From: Arenibacter nanhaiticus
Lineage (GTDB): Bacteria > Bacteroidota > Bacteroidia > Flavobacteriales > Flavobacteriaceae
Assembly: GCF_900141935.1 (NCBI RefSeq)
Contig: NZ_FQYX01000005.1
Coordinates: forward strand, 62,001-126,000
DNA: 64,000 bases
Direction: 5' to 3'
The notes beneath the pieces were generated by a model. The model saw only the letters and a program-made list of their open reading frames with translations. It was not told the DNA's origin and did not search any database. Positions 1 through 64,000 of this stretch are shown here, piece by piece. A program made the translations under genes and the position numbers. Position 1 is the stretch's first letter. Every line of letters starts with the position of its first letter.

Positions 1-1035
1 CATTGCTTCTGGAATACTACCGTTAAGATACACAGGCGTAACACAACTTGTGGTCGTTCCGATATCAAAACCTCTTTCTTTAAGTCCATTTTGCAGCGCA
101 TTCACATTTTCCCAAAGTTTAGCTTTCAGCTCTGGTTGTGTACGCAACATATCCAAACGCTTTAATGCTCCTTTTACATAAATCATAGGTAATGACTTAG
201 CAAACATCTGAGAACGCAAGTTATATTTCAAATAATCTATAATTTCCTTATCAGCAGCTAAAAAAGCACCGATTCCGGCCATGGATTTAGCAAAGGTAGC
301 GAAGTATACATCGATACCATCTTGTATGCCCTGCTCTTCTCCTGCACCTGCCCCTGTAGCTCCTAAGGTACCAAAACCATGGGCATCATCTACAAATAAT
401 CTGAAGTTGTATTTTTCTTTTAGAGCAACAATCTCTTTTAGTTTTCCTTGCTCTCCTCTCATTCCAAAAACCCCTTCGGAGATCACCAAGATACCACCTC
501 CGGTCTGCTCGGCCATTTTAACGGCACGATCCAAGTTTTTCTCAAGGCTTTCAATGTCATTGTGCTTAAAGGTAAAACGCTTGCCCATATGCAAACGCAC
601 ACCATCAATAATACAAGCATGAGAATCCACATCATAAACGATGATATCGTCTTTAGAAACCAAAGCATCAATGGCAGAAACCATTCCTTGATATCCAAAG
701 TTTAACAAATATGCCGATTCTTTCTGAACGAAATCGGCCAATTCTTGCTCTAATTGCTCATGGAATTCTGTATGACCACTCATCATCCTTGCTCCCATTG
801 GGAATGCAGCTCCGTATTCTAGGGCCGCTTCTCCATCTACCTTTTTAACTTCTGGCAAATTGGCAAGTCCTAAATAATCATTAATACTCCAAGTAATAAC
901 TTCTTTTCCTTGGAACTTCATCCTATTAGAAATCGGACCTTCTAATTTAGGGAATACAAAATACCCTTCTGCCTGGGATGCCCATTTTCCTAATGGACCT
1001 TTATTTTCAATAATTCTTTCAAATAAATCTCTCAT
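1..1035 (-). CDS. Serine palmitoyltransferase-like alpha-oxoamine synthase (partial, 3' end outside window)
   Basis: Fold-type I PLP enzyme of the alpha-oxoamine synthase family, which condenses an amino acid with an acyl thioester and releases CO2. The 345 visible residues hold the N-terminal segment GPLGKWASQAEGYF typical of the Bacteroidota SPT-like group, the cofactor-ring motif DDAHG at 216-220 and the Schiff-base lysine in TFAKSM (Lys250). The start is the ATG at 1033-1035; the reading frame is open to base 1, so the last 50-80 residues are missing. A good -7 element lies 24 nt upstream. Family knowledge: relatives make 3-ketosphinganine from serine, or the sulfonolipid base from cysteate. 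The neighbouring beta-synthase-like gene makes the cysteate version plausible, but this is inference; glycine C-acetyltransferase (KBL) is a less likely alternative. Confidence 0.88.
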   Translation of the reverse strand, partial: MRDLFERIIENKGPLGKWASQAEGYFVFPKLEGPISNRMKFQGKEVITWSINDYLGLANLPEVKKVDGEAALEYGAAFPMGARMMSGHTEFHEQLEQELADFVQKESAYLLNFGYQGMVSAIDALVSKDDIIVYDVDSHACIIDGVRLHMGKRFTFKHNDIESLEKNLDRAVKMAEQTGGGILVISEGVFGMRGEQGKLKEIVALKEKYNFRLFVDDAHGFGTLGATGAGAGEEQGIQDGIDVYFATFAKSMAGIGAFLAADKEIIDYLKYNLRSQMFAKSLPMIYVKGALKRLDMLRTQPELKAKLWENVNALQNGLKERGFDIGTTTSCVTPVYLNGSIPEAM

Positions 1036-1058
1036 CTAGCCTACATTGGTTATGATTA

Positions 1059-1090
1059 CAAAAGTATATATTTTTAATAAGCATTCACAA
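1059..1090 (-). promoter_or_regulatory. Bacteroidota-type promoter of the SPT-like gene
   Basis: On the minus strand the octamer TACTTTTG (1059-1066) matches the Bacteroidota -7 consensus TAnnTTTG, and TTG (1088-1090) sits 21 nt upstream as a -33 element. It lies just upstream of the ATG at 1035, so the SPT-like gene can be transcribed on its own. Confidence 0.5.
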
Positions 1091-1106
1091 CTTATTTAAT
1101 ACATAA

Positions 1107-1133
1107 AAGCAACGGTATATTAAACCGTTGCTT
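1107..1133 (-). terminator. Hairpin terminator after the beta-synthase-like gene
   Basis: Perfect inverted repeat AAGCAACGGT / ACCGTTGCTT with a 7-nt loop, 28 nt after the stop codon at 1162. The following T tract on the minus strand is weak and interrupted, so read-through into the SPT-like gene is possible. Confidence 0.5.
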
Positions 1134-1161
1134 CTACAGCTTTGGAATACTTTTAAACTTT

Positions 1162-2202
1162 TCACTTTACAAATTCTATCTTTTTAGGCTCCTTAACATT
1201 TTTACTGTCAAAAAAGCCTTGATCGCCCATCCACTGGTCGCTGTATATCTTACTCATATATCGGGAACCATGATCGGGGAATACAACAACTACATTGCTA
1301 TTTTCATCAAACTCGCCTAATTCATCAAGTTGCTTTACTGCTTGCATTACGGCACCACTAGTGTAGCCGGCAAATATGCCTTCGGTACGCGATATGTTTC
1401 TTGCCATATGGGCGCTTTCTTCATCGGTCACCTTAACAAACTCGTCAATCACCTCGAAAATGGTCGCGGTTGGAATTAAATTTTTCCCTAAGCCTTCTAT
1501 ACGGTAGGGATAAATTTCATTAGGATCGAGCTCTTTTGTTTCGTGATATTTTTTCAATACCGAACCAAAAGCATCCACGCCAATAACCCTAATATCTGGA
1601 TTTTGTTCTTTTAAATATTTTGCTGTTCCCGAAATAGTACCCCCGGTACCGCTACAAGCAATGAAATGGGTAATATGGCCATTGGTTTGTTTCCAAATTT
1701 CCGGACCGGTACTCTTATAATGGGCGTCGGTATTTAACTCGTTAAAATACTGGTTGATATAAATAGAACCTTCTGTTTCTTGATGAAGTCTCTTCGCAAC
1801 CTCATAATACGACCTAGGATCATCTGCACTGACATGGGCAGGGCAAACATACACTTGTGCCCCCATAGATCTTAACATATCTATTTTGTCCTTTGATGAT
1901 TTTGAACTGACGGCCAAAATACAGTCGTACCCTTTTATGATACTAATCATGGCAATACTAAAACCAGTATTCCCCGAGGTCGTTTCTATAATAGTACTTC
2001 CTTCTTTTAGAATCCCTCTGCGTTCTGCCTCTTCTATAATATGAAGGGCTATTCTATCTTTAGAGGAGTGTCCGGGATTAAATGCCTCTACCTTGGCGAA
2101 GAAATTACCTTTAAAGGCTGAAGCGATTTTATTTAGCTTAATAAGTGGAGTGTTTCCTACAAGTTCCAGGAGGTTATTATAGGCATCTATCTTATTTTCC
2201 AT
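1162..2202 (-). CDS. PLP-dependent cysteine synthase / cystathionine beta-synthase-like enzyme
   Basis: Fold-type II PLP beta-replacement enzyme, 346 residues from the ATG at 2200-2202 (a TTG two codons upstream is less likely). Visible motifs are the Schiff-base lysine in HSSKDR (Lys48), the substrate loop TSGNTG (75-80) and the phosphate-binding GTGGT (185-189). It has the catalytic domain only, with no C-terminal CBS pair. The family replaces the beta substituent of serine derivatives with sulfide, homocysteine or, in cysteate synthases, sulfite. It lies directly upstream of the SPT-like gene in the same direction, with a 126-bp gap that holds a hairpin and a promoter. That context makes a cysteate synthase for sulfonolipid synthesis an attractive inference; ordinary cysteine synthase remains possible. 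Confidence 0.85.
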
Positions 2203-2262
2203 AAACAATTACTAGGTTTTTTGTGCCTCTTGAGTTTTACATAAACTTCAATATAGCTAGGA

Positions 2263-2270
2263 CAAAATTA
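2263..2270 (-). promoter_or_regulatory. -7 element upstream of the beta-synthase-like gene
   Basis: Minus-strand TAATTTTG matches TAnnTTTG about 60 nt upstream of the ATG. No clear TTG was found at -33. Confidence 0.35.
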
Positions 2271-2284
2271 GTCTTTTTTTTTAA

Positions 2285-4345
2285 TTATTGAATTTTATGC
2301 TCCAATTCTAATAAAAATGCATATTCTTTGGCCTCTTCTTTTAATGACTCAAATCGTCCTGAAGCACCGCCATGCCCCGCTTCCATGTTAATATTGAACA
2401 ACAATAAATTTTTATCAGTTTTTAGTTCTCTTAATCGCGCCACCCACTTTGCCGGCTCAAAATACTGCACTTGGGAATCGTGTAAGCCTGTGGTCACCAA
2501 CATATGAGGGTACTTTTGCGCTTTCACGTTGTCATAGGGCGAATACGACATCATATAATCATAATACTCTTTCGTATTAGGATTTCCCCATTCGTCGTAT
2601 TCTCCTGTGGTCAATGGAATAGAATCGTCTAACATCGTTGTAACCACATCTACAAAGGGAACAGCGGCTATAATTCCGTTATATAATGTTGGAGCCATAT
2701 TTACTACAGCCCCCATCAACAACCCACCTGCAGATCCTCCTGAAGCATACAAATGTGCTGGACTTGTATATTTTTCCGCGATCAAATATTTAGAACAATC
2801 GATAAAATCGGTAAACGTATTTTTCTTTTTCAACAGTTTCCCCTCTTCATACCATGTACGACCAAGGTATTCCCCTCCCCTTACGTGGGCAATGGCATAA
2901 ATAAAGCCGCGGTCTAAAAGGCTTAAACGGACTGTAGAAAAATAAGGGTCAATGGTATAACCATAAGACCCGTAGGCGTACTGCAACAACGGACTACTGC
3001 CATCTAAGGGGGTGTCTTTGTGGTATACTAGGGATATAGGCACTTTAACACCATCTTGGGCCGTTGCCCAAACCCTTTCAGAGGTGTAGTTTTCCTTGTC
3101 GAATTTTCCGCCTAGTACTTCTTGTTCCTTTTTAACCTCCTTGGCTTTGGTGTCCATATTAAAATCGATCACCGAGCTGGGGGTTGTCAAGGAATTATAA
3201 ACATAGCGAAGGACATTGGTCTCAAAATCGGGATTAGTTCCTACATAGGTGGTATATGTTTCGTTGTCGAAAGGCAGGTAGTAACTCTCTTTCCCGTCCC
3301 AACGCACAATTTTTATTTGATTAAGCCCATTTTCGCGTTCGGACAACACATAATGTTCGGAAAAGATCTCAATATCTTCCAAGAGAACTTCTTCTCTATG
3401 GGCAATAAATTCTTCCCAGTGCTCCGAGCTCGTCTGTTGCTCATTTACCCGCATGACCTTAAAGTTGGTAGCCCCGTCCTTATTGGTCAGGATATAGAAC
3501 TTATCTCCGTAATGGGCCAAGGAATACTCTACCCCTCGTTCTCTTTTAGAAAACATTTGAAAGGCCCCTTCCGGGTTGTCCGATCTTAAAATCTGATACT
3601 CGGATGTCAGGGTACTTGAAGAACCGATAACGATATATTTTTTCGACTTTGTTTTATAGACAAAGGTGGAGTACGTATCGTCTTCTTCACAAAACACCAA
3701 TACGTCTTCTTCACTGGAGGTACCTAGAATATGTTTGTAAATTTTATCGGAACGCAATGTTACAGGATCCTTTTTACAGTAAAACACTGTTTTATTATCA
3801 TCGGCCCATACAGCACTCCCGGTAGTATTTTCTATTTTATCGTCAAATACTTCTCCTGTCAGAAGATTTTTGAACTGCAGGATATATTGTCGTCTAGAAA
3901 CGGTATCAACTCCAAAGGCGGCCAGTTGATTGTTAGGGCTTATAGACAGTCCCCCCAATTTGAAATAATCAAAACCTTTTGCCATTTCATTACAGTTGAA
4001 GATTACTTCCTCGGCGGCATCCTCTTTCTCAAATCGTCTTCCAAAAATCGGGTATTCCTTGCCTATTTCATACCGTGTGGCATACCAATACCCATTACTT
4101 TTATAAGGCACGGAAGAATCGTCTTCCTTGATCCTAGATTTCATTTCTTCGAAAAGCGCTCCTTGAAAATCCTTGGTGTTTGCGGTAATGGTATCATAAT
4201 ATGCATTTTCCTGCTCCAAATATGCAATAACATCGGGATTCTCTGGATCATTTAACCAATAGTACTCGTCTATCCTTCGCTCCCCATGAGCTATTAGTTC
4301 TTTTGGTATTTTTTTTACACTAGGTGCTTTCAATTCTGTTGACAT
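2285..4345 (-). CDS. ptrB: Oligopeptidase B-type S9 family serine peptidase
   Basis: Prolyl-oligopeptidase-clan enzyme, 686 residues, the normal length for oligopeptidase B. The N-terminal two thirds form the beta-propeller gate (for example HGERRIDEYYWLNDPENPDV near the N-terminus). The C-terminal alpha/beta-hydrolase carries the catalytic triad: Ser538 in GGSAGG, Asp623 in GLHDSQV and His658 in EAGHGG. No signal peptide is visible, so it probably acts in the cytoplasm, cutting short peptides after basic residues. The ATG at 4343-4345 is followed at once by family sequence. The gene ends 82 nt before the next one downstream on the same strand and has its own -7 element upstream. Confidence 0.93.
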   Translation of the reverse strand: MSTELKAPSVKKIPKELIAHGERRIDEYYWLNDPENPDVIAYLEQENAYYDTITANTKDFQGALFEEMKSRIKEDDSSVPYKSNGYWYATRYEIGKEYPIFGRRFEKEDAAEEVIFNCNEMAKGFDYFKLGGLSISPNNQLAAFGVDTVSRRQYILQFKNLLTGEVFDDKIENTTGSAVWADDNKTVFYCKKDPVTLRSDKIYKHILGTSSEEDVLVFCEEDDTYSTFVYKTKSKKYIVIGSSSTLTSEYQILRSDNPEGAFQMFSKRERGVEYSLAHYGDKFYILTNKDGATNFKVMRVNEQQTSSEHWEEFIAHREEVLLEDIEIFSEHYVLSERENGLNQIKIVRWDGKESYYLPFDNETYTTYVGTNPDFETNVLRYVYNSLTTPSSVIDFNMDTKAKEVKKEQEVLGGKFDKENYTSERVWATAQDGVKVPISLVYHKDTPLDGSSPLLQYAYGSYGYTIDPYFSTVRLSLLDRGFIYAIAHVRGGEYLGRTWYEEGKLLKKKNTFTDFIDCSKYLIAEKYTSPAHLYASGGSAGGLLMGAVVNMAPTLYNGIIAAVPFVDVVTTMLDDSIPLTTGEYDEWGNPNTKEYYDYMMSYSPYDNVKAQKYPHMLVTTGLHDSQVQYFEPAKWVARLRELKTDKNLLLFNINMEAGHGGASGRFESLKEEAKEYAFLLELEHKIQ

Positions 4346-4373
4346 ATCCCTTTTTGAATTTTACAAGAAAGGG

Positions 4374-4381
4374 CAAAAGTA
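4374..4381 (-). promoter_or_regulatory. -7 element of ptrB
   Basis: Minus-strand TACTTTTG, the same octamer as before the SPT-like gene, 28 nt upstream of the ATG. No -33 TTG at the expected spacing. Confidence 0.4.
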
Positions 4382-4453
4382 AGACTTAATAAAAAATAAT
4401 GCTGTCTTTTTGGTAGCAGATCTCCTCATAGCGAAAATCCCGATGCAATTTTG

Positions 4454-4461
4454 TAATTTTG
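4454..4461 (+). promoter_or_regulatory. -7 element of the ybaB gene
   Basis: TAATTTTG matches TAnnTTTG, 26 nt upstream of the chosen ATG at 4488. It supports the shorter start, because a start at 4410 would lie upstream of this promoter. Confidence 0.4.
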
Positions 4462-4487
4462 TCCACTTAACTTTTAAATTAGATACT

Positions 4488-4814
4488 ATGTTTGGAGATA
4501 TGATGGGCATGTTAGGAAAACTTAAAGAGACCCAAGAAAAAGTAAAGGCTACCAAGGAGCGATTAAATACGGTTATTATAGATGAACAATCATCGGACGA
4601 GCTTTTAAAAGTGAGCCTTACCGCCAATAGAACCATCAAATCTATCACTATCGATGACCAGTTGATGGAAGACAAGGAACAGTTAGAAGACTATTTGATT
4701 CTTGTATTGAATAAAGCCATAGAAAAGGCTACTAATGTGAACGAAGCCGAATTGGCCGCTGTCGCTAAAGAGGGGATGCCGAACATCCCGGGAATGGATT
4801 CCTTTTTAAAATAA
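4488..4814 (+). CDS. YbaB/EbfC family nucleoid-associated protein
   Basis: Small DNA-binding protein, 108 residues from the ATG at 4488. It begins [18 protein letters not shown], a Met-rich amphipathic start typical of the family, followed by the strand region ([18 protein letters not shown]) and a C-terminal helix with the pattern [14 protein letters not shown]. Family members form dimers that coat DNA. An in-frame extension back to 4410 encodes no family sequence and overlaps the promoter, so it is rejected. In many bacteria ybaB sits with dnaX and recR; neither is here. The exported thioredoxin gene follows on the same strand after 98 bp that hold an R2 repeat. Confidence 0.9.
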
Positions 4815-4835
4815 AACCAACAAGCTTAGCCTCTA

Positions 4836-4902
4836 TATGAAATGAGCATGCCCGAAAATTGGACACCAATGCGAATTACATATGATCGTTAAGAAATCAT
4901 AA
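4836..4902 (+). repeat. R2 dispersed leader repeat, copy 1 (before the thioredoxin gene)
   Basis: Shares GAAATGAGCATG (4839-4850) and GCGAATTACATATGATCGTT (4871-4890) with minus-strand copies at 30355, 60897 and 61646. Its 3' end is a short ORF, ATG ATC GTT AAG AAA TCA TAA (4882-4902), and the next ATG (4913) starts the thioredoxin gene exactly 10 nt later. The middle part is shorter than in the other copies. Confidence 0.6.
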
Positions 4903-4912
4903 ATATCTATAG

Positions 4913-5362
4913 ATGAAAAGAATATTGTTTTTATTGTTTTTCCCCATGCTTCTTTCCGGGCAAATGGCTTCTAAAGCAACGGATACCTATTGGGCAACGA
5001 ATTACGACGACGCCCTGAGCTTGGCTAAGAAAAACAATAAAAATATTCTTATTTATTTTACCGGTAGCGATTGGTGCCCTCCATGCAGGGCCCTGAAAAA
5101 CGACCTGTTCGATACCGCAAAGTTTAAGGATCTAGCAAACAATTATGTGCTTCTTTATATAGATATTCCTAGAAACAAAAAGCTTCTTTCTGTAGAAGAA
5201 ATGAATCACAACAAAGAATTGTTGGCTAAATGGAACAAAAAGGGGGTTTTCCCAGCCATTAGCGTGGTTAGCCCCCTACAAAAAGAAGTCGCCTATATGT
5301 CTGGTTACGGCTCCAAAAACGATCTGCCTAAATACGCCGATTTTCTTCAGACACATCGCTAA
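4913..5362 (+). CDS. Exported thioredoxin-family protein
   Basis: 149-residue thioredoxin-fold protein with an N-terminal signal sequence (KRILFLLFFPMLLSG) and the redox motif WCPPC (Cys55 and Cys58) in the context FTGSDWCPPCRAL, as in DUF255/thioredoxin_7-type proteins. It is expected in the periplasm, reducing or isomerising disulfides. The cis-proline region is seen in KKGVFPAISV. It stands alone on the plus strand between ybaB and a convergent uspA gene. An R2 repeat ends 10 nt before the ATG, so its expression may depend on that leader. The partner and substrate are unknown. Confidence 0.85.
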   Translation: MKRILFLLFFPMLLSGQMASKATDTYWATNYDDALSLAKKNNKNILIYFTGSDWCPPCRALKNDLFDTAKFKDLANNYVLLYIDIPRNKKLLSVEEMNHNKELLAKWNKKGVFPAISVVSPLQKEVAYMSGYGSKNDLPKYADFLQTHR

Positions 5363-5466
5363 CCTATTGTATAAAATAGGCTCTAGGACTGTTCCCAAGT
5401 CCCTATTAAGTATTCATTCACCGACACTTTCCTAGTGATTTCAGCGGCACTAAGATTTTGACGCAC

Positions 5467-5901
5467 CTATTCCAGTGGAATGATCAGTACCGGAATTTTT
5501 GATTTCTTCATAATCTGAGTGGACACGCTTCCTATAAAGGCATTGAATAAAAAACTATGTTTATGGTGCCCTGCCACTATTAAATCGGCATTTAATTTCT
5601 TGGACTCCTTGATGACCATTTCTATAGTCGCCCCTTGTATCAACAAACCTTCTGCATCAATTTTATTATTTCTAAGAAACCCCACATGTTCCTGAATTTT
5701 TCGGTGCTCATACCTAAGTTCTTCGGCCCTGCTATCGCGAATATATTGTGGCCCTACACCATAGCCCACAAATTCAGGATCCGGTGCCGCTATATGCAAT
5801 ACCCACACTTTGGAACCGAAGGCTTTAGCTAACTGAAAAGCCTTTTCGATAAGTATACTTTCATTGTCGTTAAAGTCGATGGCTACTAAAATGTTTTTCA
5901 T
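5467..5901 (-). CDS. Universal stress protein UspA family
   Basis: Single-domain Usp of 144 residues. It starts MKNILVAIDFNDNE, the usual first strand with a nucleotide-binding Asp, and near the C-terminus has AGHHKHSFLFNAFIGSVS, which fits the ATP-binding pattern G-x2-G-x9-G-S with the first glycine partly lost. The end, KKSKIPVLIIP, is the typical last strand. A cytoplasmic stress-response role is expected; no partner is encoded nearby. It is convergent with the thioredoxin gene, 104 bp away, and no clear terminator was found between them. Confidence 0.9.
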   Translation of the reverse strand: MKNILVAIDFNDNESILIEKAFQLAKAFGSKVWVLHIAAPDPEFVGYGVGPQYIRDSRAEELRYEHRKIQEHVGFLRNNKIDAEGLLIQGATIEMVIKESKKLNADLIVAGHHKHSFLFNAFIGSVSTQIMKKSKIPVLIIPLE

Positions 5902-6266
5902 TTCTATTTCTTTTATTTAAATAGCATTCCTTAATAGATACCACGTTTGTAAGCTACAAGAGAAATCCAGGCATCCATGCTCCTATACAATATACTATTT
6001 TTTAGCAAGTTATAATTTTATCTAAGTATTTTTTTCTTTCATACAACCATGGATCTACGCTTATCCTTATTCTTCAGTATCCCAAAATACTCCGAGACTA
6101 TCTCACCTTATATTACTAAAACATTTCTATCGGATGCCTCTAACAACGACTAGACTCGCATAGGGTTATTTTAGCTAAGGAAGGTCAACATTTCCTTCCA
6201 AATTCGTTATTATTGTAGATGAAATCAAGTTTATTTTTTACTACTTAATTAATACTGATACCCTAA
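5902..6266. other. Intergenic region between uspA and the trpB-like gene
   Basis: 365 bp of AT-rich sequence between divergent genes. It must hold both promoters, but no convincing TTG/TAnnTTTG pair was found. A small inverted repeat, GGAAGG / CCTTCC (6179-6199), might be an operator; there is no other support. No ORF of note. Confidence 0.3.
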
Positions 6267-7478
6267 ATGACTGATAATTATTTTAAAACCTTTCCAAACA
6301 AGGAAGGTTTTTTTGAATCCTATGGAGGCGCATTTATACCTCCTGTCCTAGAGGAGGAAATGAAAAAAATTACCGATGCCTATTTTGCCATTAGCAAATC
6401 GCATGCTTTTATTTCCGAATTAAGAAGTATCCGCAAACATTACCAGGGAAGGCCTACTCCTGTTTATTACTGCAACCGTTTATCCGAAAAATACGGCGGC
6501 CGCATTTATTTAAAGCGAGAAGACCTAAACCATACTGGAGCTCATAAATTAAACCATTGCATGGGTGAGGCGCTATTAGCAAAGCACATGGGCAAGAAGA
6601 AGCTAATTGCCGAAACCGGTGCCGGTCAGCACGGGGTTGCTTTGGCTACTGCCGCGGCTTATTTTGGATTGGAGTGTGAGATTCACATGGGCGAGGTAGA
6701 TATAGCCAAGGAGCACCCAAATGTGGTGCGAATGAAAATTTTAGGGGCCACAGTGGTACCGGTATCCCACGGGCTAAAAACCTTGAAAGAAGCCGTAGAC
6801 TCTGCTTTTGAAGCGTATTTAAAAGACCCAATCAACAGCATCTACTGTATTGGATCTGTGGTAGGACCACATCCTTTCCCTATGATTGTAAGAGACTTTC
6901 AACGCATTATCGGTATAGAGGCCAAGGAACAGTTTTTTGACATGACGGGCGAATTACCAGACAATGTAGTCGCTTGTGTTGGCGGAGGAAGTAATGCTAT
7001 GGGGATTTTTTCAGCCTTTTTGGACGATAAAGAGTGTACCCTGTACGGCGTTGAACCCGGAGGCCGGTCTTTGGCGTACGGAGAACATGCTGCCACAATG
7101 ACCTTAGGTTCTCCTGGAGTAATCCACGGCTTTAAATGCTATATGCTCAAAGACGAAAATGGAGAACCAGGCGCGGTACATTCCGTAGCCAGTGGGTTAG
7201 ATTATCCTGGCGTAGGCCCAGAGCACAGTATGCTCAAAGACCAAGAGAGAGTAACTTACGATTCTGTTTCCGACCAAGAGACCATAAATGCTTTTTATGA
7301 ATTGAGCCGTTTAGAAGGAATTATTCCTGCTTTAGAAAGCGCCCATGCGGTTGCTTATGCTATAAAATTAGCGCAAAAGAACCCACAATCATCCATATTG
7401 GTCAACCTCAGCGGTAGAGGCGATAAGGATATCGATTTTATAGTGGATACTTACGGCCTACCAAGTGATAACAAATAA
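6267..7478 (+). CDS. Stand-alone tryptophan synthase beta-chain paralogue
   Basis: TrpB-family PLP enzyme, 403 residues. The Schiff-base lysine is Lys94 in [10 protein letters not shown] (canonical HKxN), the catalytic glutamate is Glu116 in AETGAGQHG, and the phosphate site [10 protein letters not shown] and the end motif LSGRGDKD are intact, so it should be active. It departs from standard TrpB1 at the segment [15 protein letters not shown], where others have GAxDxxRQxxNVxRM, in the region that faces TrpA. No trpA or other trp gene is near. It may be a second TrpB that joins serine to indole or another nucleophile, or a salvage enzyme. Function beyond the family is unproved. Confidence 0.85.
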
Positions 7479-7490
7479 GGAGTCCTAAAC

Positions 7491-7530
7491 AAAGGGCGTT
7501 TATGAGACTTAAGTTTCAGAAACGCCCTTT
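7491..7530 (+). terminator. Terminator after the trpB-like gene
   Basis: Long inverted repeat: AAAGGGCGTTT (7491-7501) and AAACGCCCTTT (7520-7530), with an almost palindromic centre, GAGACTTAAGTTTC. It starts 12 nt after the stop codon. The downstream T tract is short. Confidence 0.65.
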
Positions 7531-7830
7531 CATAAAGCTTTTTAACACATAAATCCATTCGATTCCAAGAAACTCCTTAAAAAACAAGATTCAACTTTCT
7601 TTAAATAGTGTTCATTCTTGACTTTCTACATGCCAAAAAACAGATATCGCTCTTATCCTAAAATAAAAAACATGGATTGGACAAAACGATTTCAACTTTT
7701 TTTCTACCTCCCTACTTACCGTAAATACACCAAAGTCTCACCGTTAGATAATTATTCCCAATGATATAAAATTAACTAAGGCAGGATTCGGTTTTTTTAT
7801 GTATTTTTAAAAGAAAAGTTACCCAGCCTT
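7531..7830. other. Gene-poor stretch before the YegP-like gene
   Basis: 300 bp. One 30-codon ORF (7672-7764) is present but has no supporting features. A T-rich run near 7790 precedes the YegP-like start. Nothing else was recognised. Confidence 0.3.
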
Positions 7831-8160
7831 ATGATAACAATAACAAAAGATAAAGACAACACTCACATCTTTAGTCTACAATCCGATACCGGACAGTCTC
7901 TTCTAAAAAGCGTCCCTTATACTACTAAAGAATCTATGCATAAAACCCTTACCGACCTTAAGGTTTTAGTGACGCTTTCCGCTGCTTTTGAACGCAAGAC
8001 TAATTACCACGGCAAATTTTTCTTTATATTAAAGGACAAGGAGGGAAAAATTATTGGAAACTCTATGTTTTACACCTCTGAAGCCGGCATGGAAAATGGG
8101 ATCAAAAATTTAAAAAAAATAGTGGATTTGCTTCCCGACACCGGGCTTGTAGACCTATAG
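7831..8160 (+). CDS. YegP-family (DUF1508) protein
   Basis: 109 residues holding two copies of the short YegP/DUF1508 beta-alpha motif. Repeat 1 is about residues 10-46 (HIFSLQSDTGQSLLKSVPYT); repeat 2 is about residues 64-100 (GKFFFILKDKEGKIIGNSMF ending in the family-typical GIKNLKK). The second copy matches the family better than the first. There is no signal peptide. The biochemical role of YegP proteins is not established; they are often linked to stress conditions. The stop codon region overlaps the convergent threonine aldolase gene by 6 bp, so the two mRNAs are antisense at their ends. Confidence 0.8.
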   Translation: MITITKDKDNTHIFSLQSDTGQSLLKSVPYTTKESMHKTLTDLKVLVTLSAAFERKTNYHGKFFFILKDKEGKIIGNSMFYTSEAGMENGIKNLKKIVDLLPDTGLVDL

Positions 8161-9177
8161 TTCCACCAATATTTCCAATAGTTTTTCATGCATCTCTTGG
8201 GTATAATCTAGATGGGTCACCATGCGTAATTTGCCTTGCCCCATATCTATAATCTGTATATTATGAGCCTTTAGCTTTTGCATAAAAGCAGCCATACTCA
8301 TGGCCCTTTCATCGAGTTCAAAAATGATAATATTGGTCTGGGTGGGCGCCACTTCTTTTATAAAAGGCAACTCTTGCAGCACTGTACTGATTTCTTTGGC
8401 CCTGCTATGATCTATGGCAAGTCTTTCCATATGGTTATCCAGAGCATATATCCCGGCAGCCGCCAGATATCCTGCTTGCCGCATATTTCCCCCGAACACT
8501 TTCCTTATCCGTAAAGCCTTATTCATATCTTCTTTACTGCCAACAAGGACAGAACCTACAGGACAGCCGAGTCCTTTACTTAAACATACACTTATAGTGT
8601 CGAACAAGGCTCCGTATTGCAATGCAGATTCATTTTTTGCGACCAGGGCATTCCATAACCGGGCCCCATCTAAGTGGTATTTTAACTGATGGCGATCGCA
8701 CACTTCCCTGATAGCCTTTAGTTCCTCAAAATCCCAACAGGCCCCACCACCTTTATTGGTGGTATTCTCTATAGAAACCAAAGATGTCAATGGACTGTGA
8801 TAAAAGTCGGGCGGATTGATAGCTTCCTTTACCTGGTTTGCTGTCATCATTCCTCGGTGTCCATCTACCAACTTACAAGAAACACCACTGTTAAAACTAA
8901 CACCACCTCCTTCATAGTGAAAGATATGCGAATATTTATCGCAGATTAATTGCTCTCCCGGCTGGGTGTGCAATTTTATAGCTGTTTGGTTGGCCATGGT
9001 ACCGCTAGGGAAAAACAGCGCGGCTTCCCTCCCAAACATATCGGCTATTTTTTTCTCCAAAGCATTTACGGAAGGGTCGTTTTTAAAAACGTCATCACCG
9101 ACTTCGGCGCTCATCATAGCGTCTAGCATACCTTTCGTAGGCTTCGTTATAGTATCGCTGATTAGATTTATTTGCAT
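8155..9177 (-). CDS. ltaE: Low-specificity L-threonine aldolase
   Basis: Fold-type I PLP aldolase that splits threonine or allo-threonine into glycine and acetaldehyde. At 340 residues the length is normal. Motifs: N-terminal ISDTITKPTKGM; FFPSGTMANQ (phosphate binding); HLDGAR with Asp170 for the pyridine nitrogen; and the Schiff-base lysine Lys201 in CLSKGLG, followed by PVGS. The C-terminal domain ends with GKLRMVTHLDYT, also family-typical. It is a cytoplasmic single gene, convergent and overlapping by 6 bp with the YegP-like gene. The ATG at 9175-9177 begins directly with conserved sequence. Confidence 0.93.
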   Translation of the reverse strand: MQINLISDTITKPTKGMLDAMMSAEVGDDVFKNDPSVNALEKKIADMFGREAALFFPSGTMANQTAIKLHTQPGEQLICDKYSHIFHYEGGGVSFNSGVSCKLVDGHRGMMTANQVKEAINPPDFYHSPLTSLVSIENTTNKGGGACWDFEELKAIREVCDRHQLKYHLDGARLWNALVAKNESALQYGALFDTISVCLSKGLGCPVGSVLVGSKEDMNKALRIRKVFGGNMRQAGYLAAAGIYALDNHMERLAIDHSRAKEISTVLQELPFIKEVAPTQTNIIIFELDERAMSMAAFMQKLKAHNIQIIDMGQGKLRMVTHLDYTQEMHEKLLEILVEL

Positions 9178-9439
9178 ACGGTATAGAATTAATATGATAC
9201 TTAAAGGAATACACTACCGCTTCCTTTAAAAAATTTAATTTTTAAAATTATATAAAAAAGATGTCACCCCCATACTCTAATTGTTTTTTAAAAATATCAA
9301 CATGTATAAAAGGGAAATTCAGTTCCTAACCCCTCATTAAAAGCAGGGTGTGCCAATGCAACAGCACGTTCGGTTTTCAATTGAAGACCAGCCCCTAAAA
9401 AAGTTAAATTTTTCCCGATACTATTCTCCTTTATTATTC

Positions 9440-9447
9440 TATTTTTG
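9440..9447 (+). promoter_or_regulatory. -7 element of prfB
   Basis: TATTTTTG matches TAnnTTTG and ends 15 nt before the ATG at 9463, which would give a very short leader. No -33 TTG at the expected spacing. Confidence 0.35.
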
Positions 9448-9462
9448 TTAAAAAATGAAGAT

Positions 9463-10564
9463 ATGATAATTAGTTCAGACCAATACAAAGGTCTTTTAGA
9501 TCGCCTTGGTGCGTTAAGGAGGTATCTTTGACGTTGATGCCAAGCTTATAGAAATAGAGAACGAGGAAGAAAAGACCTTAGCTCCAGACTTTTGGAACAA
9601 TCCGCAAGAAGCTCAGGAGCAGATGAAGTTAATCCAATCCAAAAAACAATGGGTAGACGACTTTAATGCTGCGAAAAGCTTGGTTGGTGATTTGGAGATC
9701 TTTTTAGAGTTTTACCAAGAAGGAGAAATGTCTGAAAGCGACTTAAGGAGCCACTATGAAAAAACCGTGGATGCTATTGAGAAACTTGAGTTTAAGAACA
9801 TGCTTTCTTCCGAAGGAGATGAACTTACGGCCGTCCTACAGATTACTGCTGGGGCTGGAGGAACAGAAAGCTGTGATTGGGCCGCCATGTTAATGCGAAT
9901 GTATATGATGTGGAGCGAAAAACATGGCTACAAGGTAAAAGAACTCAACTACCAAGAAGGGGATGTCGCGGGTATAAAAACCGTGACCCTCGAAATTGAG
10001 GGCGATTATGGCTTTGGATGGCTAAAAGGCGAAAATGGCGTGCACCGTTTGGTCCGTATTTCTCCCTTTGATAGTAATGCCAAGCGCCATACCTCTTTTG
10101 CTTCAGTATATGTATATCCTTTGGTGGATGATAGTATTGAAATTGATATCAATCCGGCCGATATTGAAATAACCACAGCAAGATCAAGCGGTGCGGGAGG
10201 TCAGAATGTCAACAAGGTAGAGACAAAGGTGCAGTTGACCCATAAGCCTACCGGGATTCAAATTTCCTGTTCAGACTCTAGGTCGCAACACGACAATAGA
10301 GCTACGGCCTTAAAAATGCTAAAATCGCAACTCTATGAGATAGAATTGCGCAAAAAATTAGAGGCCCGACAAGAAATTGAAGCCACCAAAATGAAAATAG
10401 AATGGGGTTCGCAAATAAGAAATTATGTGATGCACCCCTATAAATTGGCGAAAGACGTTCGAACAGGTGAAGAAACGGGCAATGTTGACGCCGTAATGGA
10501 CGGAAATATAGACCAGTTTCTTAAGGCTTATTTAATGATGATGGGGCAAAAGGATGCTGATTAA
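9463..10564 (+). CDS. prfB: Peptide chain release factor 2 with programmed +1 frameshift
   Basis: RF2 reads UGA and UAA. The gene is in two frames: 22 codons from the ATG at 9463, then TGA at 9529-9531; the rest continues in the +1 frame from GAC at 9530. The site is the classic autoregulatory one, an SD-like AAGGAGGT just upstream of TAT CTT TGA C: low RF2 lets the ribosome slip at CTT and read on. The joined product is 366 residues, with the stop-codon-reading tripeptide SPF at about 200-202 and the catalytic GGQ at about 245-247 in [11 protein letters not shown]. This is not a pseudogene. It stands between ltaE (divergent) and the arsC-like gene. Confidence 0.95.
9516..9532 (+). promoter_or_regulatory. 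Programmed frameshift site of prfB
   Basis: AAGGAGGTATCTTTGAC holds the SD-like stimulator, the slippery CTT codon and the in-frame TGA followed by C, the weak-termination context known from E. coli prfB. The SD core is a perfect match to anti-SD although initiation sites in this window lack SD sequences. Confidence 0.93.
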
Positions 10565-10661
10565 TCATACTACCTTAGAGCATTCCTTTGAACAATAGAG
10601 GAAACCATCATTTTTAAAACCCATAAAATTTTAAAATAATTTAATTGTCAAAAATTAAACC

Positions 10662-11006
10662 ATGATCAAAATTTATCACAATCCCAGATGTAGTAAATCT
10701 AGAGAAGGATTAAAATTACTGGAAAATTCGGGCAAGGATTTTCAGGTCATTAAATATCTTGAAGACATTCCTTCAAAAGAGGAACTTCGTACCTTATTGA
10801 ATTATCTTTCTATCAGCGCCGAAAATTTGGTACGTAAAAATGAAGCTATTTGGAAAGAGAATTTTAAGGGCAAACTACTTTCTGAAGAGGAGATTATAGA
10901 TGCCATGATTGCGCATCCTAAATTAATAGAACGCCCCATTGTGGTGAATGGCGAAAAGGCGGTTGTAGGGCGACCGACCGAAAAAATAAACGATATTTTA
11001 GACTAA
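10662..11006 (+). CDS. ArsC/Spx-family arsenate reductase-like protein
   Basis: Glutaredoxin-coupled ArsC family, 114 residues. It starts IKIYHNPRCSKSREGL, with the catalytic cysteine at Cys10, and keeps the arginines that bind the oxyanion in the E. coli enzyme: Arg in VRKNEAIWKENF, RPIVV (about 92) and the GRP motif near the C-terminus. It may reduce arsenate or have another thiol role such as YffB-like; no ars operon genes are adjacent. It follows prfB by 97 bp on the same strand and ends in a strong hairpin. Cytoplasmic, no signal peptide. Confidence 0.85.
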   Translation: MIKIYHNPRCSKSREGLKLLENSGKDFQVIKYLEDIPSKEELRTLLNYLSISAENLVRKNEAIWKENFKGKLLSEEEIIDAMIAHPKLIERPIVVNGEKAVVGRPTEKINDILD

Positions 11007-11037
11007 GAACCCAAGATTCTTCTCTTATAAAACCACT

Positions 11038-11083
11038 ATAGGCATGCAACAGATCTAATAAGATCATCAACTTGCATGCCTAT
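11038..11083 (+). terminator. Hairpin after the arsC-like gene
   Basis: Perfect 12-bp inverted repeat ATAGGCATGCAA (11038-11049) / TTGCATGCCTAT (11072-11083), with a second nested palindrome GATCT-AATA-AGATC in its loop. The T tract after it is weak. Confidence 0.5.
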
Positions 11084-11177
11084 TTGCAATAAACCACTTC
11101 TGACTATTTAACAAACCTTTAACCTTAGCAGGTTAAACCATCCTTTAAATTTAGAATCTTATAAAACAGTTACTATT

Positions 11178-11666
11178 ATGAAAATTAAGAACAAAATATT
11201 TTTAAGTTTTTCTTTCATTTTACTATCCTTCCCTGTGGCAAGTGCCCAATACGGTTACGGAAACGGCTATGGGTATGGCAATGGATACGGATATGGTGGC
11301 AGACAAAGAAACAGTCTTCCACAGATTCAGGAAACACCAAAAGAGCCAGAAAAGCTAACTGCCCAACAAATGGTAGATGCCGAAATGCTAAATTTGACGG
11401 AAATTTTGGGACTAAATGAATTTGAAAAGGCAATTTTAAGTACCACATTAACCAAGTACTTACAAGAACGTATCGAATTACAGATTTTAAAACTCAGTCC
11501 CGAAAAAATGAAGGAGGGTTTTGAGAGAATCACAGAAAGACAAGACGAAGATCTTAAATCCGGCCTTCCAATTGAAAAATACGAAGCTTTTGTAGAACTT
11601 CAAAAAAACGGATTTAAAAACAAAAAGAAGAAAAAGAAAAACCGAAAAAGAAAATCAAAAGATTAG
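11178..11666 (+). CDS. Exported Gly/Tyr-rich protein with lysine-rich tail
   Basis: 162 residues of unknown function. A signal peptide (FLSFSFILLSFPVASAQ) is followed by a low-complexity block, YGYGNGYGYGNGYGYGG (residues about 25-41), then a helical, charged central part with the pattern MVDAEMLNLTEILGLNEFEK, and a tail of mostly Lys and Arg (KKKKKKNRKRK). The central part recalls small Spy/LTxxQ-like periplasmic proteins, but the motif itself is not seen. The stop codon is one base before the ATG of the receptor gene that follows, so the two are almost surely co-transcribed and translationally coupled, which suggests work at the outer membrane. Confidence 0.75.
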   Translation: MKIKNKIFLSFSFILLSFPVASAQYGYGNGYGYGNGYGYGGRQRNSLPQIQETPKEPEKLTAQQMVDAEMLNLTEILGLNEFEKAILSTTLTKYLQERIELQILKLSPEKMKEGFERITERQDEDLKSGLPIEKYEAFVELQKNGFKNKKKKKKNRKRKSKD

Positions 11667-11667
11667 C

Positions 11668-14178
11668 ATGAAAAGATTACTCCCTATTACCTTATTCTTT
11701 ATTTCCCTACTCACCTTTGCACAAGGGCCTCAAGACAACCAAAGGCTTGTAAAAATCACGGGGACCGTGTTAGATGAAGAGACCAAAGAACCCTTGGAAT
11801 ACGCCACTCTTGTCTTGCAAAGTGTTAGGAATCCGGATAAGATTACAGGGGGAATCACTAATGCCGAAGGAAAGTTTGAGGTTGAAGCCTCCGCCGGGAA
11901 CTACAACATCAGCATTGAATATATATCCTTCAGGTCTCACAAGCTTCCGAATTACAGCTTGAGATCTGATACCGAACTCGGCATCATAAACTTAGGGCTC
12001 GATGTGGCACAACTCGAGGGGATTGAACTTGTTGGGGAACGGACCACCGTTGAGCTCCGGTTGGATAAGAAAGTATACAACGTAGGTTCCGATCTAACAG
12101 TAAAAGGAGGATCTGTGACCGATGTTTTGGGGAATGTACCCTCCGTAAACGTCGATGTGGAAGGAAATATTAGTTTAAGAGGCAATGAAAGCGTCCGCAT
12201 CCTTATTAACGGTAAGCCCTCTGCCCTATCTGGCCTAAGTCCGGAAGCCCTACAACAGCTACCAGCCGATGCTATTGAAAAGGTAGAAGTCATTACCAAC
12301 CCATCTGCAAGATACGATGCCGAAGGTACCGCAGGGATCTTAAACATCATTTTAAAACAAAGCAAAACAGCCGGACTGAATGGTTCTGTAAACCTATACG
12401 CCGGGAACCCCGATAATTTTGGAGGAGCCGTTAGCTTAAATTTACGACGCGAAAAACTAAACTTTTTCACCAATACCACCTATAGGTACAGAAATGGACC
12501 GGGGAACGCCCTTTTTGAACAAGAGAACTTTGACGATAACGGCAATACCCGTAACTATCAAAATGAAATTAGGAAGTACGACAGAAAGGATAAAAGTTTT
12601 AACACCAATATCGGATTCGAATTTTTCCTGGACGAGAACAGCAGTATCACCAACTCCCTAGTTTTTGGAAGGTCTAATGGTGATAACACCGTTGCTGTAG
12701 ATTTCTTTAATTTCGATGCCAATAGAAATCCGACCATCCAAAGAAACAGGTTTACCACTGAGGATGAATTTGAGGAAGAGGTACAGTACTCCTTAAATTA
12801 TCAGAAAAAATTTGATAAGGACGGACATGAACTAACATTCGATTATCAATATTCGAAAGGTACGGACGATGAGGATTCTGTCATTAGTGAAGTCATCTTG
12901 GGCGATAATATAGCCTTGGACACCGAAAAAACCCTAAATGCAGAAACACAAATTACCCAATTACTACAATTAGATTACGTTTTGCCTTTTGGCTCTGACA
13001 ACCAATCTCAATTTGAATTAGGGTATAGAGGTACTTTTAACAATAACAATACTGATTTTGATTTCGGTATCTTACAAGACAATGGTGCTTTTAATAGTGA
13101 CCCTAACTTTAGCAATGAATTAAATTACAAGGAGTATGTAAATGCTGCCTACACTCAATTAGGAACTAAAATAGATAAAATCAGTATTCTTGGTGGACTA
13201 AGGGTTGAAGCTTCGGACATTGAAATAGAACTCCTTAACAACAACGAAATTTCTAAAAAGAACTATGTCAATTGGTTCCCATCGCTATTCCTAGGATATG
13301 AGTTTTCTGAAAAGGAACAGTTAACCCTTAGCTATAGCAAGCGACTTAGAAGACCAAGGTCTAGGTTTATCAACCCATTCCCTTCTAGATCTAGCAACAC
13401 CAACCTTTTTCAGGGTAATCCAGACTTAGATCCGACCTTTACCAATGCTTTTGACTTAGGGTATTTAAAGCGTTGGGACAAAATTACCTTTAACACCTCT
13501 GGATATTTCAATAGATCTACCGGCGTTTTTCAATTTATCACCAAAGAAACTGGAGATTTTGTAAGCATTGAGAATCCGGACGATCCGGAAAATCCAATTG
13601 TAGTACCAGTACAGGCCATGACCCCGATTAATTTGGCTACAGAAGACCGCTATGGGATGGAATTTACCACTACTTATACTCCCTTGCGCAATTGGAGGTT
13701 AACTTGGAACGTAAATGCTTTCCAAAGGGAAACACAAGGAGATTATATCTACACCAATAGTAATAAGGAAGAAATAGTTCAGAATTTTGATTCTAAAAAC
13801 TTCTCTTGGTTTACAAGATTCAGTGCCAAATTACCATTACCGGGTAAAATTGACTTTCAAACAAACTTCTTTTATATGGGCGCTTCCAAAAATGCCCAAA
13901 GCAATAATAAGGGTATGTTAAGTTCTGACTTAGCTTTGAGCAAGGATGTTTTAAACAAAAAAGGGTCCATTTCGTTGAACGTGGGCGATATTTTTAATAC
14001 TAGAAAACGCAGAAGGGAAACCAGAACAGAAAACGTATTATCATATAGCGAATTTCAATGGAGAGAAAGACAAGTTACCTTATCTTTTCAGTACCGCTTT
14101 AACCAGCCTCTAAACCAGAAGCAAAGGAGCGGACCGGGATCAGGAAACGGTGATAACGATATGGACTTTGGAGGATAA
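11668..14178 (+). CDS. Outer-membrane beta-barrel protein, TonB-dependent receptor type, with CarboxypepD_reg-like domain
   Basis: 836 residues. Signal peptide (KRLLPITLFFISLLTFAQ); CarboxypepD_reg-like beta-sandwich at about 28-110 (KITGTVLDEETKEPLEYATL); plug-like domain at about 125-235 with IRILINGKPSALS-type sequence and VEVITNPSARYDAEGTAGIL; then an outer_membrane_3-type beta-barrel to a C-terminal Phe-containing strand (RQVTLSFQYRF) and a Gly/Asp-rich end. It probably lets a ligand through or binds it at the outer membrane. The upstream gene encodes a Gly/Tyr-rich exported protein one base away. There is no SusD partner, so it is not a polysaccharide-utilisation pair. The substrate cannot be told. 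Confidence 0.88.
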   Translation: MKRLLPITLFFISLLTFAQGPQDNQRLVKITGTVLDEETKEPLEYATLVLQSVRNPDKITGGITNAEGKFEVEASAGNYNISIEYISFRSHKLPNYSLRSDTELGIINLGLDVAQLEGIELVGERTTVELRLDKKVYNVGSDLTVKGGSVTDVLGNVPSVNVDVEGNISLRGNESVRILINGKPSALSGLSPEALQQLPADAIEKVEVITNPSARYDAEGTAGILNIILKQSKTAGLNGSVNLYAGNPDNFGGAVSLNLRREKLNFFTNTTYRYRNGPGNALFEQENFDDNGNTRNYQNEIRKYDRKDKSFNTNIGFEFFLDENSSITNSLVFGRSNGDNTVAVDFFNFDANRNPTIQRNRFTTEDEFEEEVQYSLNYQKKFDKDGHELTFDYQYSKGTDDEDSVISEVILGDNIALDTEKTLNAETQITQLLQLDYVLPFGSDNQSQFELGYRGTFNNNNTDFDFGILQDNGAFNSDPNFSNELNYKEYVNAAYTQLGTKIDKISILGGLRVEASDIEIELLNNNEISKKNYVNWFPSLFLGYEFSEKEQLTLSYSKRLRRPRSRFINPFPSRSSNTNLFQGNPDLDPTFTNAFDLGYLKRWDKITFNTSGYFNRSTGVFQFITKETGDFVSIENPDDPENPIVVPVQAMTPINLATEDRYGMEFTTTYTPLRNWRLTWNVNAFQRETQGDYIYTNSNKEEIVQNFDSKNFSWFTRFSAKLPLPGKIDFQTNFFYMGASKNAQSNNKGMLSSDLALSKDVLNKKGSISLNVGDIFNTRKRRRETRTENVLSYSEFQWRERQVTLSFQYRFNQPLNQKQRSGPGSGNGDNDMDFGG

Positions 14179-14200
14179 TTCCTGAAACAATTAAAATTAA

Positions 14201-14227
14201 AAGCTGCCCGAAAAGGCAGCTTTTTTT
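14201..14227 (+). terminator. Rho-independent terminator of the receptor operon
   Basis: AAGCTGCC / GGCAGCTT stem with a 6-nt loop and a following run of T, 22 nt after the stop codon. Confidence 0.85.
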
Positions 14228-14333
14228 ATGTCTTAATTTTAGGCAACCTTTCATGAAGGCCTATAATCGATCAACCCAAATCAGGGAAGTTCAACCAGGA
14301 ATATTGTCAATCGTTAATTGCTGATTGAAAACC

Positions 14334-14413
14334 GCGTTAGGGATAGCGGCGGCATCCCCGCAGCAGCGCAAGGGATATAGCCAAAAGCCCGACCGACGAA
14401 GGAGGGAACGCCC
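14334..14413 (+). repeat. R1 structured repeat, copy A
   Basis: 80 bp from GCGTTAGGGAT to GGGAACGCCC. Closing stem GCGTT/AACGC; inner hairpin ATCCC/GGGAT around a variable loop; conserved AAGCCCGACC; then GACGAAGGAGGGAACGCCC shared word for word with copy D. No coding potential on either side. Surrounding 14228-14550 holds nothing else that was recognised. Confidence 0.75.
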
Positions 14414-14551
14414 AAATCCATATCCGTATGAGGACCAAAAACAGCAAAGGTAGTTTCCTAATTAGGCTCGTTCCCTTTTTACAACAAACATATAAAAGCG
14501 GTGTGTGGCACTTTTAGAACCACAGAAAAAGAATTAGATACTTCTTCTAAA

Positions 14552-14583
14552 CAAAAAAAGCTGCCCATTGATTATGGACAGCT
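14552..14583 (-). terminator. Terminator of the 57-residue membrane protein gene
   Basis: On the minus strand, AGCTGTCCAT / ATGGGCAGCT (one mismatch on each side aside) followed by TTTTTTT, 27 nt after the stop codon at 14611. Confidence 0.75.
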
Positions 14584-14610
14584 TCGTTTATTGTAAAAAT
14601 AAGATATATT

Positions 14611-14784
14611 TTAAGCGTTTTGCTTTGCTTTTTTAGCGTCGCGCTTTTCTTTCAGAAATTCAAGAAGCGATCCCCCTACCCAATAAGGTATCACAAAAGT
14701 CAATAGAAATATCATTAACCAAAAACCGATGGTTAAAATGGTTAAGAAAGCTATAAACCCTAAGTATTGGCCAAAATCGAACAT
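14611..14784 (-). CDS. Small integral membrane protein (57 residues)
   Basis: Short gene from the ATG at 14782-14784 to TAA at 14611. The product starts MFDFGQYLGFIAFLTILTIG, has one long or two tight hydrophobic segments (about residues 8-40) broken by PYWVGG, and ends with a charged, lysine-rich tail (EFLKEKRDAKKAKQNA), so the C-terminus is probably cytoplasmic. Support for a real gene: proper hydrophobic/charged layout, a good intrinsic terminator 27 nt after the stop, and clean intergenic sequence on both sides. The function is unknown. It lies between the receptor operon and the DUF1704 gene. Confidence 0.7.
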   Translation of the reverse strand: MFDFGQYLGFIAFLTILTIGFWLMIFLLTFVIPYWVGGSLLEFLKEKRDAKKAKQNA

Positions 14785-14965
14785 GATAATTTTAATTTTT
14801 AAATAACGCTACAAATATATCAAAATCTTATTTGTATATGCAATAACCAACCAAAATATTTTATGATATTTTTAATGAATTTAGCCCTAGAGCAGCCAAA
14901 TAACCTCAAATAATGCCATTGCCTTGATTTTCTAATAGAAAACTTCTAAAGAGAACGTTTTTAGC

Positions 14966-16228
14966 TTACTTTAAATTGTTTAAGATAAAATCTAAGGTCT
15001 CATTTTTGTTCTTATTTTTCGTATAGGCAATATTGCCGTGAGCAGGCTGCAGAACCAATCCCAATTCTCTCATTCTCAACATAGTGCTTTCGTATTCTAA
15101 ACTCACTTTCCCCGTCAGCAAAGTATCCATCGATAGCCCGCTTTTATAACGTTTATGTATTTTCCTTAAGCCACTTAAATACAGCCGGTCTTTGGTAAAG
15201 CCTCCTCCCCTATGCGCCCTTAAAGTAATCGTAAAGGCATCGTCCCGATTGAGCTTATATTTACTGTGAATCATATCGAAGGTGTCTGCAAAGCTATACC
15301 CTTTAATAAGGCTATCGGAAGCCAAAACCCTATAGGCCAACTCTTTTAATCGTTTTAAGGTCAGGGCTCCGCTCATATATTCGCTAAATACCGCCAAGCC
15401 CTCCTGAGTCTCCACATTTCTGGGCAGCCCGTTAGAAAAAACTTTTAAGGGTTGTAACATGGCATTATAGGTGGTAACCAAGTGTACTCCTATTTCGTGA
15501 TTTGCCAAAGTAAGCAACTGGTTTTTACTAAATACCGCATTTTTTTTGATCAAAAGGGACTGCGAACTATTTTGAACCATGGCATCGGCAGCGATACTGG
15601 TAGAATAGGCAATATTTAAGGGGAAATTATACTGTTCTACAAAATTTTCAAAAAACAACCTTGCATCTTCCGGAGAATACTTTTTTTCCATATCCTCGGA
15701 AAGCGGCTCATCGCTAAAGTGCAGGATAAATTTAGCATTCTGTACATCCTTTTTTGTAGGGGTTCCATAGGTACTCAAGGAGTTGTAAAAAAACTTCTTT
15801 CCTTGCCCAATGGTTTCTATGCATTGAATCATATTAGCATAGAAGTAAATCACGTCTTGGTAAAACGCTCGAATCTGCTCATCCTTGATACGATCTATCT
15901 GTTGTGAAAAAAACAACTGATGTAACTTATAGGGGTCAAATGGTAGTTTCCGATATTTAAAAACAGGGGACTCCACATATTTAGAAGCAAAAAAGCGTTG
16001 CTTCTCGGTTTCTATATTTAAGGGATTTACATAACTGATCAGTTCTATTTTCTTTACTAATTGGTCTAAATTTGCATCAATTTTAAACAATTGCGGGTAT
16101 TGCAACCGCTTTTCCTTTAGCACTTCTTCTTTACTCATTTTTACATTTATCCTTAATGAGCCCATTCTAGGGCTACTATTAATCAATTCATTCAATTCTA
16201 TGGCAAATTCAGCCACTTTTATCACCAC
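14966..16228 (-). CDS. DUF1704 / MATCAP-like metallopeptidase (QEGLA motif)
   Basis: Up to 420 residues. The zinc site is HEIGVH (HExxxH) in the centre, followed 25-30 residues later by ETQEGLAVFSE, whose Glu is the third ligand candidate; then the helical segment MSGALTLKRLKELAYRVLA and RAHRGGGFTKD. This matches DUF1704, the family that includes eukaryotic tubulin carboxypeptidases MATCAP and bacterial proteins called flavohemoglobin expression-modulating QEGLA proteins. The bacterial substrate is not known. The frame opens with GTG at 16228; ATG codons at 16165 and 16138 (MSKEEVLKEKRLQYPQL) are reasonable alternatives, and no signal peptide is seen with any of them. Confidence 0.85.
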   Translation of the reverse strand: MVIKVAEFAIELNELINSSPRMGSLRINVKMSKEEVLKEKRLQYPQLFKIDANLDQLVKKIELISYVNPLNIETEKQRFFASKYVESPVFKYRKLPFDPYKLHQLFFSQQIDRIKDEQIRAFYQDVIYFYANMIQCIETIGQGKKFFYNSLSTYGTPTKKDVQNAKFILHFSDEPLSEDMEKKYSPEDARLFFENFVEQYNFPLNIAYSTSIAADAMVQNSSQSLLIKKNAVFSKNQLLTLANHEIGVHLVTTYNAMLQPLKVFSNGLPRNVETQEGLAVFSEYMSGALTLKRLKELAYRVLASDSLIKGYSFADTFDMIHSKYKLNRDDAFTITLRAHRGGGFTKDRLYLSGLRKIHKRYKSGLSMDTLLTGKVSLEYESTMLRMRELGLVLQPAHGNIAYTKNKNKNETLDFILNNLK

Positions 16229-16981
16229 TCCCCCCTTAGCTGTTTAACACCTAGTTATCTTCCACAATCAAATAAGCTTACTCCTAAACCATCCAAACCA
16301 CTTTGAAGCGCAATCATAACAGTAACGCCTATCTATCGACCCAACAAAATCGGCAAAGGCCTGCTATAAAGTCTTTGAACCCCATATACCTGCAGCATTA
16401 AATAAGCATTTGATTCCCCCCTAAAAAAAACACTGGAAAATAATAACAAAAATTTTAAACTGTTCGCTATAGCGACATTGGAGATACTAAAAACCAAATT
16501 TCCTGAGAACTGTAAAGTTGCGACTTTATTATACAAAGAAGGTTTTGTGATTGCATATTGTACCTCTTTATCGATGGTATCATCAAAAAGGAAGGAGACA
16601 GTGGTTTTTTGCGCTATACCTTTTTCTGACGCAAAAACACTAGTTATAACAATGCCAACAGTTACCGCCATTAGTAAAGATACTCCAAAAATTATCGGGA
16701 AAGTAAAACCTATGGCTTTTAGCGTGCTGATACCGGGAACAGCTGCTACCACTTGTATTGGGAACATCAACATTAAAAGGGCCAAAAATAGCCTAGGCAG
16801 CTTAAAAAAAGAGATTCGAATAAATAGATCCGACCTAAAATAAGCGCTATGCTTCTAGACACTCCTAGGAACATAAATCTAAAAAGAAGCCCTATAGACA
16901 TCTAATAGGGCAAAGAAGGGTTTTTCATAACTTCAAAAAAGAAAGCGCTAATTTACAAGAACAATCCTTTGAAATTACAAA
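16229..16981. other. Gene-poor region with two overlapping antisense ORFs of doubtful status
   Basis: About 750 bp. A minus-strand ORF (16333-16785, no ATG near its 5' end, TTG at best) begins with a signal-peptide-like stretch, ALLMLMFPIQVVAAVPG, followed by a hydrophobic segment FPIIFGVSLLMAVTVGIVI. A plus-strand ORF (16478-16843, ATG) overlaps it and starts MEILKTKFPENCKVATLLYK. Neither was recognised. If one is real, the minus one looks more like a degraded exported protein. Left without a CDS call. Confidence 0.3.
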
Positions 16982-17012
16982 CCCCCGAAAAATAATTTAT
17001 ACGTTTCGGGGG
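16982..17012 (-). terminator. Hairpin after the symporter gene
   Basis: CCCCCGAAA (16982-16990) / TTTCGGGGG (17004-17012), a perfect 9-bp stem, 24 nt after the stop at 17036. The T tract is short on the minus strand. Confidence 0.55.
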
Positions 17013-17035
17013 AGGGGGTAAAAAATAAGGTTTAA

Positions 17036-18343
17036 TTATACTGCCTTTTTATAGGTGTCGTCCCAATTTTTCACTTTTGGTTCTCCTAATTTACCTACAG
17101 ATTTGCCTACGATCATAGAAACGGCCGCATCTCCTGTTACGTTCACAACGGTACGGCACATATCCAAGGGGCGATCGACCGCAAAAATCAATGCTAATCC
17201 GGCTTCGGGAATTCCGGCTTGTGCCAAAACGATCACCAGCATCACCATCCCTGCTCCTGGGACCGCAGCACTCCCAATAGAGGCCAAGGTAGCTGTTACT
17301 ATGATCCCCAATTGGGTTGCAAAACTTAAATCCATACCAAAGGCCTGGGCGATAAAAACCGCTGCAACTGCCTGGTATAGGCTCGTACCGTCCATATTGA
17401 TGGTTGCCCCGATAGGAAGTACAAAGCTTGCCACTTCTTCTTCTACCCCAAGATGTTCTTCTACCCGTTCCATAGTCACCGGCAAGGTCGCGGCGCTAGA
17501 ACTTGTAGAGAAGGCCAAGAGCTGAGCAGGAGAAATCCCCTTTAAAAAGAAGGAAGGACTTCTTTTGGTAAACACCCAAACAAATAGTACATACACCATG
17601 ATCATAAGGGTCAGCCCTAGCACTACACATAAGGCATACCATGCCAAGGCTTTAAACAGATCTATGCTGGGCGATTCTACTATTAACGCTGCCAACAAGG
17701 CAAATACCCCATAAGGCGCGGCTAACATGATTAGATCGATCAGTTTTAGGATTACTTCGTTAAAACCGTCAAAGAATTTCTTCACAGGACTCGCCTGTTC
17801 TTCGGGTATCAAAATCAATCCAACGCCAAAAAAGATAGCAAAAAAGATCACCTGCAACATATTGCCATTATCGCTGGCAGCGCTGAAGATATTGCTGGGC
17901 ACCAAATCTTCCAAGGCCTGTAAGGGTCCAGATTCTTTTTGCTTATTGGCTTGTGCAATTTTTGAATCTGCATCTCCTTTATAGTTTTCAACAAGCTCAG
18001 TTCTAGTCTCTTCACTTATCGAATTCCCTGGCTTTATTAAATTCACAAGGGTCAACCCTATAGATACCGCTATAACCGTGGTAAGAATATAGATCCCTAT
18101 GGTCCTCCCCCCCATTTTAGAGAGTTTGGAAATATCCTTTAAATCGGAGACTCCTTTTATCAGTGAGCCCAGAATTAACGGAACCGCAATCAACTTTAAG
18201 GAATTGATGAAGATATTACCGAATGGCTTAACCCAATCCGAAACGACCTTAGGCCCCCATTCAAATTGAATCATCAGCAATGCAAAAAGCACACCGCCAA
18301 CCATTCCCAATAAAATTCGCCAATGCAATTCCAGTTTTTTCAT
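17036..18343 (-). CDS. Dicarboxylate/amino acid:cation symporter (DAACS family)
   Basis: 435-residue inner-membrane carrier of the GltP/DctA family with about eight hydrophobic segments plus the two re-entrant loops. Diagnostic motifs are the serine-rich hairpin loop FSTSSSAATLPVT (about 280-292) and the ion/substrate site NMDGTSLYQ (about 315-323), then PGAGMVML and DRPLDMCRTVVNVTGD near the C-terminus, where the Asp and Arg select the substrate. It imports glutamate, aspartate or C4-dicarboxylates with Na+ or H+; which one cannot be told. The insertion at about 115-160, rich in charged residues, lies in the usual variable extracytoplasmic loop. It lies 62 bp downstream of aroC in the same direction and may share its transcript. 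Confidence 0.9.
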   Translation of the reverse strand: MKKLELHWRILLGMVGGVLFALLMIQFEWGPKVVSDWVKPFGNIFINSLKLIAVPLILGSLIKGVSDLKDISKLSKMGGRTIGIYILTTVIAVSIGLTLVNLIKPGNSISEETRTELVENYKGDADSKIAQANKQKESGPLQALEDLVPSNIFSAASDNGNMLQVIFFAIFFGVGLILIPEEQASPVKKFFDGFNEVILKLIDLIMLAAPYGVFALLAALIVESPSIDLFKALAWYALCVVLGLTLMIMVYVLFVWVFTKRSPSFFLKGISPAQLLAFSTSSSAATLPVTMERVEEHLGVEEEVASFVLPIGATINMDGTSLYQAVAAVFIAQAFGMDLSFATQLGIIVTATLASIGSAAVPGAGMVMLVIVLAQAGIPEAGLALIFAVDRPLDMCRTVVNVTGDAAVSMIVGKSVGKLGEPKVKNWDDTYKKAV

Positions 18344-18405
18344 AAAAATATTTTTTTAAACTAGTAAGATACTATTTTGCAGCACAAAGCTCCAAGAAAG
18401 CCTCT

Positions 18406-19470
18406 TTATAATTTAATCGTCCTATTTAACAAAGTATAATCTGCCATCACCAATGCGGCCATTGCTTCTACAATGGGCACTGCTCTTGGAACAACACATG
18501 GGTCGTGCCTTCCTTTTCCTTGAGTGGCAACTTTATTCCCTTCCTTATCTATAGTATCATATGCTTGTATAACTGTAGCCACAGGCTTAAAGGCTACCTT
18601 GAAGTAGATGTCCATACCATTGCTTATACCGCCCTGTATACCACCGCTATAGTTGGTTTTGGTAGTCCCATCGGTATTAAACTGGTCATTATGTGCGCTA
18701 CCTTTCATTTTTACCCCTTCAAAACCGCTACCATATTCAAATCCCTTCACGGCATTTATAGACAACATGGCCTTTCCCAGTTCTGCATGGAGCTTATCGA
18801 ATACAGGTTCTCCAAGACCTATCGGGACATTTTGGATCACACAGGTAATGACACCCCCTATTGTATCGCCTTCTTTTTTTATTTTTTTGATATACTCCTC
18901 CATTTTGGCGGCAGTCTCTTGATCTGGACAACGTACAGGATTAGACTCTATCAGGGAGAAATCTAATTCCGTATAATTTTTATTCAATTGCAGTTCCCCT
19001 ACTTGAGAAACAAAGGCGTTTATTTTCATATCGCCCAAAAACTGTTTCGCTATGGCACCGGCCACCACCCTACTGGCGGTTTCACGTGCCGAACTTCGTC
19101 CTCCTCCGCGATAATCTCTAAAGCCATACTTCTGATCGTACACATAATCGGCATGGGAAGGTCTGTAAGAATCCTTGATATGCGAGTAATCATGTGATTT
19201 CTGATTGGTATTGTGAATAGCAAAACCAATCGGGGTCCCCGTTGTTTTCCCTTCAAAAATCCCGGAATAAAATTCTACCGTATCGGGTTCTTTACGCTGG
19301 GTAACAATGGCCGACTGACCTGGTTTACGTCTGTCCAAATCATTTTGAATTGCTTCTATGTCTAAGCTAATTCCTGCCGGACATCCGTCCAACACCCCTC
19401 CTATTGCCACACCGTGCGATTCGCCAAAAGTGGTCACTTTAAAAAGGTTCCCAAAAGTATTTCCTGCCAT
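18406..19470 (-). CDS. aroC: Chorismate synthase
   Basis: Last step of the shikimate pathway: 5-enolpyruvylshikimate 3-phosphate to chorismate, using reduced FMN. 354 residues from the ATG at 19470; the frame extends 16 codons further but [20 protein letters not shown] is the conserved start. Family signatures: [42 protein letters not shown] (FMN site) and [18 protein letters not shown] near the C-terminus. A strong promoter (TTG-N18-TACCTTTG) lies about 60 nt upstream of the chosen start. No other aro gene is adjacent; the symporter follows on the same strand. Confidence 0.96.
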
Positions 19471-19531
19471 TATCGTAATTAAGTTATTGGTAATATATGA
19501 GCTTACTGCCCATCTCATGCGCTAAGCGACC

Positions 19532-19560
19532 CAAAGGTAAATTTTAAAAAAGAAATACAA
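19532..19560 (-). promoter_or_regulatory. Promoter of aroC
   Basis: Minus strand: TTG (19558-19560), 18-nt spacer, TACCTTTG (19532-19539). Both elements fit the Bacteroidota housekeeping consensus. Confidence 0.55.
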
Positions 19561-19701
19561 AAATTAAGCCTTTCTTATTGTACCTAAAATTTATAAATGA
19601 CACAAATTAATGGAAACTTAACGTATTCCTGTTTTTAACTTATCACTGCCTTCACCTTCACTTTACACAAAACTCCTTAGTTTGTGTAAATACTTCTACT
19701 A

Positions 19702-20607
19702 TTGAAAAAGAGACAGATAGAATTAGCGGTCATTTCAGATGTACATTTAGGTACTTATGGTTGCCATGCCGACGAATTATTAACCTATTTAAGCAGCATC
19801 AACCCTAAGACATTAATCCTAAACGGGGATATCATAGATATGTGGCAGTTTAGCAAACATTACTTCCCGGCCTCCCATTTAAGGGTTTTAAGAAAAATTA
19901 TAGGCATGGCCGCCAATGGCACGGAGGTGTACTATATCACCGGGAACCACGATGAAATGATGCGTAAGTTTAGCGGTGCTTCTTTGGGAAATATACACAT
20001 CAGGGACAAGTTAATTTTGGATCTTGACGGAAAAAAGGCATGGTTTTTTCACGGTGACGTATTTGATATTTCTATTCAAAATGCAAAATGGCTGGCAAAA
20101 ATAGGTGCCTACGGCTACGATTTGCTCATTGTACTAAACAAACTAATCAATTGGGGCCTTCTTAAAATGGGCAAAGAGAAATACTCCTTGTCCAAAAAAA
20201 TAAAGAACAACGTAAAAGGAGCCGTGAAATTTGTCCGGAATTTTGAGGATACCGCTAAGGAACTGGCCATAGCCAATGAGCACGACTATGTTGTTTGTGG
20301 TCATATTCACCATCCAAAAAAGGAAATATTCGAAAATGAAAAAGGGAGATGTACTTATTTAAATTCTGGCGATTGGGTAGAAAACCTGACGGCCTTGGAA
20401 TACACCTTTAAGCGCTGGAAGATATACCGCTACAACGCCGACAAACTATCACCATTCTTTGTAGACGAAGCATTAAAGGCCATGGATATTCACGAATTGA
20501 TCGCTACTATTACCACCAATATCCCCAAGGACAAAAAAAACAAAAAAGCAAAGAAAGCACCTAAAAAAGAAAAAAAAGGCTCTCAGAAGGGCAATGCCGT
20601 ACTGTAG
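19702..20607 (+). CDS. UDP-2,3-diacylglucosamine diphosphatase-like metallophosphoesterase
   Basis: LpxH-like calcineurin-fold phosphoesterase of the group found in Bacteroidota, 301 residues. Metal-site motifs in order: SDVHLG, NGDIIDMW, TGNHDE, FFHGDVFD and GHIHHP. The likely reaction is removal of UMP from UDP-2,3-diacylglucosamine in lipid A synthesis at the inner leaflet. The frame starts with TTG at 19702, giving KKRQIELAVISDVHLGTYG, where the family usually begins; there is no ATG nearby. The last 30 residues are a lysine-rich tail (KKAPKKEKKGSQKG) coded by A runs that serve the opposite strand as a terminator U tract. Confidence 0.85.
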   Translation: MKKRQIELAVISDVHLGTYGCHADELLTYLSSINPKTLILNGDIIDMWQFSKHYFPASHLRVLRKIIGMAANGTEVYYITGNHDEMMRKFSGASLGNIHIRDKLILDLDGKKAWFFHGDVFDISIQNAKWLAKIGAYGYDLLIVLNKLINWGLLKMGKEKYSLSKKIKNNVKGAVKFVRNFEDTAKELAIANEHDYVVCGHIHHPKKEIFENEKGRCTYLNSGDWVENLTALEYTFKRWKIYRYNADKLSPFFVDEALKAMDIHELIATITTNIPKDKKNKKAKKAPKKEKKGSQKGNAVL

Positions 20608-20614
20608 AGCCTTT
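20571..20614 (-). terminator. Terminator of the FAD/Fe-S dehydrogenase gene, inside the convergent gene
   Basis: Minus strand: AAAGGCTCT (20606-20614) pairs with AGAGCCTTT (20575-20583) and is followed by a long T run (20571-20577 and beyond). It overlaps the last 11 codons and the stop of the plus-strand LpxH-like gene. Confidence 0.75.
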
Positions 20615-20629
20615 ACAAACATATATTTA

Positions 20630-23527
20630 TTACAGTAAAGCTTCCTTAAATATAGATATAGGATGCTTTGCTTTTCTTTCGGTACCATCATAGATTTGAT
20701 GCCTACAGCTAGTGCCGTTTGCGGCGATAATTACATCGGAGGATGTTTTGCGTACCGCAGGGAACAATTTCAGCTCTCCTACCTGCATACTTATCTGGTA
20801 ATGTTCCTTTTCGTACCCAAACGACCCTGCCATACCACAGCAGCCAGAGTTGATAATAGACACTTCATAATTCTTGGGCAGGTTTAATATATCAAAAGTC
20901 ACCTTCTGATTGGAAATAGATTTTTGATGGCAGTGATTATGAATTTTCACGGTTTTCTTTTCCGCAGTAAACAAATCTGCCGTCAACACCCCATTGGCAA
21001 TTTCTTTGGCCAAAAACTCTTCTATCAAAAAAGAATTATTTGCAATGGCTTCCATCTCTTTTTTATCAAATCCAAAGCGCTTGTATTCATCTCTAAAAGT
21101 AAGGACCGCAGAAGGCTCTAGCCCTAATACAGGCAAGCCTTTTTCAGAAAACTCCCGTAGCTTCTCCATGTTTTTCACGGCCAATTTTTTGGCTTGTTTT
21201 AAAAAGCCTTTGGAGATATAGGTACGTCCGCTTTCTGCATAAAAAAGCGTCACCTCGTACCCTAAACGCCCCAACACCTCAATAGCATCGCGCCCCAACT
21301 CCACATCCAAATAATTTGTAAACTCATCTATATACAACACTACCTTGGAGAGGGATACATTATTCTGATTTTTAACAGTTTTAAGATGACTATCAAAATC
21401 AAAGCTTGAGACTTTAGGCAAGCTTCTTTGCGGCGCTACCCCCACCGATTTTTTAAGCAGACCGCCTAATAGTTTTGATTCATACACACTATTGGTAAGT
21501 CCGGCCACCTTACTTCCTAAATTATTTAAAGCTGTGTTGTAAGCAAATAGTTTTGCCCTTAAAGGGTAGCCGTTTTCTTCTTGGTACTGATAGAGAAATT
21601 CAGCCTTTAAGGTAGCGATATCCACATTACTGGGACATTCACTAGAACATGCTTTACAGCTTAAACACAGGTCAAAAACTTCTTTGAGCTCTTTGTTGTC
21701 GAACCGATTCGTTTTTTCGGTACTCGTTAAAAACTCACGCAAGGTATTAGCCCTTCCCCTAGTAGTATCCTTTTCGTTTTTTGTAGCGTGATAACTAGGA
21801 CACATAGCCCCGGACATATGATGGGTTTTTCTGCAATCGCCACTTCCGTTACATTTTTCTGCGGCTTTTAAAATACCTTCGCTATCCGAAAAATCGAGCA
21901 ATGTTTCTATTTCCGGTTCTTTCCTATCTACTTCATACCGTAGGGACTCGTCCATGGGGTAAGCCTCTACAATTTTACCTGGGTTAAAAATATTAGTAGG
22001 GTCAAAATAGGTTTTAACCCTTTTTAGCAGCTCGTAGTTATTATCGCCTATCATTAAAGGAATAAACTCTGCCCTTACAATACCATCACCATGTTCCCCA
22101 CTAAAAGATCCGTTGTATTTTTTGGTAAGCTTGGCAACATCTGTTGTAATAGCCCTAAACAAGGCTACATCTTCGGATTTTTTCAGGTTTAGGATAGGTC
22201 TTAAATGCAATTCTCCCGCACCGGCATGGGCATAATAGACAGCTTCTTGCTCATAATCCTTCATGATCTGGGAAAATTCACCGATAAAATCTTTTAAATC
22301 TTCTAGAGCAACGGCAGTATCTTCAATACAGGCAACGGCCTTACGGTCGCCAACAATATTCCCTAACAGCCCTAGGCCTGCTTTTCTTAATTCTATTGCC
22401 TTGTTAATATCGCCTCCTTTTAAAACAGGACTGGCATAGCTTAGCCCAGAAGCCCTTATAGTTTGTAAAAGCTGCTGCAACTGTAGTTCTAAATCTTCTT
22501 CGGTATTCGATTTCACCTCTAACATCAACAATGCTGCCGGATCGCCTTCTACGAAGAATCGGTTTTCCAATTGGGTCCGGTTATTTTTGGTACAATCCAA
22601 AATCACCTTATCCATCATTTCACAGGTATGCAGGGTGTTAACCATCAAGGGCGCCACATCGCTTAAACAATCCTCCAAGGTCTTATAGTGGGTAACCACC
22701 ATTGCCGACAAACTAGGCGGAATATCATCGAGCTGCAGAACAATTTCCGTAGTAAACGCCAAGGTCCCTTCACTTCCACTTAATAACTTACACAGGTTTA
22801 TACCTTCGTCCTCTTGCCCAAATACATTGTTTTTAAGAAGCTCATCAACGGCATACCCAGTATTCCGCCTATGGATTTCAGGCTTGGGAAACTCCCTGAT
22901 AATCTCTTCTTTTATTTCATTGTTAGACAACTCTTTATGAAGGCTTTTATAAATTTCCCCTTCAAGATTCTCAAGGGACATTTTTCCCAAAAATTCATTT
23001 AGGGACAGGGTTTTAAATTCGGCCCTACTCCCATCGGAAAGATACGTTTTTAAAGACACTACCTTGTCTCGGGTAACACCGTACTGAATAGAGGTGGTCC
23101 CAGAAGAATTATTCCCTACCATTCCGCCAATCATACAGCGGTTAGAAGTAGAGGTATTGGGTCCAAAAAACAAGTTATATGGTGCTAAAAACAAATTCAG
23201 CTCATCGCGAATAACACCTGGTTGTACAGTGACTTGTTTTTTATCGGTATCAACAGAGATTATTTTGGTAAAATACTTGGAAACATCAACCACAATTCCA
23301 TCTCCCACACACTGACCAGCCAAGGATGTTCCAGCGGTTCTTGGAATTAATCCAATGTTATTTTCTTTTGCAAAAAGAATTATTTCTTCAATATCCTTAT
23401 CAACTTTTGGATAGGCTACGGCCATGGGTAGTTTTCTGTACACAGAAGCATCGGTCGCATATAGTGTCGTTGTTAATTTATCTATAAACAACTCCCCTTC
23501 CAATCGTTCTTTTAATTTATTTAGCAT
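20630..23527 (-). CDS. Large FAD-binding oxidoreductase fused to Fe-S and CCG domains (YdiJ/GlcD-GlpC type)
   Basis: 965 residues from the ATG at 23527 (a GTG four codons upstream also fits). An FAD_binding_4 domain (about 20-240, PRTAGTSLAGQ and GPNTSTSNRCMIGGMVGNNS) and FAD-oxidase C domain (to about 530, ending YYAHAGAGELHLRPILNL and GEHGDGIVR) are fused to a two-cluster ferredoxin domain (CNGSGDCRK...CP and CLSCKACSSECP) and a C-terminal cysteine-rich half (HNHCHQKS; NSGCCGMAGSFGYE). Relatives oxidise D-2-hydroxyacids such as D-lactate and pass electrons to quinone. The exact substrate is not visible. It is divergent from the small beta-barrel gene. Confidence 0.88.
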   Translation of the reverse strand: MLNKLKERLEGELFIDKLTTTLYATDASVYRKLPMAVAYPKVDKDIEEIILFAKENNIGLIPRTAGTSLAGQCVGDGIVVDVSKYFTKIISVDTDKKQVTVQPGVIRDELNLFLAPYNLFFGPNTSTSNRCMIGGMVGNNSSGTTSIQYGVTRDKVVSLKTYLSDGSRAEFKTLSLNEFLGKMSLENLEGEIYKSLHKELSNNEIKEEIIREFPKPEIHRRNTGYAVDELLKNNVFGQEDEGINLCKLLSGSEGTLAFTTEIVLQLDDIPPSLSAMVVTHYKTLEDCLSDVAPLMVNTLHTCEMMDKVILDCTKNNRTQLENRFFVEGDPAALLMLEVKSNTEEDLELQLQQLLQTIRASGLSYASPVLKGGDINKAIELRKAGLGLLGNIVGDRKAVACIEDTAVALEDLKDFIGEFSQIMKDYEQEAVYYAHAGAGELHLRPILNLKKSEDVALFRAITTDVAKLTKKYNGSFSGEHGDGIVRAEFIPLMIGDNNYELLKRVKTYFDPTNIFNPGKIVEAYPMDESLRYEVDRKEPEIETLLDFSDSEGILKAAEKCNGSGDCRKTHHMSGAMCPSYHATKNEKDTTRGRANTLREFLTSTEKTNRFDNKELKEVFDLCLSCKACSSECPSNVDIATLKAEFLYQYQEENGYPLRAKLFAYNTALNNLGSKVAGLTNSVYESKLLGGLLKKSVGVAPQRSLPKVSSFDFDSHLKTVKNQNNVSLSKVVLYIDEFTNYLDVELGRDAIEVLGRLGYEVTLFYAESGRTYISKGFLKQAKKLAVKNMEKLREFSEKGLPVLGLEPSAVLTFRDEYKRFGFDKKEMEAIANNSFLIEEFLAKEIANGVLTADLFTAEKKTVKIHNHCHQKSISNQKVTFDILNLPKNYEVSIINSGCCGMAGSFGYEKEHYQISMQVGELKLFPAVRKTSSDVIIAANGTSCRHQIYDGTERKAKHPISIFKEALL

Positions 23528-23635
23528 ATTTTTATCCACCTAAAACAATTAGGCCACTAAATTAAGTTTTTATTGTTTTAACGAAACCATGAAGTTTCCT
23601 TTTTTAAATAATTAATAAATAGAACCCCTTATGTT

Positions 23636-24148
23636 ATGAAAATCCTGAAATTATTTGCTTTATTGCTGTGTTGTTCTTGGTATTCTGGAAATGCCCAAGA
23701 AATTTCCGACCATGCGCTTGGATTGCGTCTGGGAGATAGCGATGGTTTTGGAGCTGAGATTTCCTATCAAAAATCGCTCTTTGAGTTCAACCGTTTAGAG
23801 GCCAATTTAGGGTGGCGCGATAGTCGTTATTTTGATGCCTTTAAGGTTTCGGCCCTCTACCAATGGATTTTCCCGATAGAAAACAACTTTAACTGGTACT
23901 ATGGTGCTGGTGCAGGTCTGGGCAATGTTGACTTTGCTCCTGTCCCCGGCAGCGAACCCGGTAATACAAGGACACCAGACGGAGGTCTGTTTGTTTTTGC
24001 AGCAGGAGATATTGGGGTCGAATATTCATTTGACATCCCTTTATTGCTTTCTATAGATTTTAGACCGGAAATTGGATTGGCAGGCTATAAAAATTTCTCC
24101 GACAATTTTGATTTTGATATCGCCTTGGGGATCCGCTATAAGTTTTAA
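23636..24148 (+). CDS. Small outer-membrane beta-barrel-like exported protein
   Basis: 170 residues, unknown function. Signal peptide (KILKLFALLLCCSWYSGNAQ), then alternating hydrophobic strands rich in Gly and aromatic residues (LEANLGWRDSRYFDAFKVSA, YYGAGAGLGNVDF, IALGIRYKF), ending in a C-terminal Phe as in outer-membrane barrels. It resembles eight-stranded porin-family proteins of Bacteroidota. The start is the second ATG of the group ATGTTATGAAAATC, since the first is out of frame and closed at once. The TlpA-like lipoprotein gene follows on the same strand about 100 bp later with its own promoter. Confidence 0.7.
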   Translation: MKILKLFALLLCCSWYSGNAQEISDHALGLRLGDSDGFGAEISYQKSLFEFNRLEANLGWRDSRYFDAFKVSALYQWIFPIENNFNWYYGAGAGLGNVDFAPVPGSEPGNTRTPDGGLFVFAAGDIGVEYSFDIPLLLSIDFRPEIGLAGYKNFSDNFDFDIALGIRYKF

Positions 24149-24223
24149 TAAATTCTGCCAGTTGCGCAGTAACTTAGAAGCCATTCCCGGTAGAACCTTA
24201 TTTTTTTATTTAACATATATAAG

Positions 24224-24231
24224 TACATTTG
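24224..24231 (+). promoter_or_regulatory. -7 element of the TlpA-like gene
   Basis: TACATTTG matches TAnnTTTG, 20 nt before the ATG at 24252. It lies upstream of this ATG but inside the longer open frame, which favours the later start. Confidence 0.4.
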
Positions 24232-24251
24232 CACAATTTAAAAAATTAAAA

Positions 24252-25382
24252 ATGAAAAAAATTATATTATCCCTTGCTGTTATTGTTGGAATAGTTGCCT
24301 GTGACAACAAACCAGAAGGTTTTGTTATTAACGGAACACTATCTGGCAATGTAGAGGATGGAACCAAAGTTTTTATTCGTAAGATCAATGAAAACAATCA
24401 GCCGTACGATATAGATACCACCATGGTCCAAAATGGAAAATTTAGCATAAGCGGACCTGTAGATGCTCCAGATCTAGCATACCTCTTTGTTGGAGATATC
24501 CAGGGATACAGCCCTATCGTTATCGAGAAAGGTGTTATTGAATTTACTGCCCAAAAAGACAGCTTAGGCTTTGCTAAGATAGAGGGTACCCTACAAAACA
24601 AAATATTCGGGAAATATATTAAACAATCTCGTGAATTATCGGACAAGGCTATGTCTATCCAAGGCGATTTGCAAAAAGCTACTATGGAAGGCAAAGAGGC
24701 TACCGTAAATTCTTTGCGTGATGAGTTTGCAGAATTACAGGAAGAATACAAAAACTTTGAGCTTAATTTTATTAAGGAAAACCCTGAAGGTCTTATTACC
24801 GCTTTATTAATAGACAAAGGTGTTAACACTAAAATAATAACCACAGAAGAAGCTCAGCAAATGTACGATGCTTTAACGGCCGAAATCAAGGCAACCGAAG
24901 CAGCTAAGAAAATTCAAAAAAGCCTTGATATTGTCAAGGATCGTGAAGCAAAGGGAAAGAGCACTCAAATAGGCGCGGTAGCCCCAGATTTTTCAGGACC
25001 AACACCAGATGGTGGAGAGTTGTCTTTAAAAGAGGCTATGGGGAAAGTTACCATCATAGATTTCTGGGCAGCTTGGTGCAAGCCGTGTAGAGTAGAAAAC
25101 CCGAATGTGGTTAATATCTACAACAAATACCACAGTAAAGGTCTAAATATTATTGGTGTTTCTTTAGACAGAAAGGCCGAGGATTGGAAAAAAGCCATTG
25201 CCGATGACAAACTTACTTGGAACCATATTTCCAGCTTGGACTATTTTGATGATGCCATCGCTCGCCTATATAATATTGACGCAATTCCTGCGACCTTTAT
25301 CTTGGACGAAAACGGTGTTATTATTGCAAAAAACCTAAGAGGACCTGCATTAGAGGCAAAAATAGCCGAGCTTTTACAGTAA
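24252..25382 (+). CDS. TlpA-family thiol-disulfide reductase lipoprotein with DUF4369-like domain
   Basis: 376 residues from the ATG at 24252; an in-frame extension of 60 codons upstream is not protein-like and overlaps the previous gene. A lipoprotein signal (KKIILSLAVIVGIVAC, lipidated Cys about 17) leads into a DUF4369-type beta-sandwich (about 25-130, FVINGTLSGNVEDGTKVFIR), a helical linker (about 130-235) and a C-terminal thioredoxin fold with the redox pair WCKPC in FWAAWCKPCRVE. The cis-Pro loop is IDAIPATFILD. It should act in the periplasm, tethered to a membrane, reducing disulfides. Family members often sit near respiratory or c-type cytochrome genes, but none is here. An intrinsic terminator follows. 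Confidence 0.9.
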   Translation: MKKIILSLAVIVGIVACDNKPEGFVINGTLSGNVEDGTKVFIRKINENNQPYDIDTTMVQNGKFSISGPVDAPDLAYLFVGDIQGYSPIVIEKGVIEFTAQKDSLGFAKIEGTLQNKIFGKYIKQSRELSDKAMSIQGDLQKATMEGKEATVNSLRDEFAELQEEYKNFELNFIKENPEGLITALLIDKGVNTKIITTEEAQQMYDALTAEIKATEAAKKIQKSLDIVKDREAKGKSTQIGAVAPDFSGPTPDGGELSLKEAMGKVTIIDFWAAWCKPCRVENPNVVNIYNKYHSKGLNIIGVSLDRKAEDWKKAIADDKLTWNHISSLDYFDDAIARLYNIDAIPATFILDENGVIIAKNLRGPALEAKIAELLQ

Positions 25383-25411
25383 AAAACACTGTTCCTAATT
25401 ATTCCTAAAAA

Positions 25412-25445
25412 GGCTCATAACCATTTTGTTATGAGTCTTTTTTTT
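25412..25445 (+). terminator. Rho-independent terminator of the TlpA-like gene
   Basis: GGCTCATAAC / GTTATGAGTC stem, 7-nt loop and a T run of eight, 29 nt after the stop codon. Confidence 0.85.
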
Positions 25446-25642
25446 GCGTTTATTTTTATAAAAAAGACCATTCCCCGCACCCCTATTAAGATGCAACAAC
25501 CTATAGATCCCCTGCGATATTACTAAAACGGCCCCTAAAAAAGACACCCTATTAATACCGCTCAGCAGATGAATCCAAAAACCATGAGAAGCGGTCGCTG
25601 TTATTCTAAATACCTTATGGTCCATAATAAGAACAATAATTT

Positions 25643-25719
25643 GGGCGTTCCCCTAACGGGGCGGGCTCTTCGCTATATCCCTTGCCCTGCTGCGGGGATG
25701 TCGCTGCGATCCCTAACGC
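25643..25719 (-). repeat. R1 structured repeat, copy B
   Basis: Minus-strand copy, 77 bp, from GCGTTAGGGATCGCAGCG to GGGGAACGCCC. It has the same closing stem as copies A and D, but its second hairpin is CCCC-GTTA-GGGG, unlike any other copy, which shows compensatory change. Confidence 0.75.
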
Positions 25720-25951
25720 GAAAATAATACAACAGTAAACCGTATATTTTTAATGCTTAAAGCATCGTTTTCTTAAATTTTACTACTAAGAACCTAATCC
25801 CTAGGAATCTCCCTAAAAACATATTTAGTAAAAAGGGAAAAATTCATCACAATGGGCCCTCTAGACACTGATAGCTATACTTTATTTTTTCCCTGGTGTA
25901 AGAAACTATCAAAACCACTGCTAATACTGCCTCAGAAAAACCTATCTTAAT

Positions 25952-26139
25952 TTATTTCTTTTTTACAAGTAAGAATAATACTATATAATTCCTTATATTG
26001 TAACATAGATATAGTTTTCTACCAAGAAAAGACACAAGGTCAGCCGTTGATTGTATTCATAAAATCAACGCTGTCTTCCATAGCACTACATGGCAAGGAA
26101 CACGAAATTAGGAAATTGGCTTTTGAGCGGTTAAATTAA
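25952..26139 (+). pseudogene. Possible C-terminal gene remnant
   Basis: Open frame of about 62 codons without a usable start, ending in TAA at 26137-26139. Its last part, GQPLIVFIKSTLSSIALHGK followed by EHEIRKLAFERLN, has the amphipathic look and codon mix of real protein. A hairpin with a T tract follows 20 nt later. The family was not recognised; a chance ORF is equally possible. Confidence 0.25.
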
Positions 26140-26159
26140 TAAAACACCCTAGCTCAATT

Positions 26160-26188
26160 TAGCTCGAGAAAGGATCTCGCTAGTTTTT
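26160..26188 (+). terminator. Terminator-like hairpin in the gene-poor region
   Basis: TAG-C-T-CGAGA / TCTCG-CTA stem with a one-sided bulge, loop AAGGA, then TTTTT after a G. It follows the possible gene remnant by 20 nt. Confidence 0.4.
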
Positions 26189-26347
26189 CTAAGTATTTTT
26201 ATGGAGTATACTTTCTCTCATTTACAAAAGGGTTATTATCGGCATCGTTTTAAATGACGATCAAAAGCATTTATTAGAAGAAAAAACAAACAAAATGCAA
26301 CAGCATTAAAATAAAAAACCCACTAAGCAACCTTTAACAAAACCCTC

Positions 26348-26463
26348 TAGTTCCTAAAATAAACAAACTGCAATCAGGCATCGAGTGTAGGGAGAAACCC
26401 TGATTGGTTTGTGCTGTTAGGGAAGTTAAAAAAAAGAATGCCCCACATTTTCTTTAGGAACTA
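26348..26463. repeat. Nested inverted-repeat element, possible structured RNA
   Basis: Outer arms TAGTTCCTAAA (26348-26358) and TTTAGGAACTA (26453-26463) are perfectly complementary. Inside lies a second hairpin: CAAAC-x3-AATCAGG (26364-26378) pairs with CCTGATT-G-GTTTG (26399-26411), with AGGGAGAAACCCT in its apical part. No coding potential. Strand and identity are unknown. Confidence 0.5.
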
Positions 26464-26464
26464 A

Positions 26465-26498
26465 AAATATAGGGAAGCCTTTTAAAAAGCCCCCCTAT
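26465..26498 (-). terminator. Terminator of the rhomboid gene
   Basis: Minus strand: ATAGGG...CCCTAT with an inner CTTTTT/AAAAG pairing, followed by ATTTTTAG, 37 nt after the stop at 26535. Confidence 0.55.
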
Positions 26499-26534
26499 CT
26501 GTTTTACTTTCTATGTTAGTGTTATAGGATTGTA

Positions 26535-27185
26535 TTAAAGCTTCCCTAGTTTCCCTAAAACAAATAGGATAATGATCGGAATTGCCAATAATAGCACCAT
26601 CCAAGTATCTGTAAGTAACAGTTCCGGTTTAAATAATAAGGTCGTCAAATATCCACCGATTGCCCCTCCAAAATGGGCCGTATGACCAATATTCCCCAAT
26701 CTGTTTTTCATTCCATAGATAGAATAGAACAAATACAAAATTCCCAGGACATAAGCTGGCAACGGAATTGGAATAAACATAATTCCCAAACGCATATCGG
26801 GTTGCAACAATATAGCTGCATATAAAATACCCGTCACGGCCCCACTGGCACCGACAGCACTGTAAAAAGGTTCTTTTTTATGAAAAAACAAGGCCAAAAT
26901 ACTTCCGGCGACCAGGCTGATAAAATATATGATCCCAAATTTAGCCGGCCCCAACCAACCAATCACCACATCGGCGAAAAAATATAAGGTAAACATATTA
27001 AAGAAAAGGTGGGAAAGATCTACATGCAGAAAACCAGAAGTAATCATTCTGTCTTTTTGCCCAGCTTGTATCGCCCCAACTCCAAATTTATAACGCTCAA
27101 AAAATGATTGATCCTTAAACCCCTTAAAGGATGCCAGGACATTGGCGGCCATAATAGCCATAGTTGCCAAATGTATATTATTCAT
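26535..27185 (-). CDS. Rhomboid-family intramembrane serine protease
   Basis: 216 residues from the ATG at 27185 (nine further codons are open upstream). Six hydrophobic segments with the loop-1 region, SGFLHVDLSHLFFNMFTLYF, which holds the conserved HxxxNM, the catalytic serine in the GASGA motif (AVGASGAVTG) and the catalytic histidine in HTAHFGGAIGGYL. This is a minimal six-helix rhomboid without an added cytoplasmic domain. It cuts transmembrane substrates in the inner membrane; natural substrates are not known. It is divergent from the LpxL-type acyltransferase, and the two share a palindromic promoter. Confidence 0.92.
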   Translation of the reverse strand: MNNIHLATMAIMAANVLASFKGFKDQSFFERYKFGVGAIQAGQKDRMITSGFLHVDLSHLFFNMFTLYFFADVVIGWLGPAKFGIIYFISLVAGSILALFFHKKEPFYSAVGASGAVTGILYAAILLQPDMRLGIMFIPIPLPAYVLGILYLFYSIYGMKNRLGNIGHTAHFGGAIGGYLTTLLFKPELLLTDTWMVLLLAIPIIILFVLGKLGKL

Positions 27186-27209
27186 GTATAAAACAATTAA
27201 TTTTGGTTC

Positions 27210-27227
27210 CAAATATAGTTATATTTG
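27210..27227. promoter_or_regulatory. Divergent, touching -7 elements of the rhomboid and acyltransferase genes
   Basis: CAAATATAGTTATATTTG is a perfect inverted repeat whose right half, TATATTTG (27220-27227), is a plus-strand -7 element 16 nt before the ATG at 27244, and whose left half is the same octamer on the minus strand before the rhomboid gene. The two cannot be occupied together. Confidence 0.5.
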
Positions 27228-27243
27228 CCCTAATTTAAATTTC

Positions 27244-28131
27244 ATGCAGCTTTTAGTATATCTTTTGGCCTACCCTTTTTTATGGCTTATTTCCATATTG
27301 CCTTTTAGGTTATTTTACCTCTTTTCCGACTTTATATATGTGTTGGTTTTTCATGTTGTCGGCTACCGTAAGGAAGTCGTTTACAACAATTTAAAACTTG
27401 TATTCCCCAAAAAAACCGAAGAAGAAATTCTTAAGATCCGGAGAGGTTTTTACCATCATATGTGCGACACTTTCCTAGAAATGGTAAAGACAATGTCGCT
27501 TTCTAAAAAAGAAGCTTTTAGGCGTTTTAAAATAACCAATATTGAGGTGTTACAGGATATTTCAAAAAACAAAAGCGTCCTTGTAGTTTGCTCACACTAT
27601 GCCAATTGGGAGTGGTTAATTAGTACCAATAACCATGTAGATACCAAGGGTTATGGAGTATATCAAAAAGTAGGCAATAAGCATTTCGATCGCTTGATAA
27701 AAAAAATTCGGGCGAAATGGAATACGGAGCTAATTTCGCAAAGAGAAACCGTAAAAACAGTCGTCGGAAATGCCAGAAACGGAGTTTTAGCTGTGTATGG
27801 AATGGTAAGCGACCAGTCTCCTAGGGTTACAAAAAACCAATATTGGCGAGAATTCATGGGGGTTAAGGTTCCTGTTTTCAACGGGCCTGAAAATTTAGCC
27901 AAAAAATTAGACCTAGCCGTTTTATTCATGAAGGTAAGCAAAGTAAAAAGAGGGTATTATTCTGCTGAAATCATTCCTATCACCCTTTCTGGAAAAGATA
28001 CCGAGAAAAATGAAATTACGGACGAGTTTTTCAGACTCACCGAAAATCAAATTAAGGAAAGGCCAGAACATTACCTTTGGTCGCATAGACGTTGGAAGCA
28101 TCGGGATAAAGTTCCGAAGGAGTACCAATAG
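27244..28131 (+). CDS. LpxL/HtrB-type lysophospholipid acyltransferase
   Basis: 295 residues from the ATG at 27244; upstream open codons run into the rhomboid gene and are rejected. An N-terminal membrane anchor (QLLVYLLAYPFLWLISILPF) is followed by the family start VVGYRKEVVYNNLKLVFP. The catalytic H-x4-E is seen in CSHYANWEWL, and SDQSPR and WSHRRWKHR near the C-terminus are also conserved. It is likely to add a secondary acyl chain to lipid A at the inner leaflet, or to acylate a related lipid such as an aminolipid; the substrate cannot be settled. Together with the LpxH-like gene at 19.7 kb it fits outer-membrane lipid synthesis. Confidence 0.9.
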   Translation: MQLLVYLLAYPFLWLISILPFRLFYLFSDFIYVLVFHVVGYRKEVVYNNLKLVFPKKTEEEILKIRRGFYHHMCDTFLEMVKTMSLSKKEAFRRFKITNIEVLQDISKNKSVLVVCSHYANWEWLISTNNHVDTKGYGVYQKVGNKHFDRLIKKIRAKWNTELISQRETVKTVVGNARNGVLAVYGMVSDQSPRVTKNQYWREFMGVKVPVFNGPENLAKKLDLAVLFMKVSKVKRGYYSAEIIPITLSGKDTEKNEITDEFFRLTENQIKERPEHYLWSHRRWKHRDKVPKEYQ

Positions 28132-28553
28132 GCCCTCCTAAGCTACTTCCCTTTAAATTCTACTGGCTTAAAACTCCGCAGCAAGACCGGACCTTTCCTT
28201 TGCTAGTGGGGTAAAACTATTATGGCTTCATTTAAATTCGCATTTGATATGCTACATCAGGATTTTAAACTTATCCCTTGATCTTAATTGCACACAGTAA
28301 TAGCAAATTACTACCGAAACCGACTTCTTTTTAAAGCATATAACTTACTTCCGAGAAAAAAATATGCTTTGTCTTGAATAGACCCCTTAACTGCCCTTTT
28401 GTATAAAAGTTTAGGAATTCTATTTGTCTATCACTCTCCTAAACTGAATATCAATGAACTAGAGAAATTCGGTTAAATACATTGCTAAATTTTGCAGTTT
28501 TACAATTTAAATATACCTTCAAAGCTGTAACACTAAAAACAGCTATCAGGCCC
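28132..28553. other. Intergenic region before the sterol-desaturase-family gene
   Basis: 422 bp of AT-rich sequence. No terminator was found after the acyltransferase gene, and no clear -33/-7 pair before 28554. TTTAAATTCGCATTTGATATG (28230-28250 region) faintly recalls R2 but is too diverged to call. Confidence 0.3.
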
Positions 28554-29567
28554 ATGGATATTTTGCAAACCTTATATAACGAAATCATTGGATTTCTCGG
28601 AGTCTCACAGGTATGGGAGATATTAAAAACCGGGAACTACAGTAGTTTTACCACCTATGAGGGTATAGTAGCCTTAATATACCCCATAATTCCTTTGCTG
28701 ATTCTCCTTGAATTTATACTAGGGTTAGTCTACAAGAAACCACAAACCAAGGTATATAAAGTCAATTTTCTTATCTATATCTTTAATAGATTCATTGGAA
28801 GGTTCATCGCAATTGCCATGGTTGTATTAATCATAGGAGCATTGCAATCCTATGCCTTGTTTCAAACCGAAATGACGTGGTATTGGTTTATTTACGGCTA
28901 TATCATTTGGGAGTTTGGGCACTTTATCTACCATTACTTGGGTCATAAAGTGCGATTATTCTGGTGTTTGCATTCTACCCACCATGCCCCCGAGGAAATG
29001 AATCTTTCGGTAACCCATGCACATTTTTTTCTGGAAGCTCCTTATGCGGATACGATAAGAACAACGGTTTGTATTTTATTGGGAGTAGATCCTGCCCTGC
29101 TTTTTTTAATTATGTTTATTGATGGTACTTACGGAGCATTTATCCATGTGGGAGAGAATTTGATGAAAAATGGCCGAATGGGTTTTCTGAACAAAATAAT
29201 CTTAACCCCATCGCACCATAGGGTACATCATGCTAAAAACCCACTATATATGGATACCAACTTTTGTAATCTATTAAATATATGGGATAAGCTTTTCGGC
29301 ACCTATCAAAATGAGGAAGCAGATATTGCGATTGAATATGGTATCACCCGAGAAATAAATTCGGGCAATTTTTTGGATGTTTATTTCGGTGAATTTGTTG
29401 CCTTGTTCAAGGACATCGCAAGGGCACCAGGCTTAAAAAACAAGCTTTTGTATACCGTAATGCCTCCCGGATGGAGCCATACGGGAGAACATCAAACGGC
29501 AAAAATTGTAAGGAACGCGCATTTACAACAAAACATTCCTTCACAAAAAAAGGTGGCTAAGGTGTAA
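28554..29567 (+). CDS. Sterol desaturase / fatty acid hydroxylase superfamily protein
   Basis: 337 residues from the ATG at 28554 (MDILQTLYNEIIGFLG); an in-frame ATG 72 nt upstream gives a poorer N-terminus. An integral membrane protein with four or more hydrophobic segments and the di-iron histidine motifs of the superfamily: HFIYHYLGHKVR (HxxxH), HSTHHAP (HxxHH) and HRVHHAKNP (HxxHH). It should hydroxylate or desaturate a lipid chain using O2. The substrate is unknown; hydroxy fatty acids, aminolipids and carotenoids are candidates in this group. Its 3' end overlaps the convergent nuclease gene by 11 bp. Confidence 0.88.
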   Translation: MDILQTLYNEIIGFLGVSQVWEILKTGNYSSFTTYEGIVALIYPIIPLLILLEFILGLVYKKPQTKVYKVNFLIYIFNRFIGRFIAIAMVVLIIGALQSYALFQTEMTWYWFIYGYIIWEFGHFIYHYLGHKVRLFWCLHSTHHAPEEMNLSVTHAHFFLEAPYADTIRTTVCILLGVDPALLFLIMFIDGTYGAFIHVGENLMKNGRMGFLNKIILTPSHHRVHHAKNPLYMDTNFCNLLNIWDKLFGTYQNEEADIAIEYGITREINSGNFLDVYFGEFVALFKDIARAPGLKNKLLYTVMPPGWSHTGEHQTAKIVRNAHLQQNIPSQKKVAKV

Positions 29568-30345
29568 ACACCAAAGTGGCCATAATAATACAATGATCGG
29601 TAGCATAGTTTTCACATAGCACCTCATAAGCTATAACCTTCCATTTTTGGGGCATATTCACTAAAATATGGTCAATACAAACCGATGGGTTTTCTGAAGG
29701 CCAAGTCGGCTTAAAAGCTTCCGGATGTGCTGTTTTCGTATATTCCTTCTGTAAAATCCTCATAGGTTCGCTGTCGGTTTCAGCATTTAAATCGCCCACA
29801 ATAAGGGTTGGCAAAGGGGAGTCTTTAAAGGTATCTACCAAGGCCTTTGCTTGCATCACTCTATCCGTATCATCTTCTAAATGATCTAAATGTGTTGCCA
29901 CAAATTGGATGGTATTTCCTTGTTGGGTCTTTACCCTAGTTACCAAGGCTGCCCGTGGCTCTGAAGTGGGCAAATGCGGCAATGCTACATTTTCACTACC
30001 AATAAAGCTATATTGGGACAAAACCCCTTCCCCGTATTCTCCGCCATCATAATACATGGCCCGGCCAAAAAGGGATGCCATTTTTGTCCTATATCCAAGC
30101 TCTGTAGGCAAATCGTACTCCTTGGCCCTTTTGGTTTTAAAATCTACCTCCTGCATGGCCACCAAATGGGGCTTATAATGGTTAATGACCCCGGCAAGGG
30201 TATCTAGATTAAAATCGTTTTTTGTGGTGGCCCCATGTAAGATATTAAAGCTCATCACCCTCAAGGTATCGGCCTGGGCACTGCTGTAAAGAGACAGGCT
30301 AGCTACAAAAACAAAAAGAGATATTTTTAAATTGGTCAGATTCAT
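29557..30345 (-). CDS. Exported endonuclease/exonuclease/phosphatase-family protein
   Basis: 262 residues. Signal peptide (KISLFVFVASLSLYSSAQA), then the EEP fold: VMSFNILHGA, VAMQEVD (metal-binding Glu), ATHLDHL, VGDLNAETDSEP and the terminal YATDHCIIM with the catalytic Asp-His pair. It may be a nuclease or a phosphodiesterase acting outside the cytoplasm, as many Bacteroidota members are; the substrate is unclear. The ATG at 30343-30345 is preceded by R2 copy 2, whose small ORF stop overlaps this ATG (ATGA on the minus strand). It is convergent and overlapping with the sterol-desaturase-family gene. Confidence 0.88.
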   Translation of the reverse strand: MNLTNLKISLFVFVASLSLYSSAQADTLRVMSFNILHGATTKNDFNLDTLAGVINHYKPHLVAMQEVDFKTKRAKEYDLPTELGYRTKMASLFGRAMYYDGGEYGEGVLSQYSFIGSENVALPHLPTSEPRAALVTRVKTQQGNTIQFVATHLDHLEDDTDRVMQAKALVDTFKDSPLPTLIVGDLNAETDSEPMRILQKEYTKTAHPEAFKPTWPSENPSVCIDHILVNMPQKWKVIAYEVLCENYATDHCIIMATLVFTP

Positions 30346-30435
30346 ATGTTGATTTTATTGTTTTTAAAGATCATATGTAATTGGCATCGTTGAATTCGTA
30401 ATTACAAACAGTTTTCGGTTATGCCCATTTCATAT
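30342..30435 (-). repeat. R2 dispersed leader repeat, copy 2 (before the EEP gene)
   Basis: Minus-strand repeat from ATGAAATGGGCAT (about 30435) to AAAACAATAA (30355). The conserved small ORF starts with ATG at 30372-30374 and, because one A is missing from the A run, is read in a different frame and closes with TGA at 30342-30344, overlapping the EEP start. Confidence 0.6.
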
Positions 30436-30440
30436 CTTAT

Positions 30441-30474
30441 AAAAAATAGGGCCGGCAGTATAAAACCCCGACCC
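30441..30474 (-). terminator. Rho-independent terminator of glmM
   Basis: Minus strand: GGGTCGG / CCGGCCC (one G-T pair) with a 12-nt loop, then TATTTTTT, about 20 nt after the stop at 30495. Confidence 0.75.
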
Positions 30475-30494
30475 TTAGCTAAACTTTATCTGTG

Positions 30495-31883
30495 TTAGAT
30501 TCCTGCTACCGTTTTTATTTCGGCGATAATCCTATCGGCCAAAGCATCAGCATCGGCCTGACTCTTGGCCTCGGTATAAATCCTGATAATAGGTTCGGTA
30601 TTGGATTTTCTCAAATGCACCCAATTCTCTGGAAAATCAATTTTCACCCCATCAATGGTAGAAATTTCTTCATCCTTATATTTTCCGGCCATGGCGGTTA
30701 AAATACCATCGACATCCAATCCTGGGGTTAATTCAATTTTCTTTTTGCTCATAAAGTAACTAGGATAACTAGCTCTTAGCTCGCTAACCGTACCTCCTCT
30801 TTCTGCCATCAGCATTAAGAACAAGGCTGTCCCTACAAGCGAATCCCTACCGTAATGGCTTTCTGGGTAAATGATCCCTCCATTACCTTCACCGCCTATA
30901 ATGGCGTTATTGGCTTTCATCTTGGCTACTACATTTACTTCTCCTACTGCCGAAGCCTCATAAGAACCTCCGTGTTTTAAGGTAATATCCCTTAGCGCTC
31001 TCGAAGAAGAAAGGTTAGACACGGTATTTCCTTTCGTTTTTCCCAAAACATAATCGGCACAAGCAACCAAAGTATACTCTTCCCCGAACATTTCTCCTTC
31101 ATTGGTTATAAAGGCCAAACGGTCTACATCCGGATCTACAACAATTCCAAAATCGGCCTTTTCTTTCACTACCAGCTCACAAATATCGCCTAGATGTTCT
31201 TTTAAAGGTTCTGGGTTATGCGGAAAATGTCCGGTAGGGTCACAATAAAGTTCCACTACCTCAACGCCAAGTTCTTTTAGCAATTTTGGAATGGCAATCC
31301 CTCCGGTAGAGTTCACGCCGTCGACTACCACCTTAAATTTGGCAGCTTTAATAACTTCTGCATCCACCAATGGCAGGTCTAACACCTCATCGATATGGAT
31401 ATCTATATAAGAATCATTTCTGGTGATACTTCCTAAATCGTCTACCTCAGAAAAAACAAAGGCTTCCTGTTCTGCTATTGCCAAAATTTTAGCTCCTTGT
31501 GCGGCATCTAAAAACTCGCCTTTCTCGTTTAACAATTTTAAGGCATTCCACTGTTTTGGGTTATGGCTTGCAGTAAGAATGATCCCACCATCGGCCTTTT
31601 CTAAGGGAACGGCAATCTCTACGGTAGGAGTGGTAGAAAGGTCTAGATCTATAATATCTATTCCAAGACCTACAAGGGTTGATACCACAAGGTTTTGTAT
31701 CATTTCTCCAGACAAACGAGCATCCCTACCGATCGCGACGGTTAATTTTTCTTTATTGGAATACTCCTTTAGCCAAATTCCGTACGCGGCTGCAAATTTT
31801 ACCGCATCAATAGGAGTTAAGTTATCTCCTGGCTGCCCGCCAATGGTTCCTCGAATACCAGAAATCGATTTTATTAAAGTCAT
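30495..31883 (-). CDS. glmM: Phosphoglucosamine mutase
   Basis: Alpha-D-phosphohexomutase that turns glucosamine 6-phosphate into glucosamine 1-phosphate for UDP-GlcNAc, peptidoglycan and lipopolysaccharide. 462 residues from the ATG at 31883 (28 more open codons lie upstream but carry no family sequence and would pass the promoter). Motifs: SGIRGTIGG start; phosphoserine loop ILTASHNPKQWNALK with Ser106; metal loop DPDVDRLAF; sugar-binding GEGNGG; and the phosphate loop RKSNTEPIIRIYTEA. The Bacteroidota version lacks close resemblance to plain PGM in the sugar loop, which favours glmM. It is divergent from the AcpH gene. Confidence 0.9.
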   Translation of the reverse strand: MTLIKSISGIRGTIGGQPGDNLTPIDAVKFAAAYGIWLKEYSNKEKLTVAIGRDARLSGEMIQNLVVSTLVGLGIDIIDLDLSTTPTVEIAVPLEKADGGIILTASHNPKQWNALKLLNEKGEFLDAAQGAKILAIAEQEAFVFSEVDDLGSITRNDSYIDIHIDEVLDLPLVDAEVIKAAKFKVVVDGVNSTGGIAIPKLLKELGVEVVELYCDPTGHFPHNPEPLKEHLGDICELVVKEKADFGIVVDPDVDRLAFITNEGEMFGEEYTLVACADYVLGKTKGNTVSNLSSSRALRDITLKHGGSYEASAVGEVNVVAKMKANNAIIGGEGNGGIIYPESHYGRDSLVGTALFLMLMAERGGTVSELRASYPSYFMSKKKIELTPGLDVDGILTAMAGKYKDEEISTIDGVKIDFPENWVHLRKSNTEPIIRIYTEAKSQADADALADRIIAEIKTVAGI

Positions 31884-31905
31884 AGTGTATGTTAATGTTT
31901 TTTTA

Positions 31906-31913
31906 CAAATATA
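31906..31913 (-). promoter_or_regulatory. -7 element of glmM
   Basis: Minus-strand TATATTTG, 22 nt before the ATG at 31883. It supports that start over the longer frame. No -33 TTG at the usual spacing. Confidence 0.4.
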
Positions 31914-31979
31914 AGAGATAGGCTTAAAACCTAGCCTCTTAATTCGTAAATTCGAATTTAATAACATTTCTAGCTATTT

Positions 31980-32585
31980 ATGAATTTTTTAGCACACATA
32001 TACTTATCCTTTAATAACGATAATTTAACTATTGGAAATTTTATAGCGGATAGTATTAGGGGTAATAAATACTTGCAATTTCCGGAGGAGATACAAAAAG
32101 GGATTCTATTACACCGTGCTATTGATAGTTTTACCGATGCCCACCCAACGTTTCGTAAAAGCACCAAACGCCTACATCCCAACTACAGTCATTATAGCGG
32201 GGTCATTGTAGATATCTACTATGACCATTTCCTTGCTAAAAACTGGGCAGCCTATTGCGATATTCCCTTGGTTGACTATACCGAAAATTTTTATGCCCTT
32301 TTAGAAAACCACTATAGCATACTCCCAGAACGGGTACAACATATGATGCCCTATATGGTTTCTGACAACTGGATCTATAATTATTCTAAACTAAAAGGTA
32401 TTTCTACAGCCCTGACCAATATAAACCGACGTACAAAATACAAATCCAACATGCATTTGGCCATTGGTGACTTAGAGGAACACTACGCCGATTTTGAAGC
32501 TGAATTCACCTCTTTTTTTGAAGAATTGATAAACTTTTCCAAACAAAAGCACCACTCCTTAAAAACAGGAAAAAGTGTGTTTTAA
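31980..32585 (+). CDS. Acyl carrier protein phosphodiesterase (AcpH/DUF479 family)
   Basis: 201 residues. MNFLAHIYLSFNNDNLTIGN is the typical AcpH start; it continues FIADSIRG, GILLHRAIDSFTDAHP and VIVDIYYDHFLAKNW, which hold the conserved His and Asp residues of this degenerate HD-like metal hydrolase. The family removes the 4'-phosphopantetheine arm from acyl carrier protein. It is cytoplasmic. The gamma-glutamyltransferase gene starts 19 bp after its stop codon on the same strand, so co-transcription is likely, without an obvious functional link. Confidence 0.88.
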   Translation: MNFLAHIYLSFNNDNLTIGNFIADSIRGNKYLQFPEEIQKGILLHRAIDSFTDAHPTFRKSTKRLHPNYSHYSGVIVDIYYDHFLAKNWAAYCDIPLVDYTENFYALLENHYSILPERVQHMMPYMVSDNWIYNYSKLKGISTALTNINRRTKYKSNMHLAIGDLEEHYADFEAEFTSFFEELINFSKQKHHSLKTGKSVF

Positions 32586-32604
32586 AAGTCAAACAAAACA
32601 ATAT

Positions 32605-34293
32605 ATGCAAGCAAAACATTTTTTTAGCATTCTATTTATCCTTTCTCTAATGGGTTGTAGGCAAGAGACAAAGCCTCTTACAGGTTTAGTCACTGAAAAG
32701 GCGATGGTGGTTTCTGCCCGAGAAGAAGCTTCCAAAATTGGGACGGCCATTTTACAAAAAGGCGGCAATGCCTTTGACGCCATGGTAGCCACGGAATTGG
32801 CTTTGGCCGTTGCCTATCCCTATGCGGGAAATATTGGTGGCGGTGGATTTATGGTATACCGAAAGGCCAATGGCGAGACTGGTGGATTAGATTATAGGGA
32901 AAAAGCCCCATTGGCTGCCCATAAGGATATGTATTTAGATTCTTTAGGCAATGTAATCCCCAACAAAAGCACCTTAGGGGCTACTGCTGTTGGAGTACCA
33001 GGAACTGTAGCCGGAGTGATGGCCGTTCACGAAAAGTTTGGTACCCTAAGTCTAAAAGAAATTTTAGCCCCAGTGATTCAATTAGCCGAAAAAGGCGTAG
33101 TGGTTACCCAAAAACAAGCAGATCGATTGGCAGAATACCAGGATATTTTTATACAAGTAAACGGAGATAGTACCTTTTTTGCCAAAACCTACCACGCTGG
33201 GGATACTATAAAATATCCTGCCTTGGGTTGGACCATGAAAAAAATTTCAGATCAGGGGAAGGCCGGATTTTATAAGGGAGAGGTAGCCCAAAAACTAGCC
33301 CATTTCATTCAGGCGAATGGCGGTTATGTTACCGAAGAAGATTTGGCCAAGTACGAGGCTAAATGGCGCGACCCTATTGAATTTGAATATAAGGAGCTTA
33401 AAATCATTTCTATGAGTCCCCCTAGCAGTGGCGGATTTACCATACATCAAATCTTTAAAATGATGGAGCCATATAAGGTGTCCGAGTTTGGTCATAATTC
33501 TGCCAAAACCATTCAGCTGTTTACCGAAGCTTCGCGCAGGGCTTATGCCGATAGAAACTACTATTTAGGGGATCCGGATTATGTGGACATTCCTATGGAA
33601 GCCTTGTTAAATGAAGGCTATTTAAAGGAAAGGATGCAGGATTTTTCCTTTGAGAAAGCTACAAAATCATCTGAGGTAGCCCACGGCGAGGTCCAAATAA
33701 CCGAAAGTACCGAAACCACCCACTACTCTATTGTAGACCAATATGGAAATGCAGTTTCTGCGACCACGACCATTAATGGTGGCTATGGCTCTAAATTGTA
33801 TTGCGATGAACTCGGCTTTTTTCTAAATAATGAGATGGATGATTTCAGTGCCAAACCAGGAGTCCCCAATATGTTCGGATTGGTAGGGGCCGAAGCCAAT
33901 AGTATTGCGCCAGAAAAACGTATGCTGAGCAGTATGACTCCGACCATAGTAGAAAAAGACGACAAACTATGGATGGTTGTCGGCACACCGGGAGGTTCTA
34001 CCATTATTACGGCAGTAGCCCAAACCATATTAAATACCTATGAATTTGGCATGGGCATGCAAGCGGCTGTCAACGCTCCCCGTTTTCACCATCAATGGCT
34101 ACCCGATGCCATTGTTTTTGAGCCTAATGGATTTGCCCCCAAACTCATTCACGAGCTTAAAGCAAAAGGGTACCATATTAACGAACAAAACAATCCGATC
34201 ATAGGAAAAGTCGATGCCATCTTAGTACTGCCCAATGGCAGCTTGGAGGGAGGCGCCGACAAGCGTGGTGATGATACCGCTGTAGGGTTTTAA
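32605..34293 (+). CDS. ggt: Gamma-glutamyltransferase lipoprotein
   Basis: Ntn hydrolase that moves or hydrolyses the gamma-glutamyl group of glutathione and related peptides. 562 residues from the ATG at 32605; lipoprotein signal KHFFSILFILSLMGC, Cys about 18. The precursor cuts itself before the nucleophile threonine of TTHYSIVDQYGNAVS (about residue 371), making large and small subunits. The substrate-binding SSMTPTIV and PGGSTII motifs are present, as is IGGGGFMVY in the large subunit. It acts in the periplasm, anchored to a membrane. Ten further codons are open upstream but overlap the AcpH gene. Confidence 0.92.
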   Translation: MQAKHFFSILFILSLMGCRQETKPLTGLVTEKAMVVSAREEASKIGTAILQKGGNAFDAMVATELALAVAYPYAGNIGGGGFMVYRKANGETGGLDYREKAPLAAHKDMYLDSLGNVIPNKSTLGATAVGVPGTVAGVMAVHEKFGTLSLKEILAPVIQLAEKGVVVTQKQADRLAEYQDIFIQVNGDSTFFAKTYHAGDTIKYPALGWTMKKISDQGKAGFYKGEVAQKLAHFIQANGGYVTEEDLAKYEAKWRDPIEFEYKELKIISMSPPSSGGFTIHQIFKMMEPYKVSEFGHNSAKTIQLFTEASRRAYADRNYYLGDPDYVDIPMEALLNEGYLKERMQDFSFEKATKSSEVAHGEVQITESTETTHYSIVDQYGNAVSATTTINGGYGSKLYCDELGFFLNNEMDDFSAKPGVPNMFGLVGAEANSIAPEKRMLSSMTPTIVEKDDKLWMVVGTPGGSTIITAVAQTILNTYEFGMGMQAAVNAPRFHHQWLPDAIVFEPNGFAPKLIHELKAKGYHINEQNNPIIGKVDAILVLPNGSLEGGADKRGDDTAVGF

Positions 34294-34342
34294 AAATGAG
34301 AAACAACTACCATTATTCACTAGGTGATACCATTCATTATCT

Positions 34343-35050
34343 GTGAAAAAACCAAGTAAAATATACCGCATAACAGCAGGCTCCCTTCTGCTTTTTATTC
34401 TTGCCTTAGGACTATTGTTTGGCTTTTATAACGAAGAGCTGCCAAAGGGGGAACAAGGCCCCAAAGCGGATGCCTTGGCAAAGAAAATGCTAACAGCAAT
34501 ACAGGAAGATAATTATAAAAACACTTCAATATTAGAGTGGTCTTTTGCCAGGGGGAAACATCAATATGTATGGAACAAGGAAGAAAACACTGTTAGGGTC
34601 CTATGGGACGAATATAGGGTTCATTTAAATTTAAAGCATCAAGGCAAGAGTAGGGCGTATAAAAACAACAGGCTTCTCAAGACCGAGAAACAGCAAAAAA
34701 TAATACAAAAAGCAACCGATTACTTTAATAACGATTCTTTTTGGTTAGTTGCTCCTTTCAAAGTTTTTGACCCTGGTACCGAACGTCGTTTAGTAACTTT
34801 AAAAGATGGCTCCCAAGGTTTATTGGTCACCTATACCCAAGGAGGAACGACCCCTGGGGATTCTTATTTATGGCTCTTAGGACCAGATGCTGTTCCAAAA
34901 AGCTTTAAAATGTGGGTGGAAATAATTCCTTTAGGCGGATTGGAAGCTAGTTGGGAGGGTTGGCAAAAAACGGCAGCAGGAGTCCTCTTACCCAGTAGTC
35001 ACCAAATAGGCCCTATCACCATTGGTATGGGAGCAGTGAAGGCCTATTAG
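34343..35050 (+). CDS. Membrane-anchored or exported protein of unknown function
   Basis: 235 residues, starting with GTG at 34343 (no ATG in frame nearby). One N-terminal hydrophobic segment (KIYRITAGSLLLFILALGLL) without a clean cleavage site suggests a signal anchor. The rest is soluble, rich in Trp and beta strand (HQYVWNKEENTVRVLWDEYR; PLGGLEASWEGWQKTAAGVL), and recalls outer-membrane-lipoprotein-sorting or LolA-like beta folds that bind lipids, but no diagnostic motif was seen. It lies 49 bp after ggt on the same strand. Function not assigned. Confidence 0.65.
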   Translation: MKKPSKIYRITAGSLLLFILALGLLFGFYNEELPKGEQGPKADALAKKMLTAIQEDNYKNTSILEWSFARGKHQYVWNKEENTVRVLWDEYRVHLNLKHQGKSRAYKNNRLLKTEKQQKIIQKATDYFNNDSFWLVAPFKVFDPGTERRLVTLKDGSQGLLVTYTQGGTTPGDSYLWLLGPDAVPKSFKMWVEIIPLGGLEASWEGWQKTAAGVLLPSSHQIGPITIGMGAVKAY

Positions 35051-35258
35051 AACATGGCTTCTAAGGAGGTGTTCTCCTTATTTTCCTACACTTTTTAGTG
35101 AGAATAGGAAAAAACAATAAAAGTCTAATATGTTTATTGGGTAACCGAAAATCTATTGCAGTACGCCTAAATTTTAACTTGGAAGTTTCAAAAATCCGTA
35201 TCTTGAAAATTGGTGCAAAAAATAAATTACCGTCCATACCATCAAACCGCCAAAGGTC

Positions 35259-36224
35259 ATGAAACATACTATTACAGTGCTATTTGGGCTATTCTTTCTT
35301 TTGTCCTGTACTTTTACAAAAAAGGAGCCTCTAAAAGAATATATCATTGCTTATAATGTCTATGTCCCGGATAGTATCCATGACGACAACTATGATATTT
35401 TTACCATGAAAATGGATGGTACGTATAAAAAAAACATTACGGATCATCCCGATGTTGCTTGGACCTATCTCTCACATGGCGATAAGATCTATTTTGTAAG
35501 TGATAGGGACACCACTACTAGGACCTTTTTTCTTTATGAGATGGATCACCGAGGCGAACAAATTAAAAAGATTTCCAATTTTCAGTTACGCGACAGTTGG
35601 ATGGGAACTAGAAAACACGGACAAGAACTAATCGTAGTCCCCCACCCTAAGGTAGATTCCTTGCTTTATTTGATAAATACCGAGGGAGAGATCTTAAAAA
35701 AAATAAATCCGGGCACCCCATATTTTTCCGATCCTTCTTTTTCCCCAGACGGAGAATGGATTGCCTTTGTAGGGAGTAATAAGAAATCGAAAAAGGAAGA
35801 TGGATACCAGGCAGAAATATATGTGGTAAACACCGATGGCAATGGCCTAAAAAAATTAACCAACTACCCTACTACCGATACTACTGCAGAATGGTATGCC
35901 TACAAAGCCGGACCACCGCGCTGGCATCCCACAGAAAACTTTATAAGCTATCAAAGCAAACAACAGGGAAAATACAGCTTATATGCGGTATCCCCAGACG
36001 GAAAGCAACAATGGAAATTAACAGACAATAGCCAGAATGAAGGATGGCACAGTTGGAGTCCTGATGGAAAATGGTTGGCCATTGAGTTTTTTGATGAGGG
36101 ACAAGATCAATTTCATATCGGTCTAATGAACTGGCGTACCAAAGAGATGCAGGTATTAACGGACACTAGCTTTAAATTCCAACAGGCCCCTGTATTTTTG
36201 GAGGTTGATGGCAATAAAAACTAA
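35259..36224 (+). CDS. TolB/PD40 beta-propeller lipoprotein 1
   Basis: 321 residues. Lipoprotein signal (HTITVLFGLFFLLSC, Cys about 17), then repeated WD40-like PD40 blades with the pattern F-SPDGEWIAF, RWHPTENFISY and WSPDGKWLAIE, each joined by phrases such as YVVNTDGNGLKKLTN. Such propellers bind peptides or sugars or act as scaffolds in the periplasm; TolB itself belongs to the Tol-Pal system, but no tolA or pal is near. It forms a tandem pair with the next gene, a paralogue with better-conserved blades. Confidence 0.8.
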   Translation: MKHTITVLFGLFFLLSCTFTKKEPLKEYIIAYNVYVPDSIHDDNYDIFTMKMDGTYKKNITDHPDVAWTYLSHGDKIYFVSDRDTTTRTFFLYEMDHRGEQIKKISNFQLRDSWMGTRKHGQELIVVPHPKVDSLLYLINTEGEILKKINPGTPYFSDPSFSPDGEWIAFVGSNKKSKKEDGYQAEIYVVNTDGNGLKKLTNYPTTDTTAEWYAYKAGPPRWHPTENFISYQSKQQGKYSLYAVSPDGKQQWKLTDNSQNEGWHSWSPDGKWLAIEFFDEGQDQFHIGLMNWRTKEMQVLTDTSFKFQQAPVFLEVDGNKN

Positions 36225-36273
36225 GAAGCTATACCGCTCAACCAATTGTTTTTTACTTTAATCTATGTACGCT

Positions 36274-37209
36274 ATGAAAACGAAAAAAGTGTTGCTCCTA
36301 CCCTTCCTGATAATATTTACGTGTCTTTTAAGTTGTAGAGAAACTCCTAAACCAACCCAAAAAATTTCTTCCATAGAAACCCCTTCGGGCACCATATCCT
36401 TTCTATCTAACCGAGACGGGAATTTTGAAATATATACCATGACCGCCGATGGAAAGAATATAAAGAACCTTAGCAACAATAATGCAACCGACTATGGAAA
36501 CTCTTGGTCGCCCGATGGAAAACAACTAGTATTTTATTCGGACCGTGATGGGAATAAGGAACTATATTTTATGAATGCCGATGGTACCGACCAAATTAAT
36601 ATTTCCAAGCATCCTGCCAACGAATATGTACCAAGCTGGTCCCCAGATGGGCATAAAATAGTTTTCACCTCGGATAGAGACCATTCGTCCCGTGAAATCT
36701 ATGTCATGAACACCGATGGCTCTAAGGTAACACGCTTGACCCATGATGAAGATTATAACGAAAGTCCTTCTTGGTCCCCCGATAGGAGCCAAATAATTTT
36801 CACCAAACAATTAAAAGATCCAAACGATCCCTCTCATGCTTCCAATGGGGAAATTTTTATCATGGACAGTGATGGCAAAAACGAAAAACGATTGACCCAC
36901 AAAAAAGGATATGATTCTGGTGCTGTTTTCTCGCCCAATGGAAAAAAGATTGCTTTTTATGGCCTGAGCGAGCAAGATCAATGGGATCTCTTTTTGATGG
37001 ATGCCAATGGCGACAACCTTATTAATTTGACCAACGATAGCGCCGAAGATTATTCCCCTTCCTGGTCACCCGACGGGCAATGGATTGCCTTCACTAGCGG
37101 ACATCCAAAGCAGTACGATGTTTGGATTATACACCTCAGCACTAATAAAAAACTCCGTTTGACCAAGGATCCTACAAGAAACCAAAATCCGGTTTGGCGC
37201 CCACAATAA
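36274..37209 (+). CDS. TolB/PD40 beta-propeller lipoprotein 2
   Basis: 311 residues from the ATG at 36274 (another ATG three codons upstream). Lipoprotein signal (KTKKVLLLPFLIIFTCLLSC). About six very regular PD40 blades follow, each with the core (S/P)-W-SPDG-x4-F-x-S-x-R-D and (I/L)-Y-x-MN-x-DG, for example SWSPDGKQLVFYSDRDGNKE and SWSPDGHKIVFTSDRDHSSR. This is closer to the TolB propeller than the upstream paralogue. Periplasmic, membrane anchored. The ligand is unknown. It lies 49 bp after the first PD40 gene; a ChaN-like gene follows. Confidence 0.85.
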   Translation: MKTKKVLLLPFLIIFTCLLSCRETPKPTQKISSIETPSGTISFLSNRDGNFEIYTMTADGKNIKNLSNNNATDYGNSWSPDGKQLVFYSDRDGNKELYFMNADGTDQINISKHPANEYVPSWSPDGHKIVFTSDRDHSSREIYVMNTDGSKVTRLTHDEDYNESPSWSPDRSQIIFTKQLKDPNDPSHASNGEIFIMDSDGKNEKRLTHKKGYDSGAVFSPNGKKIAFYGLSEQDQWDLFLMDANGDNLINLTNDSAEDYSPSWSPDGQWIAFTSGHPKQYDVWIIHLSTNKKLRLTKDPTRNQNPVWRPQ

Positions 37210-37309
37210 ACAAATAGCTTATTATTTTCAAGAAAATCTTAAATTTAAGCTTTTGTTTAAAAAACAAAGAAATTGTCTCGTTGCATACGAGTTATATCCT
37301 TAGACCGCC

Positions 37310-38161
37310 ATGAAGAAAACTCTATTTCTTATCATCTTTCTTTTGCTTAGCCTTCCCTGTTTGGGTCAGAAAGAAGCTTATATCCTTTATAACGCCAAAG
37401 GAAAGAAGGTTTCTTATAAAAAGATGCTAAAGACCTTGGCAAAAAAAGACATCGTTTTATTTGGAGAAATCCACAACAACCCTATTTCCCATTGGCTACA
37501 AAGGGAGGTTACCGCAGACCTCCATAAGGACCACCAACTTATTTTGGGAGCAGAAATGCTCGAGGCCGACCAACAAACGCTATTGGATGATTATTTAAAC
37601 GGCCGTATTAGCGCCAAAGAACTGGAAACAATTGGCCGCTTATGGTCTAACTACCATACGGACTATGCTCCATTGGTAAATTTTTCCAAAGAAAAGCAAC
37701 TAGCCTTTATTGCCACCAATATTCCTAGGCGGTACGCTAGCCTGGTTTTTAAAAATGGTTTTGAAGTATTAGACTCGCTTCCTACCCAAGAAAAACAATG
37801 GATAGCCCCCTTGCCAATCGCTTTTGACAGTGAGCTTCCTACTTATAAAAATATACTTGGTATGATGGGCGACCATGGTTCCCCAAAGTTAGTTATGGCA
37901 CAAGCCATTAAGGATGCGACCATGGCGCATTTTATTCTTAAAAACTATAAAACCGACCATGTATTCATCCATTATAACGGCAATTACCACTCGGACCATT
38001 ATGAAGGTATGTTATGGTATTTAAAAAAAGAAAACAACGCTTTAAAGTATGCCACCATTTCCACGGTATCCCAGGAAGATATTGCTGTTTTATTAGAAGA
38101 AAACAAGCATTTGGCCGACTTTATCATTTGTGTAGATAGTCATATGACCACCACTTATTAG
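37310..38161 (+). CDS. ChaN-family (Tiki superfamily) exported protein
   Basis: 283 residues. Signal peptide (KTLFLIIFLLLSLPCLGQ), then the EreA/ChaN-like fold with the Tiki-superfamily signature FGEIHNNPISH, followed by LGAEMLEADQQ, ATNIPRRYASLV and the histidine-rich HYNGNYHSDHYEG. Campylobacter ChaN binds haem and helps iron uptake; other members of the superfamily are peptidases or esterases. Iron-related work in the periplasm or at the outer membrane is therefore a guess. It stands alone, 100 bp after the PD40 pair, on the same strand. Confidence 0.82.
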   Translation: MKKTLFLIIFLLLSLPCLGQKEAYILYNAKGKKVSYKKMLKTLAKKDIVLFGEIHNNPISHWLQREVTADLHKDHQLILGAEMLEADQQTLLDDYLNGRISAKELETIGRLWSNYHTDYAPLVNFSKEKQLAFIATNIPRRYASLVFKNGFEVLDSLPTQEKQWIAPLPIAFDSELPTYKNILGMMGDHGSPKLVMAQAIKDATMAHFILKNYKTDHVFIHYNGNYHSDHYEGMLWYLKKENNALKYATISTVSQEDIAVLLEENKHLADFIICVDSHMTTTY

Positions 38162-38378
38162 GTTTTCTGTTGTTCTATCTGTTTTTATATTGATATTTAT
38201 AGTCAGTTCAATAGATTTCTCCCAGGAATCCCAATAAGGCAGAATCTTAATATTAGCACTTTAAAAGCCATTAGTTCCTTTTAAGCGGTTCGTCCTTATA
38301 ATTCTACATTTCAGGAATAAAAATTTTCTGGTAGTCCTTACTATTCGGAACTTAATAACTACCTAAAAAAACCGTATT

Positions 38379-39011
38379 ATGAAGCTTTTGATCATTGGAG
38401 GGACCGGAAAAACGGGACGTCAACTTATAGCGCAGGCACTAGAACAAGGACACCAAGTGACAGCCATGGTACGCAAGCCCGGAAAAGTAAAGCTTACTCA
38501 TTCTCATCTTCGAGTATGCAAAGGCAACGTTCTATCCTTACCAGACCTTACAGCAGCCGTTCAGAATCAAGACGCAGTGCTATCGGCACTTGGTCATAAA
38601 CGGTTTTTTATTAAAACCAGTATCCTGTCCCAAGGCACGAAGAATATTATCTTGGCCATGGAAAAACAGCAAGTAAAACGTCTTATTGCGATTACTTCCT
38701 TAGGGATTAACGATAGCCGCTATAAACTTGGGTTGTATTATACCCTCTTTGTGATCCCTGTAATTTTATGGTTTTATTTTAAGGATAAATCCAAACAAGA
38801 AAAACTTATCATGGAAAGCAATTTAGACTGGACTATTGTTCGTCCAGGACAACTGACTAATGGAAGAATGAAATCCGATTACCAAGCTGGTGAAAAATTA
38901 GGCCATTATATCCTTACTCCTTGCATCTCAAGAGTCAGTGTAGCCGATTTTATGTTAAAACAACTGAATGACAACACCTATATACACAAAACTCCCGCTG
39001 TAATAAATTGA
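38379..39011 (+). CDS. NAD(P)-binding atypical short-chain dehydrogenase
   Basis: 210 residues of the NmrA/SDR_a5-like group. The N-terminal GGTGKTGRQLIAQALEQGH is the dinucleotide-binding GxxGxxG motif; AVLSALGHK and IAITSLGIND mark the fourth and fifth strands; and WTIVRPGQLTNG is the usual late motif. There is no YxxxK catalytic pair in the classic place, as expected for atypical members. It is cytoplasmic and may be a flavin or biliverdin reductase-like enzyme, or a redox sensor. The substrate cannot be told. No operon partner; GNAT follows after 128 bp with its own -7 element. Confidence 0.85.
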   Translation: MKLLIIGGTGKTGRQLIAQALEQGHQVTAMVRKPGKVKLTHSHLRVCKGNVLSLPDLTAAVQNQDAVLSALGHKRFFIKTSILSQGTKNIILAMEKQQVKRLIAITSLGINDSRYKLGLYYTLFVIPVILWFYFKDKSKQEKLIMESNLDWTIVRPGQLTNGRMKSDYQAGEKLGHYILTPCISRVSVADFMLKQLNDNTYIHKTPAVIN

Positions 39012-39081
39012 ATTGGACATAGGCAAAGACCTTACTCATCTTATCCCAGGACGAAACCTCCTTCCCTACTGGTATATTCAT

Positions 39082-39089
39082 TAATTTTG
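39082..39089 (+). promoter_or_regulatory. -7 element of the GNAT gene
   Basis: TAATTTTG matches TAnnTTTG, 50 nt before the ATG at 39140. No -33 TTG was found. Confidence 0.35.
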
Positions 39090-39139
39090 TAGCTTATCAA
39101 ATCACTTATATAAATGGGCCTTGGTCCACTTTTATTACT

Positions 39140-39715
39140 ATGAATACTACATTAACTTTTAGAACCGCAAAACCAACAGACAAGACTTTTGTTGCTCCGC
39201 TTATGATTCAGGCCATGGAAGAGTTGGCCCTAAAATTTGTGAATGGGAAACGGGCCTCGGATGCGGTTGCCGTTTTTGAGTATTTTTTTGCACAGCCCCA
39301 AAACATCTATAGCTACGAAAACACCTTGGTAGCCGAAGACCATACGGGGATCGTAGGTTCTATCACCGCCTATGACGGTGGCCTGTTTCAGCAACTGCGA
39401 CAGCCCTTTACATCATACTTACAGGAGCATTACAACTTTAGTATGGCCTTGGAAAATGAAACTGCGGAAGGGGAATATTATATTGATACCATCAGTGTAG
39501 CGCCCAACAAACAGGGGTTAGGGATAGGAAAAGGGCTTATCGGCACTTTAATACAGCATGCTACAAAAAGAGGCTACCAGAGAATAGGTTTATTGGTCGA
39601 TGTTTCTAACCCCAATGCAAAACGCTTGTATGAAAAGTTGGGTTTTATAACCATAGGGATCAAAACTCTCTTGGGCGAAGCTTATGAGCATCTGTTGTAT
39701 CAAGTGGAAGCTTAA
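39140..39715 (+). CDS. GNAT-family N-acetyltransferase
   Basis: 191 residues. It begins TLTFRTAKPTDKTFVAPLMI as in RimI-like enzymes; the acetyl-CoA loop is QGLGIGKGL (about 131-139) after the strand YYIDTISVAPN; and the C-terminal NPNAKRLYEKLGF is also typical. The acceptor, an amine on a protein, small molecule or drug, cannot be told. It stands alone between the dehydrogenase and the convergent thiamine operon and ends at a strong bidirectional terminator. Confidence 0.88.
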   Translation: MNTTLTFRTAKPTDKTFVAPLMIQAMEELALKFVNGKRASDAVAVFEYFFAQPQNIYSYENTLVAEDHTGIVGSITAYDGGLFQQLRQPFTSYLQEHYNFSMALENETAEGEYYIDTISVAPNKQGLGIGKGLIGTLIQHATKRGYQRIGLLVDVSNPNAKRLYEKLGFITIGIKTLLGEAYEHLLYQVEA

Positions 39716-39731
39716 TGCTTTTATAACTCTT

Positions 39732-39776
39732 AAAAAACCACAACCATGGTAGTTATAGTATGGTTGTGGTTTTTTT
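39732..39776. terminator. Bidirectional terminator between the GNAT gene and thiH
   Basis: CCACAACCAT (39738-39747) / ATGGTTGTGG (39760-39769), with A runs on the left and T runs on the right, so it works on both strands. It touches the thiH stop codon. Confidence 0.88.
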
Positions 39777-40879
39777 TATAAATAATGCTCCCAGTCTTTC
39801 CAAACCACCTCTAGGCCTTGTGCTTTTAACATCTCAGCTACGGCTTCGGTACTGCGTTCATCTGATATCTCGAACTGTTCCAAGGATTGTTTTTCTACTG
39901 TATAGCCCCCGGGGTTGGTTTTAGATTCTGCACTGATAGAGGTAATCCCCAAATTGACGATATGGTTTCTAAATATTTCACTTTCTCGGGTCGAAATAGA
40001 AAGCTCTACATCCTCATCCAAGAGTCTATAAGCGCAAATAAGCTGTACCAAATGCGGATCTGTCATCGCCACTTTTGGCTCTAATCCCCCTGAATGTGGT
40101 CTTAGTCTAGGAAAGGAAATAGAATACTTTGTTTTCCAATAGGTCTTTTGGAGATATTTTAGATGCAGGGCCGTAAAAAAACTATCGGCACGCCAGTCTT
40201 CCAAACCAAATAATGCGCCAAGGCCTATTTTATGCACCCCCGCCTTTCCCAATCTATCGGGAGTCGCCAACCGATAATCAAAATTGGATTTTTTGCCTTT
40301 GGGATGGTGTTTTTTATATTCATCCCTATGATAGGTTTCTTGGTATACCAGCACTGCATAGAGGCCACTACCCTTCAGCAGTTCATAATCTTCTTGCTCT
40401 AAGGGCTGTACTTCTATGGTGATATTAGAGAAGTGCGAACGAATCAATTGAATGGCATTGTCAATGTAAGCTACCCCTACAGTTGTATTCGCTTCTCCGG
40501 TGACCAGTAAAATATGGTCATAGCCTTTAGATTTTATATAGTCTACTTCTTGTAGTATTTCTTTATCGGTAAGGGTTCTTCTTGGAATTTTATTGGTTAG
40601 GCTAAACCCGCAATAGGTACAGATATTTTGGCATTCGTTGCTCAAATACATGGGCGAATACATTTGTATGGTATTCCCGAAGCGTTTTTTGGTAAGCATA
40701 CGGCTTATTTGGGCCATTTCTTCTAAAAATGGTGCTGCTGCCGGTGAAATCAAGGCCTTAAAGTCTTCCAGATCCCGGTTGGGGTTATCTAGAGCGTTCC
40801 TTACGTCCTTTGCTGTTTTAGCATAGATGCTTTTTAGGGTTTCGTCCCAATTATAGGTATCGAATAAATCTTGAAACAT
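39776..40879 (-). CDS. thiH: 2-iminoacetate synthase (tyrosine lyase)
   Basis: Radical SAM enzyme that splits tyrosine into dehydroglycine and p-cresol, giving the glycine-derived part of the thiazole ring. 367 residues; the Fe4S4 motif CxxxCxxC is in SNECQNICTYCGFSL, and the C-terminal region with RLRPHSGG and SRESEIFRN is family-typical. Last gene of the thiamine operon, 7 bp after thiG. Use of thiH in place of the O2-dependent glycine oxidase thiO suits low-oxygen growth. No thiF follows, although many related operons have it here. Confidence 0.94.
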   Translation of the reverse strand: MFQDLFDTYNWDETLKSIYAKTAKDVRNALDNPNRDLEDFKALISPAAAPFLEEMAQISRMLTKKRFGNTIQMYSPMYLSNECQNICTYCGFSLTNKIPRRTLTDKEILQEVDYIKSKGYDHILLVTGEANTTVGVAYIDNAIQLIRSHFSNITIEVQPLEQEDYELLKGSGLYAVLVYQETYHRDEYKKHHPKGKKSNFDYRLATPDRLGKAGVHKIGLGALFGLEDWRADSFFTALHLKYLQKTYWKTKYSISFPRLRPHSGGLEPKVAMTDPHLVQLICAYRLLDEDVELSISTRESEIFRNHIVNLGITSISAESKTNPGGYTVEKQSLEQFEISDERSTEAVAEMLKAQGLEVVWKDWEHYL

Positions 40880-40886
40880 GGGCTGT

Positions 40887-41663
40887 CTAATTACTTAAAA
40901 AGCTGGTTAGTGGACTACTACCGGATGCTATTTGAACTACGGGTGCCAATTTGGCCTTATAGGCCATTCTACCGGCCTCTACGGCCATTTTAAAGGCTTT
41001 TGCCATGGCTATGGGGTTTTGAGATACTGCAATAGCGGTGTTCACTAGGACCGCATCGGCCCCTATCTCCATGGCCAAGGCGGCATGTGACGGACTTCCG
41101 ATTCCGGCATCAACGATGACCGGCACCTTGCTTTGGGCTATTATTATTTCTAAAAACTCCAAGGTTTTTAAGCCTTTATTACTTCCTATGGGAGCTCCTA
41201 AAGGCATTACACATTGCACCCCCACATCTTCTAAGCGTTTGCACAAAACGGGATCGGCATGGATATAGGGCATGACCACAAAGCCGAGTCTTACCAATTC
41301 CTCGGCTGCTTGTAATGTTTCTATAGGGTCTGGCAATAAGTATTTGGGATCGGGATGTATTTCTAATTTTATCCAATTGGTCTCTAGGGCTTCCCTAGCC
41401 AACTGGGCAGCAAAAACAGCTTCTTTTGCCGTTCTAACTCCAGAAGTATTGGGTAACAAACTCATGTTAGGGTGATTGAGATGGGTTAAAATATCATCAT
41501 TTTCATCCTTTATATCTACCCGTTTTAGGGCCACGGTGGCCAATTCGCTTTCCGAGGCCAACAAGGCTTCCTTCATTAAAAGGGAAGTATTGAATTTACC
41601 GGTTCCGGTAAACAATCTGGAATTAAATTCCTTTCCTGCTATGGTGAGTATATCGTTGTTCAT
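40887..41663 (-). CDS. thiG: Thiazole synthase
   Basis: TIM-barrel enzyme that makes the thiazole phosphate from deoxyxylulose 5-phosphate, dehydroglycine and ThiS thiocarboxylate. 258 residues from the ATG at 41663 (22 extra open codons upstream are not conserved and reach back into thiE). Motifs: [11 protein letters not shown], the Schiff-base lysine region [48 protein letters not shown] and AVLVNTAIA. Cytoplasmic; works with ThiS and ThiH from the same operon. thiE lies 31 bp upstream. Confidence 0.95.
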
Positions 41664-41694
41664 GCGTTTTTTTAGTTTTTTTATACTGTATATT

Positions 41695-42333
41695 TTATAT
41701 GCTGGTCGCCATATACCTCTTTTGGACATATTGCCTTAGCTGGGCTATACTTTCTGCCGATGTATTCGTTAGGAGTCCGGATACGGCAAGACCAAAAATT
41801 CCCGTGTCCAACAACACCTCAACATCTTCCTTTACAACACCTCCAATGGCGTATACAGGCACCTTGTGGCCTTTGGCACTGAGGGCAGTGATTATCTTTC
41901 TGATCCCTTCTGTCCCCAGCACGGGGCTTAGGTTCTTTTTGGTGGACGTAAACTTATAAGGGCCCAATCCAATATAATCGACTCCCGATTCTATAAGTTC
42001 TAAACAGTCTTCCAAAGTGTTGGCGGTACCTCCAATTATTTTAGTAGTTCCCAACAGCAAACGGGCATCGGCAATTTTGCTATCCTCCTTGCCTAGGTGC
42101 ACGCCATCGGCATCTATGGCATGGGCAACCTGTGGATCATCGTTTACAATTAAGGTTGTATCGTTTTCATTACATATTCGCTTTGCCTCCATGGCCGTTT
42201 TTAAAACCATGTTCTGGGATATCCCTTTTAACCGCAGTTGTACCAAGCGACAACCTCCACGAACTACGGTGGCTATATTTGTTAAATGTTCCTCGGGAGT
42301 TTTTCCCTGGGAGATATAATATAAATGATTCAT
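41695..42333 (-). CDS. thiE: Thiamine phosphate synthase
   Basis: Joins HMP pyrophosphate to thiazole phosphate. 212 residues with all expected sites: VQLRLKG (pyrophosphate/substrate Arg and Lys), [41 protein letters not shown] and the glycine-rich VPVYAIGGV and LAVSGL. Start ATG at 42331-42333. It is the fifth gene of the operon; thiD precedes it by 11 bp. A second, divergent ThiE-fold gene lies two genes upstream, so this one is the likely catalytic ThiE. Confidence 0.93.
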
Positions 42334-42344
42334 TTTCTTTTTTT

Positions 42345-43088
42345 TCAGTGATAGCCCAAGAGGCTGGAATTAGAATTCAGAAAGGATTCTATATTGATTT
42401 TAGCCTTTTCACAGGCTTGATGCAAGGATTCCCCTAATGCCAAATAACTCGCTATATAAGAAGACAGTACACAACCAGATCCGTGTTTTTGAAAAACTTT
42501 ATCGACCTTGGGCGAAAAGCGGTACACCTCATCGTTCGTCAGGTATAATACATCTTCTCCTATTCGGTTTGGGTGATGTCCGCCTTTTAGCAAAAGATTT
42601 GCTCTTTGGGTGATTTCGGATATGTTTATAACGATATCCCGGTCTGGAAATAACTCTTGCACCTCTAAATAATTAGGGGTAAGCACATATATTTTCTCCA
42701 ACACCTGATAAAACTCTGCCCTATCCGAATCGTGAAAACGATAGGATGAGCTAGAGGAAAGAACAGGGTCGAGTACAATTTTTATGTCGTTATTTTTCTG
42801 ATGTAATACGGTTAGTATAGTGTTTAATACGGTCCAATCTTCTACTACCCCAATTTTCACTACCGTGATGTCAAAGCGATCGAAAAGGAATTCTATTTGT
42901 TCCAAAATAACAGTTAGGGTTGTCCAATAAACCGCTTTCAACGACACATCGTTCTGGACAGTAATAGCGGTACAGACAGATAACCCGTAGCAATTTAAGG
43001 CCTCCATGGCTTTTATATCTGCGGTAATACCTGCGCCACTTGAGGGATCAAGCCCGGCTATTGTCAATACATAAGGGCGATTTTCCAT
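42345..43088 (-). CDS. thiD: Hydroxymethylpyrimidine / phosphomethylpyrimidine kinase
   Basis: Ribokinase-fold kinase that makes HMP pyrophosphate in two steps. 247 residues. N-terminal AGLDPSSGAGITADIKAM, with the HMP-binding SGAG and the following CTAITVQN; ATP/anion-hole region FQKHGSGCVLSSYIASYLA, with the conserved Gly-Ser-Gly-Cys near the C-terminus. It lacks a fused ThiE or TenA domain. It overlaps no gene but is 8 bp from the upstream ThiE/TenI-like gene and 11 bp from thiE, which indicates one transcript. Confidence 0.93.
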   Translation of the reverse strand: MENRPYVLTIAGLDPSSGAGITADIKAMEALNCYGLSVCTAITVQNDVSLKAVYWTTLTVILEQIEFLFDRFDITVVKIGVVEDWTVLNTILTVLHQKNNDIKIVLDPVLSSSSSYRFHDSDRAEFYQVLEKIYVLTPNYLEVQELFPDRDIVINISEITQRANLLLKGGHHPNRIGEDVLYLTNDEVYRFSPKVDKVFQKHGSGCVLSSYIASYLALGESLHQACEKAKINIESFLNSNSSLLGYH

Positions 43089-43096
43089 AAGTGAAT

Positions 43097-43696
43097 TTAT
43101 TTAATGCATGCCCTGTAGGCCTTTTGTATCCTTTTAAAACTTTTTATGGGATCCTTGGATTGCCATATAGCCCCCAACACCCCAATACCGGAATACCCTA
43201 AAGCAACCGCCTGCGCTATTGTTTCTTCTTGGATTCCACCCAAACCGATGATCTTTTTGGGTATTTGGCTTATATCAAAGCCCCTTCCCTGATATCCTTG
43301 CTTTGAAATGGAAGAAAAAACCGGACTTAACAAATGATAATCAAATGGAATCTTAGAGTCCGACAACACTTCTGGTTCATGAAAGGAACTACTAACCGTA
43401 AAACCCTTGTCCTGATACCTTTGCACATAGGGCAGCAGCTCTTCTTTTAAATCGTTTCGCAACTGTTCTTTTAAATGTATCCCCTTTAGCGCGTAATCCT
43501 CGGCCAGGAAATGAAATCCATGTGTTACAATTCTAGGGTAATATGCGTGCTCAATTTGATTTAAATAGCTACGGCATTCTTCCAAGGTTTTTGCAGGTTT
43601 CCTAAAATGATAGGATTGTAGGCCTGCCTTAAACATTTGGTTAAGGCGGGAGGTTTCATTTTCCAAGTCTGTTTCCGGGGCTATAAGAACCATCAT
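43097..43696 (-). CDS. ThiE/TenI-like protein, divergent paralogue
   Basis: TIM-barrel protein of the TMP-TENI family, 199 residues. It keeps the fold landmarks but not all of the ThiE chemistry: the substrate motif QLR-x-K is YHFRKP, NDR is THG, GVHLG is GIHLKE, GPVF is SPVFSS with SKQGYQG, and AIGGI is GLGGI. Such proteins include TenI, which aromatises the thiazole; that or a regulatory or lost-function role is likelier than a second thiamine phosphate synthase. It starts with ATG ATG at 43696, and R1 copy C fills the gap between it and thiC. Confidence 0.82.
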   Translation of the reverse strand: MMVLIAPETDLENETSRLNQMFKAGLQSYHFRKPAKTLEECRSYLNQIEHAYYPRIVTHGFHFLAEDYALKGIHLKEQLRNDLKEELLPYVQRYQDKGFTVSSSFHEPEVLSDSKIPFDYHLLSPVFSSISKQGYQGRGFDISQIPKKIIGLGGIQEETIAQAVALGYSGIGVLGAIWQSKDPIKSFKRIQKAYRACIK

Positions 43697-43700
43697 ATTT

Positions 43701-43797
43701 TTGGGTTAGGGATTGCAGCGGCATCCTTTTTTATTTTTATAAAAAAGATATAGCGGAAAGCCCGACCACGCCATCTGATGGCGTGGGGACCTCCCAA
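43701..43797 (+). repeat. R1 structured repeat, copy C, inside the thiamine operon
   Basis: 97 bp in the thiC/TenI-like gap, inverted relative to the operon. Core GGTTAGGGATTGCAGCGGCATC and GATATAGCGGAAAGCCCGACC is as in other copies, but closing pairs are GGTT/GACC and TTGGG/CCCAA, hairpin 1 is extended by TTTTTTAT/ATAAAAAA and hairpin 2 is CCACGCCA/TGGCGTGG. All changes keep pairing. Confidence 0.75.
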
Positions 43798-43803
43798 AAA
43801 AGT

Positions 43804-45672
<1,869 letters not shown>

Positions 45673-45747
45673 TTATGGTGCAGGACACAAGGATTTTTCC
45701 TTGAGCCCAAGCACAGTTATACTTCGTGTTTAAAAAAATGGAACCTC

Positions 45748-45951
45748 CTAACCGCCTTGAGTGGCAGTAATGACCAAAACCTTGTCGTCTTGGAACAAAC
45801 TGGTCTTGGACCAATGGGGTTTTGAAATGATTTGTTGATTTACAGCTACCGCTATACCGTTTAAAGAAAATTGTAGCTGGTCCAAAACCTCTTCGAGCGA
45901 AGGAGGTGTTTTAAATTGATGCTCTTTGTCGTTTACTCTAATTGTAACCAT
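45748..45951 (-). CDS. thiS: Sulfur carrier protein ThiS
   Basis: Ubiquitin-fold carrier of 67 residues whose C-terminal GlyGly (ATQGG) is adenylated and turned into the thiocarboxylate that gives sulfur to the thiazole ring. The ATG at 45951 (VTIRVNDKEHQF) matches the usual family start; the open frame runs further upstream with an ATG at 45996, which would add 15 non-conserved residues. First gene of the thiamine operon, under the TPP riboswitch. The ThiF-type adenylyltransferase needed to activate it is not encoded in this operon. Confidence 0.9.
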   Translation of the reverse strand: MVTIRVNDKEHQFKTPPSLEEVLDQLQFSLNGIAVAVNQQIISKPHWSKTSLFQDDKVLVITATQGG

Positions 45952-46044
45952 ACGAATAAAACCTTCCGCTTGGGAAAAGTCGTTTTTAACGTTCATAATT
46001 AAATTATGCAAACCAAAAAGGAAGTGTGTGGAAATATAAAAGTG

Positions 46045-46072
46045 CAGGGCATATCATGCTATGAAGATGCCT
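46045..46072 (-). terminator. Expression-platform hairpin of the TPP riboswitch
   Basis: Minus strand CAGGCAT / ATGCCCTG (one bulged C) starts at the end of the aptamer's closing stem and is followed by CACTTTTATATTT. It could be a conditional terminator. Confidence 0.5.
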
Positions 46073-46155
46073 GTAAATTTTCCCTACGTTGGTATCAACC
46101 AAATCAGGTTCTAAGGATATTTCTCAAACTATTACTAGTTACTCCCAAAGTTTAC
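46073..46155 (-). promoter_or_regulatory. TPP riboswitch (THI element) of the thiamine operon
   Basis: Minus-strand aptamer with P1 GTAAA-TTT/AAA-TTTAC, the P2/P3 side GGGAG then AACTA/TAGTT and TGAGA, and the highly conserved pyrophosphate-sensing half ACCTGATTTGG...CCAACGTAGGGAA, with P5 TTGGT/ACCAA. It lies 120 nt upstream of thiS and should shut the operon when thiamine pyrophosphate is plentiful. Confidence 0.95.
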
Positions 46156-46289
46156 ATGGCGAATATATCATTAAAAATTAAACTCCACTAATTAATTACA
46201 ATTTAAGCAGCTGTTGTGAATTTTATTAAGTCGCACTTTAAATGCTTTGGATAAGGCAGTAGCATATTTATACTTTCGTCGCTAATGAC

Positions 46290-46297
46290 TACCTTTG
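46290..46297 (+). promoter_or_regulatory. -7 element of mutS2
   Basis: TACCTTTG matches TAnnTTTG and ends 19 nt before the ATG at 46317. No -33 TTG at the expected spacing. Confidence 0.4.
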
Positions 46298-46316
46298 TAT
46301 GGTTTTTTAATATACT

Positions 46317-48518
46317 ATGAATAAAATAAGCTCCAAGACACTTCAAGATTTAGAATTCAATACGGTTTTAAAACAACTTTCGGTTCGTTGTACTACGGAA
46401 TTAGGAAAGGAAGAGGTTTTGCTTTTAACCCCCTTGTCGAGCAGGGAACATATTTTAGATGCTTTGGGGCAAACCTCGGAGTATTTATCTTCTTATCAGA
46501 ATGACAATAGCATTCCCCATCATGGTTTTGATTCGGTAAATCAGGAATTAAAACTCTTGAAAATCGAGAATACCACCCTAGAAATTGGAAGTTTCAGGAA
46601 AATTGGGAGCATCTTCCACAATGTAGCCACCCATATAAAGTTTTTCAAGAAATTTAAGGACTATTACCCCTTGCTATATAAGGTTTCCGAGACCGTACAT
46701 TTGAATACGGAGGTACCTACAAAGATAGATTCGGTCATTGATAAGTTTGGCGAGGTGAAGGACAACGCCTCTAATAACTTGCACCAACTACGGATAAACA
46801 TCAATACGGTAAAAGGCAAGATCAACCAAAGTTTTGCCTCGGCCCTAAGCACCTATCACGCCTCTGATCTTTTGGACGAGATACGAGAATCTGTGGTAGA
46901 CAACCGGCGCGTACTTGCCGTAAAGAGCATGTACCGCAAAAAAGTTAAGGGTGCGGTTATGGGAACTTCCAAAACGGGAAGTATTGTGTATATAGAACCA
47001 GAGGCAACCTTGCGCTATAGCCGAGAACTGGGCAATTTAGAATTTGAGGAGCGGGAGGAGATCCGAAAAATCCTAAACGAGCTTACCAATTTCATTCGCC
47101 CTTACGCTAGCGATCTATATGCTTACCAACAGTTTTTGATTCATATAGACATTACCGCTTCCAAGGCTAAGTATGCCTTGGAAATGAATGCGCTATTACC
47201 GACCATTAGTGAGAATAGGGAAATGCATTTAAAAGATGCATATCACCCATTATTGTTTTTGAGCAATAAGTACAAAAACGAAAACACCTATCCACAGACC
47301 ATTGAGCTACATGAGGAAAATAGGATTATCGTTATCTCGGGTCCCAATGCTGGTGGTAAGAGTATTACTTTAAAGACTATTGGACTTTTGCAGTTGATGT
47401 TGCAAAGTGGTCTATTGATTCCGGTTCATGAACGGTCCAAGGTGTGTTTGTTCGACCATATTTTAACGGATATTGGCGACAACCAATCTATAGAAAACCA
47501 CCTGAGTACCTATAGCTACCGTCTTAAGAACATGAATTCCTTTTTGCGGAAGTGCAATGACAAAACCTTGTTTCTTATTGATGAATTTGGAACAGGTAGT
47601 GATCCCGAACTTGGCGGCGCTTTGGCCGAAACCTTTTTGGAAGTGTTTTATGAACGAGGGGCTTACGGGGTAATTACTACCCATTATGCCAATTTAAAGC
47701 TATTGGCCAACGAATTGCCATATGTTACCAATGCCAACATGCTTTTTGACGAAAAGTCCTTAGAGCCTACCTATAAATTGGTCTTGGGACAGGCCGGTAG
47801 CTCGTTTACATTTGAGGTAGCCCAGAAAAACGGAATACCCTATAGTCTGATCAACAAGGCCAAGAAAAAAATAGAGCGCGGCAAGGTCCGTTTTGATGCC
47901 ACCATTGCCAAATTGCAAAAAGAACGCAGTAAAATGGAAAAAACCGGCTCGCGATTGCAAGAGGAAGAATCCAAGGCAAGGACAGAGGCCCAAAAACTAG
48001 AAGATCTAAATTCCAAAATAAAATCGAAACTAGAAAACTACCAGGAACTTTATGATCATAACCAGCGCATGATCTATTTGGGGAATAAGGTAAACACCCT
48101 GGCAGAGCGCTATTTTAACGACAAGAAAAAGCGCAGTATGATTTCGGACCTGCTACAAATAGTAGAGACCGAGAATAGCAAGCGCAAAAAACAAACGGTC
48201 AAGGAAATAAAGGCCAAAAAAGAGAAAAAAGCCAAGGTAGAGCAAGAGGTCAACAAAAAAGTTGAAGTCATTCGGGAGGAAAAAAAGATTAAGAAAAAGA
48301 AGGCGGAGATCACCGAAAAAAACAAGCCACGCCCAGTTTTTAAAATTGGCGACCGGGTACGTTTACTCGATGGCAAGGCCATAGGCAGTATCGATAAGTT
48401 AGAAAAAAACAAAGCTTTTATCAATTATGGGCTGTTTACGACCAATGTCAGTGTCGATCAGCTAGAACTGGTAAATTCTGCGGCAAACATTGCCAAGGGA
48501 AAAGGCGTTAAAAAATAA
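46317..48518 (+). CDS. MutS2-family ATPase without Smr domain
   Basis: 733 residues. MutS2 core/clamp domain in the first 300 residues (ISSKTLQDLEFNTVLKQLSV; coiled-coil around 150-290), then the ATPase with Walker A SGPNAGGKSITLK (about 341-353), Walker B TLFLIDEFGTGSDP and the H-loop in VITTHYANLKLLA. A long lysine-rich coiled-coil (about 520-670) leads to a KOW-like beta domain (FKIGDRVRLLDGKAIGSIDK). The Smr nuclease domain seen at the C-terminus of Bacillus MutS2 is absent. Possible roles: control of recombination or rescue of collided ribosomes. The DCC-family gene follows by 10 bp. Confidence 0.9.
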   Translation: MNKISSKTLQDLEFNTVLKQLSVRCTTELGKEEVLLLTPLSSREHILDALGQTSEYLSSYQNDNSIPHHGFDSVNQELKLLKIENTTLEIGSFRKIGSIFHNVATHIKFFKKFKDYYPLLYKVSETVHLNTEVPTKIDSVIDKFGEVKDNASNNLHQLRININTVKGKINQSFASALSTYHASDLLDEIRESVVDNRRVLAVKSMYRKKVKGAVMGTSKTGSIVYIEPEATLRYSRELGNLEFEEREEIRKILNELTNFIRPYASDLYAYQQFLIHIDITASKAKYALEMNALLPTISENREMHLKDAYHPLLFLSNKYKNENTYPQTIELHEENRIIVISGPNAGGKSITLKTIGLLQLMLQSGLLIPVHERSKVCLFDHILTDIGDNQSIENHLSTYSYRLKNMNSFLRKCNDKTLFLIDEFGTGSDPELGGALAETFLEVFYERGAYGVITTHYANLKLLANELPYVTNANMLFDEKSLEPTYKLVLGQAGSSFTFEVAQKNGIPYSLINKAKKKIERGKVRFDATIAKLQKERSKMEKTGSRLQEEESKARTEAQKLEDLNSKIKSKLENYQELYDHNQRMIYLGNKVNTLAERYFNDKKKRSMISDLLQIVETENSKRKKQTVKEIKAKKEKKAKVEQEVNKKVEVIREEKKIKKKKAEITEKNKPRPVFKIGDRVRLLDGKAIGSIDKLEKNKAFINYGLFTTNVSVDQLELVNSAANIAKGKGVKK

Positions 48519-48528
48519 TAATAAAACA

Positions 48529-48939
48529 ATGGAAGTCCCACAAGGCAAGAAAATAATCCTCTTCGATGGCGTTTGCAATCTTTGCAATGCTTGGGTACAA
48601 AATGTTATTAAGCACGATGCTGCCGATACTTTTAGGTTTGCAGCCCTGCAGAGTACCATAGGTCAAAAATTAGTAAAGGAGCGCGGTATAGATGTTACAA
48701 AAATAGATTCTATTGTTCTGATAGATCCGGGGGTAGCCTATTACACCAAGTCTACGGCCGCGATCCATATTGTAAAATCCTTTGGCGGATTATGGAGCGC
48801 CTTGATGGTGCTAGCATGGATACCGGAAGGATTTAGGAATCTGATCTACGATTATGTTGCAAAAAACAGGTATCGTTGGTACGGGAAGAAAGACAGCTGT
48901 ATGGCTCCCCAAGAAAGCTTACAGGGAAAATTTCTTTAA
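48529..48939 (+). CDS. DCC-family thiol-disulfide oxidoreductase (DUF393)
   Basis: 136 residues from the ATG at 48529 (13 more open codons upstream overlap mutS2). The family-defining DxxCxxC motif is in ILFDGVCNLCNAWV, followed by FRFAALQS and the C-terminal RYRWYGKKDSCMAP. The family has a predicted thioredoxin-like fold with little biochemical study. The start lies 10 bp after the mutS2 stop, so both are probably on one mRNA, but a functional tie is not evident. Confidence 0.88.
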   Translation: MEVPQGKKIILFDGVCNLCNAWVQNVIKHDAADTFRFAALQSTIGQKLVKERGIDVTKIDSIVLIDPGVAYYTKSTAAIHIVKSFGGLWSALMVLAWIPEGFRNLIYDYVAKNRYRWYGKKDSCMAPQESLQGKFL

Positions 48940-49042
48940 AACTATTATGTAGACCAAGGAAAACGAAAGAAATCGGGGATTGTTATTTTACAACAACTCT
49001 TATAAATACAAACTGTAATTCATTATAAACGTAATATATACT

Positions 49043-50440
49043 ATGGAATATCGTATAGAAAAGGACACCATGGGCGAGGTTAAAGTTCCGTCCGACAAAT
49101 ATTGGGGAGCACAGACTGAACGCTCTAGAAACAACTTTAAAATTGGTCCATCGGGCTCTATGCCTTTGGATGTTGTCTACGGTTTTGCATACTTGAAAAA
49201 AGCCGCTGCCTACACCAATCACGATTTAGGGGTATTGACCAAAGAGAAAAGGGATCTGATCGCGCAAGTTTGCGATGAAATTTTAGCCGGAAAGCACAAC
49301 GATCAGTTTCCGTTAGTTATTTGGCAAACAGGTTCTGGAACCCAAAGCAATATGAATGTCAATGAGGTGGTTGCCAACCGTGCGCATGAATTGGCAGGGA
49401 AAAAGATCGGCGAGGGCGAAAAAACCATTCAACCCAACGATGATGTCAACAAATCTCAGTCTTCCAACGATACTTTCCCTACGGGGATGCACATTGCTGC
49501 CTACAAAAAGATTGTAGAAGTTACCATTCCCGGGATCACCCAACTAAGGAACACTTTACACAAAAAGGCTCAGGAATTTGCCAAGGTCGTAAAAATAGGA
49601 CGTACCCATTTAATGGATGCTACTCCCCTTACCTTGGGCCAGGAATTTTCTGGATATGTTTCTCAATTAGACCACGGTTTACGTGCCTTGAACAACACTT
49701 TGGATCATTTAAGTGAAATGGCTCTTGGCGGTACAGCTGTAGGAACCGGATTAAACACTCCAAAAGGATACGATGTATTGGTCGCAAAATACATTGCCGA
49801 ATTTACAGGACTCCCTTTTAAAACGGCTGAAAACAAATTTGAGGCCCTTGCTTCGCACGATGCCATTGTAGAGAGCCACGGTGCTCTAAAACAATTGGCC
49901 GTAGCCCTTAACAAAATAGCCAATGATATTAGAATGATGGCTTCTGGACCTAGATCGGGAATCGGGGAAATTATCATCCCTGCCAATGAGCCGGGAAGTT
50001 CTATTATGCCTGGAAAAGTAAACCCTACCCAAAGCGAGGCCTTAACCATGGTTTGTGCACAGGTTATGGGGAACGATGTAGCGATCAGCGTTGGGGGAAC
50101 CCAAGGCCACTACGAGTTAAATGTCTTTAAGCCTATGATGGCGGCCAATATTTTACAATCTGCCCAATTACTTGGGGATGCCTGTGTTAGTTTTGACGAA
50201 AACTGTGCGGTAGGAATAGCGCCAAACCATCAGGTTATAAAGCAGCTATTAAATAACTCTCTAATGTTAGTAACGGCCTTAAACACAAAAATAGGGTATT
50301 ACAAAGCAGCAGAAATTGCCAATACGGCCCATAAAAACGGCACTACTCTTAAGGAGGAAGCCATCAACCTTGGGTATGTAACCGCTGAAGAATACGACGA
50401 ATGGGTCAAACCAGAAGAAATGGTAGGTAGTTTAAAATAA
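49043..50440 (+). CDS. fumC: Fumarate hydratase class II
   Basis: Iron-free fumarase of the citric acid cycle, fumarate to L-malate, 465 residues. Motifs: [19 protein letters not shown] (substrate site), [20 protein letters not shown] (catalytic His) and the superfamily signature [13 protein letters not shown] (about 316-328), which carries the catalytic Ser and Lys. Forms a cytoplasmic homotetramer in the family. The ATG at 49043 gives [20 protein letters not shown], the normal start. Single gene closed by a strong bidirectional terminator. Confidence 0.95.
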
Positions 50441-50470
50441 TTTGGTTTAATTACCAAAACACCGTTTATA

Positions 50471-50503
50471 AAAAAAGGCCAATCTAGAAAGATTGGCCTT
50501 TTT
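50471..50503. terminator. Bidirectional terminator after fumC
   Basis: GGCCAATC (50477-50484) / GATTGGCC (50491-50498), loop TAGAAA, A run before and T run after, so it serves fumC and the convergent coiled-coil gene. Confidence 0.9.
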
Positions 50504-50523
50504 ATTTTAATGGGTTTTAGATC

Positions 50524-51414
50524 TTATTTCAGTTGAAATTTAGAAGTCCCCAAAAGTTTTAGACGGTTATCATACACATTCACCATATAATTTCCTTTTT
50601 GAAATTCTCCTGTGGCAGGTTTGTCTATAAAATCACAAACATCCAGAGCGCGGTTTTCATAGTAAAATCCGGTTGCCTTGCTGTAAGTCACCATTCCGCC
50701 TGCATCGTTTGTTTTAGAAAAGCTCTCTCCCAAAACATTTCCTTGCGGGTCTAATACTTCTATAAAAAACTCCCTATCTCCGGCCTGTGTGATAATATTA
50801 TCGGCTACGGTAAAACATACTTTTAATTTGTCCGTTGCCTTGGCTCTAGAGGTAGAAACCAGCTTTCCACTAGAACGCTCTTTAATTGCATCTACCGAAA
50901 ACTTGGATAAGTTTAAGGCCGATCCTTTTTCAACAGCATCGGCTAATTGAGTGTTTTGAACTACTAGCGAATCATTAAAAACAGTTTGTCTTTCCAATTC
51001 GACATAGGTACTATCGCGTTGCATGGCCAAATAAGAATTGGATCTGGTCAAAGAATCGACTTTTCTAAGTAGTTGCTCTCTTTCCTTGGTCAATATTCCC
51101 ACTTGCTTTCTATAGCGGTATAGAGAACTGATATCTGCTTTCATGGTTTGTACCGAGTCTATGTATTTGGCGATATTGTCACGTGCAGAAACCAACTCCT
51201 CGTTGGTGGCATTACTCTCTAAGATTGCCTTATCGTACTCCGACTTTAAACTAGTCAAATCTTCAACGACCAATTCTTTTTCTTTGGTCAGTAAGGCAGT
51301 AGTTTTTTGTTTGTCCTGATATAAACTTACGGTATAGATCAGCACTCCAATTAAGACAACCCCTAATAACCCCGCGATAACTTTTAATCCATTATTGCTT
51401 TTTGCTTCTGTCAT
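50524..51414 (-). CDS. Membrane-anchored coiled-coil protein of unknown function
   Basis: 296 residues. A short cytoplasmic N-terminus and one transmembrane helix (VIAGLLGVVLIGVLIYTVSL, about 11-31) are followed by a long coiled-coil (about 32-165, heptads through KEKELVVEDLTSLKSEYDKA and LTKEREQLLRKVDSLTRSN) and a C-terminal beta domain (LKVCFTVADNIITQAGDREF ... GNYMVNVYDNRLKLLGTSKF). The layout is common in Bacteroidota, where such proteins are sometimes misnamed chromosome-partitioning proteins. It may be a periplasmic scaffold. Own transcript; convergent with fumC. Confidence 0.75.
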   Translation of the reverse strand: MTEAKSNNGLKVIAGLLGVVLIGVLIYTVSLYQDKQKTTALLTKEKELVVEDLTSLKSEYDKAILESNATNEELVSARDNIAKYIDSVQTMKADISSLYRYRKQVGILTKEREQLLRKVDSLTRSNSYLAMQRDSTYVELERQTVFNDSLVVQNTQLADAVEKGSALNLSKFSVDAIKERSSGKLVSTSRAKATDKLKVCFTVADNIITQAGDREFFIEVLDPQGNVLGESFSKTNDAGGMVTYSKATGFYYENRALDVCDFIDKPATGEFQKGNYMVNVYDNRLKLLGTSKFQLK

Positions 51415-51579
51415 AATCTAAATTATTATTTATTTCTTTTGTTATTTTTTTTTTAAAAACATTACAACCATATGTATATACGATCTAATGATGTTTTTAG
51501 ATTCCTACAGTATATAAATATTTTCATACCAAATTTATAAAATGAATTGTTAACTTTATACTTATTATACTTTTATTCT

Positions 51580-52047
51580 ATGAAGTCATTAAAAATCCTT
51601 CCTTTTAGTTCCCAATATGCTGCAGATTTCAAAAATCTTAACATAGCGTGGCTAGAGCAGTACTTTTATGTTGAACCAAAAGATATCAATCTTTTGGAAA
51701 ACTGCGAAGAAACCATCATAAATAAGGACGGATTCATCTATTTTGCGCAATACAACGATGAAATTGTAGGATGTTTTGCATTGTTACAATTGAGTCCCAC
51801 AGAATATGAACTAGGAAAAATGGCAGTGACCACCAAATATCAAGGATTAAAAATTGGTCAGACGCTTATGAACTTTGCCATAGAATTTGCCCATCAAAAA
51901 CAATGGCACAAACTTGTTTTATATTCTAGCACCAAATTAGAGAATGCCCTTCATATCTATAGAAAATATGGTTTTAAGGAGGTAGTACTAGAAAGCGATA
52001 TCCCGTTTGATCGCAGTGATATAAAAATGGAACTGGTTTTAGATTGA
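51580..52047 (+). CDS. GNAT-family N-acetyltransferase
   Basis: 155 residues from the ATG at 51580; 11 more open codons upstream are hydrophobic and not part of the fold. The acetyl-CoA loop is YQGLKIGQTLM after the strand YELGKMAVTTK, and the late motif is ALHIYRKYGFKEV. Acceptor unknown. The N-terminal EQYFYVEPKDINLLENCEE resembles a small group of bacterial GNATs with an N-terminal acidic stretch. An MBL-fold lipoprotein gene follows 38 bp later. Confidence 0.88.
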   Translation: MKSLKILPFSSQYAADFKNLNIAWLEQYFYVEPKDINLLENCEETIINKDGFIYFAQYNDEIVGCFALLQLSPTEYELGKMAVTTKYQGLKIGQTLMNFAIEFAHQKQWHKLVLYSSTKLENALHIYRKYGFKEVVLESDIPFDRSDIKMELVLD

Positions 52048-52085
52048 AGCCTTGATTCTTCTTACTAATTTAAAATAATATAGTC

Positions 52086-52886
52086 ATGACCTATACTAGC
52101 AAAACAATCATCTTTAATATTATAGGCTGTGTACTGTTATTTAGCTGTAAGGATTCGCCTAAGACATCTCAAAAGGAATCTGAAGCACCCACGGTCACTT
52201 CTTATCAAAAAGCACCTACCTTGACCATTACACCAATAGAACATGCTACAGCTGTTCTACAATGGGACGATATCACCATTTATATTGATCCGGTTGGTGG
52301 AAAAGATGCTTTTAGGAATCAAAAGGAAGCAGATTTGATATTGATTACCGATATCCATGGCGATCATTTTAGCCTTTCTACCCTAGAAGCATTAAACACC
52401 CAGAAGGCAAAAATAATTGTACCACAGGCCGTCGCCGATAACATCCCTTCAGAATTCACACCTCTATTGGATATTCTAAACAATGGCGATAGTAAGGAAC
52501 GCTTTGGAATTACCATAGAAGCTATCCCTATGTACAATCTTCGGGAAGCTGCCAAAGACTTTCATCCCAAGGGTCGCGGCAATGGTTATATCTTAAGTAA
52601 AAACGGCACTAGGATTTATTTTTCCGGGGATACGGAAGATATACCTGAAATACGGGCTTTACAGAACATAGACAAGGCTTTTATTTGCATGAACCTACCC
52701 TATACCATGACGGTCGAAAGCGCCGCCGATGCTGTATTGGCCTTTAAGCCCAAGGAAGTCTACCCTTATCATTACAGAGGTAAACCCGAAGTTAGCGATG
52801 TCCTTCAGTTTAAAAAATTGGTCAATGAAAAGGATTCAACCATAAGGGTCGTACAGTTAGATTGGTATCCTAATGAGGAGTACTAA
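52086..52886 (+). CDS. MBL-fold metal-dependent hydrolase lipoprotein
   Basis: 266 residues. Lipoprotein signal (TSKTIIFNIIGCVLLFSC, Cys about 20), then a UlaG-like lactonase fold: TITPIEHATAVLQWDDITIY, IYIDPVGG, the metal motif TDIHGDHFS (H-x-D-H form), YFSGDTEDIPE and the C-terminal YPYHYRG. Membrane-tethered in the periplasm or at the outer membrane. The substrate is unknown; relatives act on lactones, phosphoesters or NAPE-like lipids. It ends before a hairpin that serves the convergent ettA gene. Confidence 0.87.
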   Translation: MTYTSKTIIFNIIGCVLLFSCKDSPKTSQKESEAPTVTSYQKAPTLTITPIEHATAVLQWDDITIYIDPVGGKDAFRNQKEADLILITDIHGDHFSLSTLEALNTQKAKIIVPQAVADNIPSEFTPLLDILNNGDSKERFGITIEAIPMYNLREAAKDFHPKGRGNGYILSKNGTRIYFSGDTEDIPEIRALQNIDKAFICMNLPYTMTVESAADAVLAFKPKEVYPYHYRGKPEVSDVLQFKKLVNEKDSTIRVVQLDWYPNEEY

Positions 52887-52890
52887 TAAT

Positions 52891-52924
52891 AAAAACGGAT
52901 CCCTAAAAAAAAATCAGGGATCCG
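52891..52924 (-). terminator. Rho-independent terminator of ettA
   Basis: Minus strand: CGGATCCCT / AGGGATCCG (9 bp), loop rich in T, then TTTTTATTATTAG, 23 nt after the ettA stop. Confidence 0.85.
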
Positions 52925-52947
52925 CGGTATTAAAGTTACAGGGACTA

Positions 52948-54639
52948 TTATCTAATTAACTTTTTATATTTAAGTCGCTTAGGGATTAAATCGCCGCCCA
53001 AACGTTTCTTTTTGTTTTCTTCATATTCCGAGAACGACCCTTCAAAGAAATACACTTGAGAATCCCCTTCGAAGGCCAAAATATGGGTACAGATCCTATC
53101 TAAAAACCAACGGTCGTGGGAAATCACTACCGCACATCCGGCAAAATTCTCCAAACCTTCTTCTAAAGCTCGCAAGGTATTCACGTCCAAGTCGTTGGTA
53201 GGCTCATCTAACAGCAACACGTTACCTTCTTCTTTTAAAGTCATGGCCAAGTGCAAACGGTTACGTTCCCCACCAGAAAGCATGCTTACTTTCTTGTTTT
53301 GTTCACTTCCCGAAAAATTAAAACGACTTAAATAGGCTCTTGAGTTCACTTGTCTACCAGCCATCATAATCAGCTCTTGCTCATCGCTAAAGTTCTGCCA
53401 TATAGTTTTCTCAGGATCAATATTTGAATGGCTCTGATCTACGTAGGCTATCTTAGCTGTTTCACCCACGATAAACTCACCTTTATTAGGGGTCTCCTCT
53501 CCCATTATCATTCTAAAAATAGTTGTCTTACCAGCACCGTTAGGTCCGATAACCCCTACTATTCCCGCCTGTGGAAGTTTAAAATTCAAATCTTCATAGA
53601 GCAATTTATCGTCATAGGCCTTACTTACCCCTACGGCTTCAATAACATTGGTTCCCAATCTTGGGCCATTGGGGATATAAATCTCCAATTTCTCATCCAA
53701 TTGTTTTTGATCCTGACTCATTAATTTGTCATAGTTCTGCAAACGGGCCTTTTGTTTGGTTTGGCGTCCTTTTGCTCCCTGACGTACCCAATCGAGCTCT
53801 CTTTCCAAGATTTTCTGGCGTTTAGAAGCTGTTTTGCTCTCTTCGGCCATACGCTTAGATTTCTGATCTAACCAGCTTGAGTAATTTCCTTTCCAAGGAA
53901 TACCCTCGCCTCTATCCAATTCTAAAATCCAACCAGCAACGTTATCCAAGAAGTATCTATCGTGGGTTACGGCAATTACCGTTCCCTTATATTCCGCCAA
54001 ATGATGCTCTAACCAATGTACCGACTCGGCATCCAAGTGGTTGGTAGGCTCATCGAGCAATAATATTTCTGGCTCTTGCAACAACAATCGACAAAGGGCC
54101 ACACGTCTTTTTTCCCCTCCAGAAAGAACGCTAATTTTCTTATCTCCATCGGGCGTACGCAAGGCATCCATCGCTATTTCTAACTTGGTGTCGAGTTCCC
54201 AAGCATTGGAGGCGTCAATTTTATCCTGCAGTTCTGCCTGTTTGTCCATAAGTTTTTGCATTTTATCTGCATCCTCATAAACTTCGGGCAGGCCAAACAT
54301 ATCGTTTATCTTGTTGTACTCGTCCAAGATAGCAACGGTTTCGGCAACACCTTCTTTGACTATTTCCAATACTGTCTTGTTCTCGTCCAATTGGGGCTCC
54401 TGTTCCAAGTACCCTACTTTATACCCTGGCGAAAAAACGACATCACCTTGGAAGTTTTTGTCTACCCCGGCAATAATTTTTAACAAGGTGGATTTACCAG
54501 AACCGTTAAGTCCTAAAATTCCAATTTTGGCGCCATAAAAGAAACTTAAATATATATTCTTTAATACTGGAGTATTCGCAGTCTTATACGTTTTCGTAAC
54601 CCCAGACATGGAGAAAATCACTTTCTTGTCGTCTGACAT
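52948..54639 (-). CDS. ettA: Energy-dependent translational throttle protein EttA (ABC-F)
   Basis: ABC-F ATPase, 563 residues, two nucleotide-binding domains without membrane segments. Walker A: GLNGSGKST and GPNGAGKTT; signature LSGGEKRR and LSGGERNR; Walker B LLLDEPTNHLD and LLLDEPTNDLD. The linker (about 245-325, with WLDQKSKRMAEESKTASKRQ) is the P-site tRNA interaction motif, and the arm insertion in domain 1 (about 95-150) is of EttA size. It binds the ribosomal E site and couples initiation of elongation to the ATP/ADP ratio. It stands alone. Confidence 0.94.
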   Translation of the reverse strand: MSDDKKVIFSMSGVTKTYKTANTPVLKNIYLSFFYGAKIGILGLNGSGKSTLLKIIAGVDKNFQGDVVFSPGYKVGYLEQEPQLDENKTVLEIVKEGVAETVAILDEYNKINDMFGLPEVYEDADKMQKLMDKQAELQDKIDASNAWELDTKLEIAMDALRTPDGDKKISVLSGGEKRRVALCRLLLQEPEILLLDEPTNHLDAESVHWLEHHLAEYKGTVIAVTHDRYFLDNVAGWILELDRGEGIPWKGNYSSWLDQKSKRMAEESKTASKRQKILERELDWVRQGAKGRQTKQKARLQNYDKLMSQDQKQLDEKLEIYIPNGPRLGTNVIEAVGVSKAYDDKLLYEDLNFKLPQAGIVGVIGPNGAGKTTIFRMIMGEETPNKGEFIVGETAKIAYVDQSHSNIDPEKTIWQNFSDEQELIMMAGRQVNSRAYLSRFNFSGSEQNKKVSMLSGGERNRLHLAMTLKEEGNVLLLDEPTNDLDVNTLRALEEGLENFAGCAVVISHDRWFLDRICTHILAFEGDSQVYFFEGSFSEYEENKKKRLGGDLIPKRLKYKKLIR

Positions 54640-54859
54640 AATTTTAGTTGTTTAAAATTTTAATTTTGTTTTGTTCGTTTTGAAATTACTCATTTATAGT
54701 TTTAACACTTAGGACAGTAATGGCATATCATTATGGATTTAATTTCTGGCCATAGCACGATCTCCACAGAATAGAAGTGGTAAACTCCTTACTTCTGGAA
54801 CTATTAACGCATACCTAGTAGGCACCTAATTGCCTTAGACCGGAAATTGCACCCTGTAC

Positions 54860-55042
54860 TTACACTCTTCCTTTTAGCGCATTAAAAACCCAAGCAATTG
54901 CAAAGAAACCAATGCCTACCGAGGCAAATCCCCATCCTGCGACATCATCGTATCTAAAAGCCCCTAAGGCAATAAGTGCCAGACCTACGACTATCATAAT
55001 AAAGGTTGCCCAAGCAAGTACTGTGTTCTTATTCATTCCCAT
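54860..55042 (-). CDS. CAL67264-family small membrane protein
   Basis: 60 residues with ATG at 55042, or 58 from the ATG at 55036, the usual family start (NKNTVLAWATFIMIVVGLAL). Two transmembrane segments (about 8-27 and 33-54) joined by FRYDDVAGW. It matches what is known to me as the CAL67264 family, conserved in Flavobacteriia, function unknown. It lies between ettA and the broken oxidoreductase gene, on the same strand as both; no clear promoter. Confidence 0.8.
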   Translation of the reverse strand: MGMNKNTVLAWATFIMIVVGLALIALGAFRYDDVAGWGFASVGIGFFAIAWVFNALKGRV

Positions 55043-55116
55043 CTTTTAATTGGTTTAATTTGTAGCGTTCAAATATCGTAATTTTTAGATAATAACATCC
55101 TTCTAAAACGAAAACT

Positions 55117-56100
55117 TTAGCGTTCAAAAGGAAAGACGATTCCGCTTTGGCTGCGCACCAAATCCAATATCCCTATTAAATCCAAACTATTTTGATGACT
55201 CCAAAGGTCACTCTTCAATTTTCCCTGCCTAATACAATCGTTTACCTCCATGATTTCATAATAATACCCTCTTCCTTCGGTTGGTATTGGAAAAACTTCT
55301 ATCTCATTATTTTTTTCTACGCTATACCCCTGTGCCTCATGCCATCTGGGCTGTATACAGATAACACCTTTTTCTCCAGAAATTTCGGCTTTCATAGAAG
55401 ATTTACTATTAAAACCCGAATACAATATGGCCTGTGCTTGGGGATATTTAAAAATCATGGACGTTTGTACTTCCACACCATTCTCATGAAAACTAGAGGT
55501 TGACAAGACTTCCTCCGGAACACCAAGTAGTATATAGGATAGAAAAGCAGGATAAATTCCAACATCAAGAAGAGAGCCACCGGCCAGTTCTGGATTCATC
55601 ACCCTTCCCTTTAAATCCCGATCCATGGCATAAAAGGCAAAATCGGCATGTACAAAAGCAATATCGCCTATCTCTTTGTTGTCTACCAACTGTTTTACTT
55701 TCTAAATAGCAGGGTTAAACCTACTCCAAAGAGCCTCCATTAAAAACACTTTATTTTCTCTGGCACAGGCAATCATCCTTTCTACTTCATCCTTATTTAC
55801 CCCTAATGGTTTCTCACAAAGTACATTCTTTTTGTAGTTCATGGCCATGAGTGCAACACTGACATGGAAGGTATGGGGAGTCGCAATATATACCACATCT
55901 ACTTCTTCACACTGCAATAAAGATTCATAACTCCCAAAAGCCTGTTTTACATGATATTGGGAAGCAAACTGGTTTGCCTTTTCTATATTTCTCGATGCTA
56001 CTGCGATAATTTCGGCATCGTTCACCATGGCAAGGTCCTTCACAAAATTATGTGCTATATTACCTAAACCAATAATTCCCCAACGTATTTTTTGTCCCAT
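55117..56100 (-). pseudogene. Gfo/Idh/MocA-family oxidoreductase broken by an in-frame TAG
   Basis: A single frame of 327 sense codons from the ATG at 56100 to the stop at 55117, interrupted by TAG at 55702-55704. The first part has the Rossmann motif GIIGLGNIAHNFVKDL, VVYIATPHTFHVSVAL and CEKPLGVN (catalytic Lys). After ...RFNPAI the stop follows, and KVKQLVDNKEIGDIAFVHAD continues the fold with the C-terminal domain intact to IVFPFER. One base change (for example CAG or AAG to TAG) explains the break. A fragment starting at TTG 55689 would not make an enzyme. A sequencing error, recent inactivation or stop suppression are the options. It is divergent from the carboxylase gene. Confidence 0.88.
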
Positions 56101-56173
56101 TTTGCAATTCATTTTGTCAAAGTTAATCAATATTACTCCTTATCTTTATTGCCTTATAGAAACTATAATAAGA

Positions 56174-57802
56174 ATGGATATCAACTTCAATAAAAACGAA
56201 GATCACAATAAACTTCTTCTTTCGGGACTTAATAAAAAATTAGCAAAGGTATATATGGGCGGCGGTAAGGGCCGCATAGAAAAACAACACGCTCTTGGCA
56301 AGCTAACAGCAAGGGAGCGAATAGATTACCTACTAGACAAGGACAGGGATTCTATTGAGGTAGGTGCCTTTGTTGGTGATGGTATGTATGAGGAACATGG
56401 TGGGTGTCCTTCTGGCGGTGTAGTGATAAAAATAGGCTTTGTCAAGGGCCAACAATGTATAGTGGTTGCCAATGATGCTACGGTTAAAGCCGGCGCTTGG
56501 TTCCCTATTACTGCAAAAAAAAACCTACGCGCTCAAGAAATTGCCATAGAAAACCGCCTGCCTATCATTTACTTGGTAGACAGTGCTGGGGTATACCTTC
56601 CTATGCAGGATGAAATTTTCCCGGACAAGGAACATTTTGGAAGAATTTTCAGAAACAATGCCGTGATGAGCAGTATGGGTATTACGCAAATTTCGGCCGT
56701 CATGGGCAGTTGTGTTGCCGGTGGAGCTTATCTGCCAATTATGAGCGATGAGGCTTTGATCGTAAACAAAACTGCCAGTATATTTTTAGCGGGCAGTTAT
56801 TTAGTGAAAGCCGCCATTGGGGAAGTCATAGACAATGAAACCCTTGGTGGGGCAAGTACCCATTGCGAAATTAGCGGGGTAACTGATTACAAGGCAAAGG
56901 ACGATAAACACGCCCTGGATACCATTAAAAATATAATGGACAAAATAGGCGATTTTGACAAGGCAGGTTACAATAGAAAGGCGGCTATAAAACCTGCTTT
57001 AAAGGAGGAGGACATATATGGTATCCTCCCTAAGTCTCGATCGGACCAATATGATATGCTCGAAATTATTAAGCGATTGGTAGACGATTCCCAATTTGAA
57101 CAATACAAGGAAGGGTATGGAAAAACCATACTCACCGGTTACGCCCGTATAGATGGCTGGGCCGTGGGTATTGTGGCCAACCAACGCAAGGTGGTGAAAA
57201 CTACCAAGGGAGAAATGCGCTTTGGGGGGGTTATCTATTCTGAATCTGCCGATAAGGCAACCCGTTTTATTGCCAATTGCAACCAAAAGAAAATACCATT
57301 AGTGTTTTTACAAGATGTAACGGGGTTTATGGTAGGGAGTAAAAGCGAACATGGTGGCATTATTAAGGACGGAGCCAAGATGGTCAACGCTGTAAGCAAC
57401 TCTGTAGTACCTAAATTTACCATTGTGGTAGGCAACAGTTATGGCGCAGGAAATTATGCCATGTGTGGCAAGGCGTACGATCCTAGGCTTATTGTAGCTT
57501 GGCCCAGTGCCGAACTTGCCGTAATGAGCGGAAATTCGGCCGCCAAGGTATTGTTGCAAATAGAAACTGCCTCTCTTAAGAAAAAGGGAGAAACTATTAC
57601 TCCGGAAAAAGAAGCAGAACTTTTTAACAAGATAAAGGCCCGATATGATCACCAAATATCTCCTTATTACGCGGCTTCCCGTCTATGGACAGACGCCGTA
57701 ATTGATCCTTTGGACACTAGGAAATGGATTTCCATGGGAATTGAAGCAGCGAACCATGCGCCAATCGAAAAGCCATTTAATATGGGGGTTCTTCAGGTGT
57801 AA
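56174..57802 (+). CDS. Acyl-CoA carboxylase beta (carboxyltransferase) subunit
   Basis: 542 residues from the ATG at 56174; a 49-codon extension upstream overlaps the oxidoreductase gene and is rejected. Two crotonase-like halves: N-terminal GGGKGRIEKQHALGKLTARE and SGGVVIKIGFV; acyl-CoA oxyanion-hole region VMGSCVAGGAYLPIMSDEAL; C-terminal VVGNSYGAGNYAMCGKAYDP and WPSAELAVMSG. This resembles methylcrotonyl- or propionyl-CoA carboxylase beta chains, which take CO2 from biotin. The biotin carboxylase/BCCP partner is not in the window, so the substrate is open. A strong terminator lies past its stop, inside menE. Confidence 0.9.
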   Translation: MDINFNKNEDHNKLLLSGLNKKLAKVYMGGGKGRIEKQHALGKLTARERIDYLLDKDRDSIEVGAFVGDGMYEEHGGCPSGGVVIKIGFVKGQQCIVVANDATVKAGAWFPITAKKNLRAQEIAIENRLPIIYLVDSAGVYLPMQDEIFPDKEHFGRIFRNNAVMSSMGITQISAVMGSCVAGGAYLPIMSDEALIVNKTASIFLAGSYLVKAAIGEVIDNETLGGASTHCEISGVTDYKAKDDKHALDTIKNIMDKIGDFDKAGYNRKAAIKPALKEEDIYGILPKSRSDQYDMLEIIKRLVDDSQFEQYKEGYGKTILTGYARIDGWAVGIVANQRKVVKTTKGEMRFGGVIYSESADKATRFIANCNQKKIPLVFLQDVTGFMVGSKSEHGGIIKDGAKMVNAVSNSVVPKFTIVVGNSYGAGNYAMCGKAYDPRLIVAWPSAELAVMSGNSAAKVLLQIETASLKKKGETITPEKEAELFNKIKARYDHQISPYYAASRLWTDAVIDPLDTRKWISMGIEAANHAPIEKPFNMGVLQV

Positions 57803-57873
57803 CACACCTTTTTAGAACCACTTAAGCCATGGCAAGGTGCAAGGTTTTTACCCTTTGCACCTTGCCATTTTTT
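57795..57873 (+). terminator. Double terminator of the carboxylase gene, the second inside menE
   Basis: First hairpin AGGTGT/ACACCT with TTTTT overlaps the stop codon (57795-57813). Second: a perfect 14-bp stem, ATGGCAAGGTGCAA (57829-57842) / TTGCACCTTGCCAT (57855-57868), followed by TTTTTT. The second stem codes for the menE C-terminus on the other strand. Confidence 0.85.
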
Positions 57874-58895
57874 GTTTCTACAAATTCATGGACGGAAAAA
57901 ATCTCCTTGGGTATTTCAAATTTGGTAAGTGTGTGCAGCGATTTAATTCCTTGCCAAAGCGCTTCGACACCCCTATTCCCTTCTACTACCAGCACTAATT
58001 TTTGACCCAAAGTTTTGTCTGGAATCCCGGCCACAAAGAACCTTGACGATATCAATTCGGACAATTTGGTTTCTATTTGCTCTGGCACCAATTTGATTCC
58101 CCCTGAATTTATTATATTATCGAATCTTCCCAACCATTGGAATTCGGTATCCGAAACAAGGTGCACCACATCATTTGTTATCACCTTTTCGTTGGATATT
58201 TGGGGCGCATCGATCACCAGGCAATTTCTATTGTCCGTTGCCAAGGACACTTGTGGAAGGGCTATAAAATTACCACTGCCTTCCCTGGCCGTATCATTGA
58301 TTCTCTTTGCCGCGATATGGGTTATGGTCTCGGTCATCCCATAAGTCTCATAGATATGGGTATTGATGTATTGAACACTGTTTTTCAGTTCTATCGACAT
58401 CGGTGCCCCTCCAATAATCACAACTCCTATTTGGCTTATTTTATCCAAGGAATTCTCCAATTGCAAGGGAATCATAGCCGAAAAATCATAATATACACCA
58501 CTGGGAATCAGCGGTCTTGAACTTGGCGGAACACATGTTATTTCCCAACCCAACACCATGGCTCTTACCAGCATCATTTTACCTGCTATAAAACTGCTTG
58601 GCATGCAATGCAATGCCTTTGTTCCCGGTCCTAGATTAAAAAAACCTCCGGTAGCCATGGCAGAATTGTACATCTTTATTTTTTCAAGGAAAACTTTTTT
58701 AGGTGCCCCGGTAGATCCCGAGGTATGTACTGGAATCATTGGGGAACCGTCACACCAATCCAATAAAAAATCACCTATAACCTTTTCAAAGTCCGCTCCT
58801 TCTTTTACCAAGGAATAGCCTAGTTCTTTTAAATCGGCCCCCTTACAAGCGTGGCCGTTAAATTTAAATTTCGGATGAACCATATGGTAGGCCAT
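57822..58895 (-). CDS. menE: o-Succinylbenzoate-CoA ligase-like AMP-binding enzyme
   Basis: ANL-superfamily ligase, 357 residues, short as in other Bacteroidota MenE. P-loop HTSGSTGAPKKV (about 57-68), YETYGMTETITHIA (A5 motif), LGRFDNIINSGG and the C-terminal catalytic lysine in NGKVQR. It adds CoA to o-succinylbenzoate in menaquinone synthesis. The identity rests on length and on menC two genes upstream. It is the last gene of menC-CPBP-menE; the gap to the CPBP gene is 7 bp. Its last 14 codons form the stem of the convergent carboxylase terminator, with the catalytic Lys inside. Confidence 0.88.
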   Translation of the reverse strand: MAYHMVHPKFKFNGHACKGADLKELGYSLVKEGADFEKVIGDFLLDWCDGSPMIPVHTSGSTGAPKKVFLEKIKMYNSAMATGGFFNLGPGTKALHCMPSSFIAGKMMLVRAMVLGWEITCVPPSSRPLIPSGVYYDFSAMIPLQLENSLDKISQIGVVIIGGAPMSIELKNSVQYINTHIYETYGMTETITHIAAKRINDTAREGSGNFIALPQVSLATDNRNCLVIDAPQISNEKVITNDVVHLVSDTEFQWLGRFDNIINSGGIKLVPEQIETKLSELISSRFFVAGIPDKTLGQKLVLVVEGNRGVEALWQGIKSLHTLTKFEIPKEIFSVHEFVETKNGKVQRVKTLHLAMA

Positions 58896-58902
58896 GATCT
58901 GA

Positions 58903-59844
58903 TTAATTTTCTGTTAAGAATTGCTCCTGTGGCATCACTTTTCCAGTAAGACGCTCTTTCCAATTGTTCCAACCGTATTTTTTAGAAAAAACAAAGAGTA
59001 AAATAGGATACACTACCAATACAGGCACAAACACGTCCCATCCCAGTTCCGGTTCTGAAATATCCCTAAAAATAGAATTGGTCTGGAAGGCTGTCCAATC
59101 GGCCGTGACCAATAAGGCTGTTATTAAATTATTGGCGGCATGAAAACCTATGGCCAACTCCAAGCCTTCATCCATTAGAGTTAAAATGCCTAGAAAAAAC
59201 CCCGTCCCTATATAATACACCATAATTCCAATACCTAGTTTTTCTACTTCGGGATTGAATAGATGTAGCAATCCAAAAACAGAAGAGGTAATCACCAAGG
59301 GAAACCACCTATTCCGGGCTATTAAGCCCAGACCTTGCATCAGATATCCTCGCATAAAATATTCCTCAAAACTTGTTTGGATCGGAATCAGCAGCACTGA
59401 TATTACTAGGAGTATCAAAAATGGCTGTAATTCAAAATTAAAGGTATAATCATCTGGAGACAAATAAATATCAACACCCATAATCACTACTGTAATCACG
59501 GCCCAGAGTCCGAATGCAAAAAATACTCTTTTCCAATCTACTTTTTTCCTAGAAGTAGTCAGGGACACCAAGCTTTGGTTGTGCAAAAATTTGCAACTAA
59601 TAAAGGTTGCTACCAGGCCAAAGGCAAAGGAAAGCAGCATTAAAAACAAAAATAGATTGGTACCGATAACTTGGGACATCTGAGTGAGATCCATCGGTAT
59701 CTCATCACCACCCAAAGATTTAAAAATTACAACACCCACAAGAGGTATAGCCCCTATAACCTGCCACCCTAAAAATACAAGGAGCACTCCTACAATGTAG
59801 CGCCATGATTCGTGATTCCCTTTATACCCTTGTTCTATATACAT
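58903..59844 (-). CDS. CPBP-family intramembrane glutamic endopeptidase
   Basis: 313 residues from the ATG at 59844 (nine more open codons upstream). About eight hydrophobic segments; the CAAX-protease/bacteriocin-processing motifs are EEYFMRGYLMQGL (EExxxR), FGLLHLFNP (FxxxH) and HAANN (HxxxN). It is an inner-membrane protease of unknown substrate. It sits between menC and menE: its start overlaps the menC stop by 10 bp and menE follows by 7 bp, so all three are translated from one mRNA. Whether it has a role in quinone synthesis or only rides along is unknown. Confidence 0.9.
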   Translation of the reverse strand: MYIEQGYKGNHESWRYIVGVLLVFLGWQVIGAIPLVGVVIFKSLGGDEIPMDLTQMSQVIGTNLFLFLMLLSFAFGLVATFISCKFLHNQSLVSLTTSRKKVDWKRVFFAFGLWAVITVVIMGVDIYLSPDDYTFNFELQPFLILLVISVLLIPIQTSFEEYFMRGYLMQGLGLIARNRWFPLVITSSVFGLLHLFNPEVEKLGIGIMVYYIGTGFFLGILTLMDEGLELAIGFHAANNLITALLVTADWTAFQTNSIFRDISEPELGWDVFVPVLVVYPILLFVFSKKYGWNNWKERLTGKVMPQEQFLTEN

Positions 59845-60887
59845 ATTTCCTCTATTAATTTTGTGTTCCAATTTTTATTTTTATCGTAACTGATGGCCCC
59901 ATTCCCAACTGTTAAAGGGCTATCTATATTATTAGTGTACAGGCTGCCGGTCCCCAATCCCTGCGGCAAAGTATTCTTTAAGGTGTAGGTCCATTGTGCA
60001 ATGGCATTTAGCCCTATATTGCTTTCCAGTGCACTGGTAACCCACCATTGAATTCCTAGTTTTTCTGCTATATCTATCCATTGCTCACTGCCTTTAAAAC
60101 CCCCAACCAAACTAGGTTTTAGAATAATATAGGGAGGCCGAATGGTTTGTAGCAGTTCTTCCTTTTTTGTTACATCGGAAACCCCTATAAGTTCTTCATC
60201 CAGAGCAATAGGCAATGGTGAGTTTTCACATAATTCCCTCATTGCAAGAGGGTTTCCCGCCTTTATAGGCTGTTCTATGGAATGCAAATTATATTTGGAC
60301 AGGCGCTGCAATTTCCCCAAGGCTTCTTCTGGCGAGAAGGCGCCATTAGCATCGACCCGAAGGGAAATTTCTTGCTCGCTATATTCTTTTCTTATCGCTT
60401 GTAAAAGCAATAGTTCACGCTCAAAATCAATAGCCCCCACCTTCATCTTTATACAGTTAAAACCTTGTTTCAGTTTCTCCTGTATTTGTTGGTGCATAAA
60501 CTTTTCATCTCCCATCCATATGAGACCGTTTATGGGAATACTTTTTTCTTTAGCGGTGAATTCTGAAGGAAACAATAGAAAAGGATTAGCAGCATTCAGG
60601 GACAAGAAAGCCTGTTCTACCCCAAATTGAATGCTTGGATAAGGGAGCAACTTATCCCAAAGCGCTTCTTTTCCCAAGTCCACATTATCACAGGTCCATT
60701 GCAAAACCTCCTCATACTCTGGACGGTCATCGGCACTCAAGCCTTTTAATAGACCACATTCCCCAATGCCGAATTTTCCATTTTTATGAAGAATAATAAA
60801 CCAGGTTTCTTTTTGTACCAATATTCCTCTAGAAGTACCACTGGGATTTTTAAAGTTTAAAACGTATTTTTTGTAACTAGCTTTCAT
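59835..60887 (-). CDS. menC: o-Succinylbenzoate synthase
   Basis: Enolase-superfamily dehydratase of menaquinone synthesis (SHCHC to o-succinylbenzoate). 350 residues. The catalytic lysine pair is at CIKMKVGA (KxK-type), the metal ligands are in LRVDANGAF (Asp), SIEQPI (Glu) and IALDEELIG (Asp/Glu), and the second-half lysine is in IILKPSLVGG. It is close in sequence to dipeptide epimerases, but the linkage with menE favours menC. First gene of the menC-CPBP-menE operon; R2 copy 3 ends 9 nt before its ATG. Confidence 0.88.
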   Translation of the reverse strand: MKASYKKYVLNFKNPSGTSRGILVQKETWFIILHKNGKFGIGECGLLKGLSADDRPEYEEVLQWTCDNVDLGKEALWDKLLPYPSIQFGVEQAFLSLNAANPFLLFPSEFTAKEKSIPINGLIWMGDEKFMHQQIQEKLKQGFNCIKMKVGAIDFERELLLLQAIRKEYSEQEISLRVDANGAFSPEEALGKLQRLSKYNLHSIEQPIKAGNPLAMRELCENSPLPIALDEELIGVSDVTKKEELLQTIRPPYIILKPSLVGGFKGSEQWIDIAEKLGIQWWVTSALESNIGLNAIAQWTYTLKNTLPQGLGTGSLYTNNIDSPLTVGNGAISYDKNKNWNTKLIEEICI

Positions 60888-60896
60888 ATGGAGCTA

Positions 60897-60979
60897 TTAT
60901 TGTTTTTTAACGGTCATATATAATTTACATAGCTAAAATTGTCTTTTGCCACAAGTCTTAGGTCATGTTCATTTCCCAT
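60897..60979 (-). repeat. R2 dispersed leader repeat, copy 3 (before menC)
   Basis: Minus-strand repeat from ATGGGAAATGAACATGACC (about 60979) to a short ORF, ATG ACC GTT AAA AAA CAA TAA (60917-60897). The menC ATG follows after 9 nt. Confidence 0.65.
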
Positions 60980-61494
60980 GAAGCTGTTTCTTGTTCCGCA
61001 TCTTAGTTATATAGATTTCTGAAAGGCCTATAAAAGCCAAATTTAGGGATATTTTAATTCTTACAAAGAAGGAAAGAAGCATTATTAAAGCAAGAATCCC
61101 CAAGACCCTACGACAGCCCTTTTTATGCCATTATCTATGTCAAGTGACATTGTTACCTGGTGCTTAAAAAAAACTTTTTTTAGCTTTTTTAGTCGATCAT
61201 AGTTACCAACAGATTCAGGGTATTCAATTGCTGGAATCCAACAAAAAAAAGGTATGCCCTTATGTTATTGACGTGATAAAATGGTCTTTAACATAAGGGC
61301 ATCCTATAAATTACAAAGAAGTGTGGTAGGGTAGCCTTATAAAATTAAACATCCCTATAGCATCTAGCTTACAGGTTGGGCCTGAATTTTATCTGCCCCC
61401 TGCTTTGCAAACAGCTTTCCTTGATCCTTTTTCCCCCTTGGTTTCCCAAGTATTATTTATTTTTAATTGATTATTGTTAGCTGTTCACTGAAAA
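60980..61494. other. Gene-poor stretch upstream of menC
   Basis: About 515 bp, AT-rich, with no convincing ORF, promoter or structure. It lies between R2 copy 3 and R1 copy D. Confidence 0.4.
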
Positions 61495-61574
61495 GCGTTA
61501 GGGATCGCAGCGGCATCCCCGAAGTGGAGCGAGGGATATAGCGAAGCGCCCGCCCGACGAAGGAGGGAACGCCC
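61495..61574 (+). repeat. R1 structured repeat, copy D
   Basis: 80 bp, GCGTTAGGGATCGCAGCGGC ... GGGATATAGCGAAG ... GACGAAGGAGGGAACGCCC. The last 20 bases equal copy A. Closing stem GCGTT/AACGC; hairpin 1 ATCCC/GGGAT. It lies 70 bp from R2 copy 4. Confidence 0.75.
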
Positions 61575-61623
61575 AAAAAAGCAGCCAATAAACGGTAAAC
61601 AAGGGTATTGACTTTGTCATCTA

Positions 61624-61726
61624 TCAGATATTCATATACAGACGTTTATTGCTTTTTAGCGGTCATATAAAATTCGCATAACTAAAGTCCTATTTACGAC
61701 CAGTTACGGTCATGCTCATTTCAAAT
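61624..61726 (-). repeat. R2 dispersed leader repeat, copy 4 (without a gene)
   Basis: Minus-strand copy from TTTGAAATGAGCATGACCG (about 61726) to the short ORF ATG ACC GCT AAA AAG CAA TAA (61666-61646). As in the other copies an ATG follows 10 nt later (61635), but it is closed after three codons (ATG AAT ATC TGA). Confidence 0.6.
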
Positions 61727-61799
61727 ATAATAAAATGATATCTTCATTAAGAACCAGATTTTGCTCCTGATCTGTGTTATACCTTAAACCAAATCTTTC

Positions 61800-62480
61800 T
61801 TACACCATCACGGACTCCCCTATTTTTGGTAACAGCAATTCTTTTCCGGCATCAGAAAACTGTTTTAGGGCATCTTTTTGATCTATGACAATGTACCCGA
61901 AAGTATCGTAATGGTACCCTAAAACCTTATCGCATTCTATAAAGTCCGATGCCATCACGGCATCTTTAATACCCATCGTAAAATTATCCCCAATAGGCAG
62001 CACTGCCAAATCTAAGCTGTGGGACAATGGAATTAATTTCATATCCATGGTCAATGCCGTATCTCCAGCAATATAGAGCTGTTTTCCTTTAGAAGAAATT
62101 ATAAATCCGCCTGGCTGACCACCGTAAGATCCATCCGGAAAGGAAGAAGTATGGACAGCATTAACGTACTTAAGGCTTCCAAAATCAAAATCGAAACTAC
62201 CCCCATGGTTCATAGGATGTACTTTAATTCCTTTATTCCCGTAATGGGTAGCAATCTCGTAGTTACTAATGACCACGGCGTTCGTATTTTTAGCGATCTG
62301 TTCTACATCCAAGGTATGGTCTTGATGGGCATGGGTTACCAGAATATAATCCGGGTCCAAATCATCGAGCGTTACTTTTCCGGCCACTTTTTCGTTGCCA
62401 GAAATAAATGGATCTACCAATAATTTTTTACCATCGGCCAAAATCATTAGGGAGGCATGTCCTAGAAAGGTAATTTTCAT
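61800..62480 (-). CDS. UlaG/YtkL-like metal-dependent hydrolase (MBL fold)
   Basis: 226-residue cytoplasmic metallo-beta-lactamase-fold enzyme with no signal peptide. It starts KITFLGHASLMI, then LLVDPFIS, the metal motif VTHAHQDHTLD (HxHxDH), MNHGGSFDF, AVHTSSFPDG, LYIAGDTALTMDM and a C-terminal CDKVLGYHYDTFG. This is the UPF0173 pattern found across bacteria; the natural substrate is not established. It follows the histidine kinase gene by 21 bp on the same strand, so it may be co-transcribed with it. Confidence 0.9.
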   Translation of the reverse strand: MKITFLGHASLMILADGKKLLVDPFISGNEKVAGKVTLDDLDPDYILVTHAHQDHTLDVEQIAKNTNAVVISNYEIATHYGNKGIKVHPMNHGGSFDFDFGSLKYVNAVHTSSFPDGSYGGQPGGFIISSKGKQLYIAGDTALTMDMKLIPLSHSLDLAVLPIGDNFTMGIKDAVMASDFIECDKVLGYHYDTFGYIVIDQKDALKQFSDAGKELLLPKIGESVMV

Positions 62481-62501
62481 AGAATTTGTTTTTCCTCAAA
62501 G

Positions 62502-64000
62502 TTATTTAAAATTGAACCAAAAACGAACTCCTTCCTTAGTTTTATCGATGTTTAGTGTAGACTGTAATTGATTTACCAAACGATTCATAAGCCTTATCCC
62601 CATAGAGGAATTAGCTCTTTCACTACTATCCTCTGGCAAACCAATTCCGTTATCCGTATATTCAAAATACCCCTTCTCACCGTTTTTACTTAAATGGATA
62701 TGAATTTTGCCGTTCTCATCATTATCAGGAAAGGCATATTTAAAGGAGTTAGAAACAAGTTCGTTCAATATAAGTCCAAACGGAATAGCTCTATCAATAT
62801 CTAACTCGACCCCTTCTGCGTCTATAAATATATTTATATTATGACCCCCTTTTTTATATACCGATTGCACACTATTGATGAGGCTTTCGATATATTCTTG
62901 CATTTCGATGACCGAAAGATCATCGTTTTGATATAGTTTCTGGTGTATTAAGGCCATGGCTTTCACCCTTGTTTTCCCTTCTTCCAAAGCTTGAATAGCG
63001 GCCTTGCTTTTGGTGTTTTTGGTTTGCAGACTCAACAAACTAGAAACCATTTGAAGATTGTTCTTTACCCTATGGTGAATTTCTTTCAACAGTGAATCCT
63101 TCTCTATCAGGGCCGATTCTATTATTTGTTTTTGTTCTGCAATCAGGCGTTGTGTTTTTATACTTTTTAGATAGGCATACACCACAGCAGCAAACCCCAA
63201 TAAGGTAAACACCAAAGAAATAAATACAATATTTATACGTTCGTCCTTTGCCTGCATTTCGCTTCTAGATTCTTCAAGGGCAATTTTCTGCTCATCCATT
63301 AACCTTTTGGAATACTCAATTTCCTGTCCTGCTACCGCAGCCAATTGTTGTTTTTTTAGACCAGCATCACTTTGGTTTAGGGAATCCCGTATTTTTACTG
63401 TTCTTTTTAGATACTCTGTAGCATTTTTAAAATCGCCGATTTTATCATAATACGCCGCCAAGAGTCGATTCCTTTTTATAATATTTTGAACTTTTACAGG
63501 ATAATCGCCATATAAAAGAAGTTTTTTGGCTTTTTCAAATTCCTCTTGCTGCAAATAGACATCCGCCAATTCTAAGGAGTTCTCATTTTTTTCGGAAGAA
63601 TATTTATTGGAACTATATTCCCCAATAATAGCTATGGCACTCTCTAGCTCTAGGGCAGCGATATCGTATTCTTTTAACCGGGCGTAACACTTGCCTATAT
63701 TTCCTTTTATAATCCCCTTAAGGTAGTTGCCCTTAATAAGTTCTTGTTCGGACTTTTGTCGACTTATATCATTTAAATACACATCTATAAATCCTTTTGC
63801 TTGTTTAAAATTGGTCAAGGCAACCGCTGTAGACATATCTAAAAGCAAATAGGTCCCTATATTGTTCAAATATTCGGCCTGGGCATAATAGTCACCTTCC
63901 CGAACGGTTTTCAGCATGTCTTTAATGTAATCTTCCATAGCCTTTCGATGGAGACCCAAATTGGAATAGATATCATAAAAAACAATTTTATCGGTAAGCC
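62502..64000 (-). CDS. TPR-containing sensor histidine kinase, HisKA_2 type (partial, 5' end outside window)
   Basis: The frame is open to base 64000, so the N-terminus is missing; about 499 residues are visible. TPR-like helical repeats (to about residue 210 of the visible part, for example YAQAEYLNNIGTYLLLDMST) are followed by one transmembrane helix (IVFISLVFTLLGFAAVVYAY), the HisKA_2 phospho-acceptor helix IHHRVKNNLQMVSSLLSLQT and a HATPase domain with LNELVSNSFKYAFP (N box) and YTDNGIGLPED (G1 box). The TPR part is probably periplasmic. Related kinases pair with LytTR or other response regulators; none is in the window. Confidence 0.9.
   Translation of the reverse strand, partial: LTDKIVFYDIYSNLGLHRKAMEDYIKDMLKTVREGDYYAQAEYLNNIGTYLLLDMSTAVALTNFKQAKGFIDVYLNDISRQKSEQELIKGNYLKGIIKGNIGKCYARLKEYDIAALELESAIAIIGEYSSNKYSSEKNENSLELADVYLQQEEFEKAKKLLLYGDYPVKVQNIIKRNRLLAAYYDKIGDFKNATEYLKRTVKIRDSLNQSDAGLKKQQLAAVAGQEIEYSKRLMDEQKIALEESRSEMQAKDERINIVFISLVFTLLGFAAVVYAYLKSIKTQRLIAEQKQIIESALIEKDSLLKEIHHRVKNNLQMVSSLLSLQTKNTKSKAAIQALEEGKTRVKAMALIHQKLYQNDDLSVIEMQEYIESLINSVQSVYKKGGHNINIFIDAEGVELDIDRAIPFGLILNELVSNSFKYAFPDNDENGKIHIHLSKNGEKGYFEYTDNGIGLPEDSSERANSSMGIRLMNRLVNQLQSTLNIDKTKEGVRFWFNFK

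Follow-up and report, generated by a model that had tools for sequence, protein, structure and literature searches.

Among the closest described counterparts of the structure reported here are the intrinsic terminators that TransTermHP and Term-seq studies have catalogued at convergent gene pairs: in both, a hairpin and U tract come just after a gene that faces another. Those terminators are intergenic, however, whereas the present hairpin lies wholly in the codons of the opposite gene, menE, and recurs in the motif-bearing tail of that gene. According to passages of a Zymomonas study, 3' ends that coincide with predicted intrinsic terminators are enriched in the convergent class (PMC7566282), and part of a report on Rickettsia prowazekii states that most of the convergent transcripts tested did not stop at a specific site between the two genes (PMC3027695).

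Three further systems invite comparison. The introduction of PMC4824070 mentions some terminators that reach into upstream genes, along with numerous ones predicted within coding sequence; these, too, are terminator-like structures in codons, but as presented there they would cut the mRNA of the gene that contains them or overlap the gene that is ended, while the codons concerned here are part of the gene on the other strand. Bidirectional terminators likewise place one hairpin at a convergent junction, with a U tract on both strands, whereas the menE hairpin would serve the plus direction alone. The paired DNA-uptake sequences that act as terminators in Neisseria and Pasteurellaceae are, in the relevant part of PMC1852404, also tail-to-tail inverted repeats with a second job; they consist of a repeated genomic motif, which the arms of the menE hairpin do not. 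With regard to position, passages of PMC4824070 report that in E. coli a terminator few bases after a stop codon is almost completely repressed and that termination is maximal once the stop-to-hairpin distance exceeds 27 nt. The menE distance is near this measured limit, with the difference that the E. coli study, in the same passages, used engineered spacers with tR2, whereas here evolution would set the distance through opposing codons. A word-matched literature search covering few subscription journals, and including the searchable text of PMC7566282, PMC3027695, PMC12207403, PMC8745188, PMC4824070, PMC1852404 and PMC7366714, returned no account of terminators recurring within the codons of an opposing gene.

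The convergent junction and its hairpin

The window, i.e. the whole 64,000-nucleotide stretch of DNA analysed, contains the following features.

56168-57802, plus strand: carboxyl transferase (acyl-CoA carboxylase beta-like) gene (open reading frame; PF01039, E 6e-145)
57803-57821: 19-bp gap between both stop codons
57822-58895, minus strand: menE-like acyl-CoA/o-succinylbenzoate ligase gene, 357 amino acids (PF00501; NCBIfam MenE models below cut-off)
57829-57868, plus strand: predicted terminator hairpin, 16 pairs with an 8-nt loop, entirely in menE codons Asn343-Met356
57852-57866, minus strand: GKVQR codons, the C-terminal lysine motif (Lys345) of the enzyme class, within the hairpin
57868-57877, plus strand: U tract TTTTTTGTTT, whose minus strand encodes ETKN, directly before GKVQR
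59835-60887, minus strand: menC-like gene (o-succinylbenzoate synthase)

The start codon of the carboxylase is our choice within the open reading frame 56027-57802. An AMP-binding domain is recognised in the product of the facing gene (PF00501, 58.8 bits against a cut-off of 29.9), and the best NCBIfam matches of this gene are o-succinylbenzoate--CoA ligases below their cut-offs, the curated MenE models not being reached (TIGR01923, 103 of 330.15 bits; NF005877, 115.2 of 345). The menE name is supported by the nearby menC-like gene, which supplies a menaquinone neighbourhood and scores just below the TIGR01927 cut-off (126.4 bits against 130.55). The protein is best described as a MenE-like AMP-binding enzyme. 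Its nearest solved relative is 4gs5, and alignment to solved relatives matches GKVQR with GKLQR of 2-succinylbenzoate--CoA ligase (3ipl) and GKIQR of oxalate--CoA ligase (5ie0). We take the lysine of the motif, Lys345, to be catalytic.

The first-pass annotation had reported a perfect 14-bp stem followed by a T run, and both are present. Two arms of 14 nt, 57829-57842 and 57855-57868, show 100% complementarity, and in the terminator scan two more pairs, one of these G-U, give a 16-pair stem with an 8-nt loop and the tail TTTTTGTTTC. The T run, then GTTT, comes directly after the hairpin, the U tract TTTTTTGTTT and the 16-pair stem sharing one base, the first of the tract and the last of the stem. 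The stretch 57822-57873 is bounded by the menE stop codon (57822-57824) on one side and by the final T of the run (57873) on the other, and the whole hairpin falls within the final 15 codons of the menE-like gene. It is the sole 16-pair example among the 15 sites that the scan gave in 50000-64000, by a terminator score modelled on the d'Aubenton-Carafa formula. Further strong terminator-like hairpins in the window, of 12 and 14 pairs, lie at 52895-52925 (minus strand) and 50472-50503 (plus strand), respectively. For the plus strand of 57800-57890 the folding energy is -29.9 kcal/mol, compared to -12.2 (sd 2.6) for shuffled sequences (z -6.9; 0/200 as good). The structure thus combines a stable, G/C-containing hairpin, a U-rich tract right after the stem and a position 27 nt past the carboxylase stop, as in an intrinsic terminator. 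The hairpin lacks the U tract on both strands that marks a bidirectional terminator: none is present on its minus strand, where no terminator candidate was found in 57401-57900.

The same annotation held that the minus strand of the hairpin encodes the MenE lysine motif. This is the case: on the minus strand, AAT GGC AAG GTG CAA AGG GTA AAA ACC TTG CAC CTT GCC ATG GCT TAA translates as NGKVQRVKTLHLAMA, the end of the protein, with GKVQR at 57852-57866. Its further suggestion, that two unrelated constraints act on the same bases, was right in kind, with the modification that the motif accounts for one arm while the other arm lies in a species-variable tail.

A search of the organism's own genome with up to two mismatches to one 16-nt arm returned both arms, three other sites and nothing more. 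With so few arm-like sites the hairpin is no dispersed repeat, and a repeat element or uptake sequence was ruled out, the arms not being found repeated elsewhere in the genome. A scan of 55500-60000 against Rfam gave nothing at gathering scores.

We propose, with a probability of roughly 0.87, that the hairpin acts as an intrinsic (Rho-independent) terminator of the plus-strand carboxylase gene, placed in the convergent menE 3' end by the short gap, with menE codons and tail fitted to it by selection. The stop codons being 19 bp apart, a hairpin within the gap would still lie under the ribosome as it completes the carboxylase; the structure would for this reason sit beyond the gap, 27 nt past the stop, and the gap being too short it would be pushed into menE codons. 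Selection would have fitted those codons and the variable C-terminal tail in such a way that the antisense RNA folds and U residues follow, without loss of GKVQR from the minus strand, and RNA polymerase would stop at the U tract. The annotation's reading of a terminator for the carboxylase is thus supported computationally, as far as sequence can tell, and to it are added recurrence, dependence on neighbour direction, strand-specific codon choice and near-constant spacing.

Recurrence at menE 3' ends

In all, 214 menE 3' ends were read; the family survey covered 130 of the 183 genomes with a match (30 loci, then 100). Genes and neighbour direction were taken from longest open frames rather than annotator calls. 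Genome repeats (L050, L058, L059, L195, L196, L198, L200, L209 and L241), two paralogues (L019 and L020) and a locus with a cut gene (L223) were left out; at four of the 214 ends the flank was too short to assign a neighbour. A scored hairpin with U tract lies within menE at 27 of the 106 ends whose neighbour is convergent and at 0 of the 104 before a codirectional gene, raw counts that are inflated since the sequences are related. L213 and L220, one convergent and one codirectional, have the hairpin in neither case and both lack the KIQRxxTL(D/E) peptide considered below; both were omitted from the tree of 114 rows, which includes 16 of the 20 T3 sequences defined below. On its supported branches there are about three informative independent pairs, each agreeing with expectation (median p 0.25 by sign test).

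The hairpins belong to three designs, found in separate parts of the tree. T1 comprises the window and its sister species. T2 is confined to one genus and has an 11-pair stem in KATLxK(V/I) codons, kept in 9/9 sequences of which just six pass the score. T3 comprises 20 sequences from four genera, encoding KKIQRxxTLD; one has too little flank, leaving 19 among the 27. Partner genes vary: a carboxylase in T1 and T2, and in T3 SecA, YebC, a zinc-ribbon-like protein or a weakly LuxR-like protein, the latter two called under or near Pfam cut-offs. Related bacteria thus appear to have reached the embedded arrangement more than once.

The nearest named match, Arenibacter sp. 6A1 (L050, which is also locus L002), keeps the hairpin and U tract at the same place, with one stem change (A-U to G-U in the plus RNA) and one loop change. 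Between the two species 1 of 12 hairpin codons differs, compared to 43 of 299 synonymous-capable codons elsewhere; with so few sites the pair alone shows no synonymous constraint, and conservation in the sister species is by itself weak evidence. Among 16 further genomes of the genus are nine in which a carboxylase faces menE across gaps of 108-304 bp, with no terminator scored, and seven in which the carboxylase is absent from the fetched flank. At six loci of the genus (L005, L007, L008, L009, L012 and L016) the space between carboxylase and menE, 156-304 bp, is occupied by degenerate AT-rich units such as AATGTACCAATG; the terminator scan scored none in these gaps.

The idea that relatives with the same layout keep the stem pairing held in part. 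Pairing is retained in the sister species, and two other groups pair with different stems, but 26 of the 36 convergent carboxylase-menE loci are without a scored hairpin, three of the 26 belonging to the T2 genus, where the stem is kept with a sub-threshold score. Since 15 of the 25 carboxylase-menE loci with a gap below 60 bp score no terminator, the convergent layout does not require one. At eight loci from some of the genera (L026, L051, L168, L038, L139, L151, L159 and L173) the convergent carboxylase and menE genes share 4, 12 or 26 bp at their stop-codon ends, and no carboxylase terminator was scored there. L162 and L142 have hairpins across the menE stop codon with the T tract inside menE. 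That of L162, with A and T tracts at its two sides, looks closer to the bidirectional type and may serve both directions. In L203 the body of menE is close to that of L211 and L212, whose tails read KKINRKATLN, but the tail has the T3 hairpin type; the 3' end of this gene may have been exchanged.

Within a sample of 385,594 bases from the organism's own genome, window included, embedded hairpins occur at 2/30 close convergent ends, 0/54 wider ones, 0/175 codirectional ends and 0/259 mid-gene positions. The second example (L192, own genome C60, 17950-17982) is a 13-pair hairpin with TTTCTTTTTTT in the final codons of a gene presumed to be ComEC-like; it lies 23 nt beyond the stop codon of the large convergent gene, which we take to be transporter-like. 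Embedded terminators are thus, on this case, not confined to menE.

Codon choice, strand and competing explanations

The conserved peptide might bring about the pairing as a mere by-product: its GK-I/V-QR and TL-D/E codons happen to be partly complementary, and A-rich Lys codons leave a run of T on the opposite strand. We regard such an origin as highly improbable. The peptide does predispose to pairing, in that 1-4% of the synonymous redraws made for T3 peptides reach the threshold. When the window's protein was kept and codons were redrawn from menE usage, however, 0.7% of draws passed the threshold and 0/3000 matched the real score; in 30 of the 31 sequences tested the figure was at most 0.73%, the exception being the T2 sequence L068 (5.4%). 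A by-product would also be at odds with the absence of the hairpin from all 104 codirectional ends.

Peptide-matched loci, i.e. all sequences with KIQRxxTL(D/E) except those of T1 and T2, the hairpin not being a criterion, bear on the same question. At the 24 convergent loci the 192 cells comprise, in the plus RNA, 156 Watson-Crick pairs, 22 G-U, 1 A-C and 13 others, against 107.9, 26.8, 17.9 and 39.4 expected from codon usage. The seven codirectional loci pair about as codon usage predicts, as a by-product would, with 33 Watson-Crick, 10 G-U, 7 A-C and 6 others in 56 cells, against 31.5, 7.8, 5.2 and 11.5. Codon choice thus deviates from usage at convergent peptide loci and not at codirectional ones, contrary to what a by-product of the peptide would give. 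In T3 the plus strand reads TCCAAYG...CGTTGGA in all but one sequence, followed by seven or eight T. Its Ile codon is ATC in 20/20 cases, compared to 104 of the 929 Ile codons (11%) elsewhere in menE at the 37 peptide-bearing loci, and its Leu codon TTG in 19 and CTG in one of the 20, while the two loop codons vary. The 11-pair stem of T2 is paired in 98/99 cells, the exception being in L068, and its nine-pair stem in 81/81 (71 Watson-Crick, 10 G-U); codon usage alone yields 9/9 pairs in 8% of draws per sequence, and covariation in T2 is not above that of shuffles (183/500 as high).

Equally improbable, in our estimation, is a role for the hairpin in the menE mRNA, for example in 3'-end protection or in slowing ribosomes at the last codons. 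The minus strand does fold well (-32.6 kcal/mol, z -5.2), but a G-U pair in the plus RNA corresponds to a C-A mismatch in the menE mRNA, and it is the plus-RNA G-U, not its converse, that the relatives have. Since A-C in the plus RNA is G-U in the menE mRNA, depletion of A-C tells which strand matters: T3-type convergent loci have 22 G-U against 1 A-C (beside the 13 other mismatches) and the nine-pair T2 stem 10 against 0. The lack of a minus-strand U tract, and of any candidate on that strand in 57401-57900, also stands against a menE role, as does the dependence of embedding on the direction of the neighbour.

Least probable of all is that the inverted repeat is a functionless mutational product of hairpin-templated copying of one arm, a process which could be the origin of the stem, given arms exact over 14 nt and a second arm in a tail differing from that of other species, but which leaves unexplained the neighbour-direction dependence, the 24-31 nt spacing and the codon bias of other groups, and which sits poorly with retention of stem and U tract in the sister species.

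The residue before the motif lysine is Lys at 30 of 97 convergent loci with a readable motif, compared to 2 of 79 codirectional ones, and in a 41-row clade a hand count on the tree finds the hairpin in 16/28 rows with KK and 0/13 others. Gly-to-Lys as a general rule was set aside, the independent tree pairs being too few and mixed (one or two in the expected direction, none or one opposed); the change accompanying the T3 hairpin may be one inherited change. A related idea, which we hold to be possible though doubtful, is that the antisense of the motif is a ready-made terminator, recruited when a gene faces menE too closely, and that in one clade a change of Gly to Lys (AAA AAA) before the catalytic lysine lengthened the opposing U tract, the active-site motif being bent to the neighbour's transcription.

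Spacing from the partner stop and its implications

Under the proposed reading as a terminator for the facing gene, the position of the hairpin would follow from ribosome clearance. The distance from partner stop to hairpin start, 27 nt in the window, is 24-31 nt in 19 of the 27 embedded hairpins; the remaining values are 9, 12, 13, 20, 20, 55, 285 and 768, with six of the 27 lying outside 20-31 nt. Gap and depth inside menE trade off (r -0.73), as in the combinations 19+8, 22+6, 11+16, 8+19 and 5+22, and their sum falls within 25-31 in 17/23 cases against 6.0 in permutations, related sequences being counted separately. For comparison, 23 of the 41 scored terminators in the own-genome sample start 20-29 nt past a stop. 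Our inference is that the stop-to-hairpin distance is set by ribosome clearance.

Terminators are usually sought between genes, and one residing in the conserved codons of the opposite gene could go missed or be scored as background. Synonymous changes in menE would, at such loci, alter the neighbouring gene. Because the same gene end has or lacks the hairpin according to the direction of its neighbour, the menE family offers a natural experiment on two codes sharing the same bases, and on ribosome clearance setting terminator position outside E. coli.
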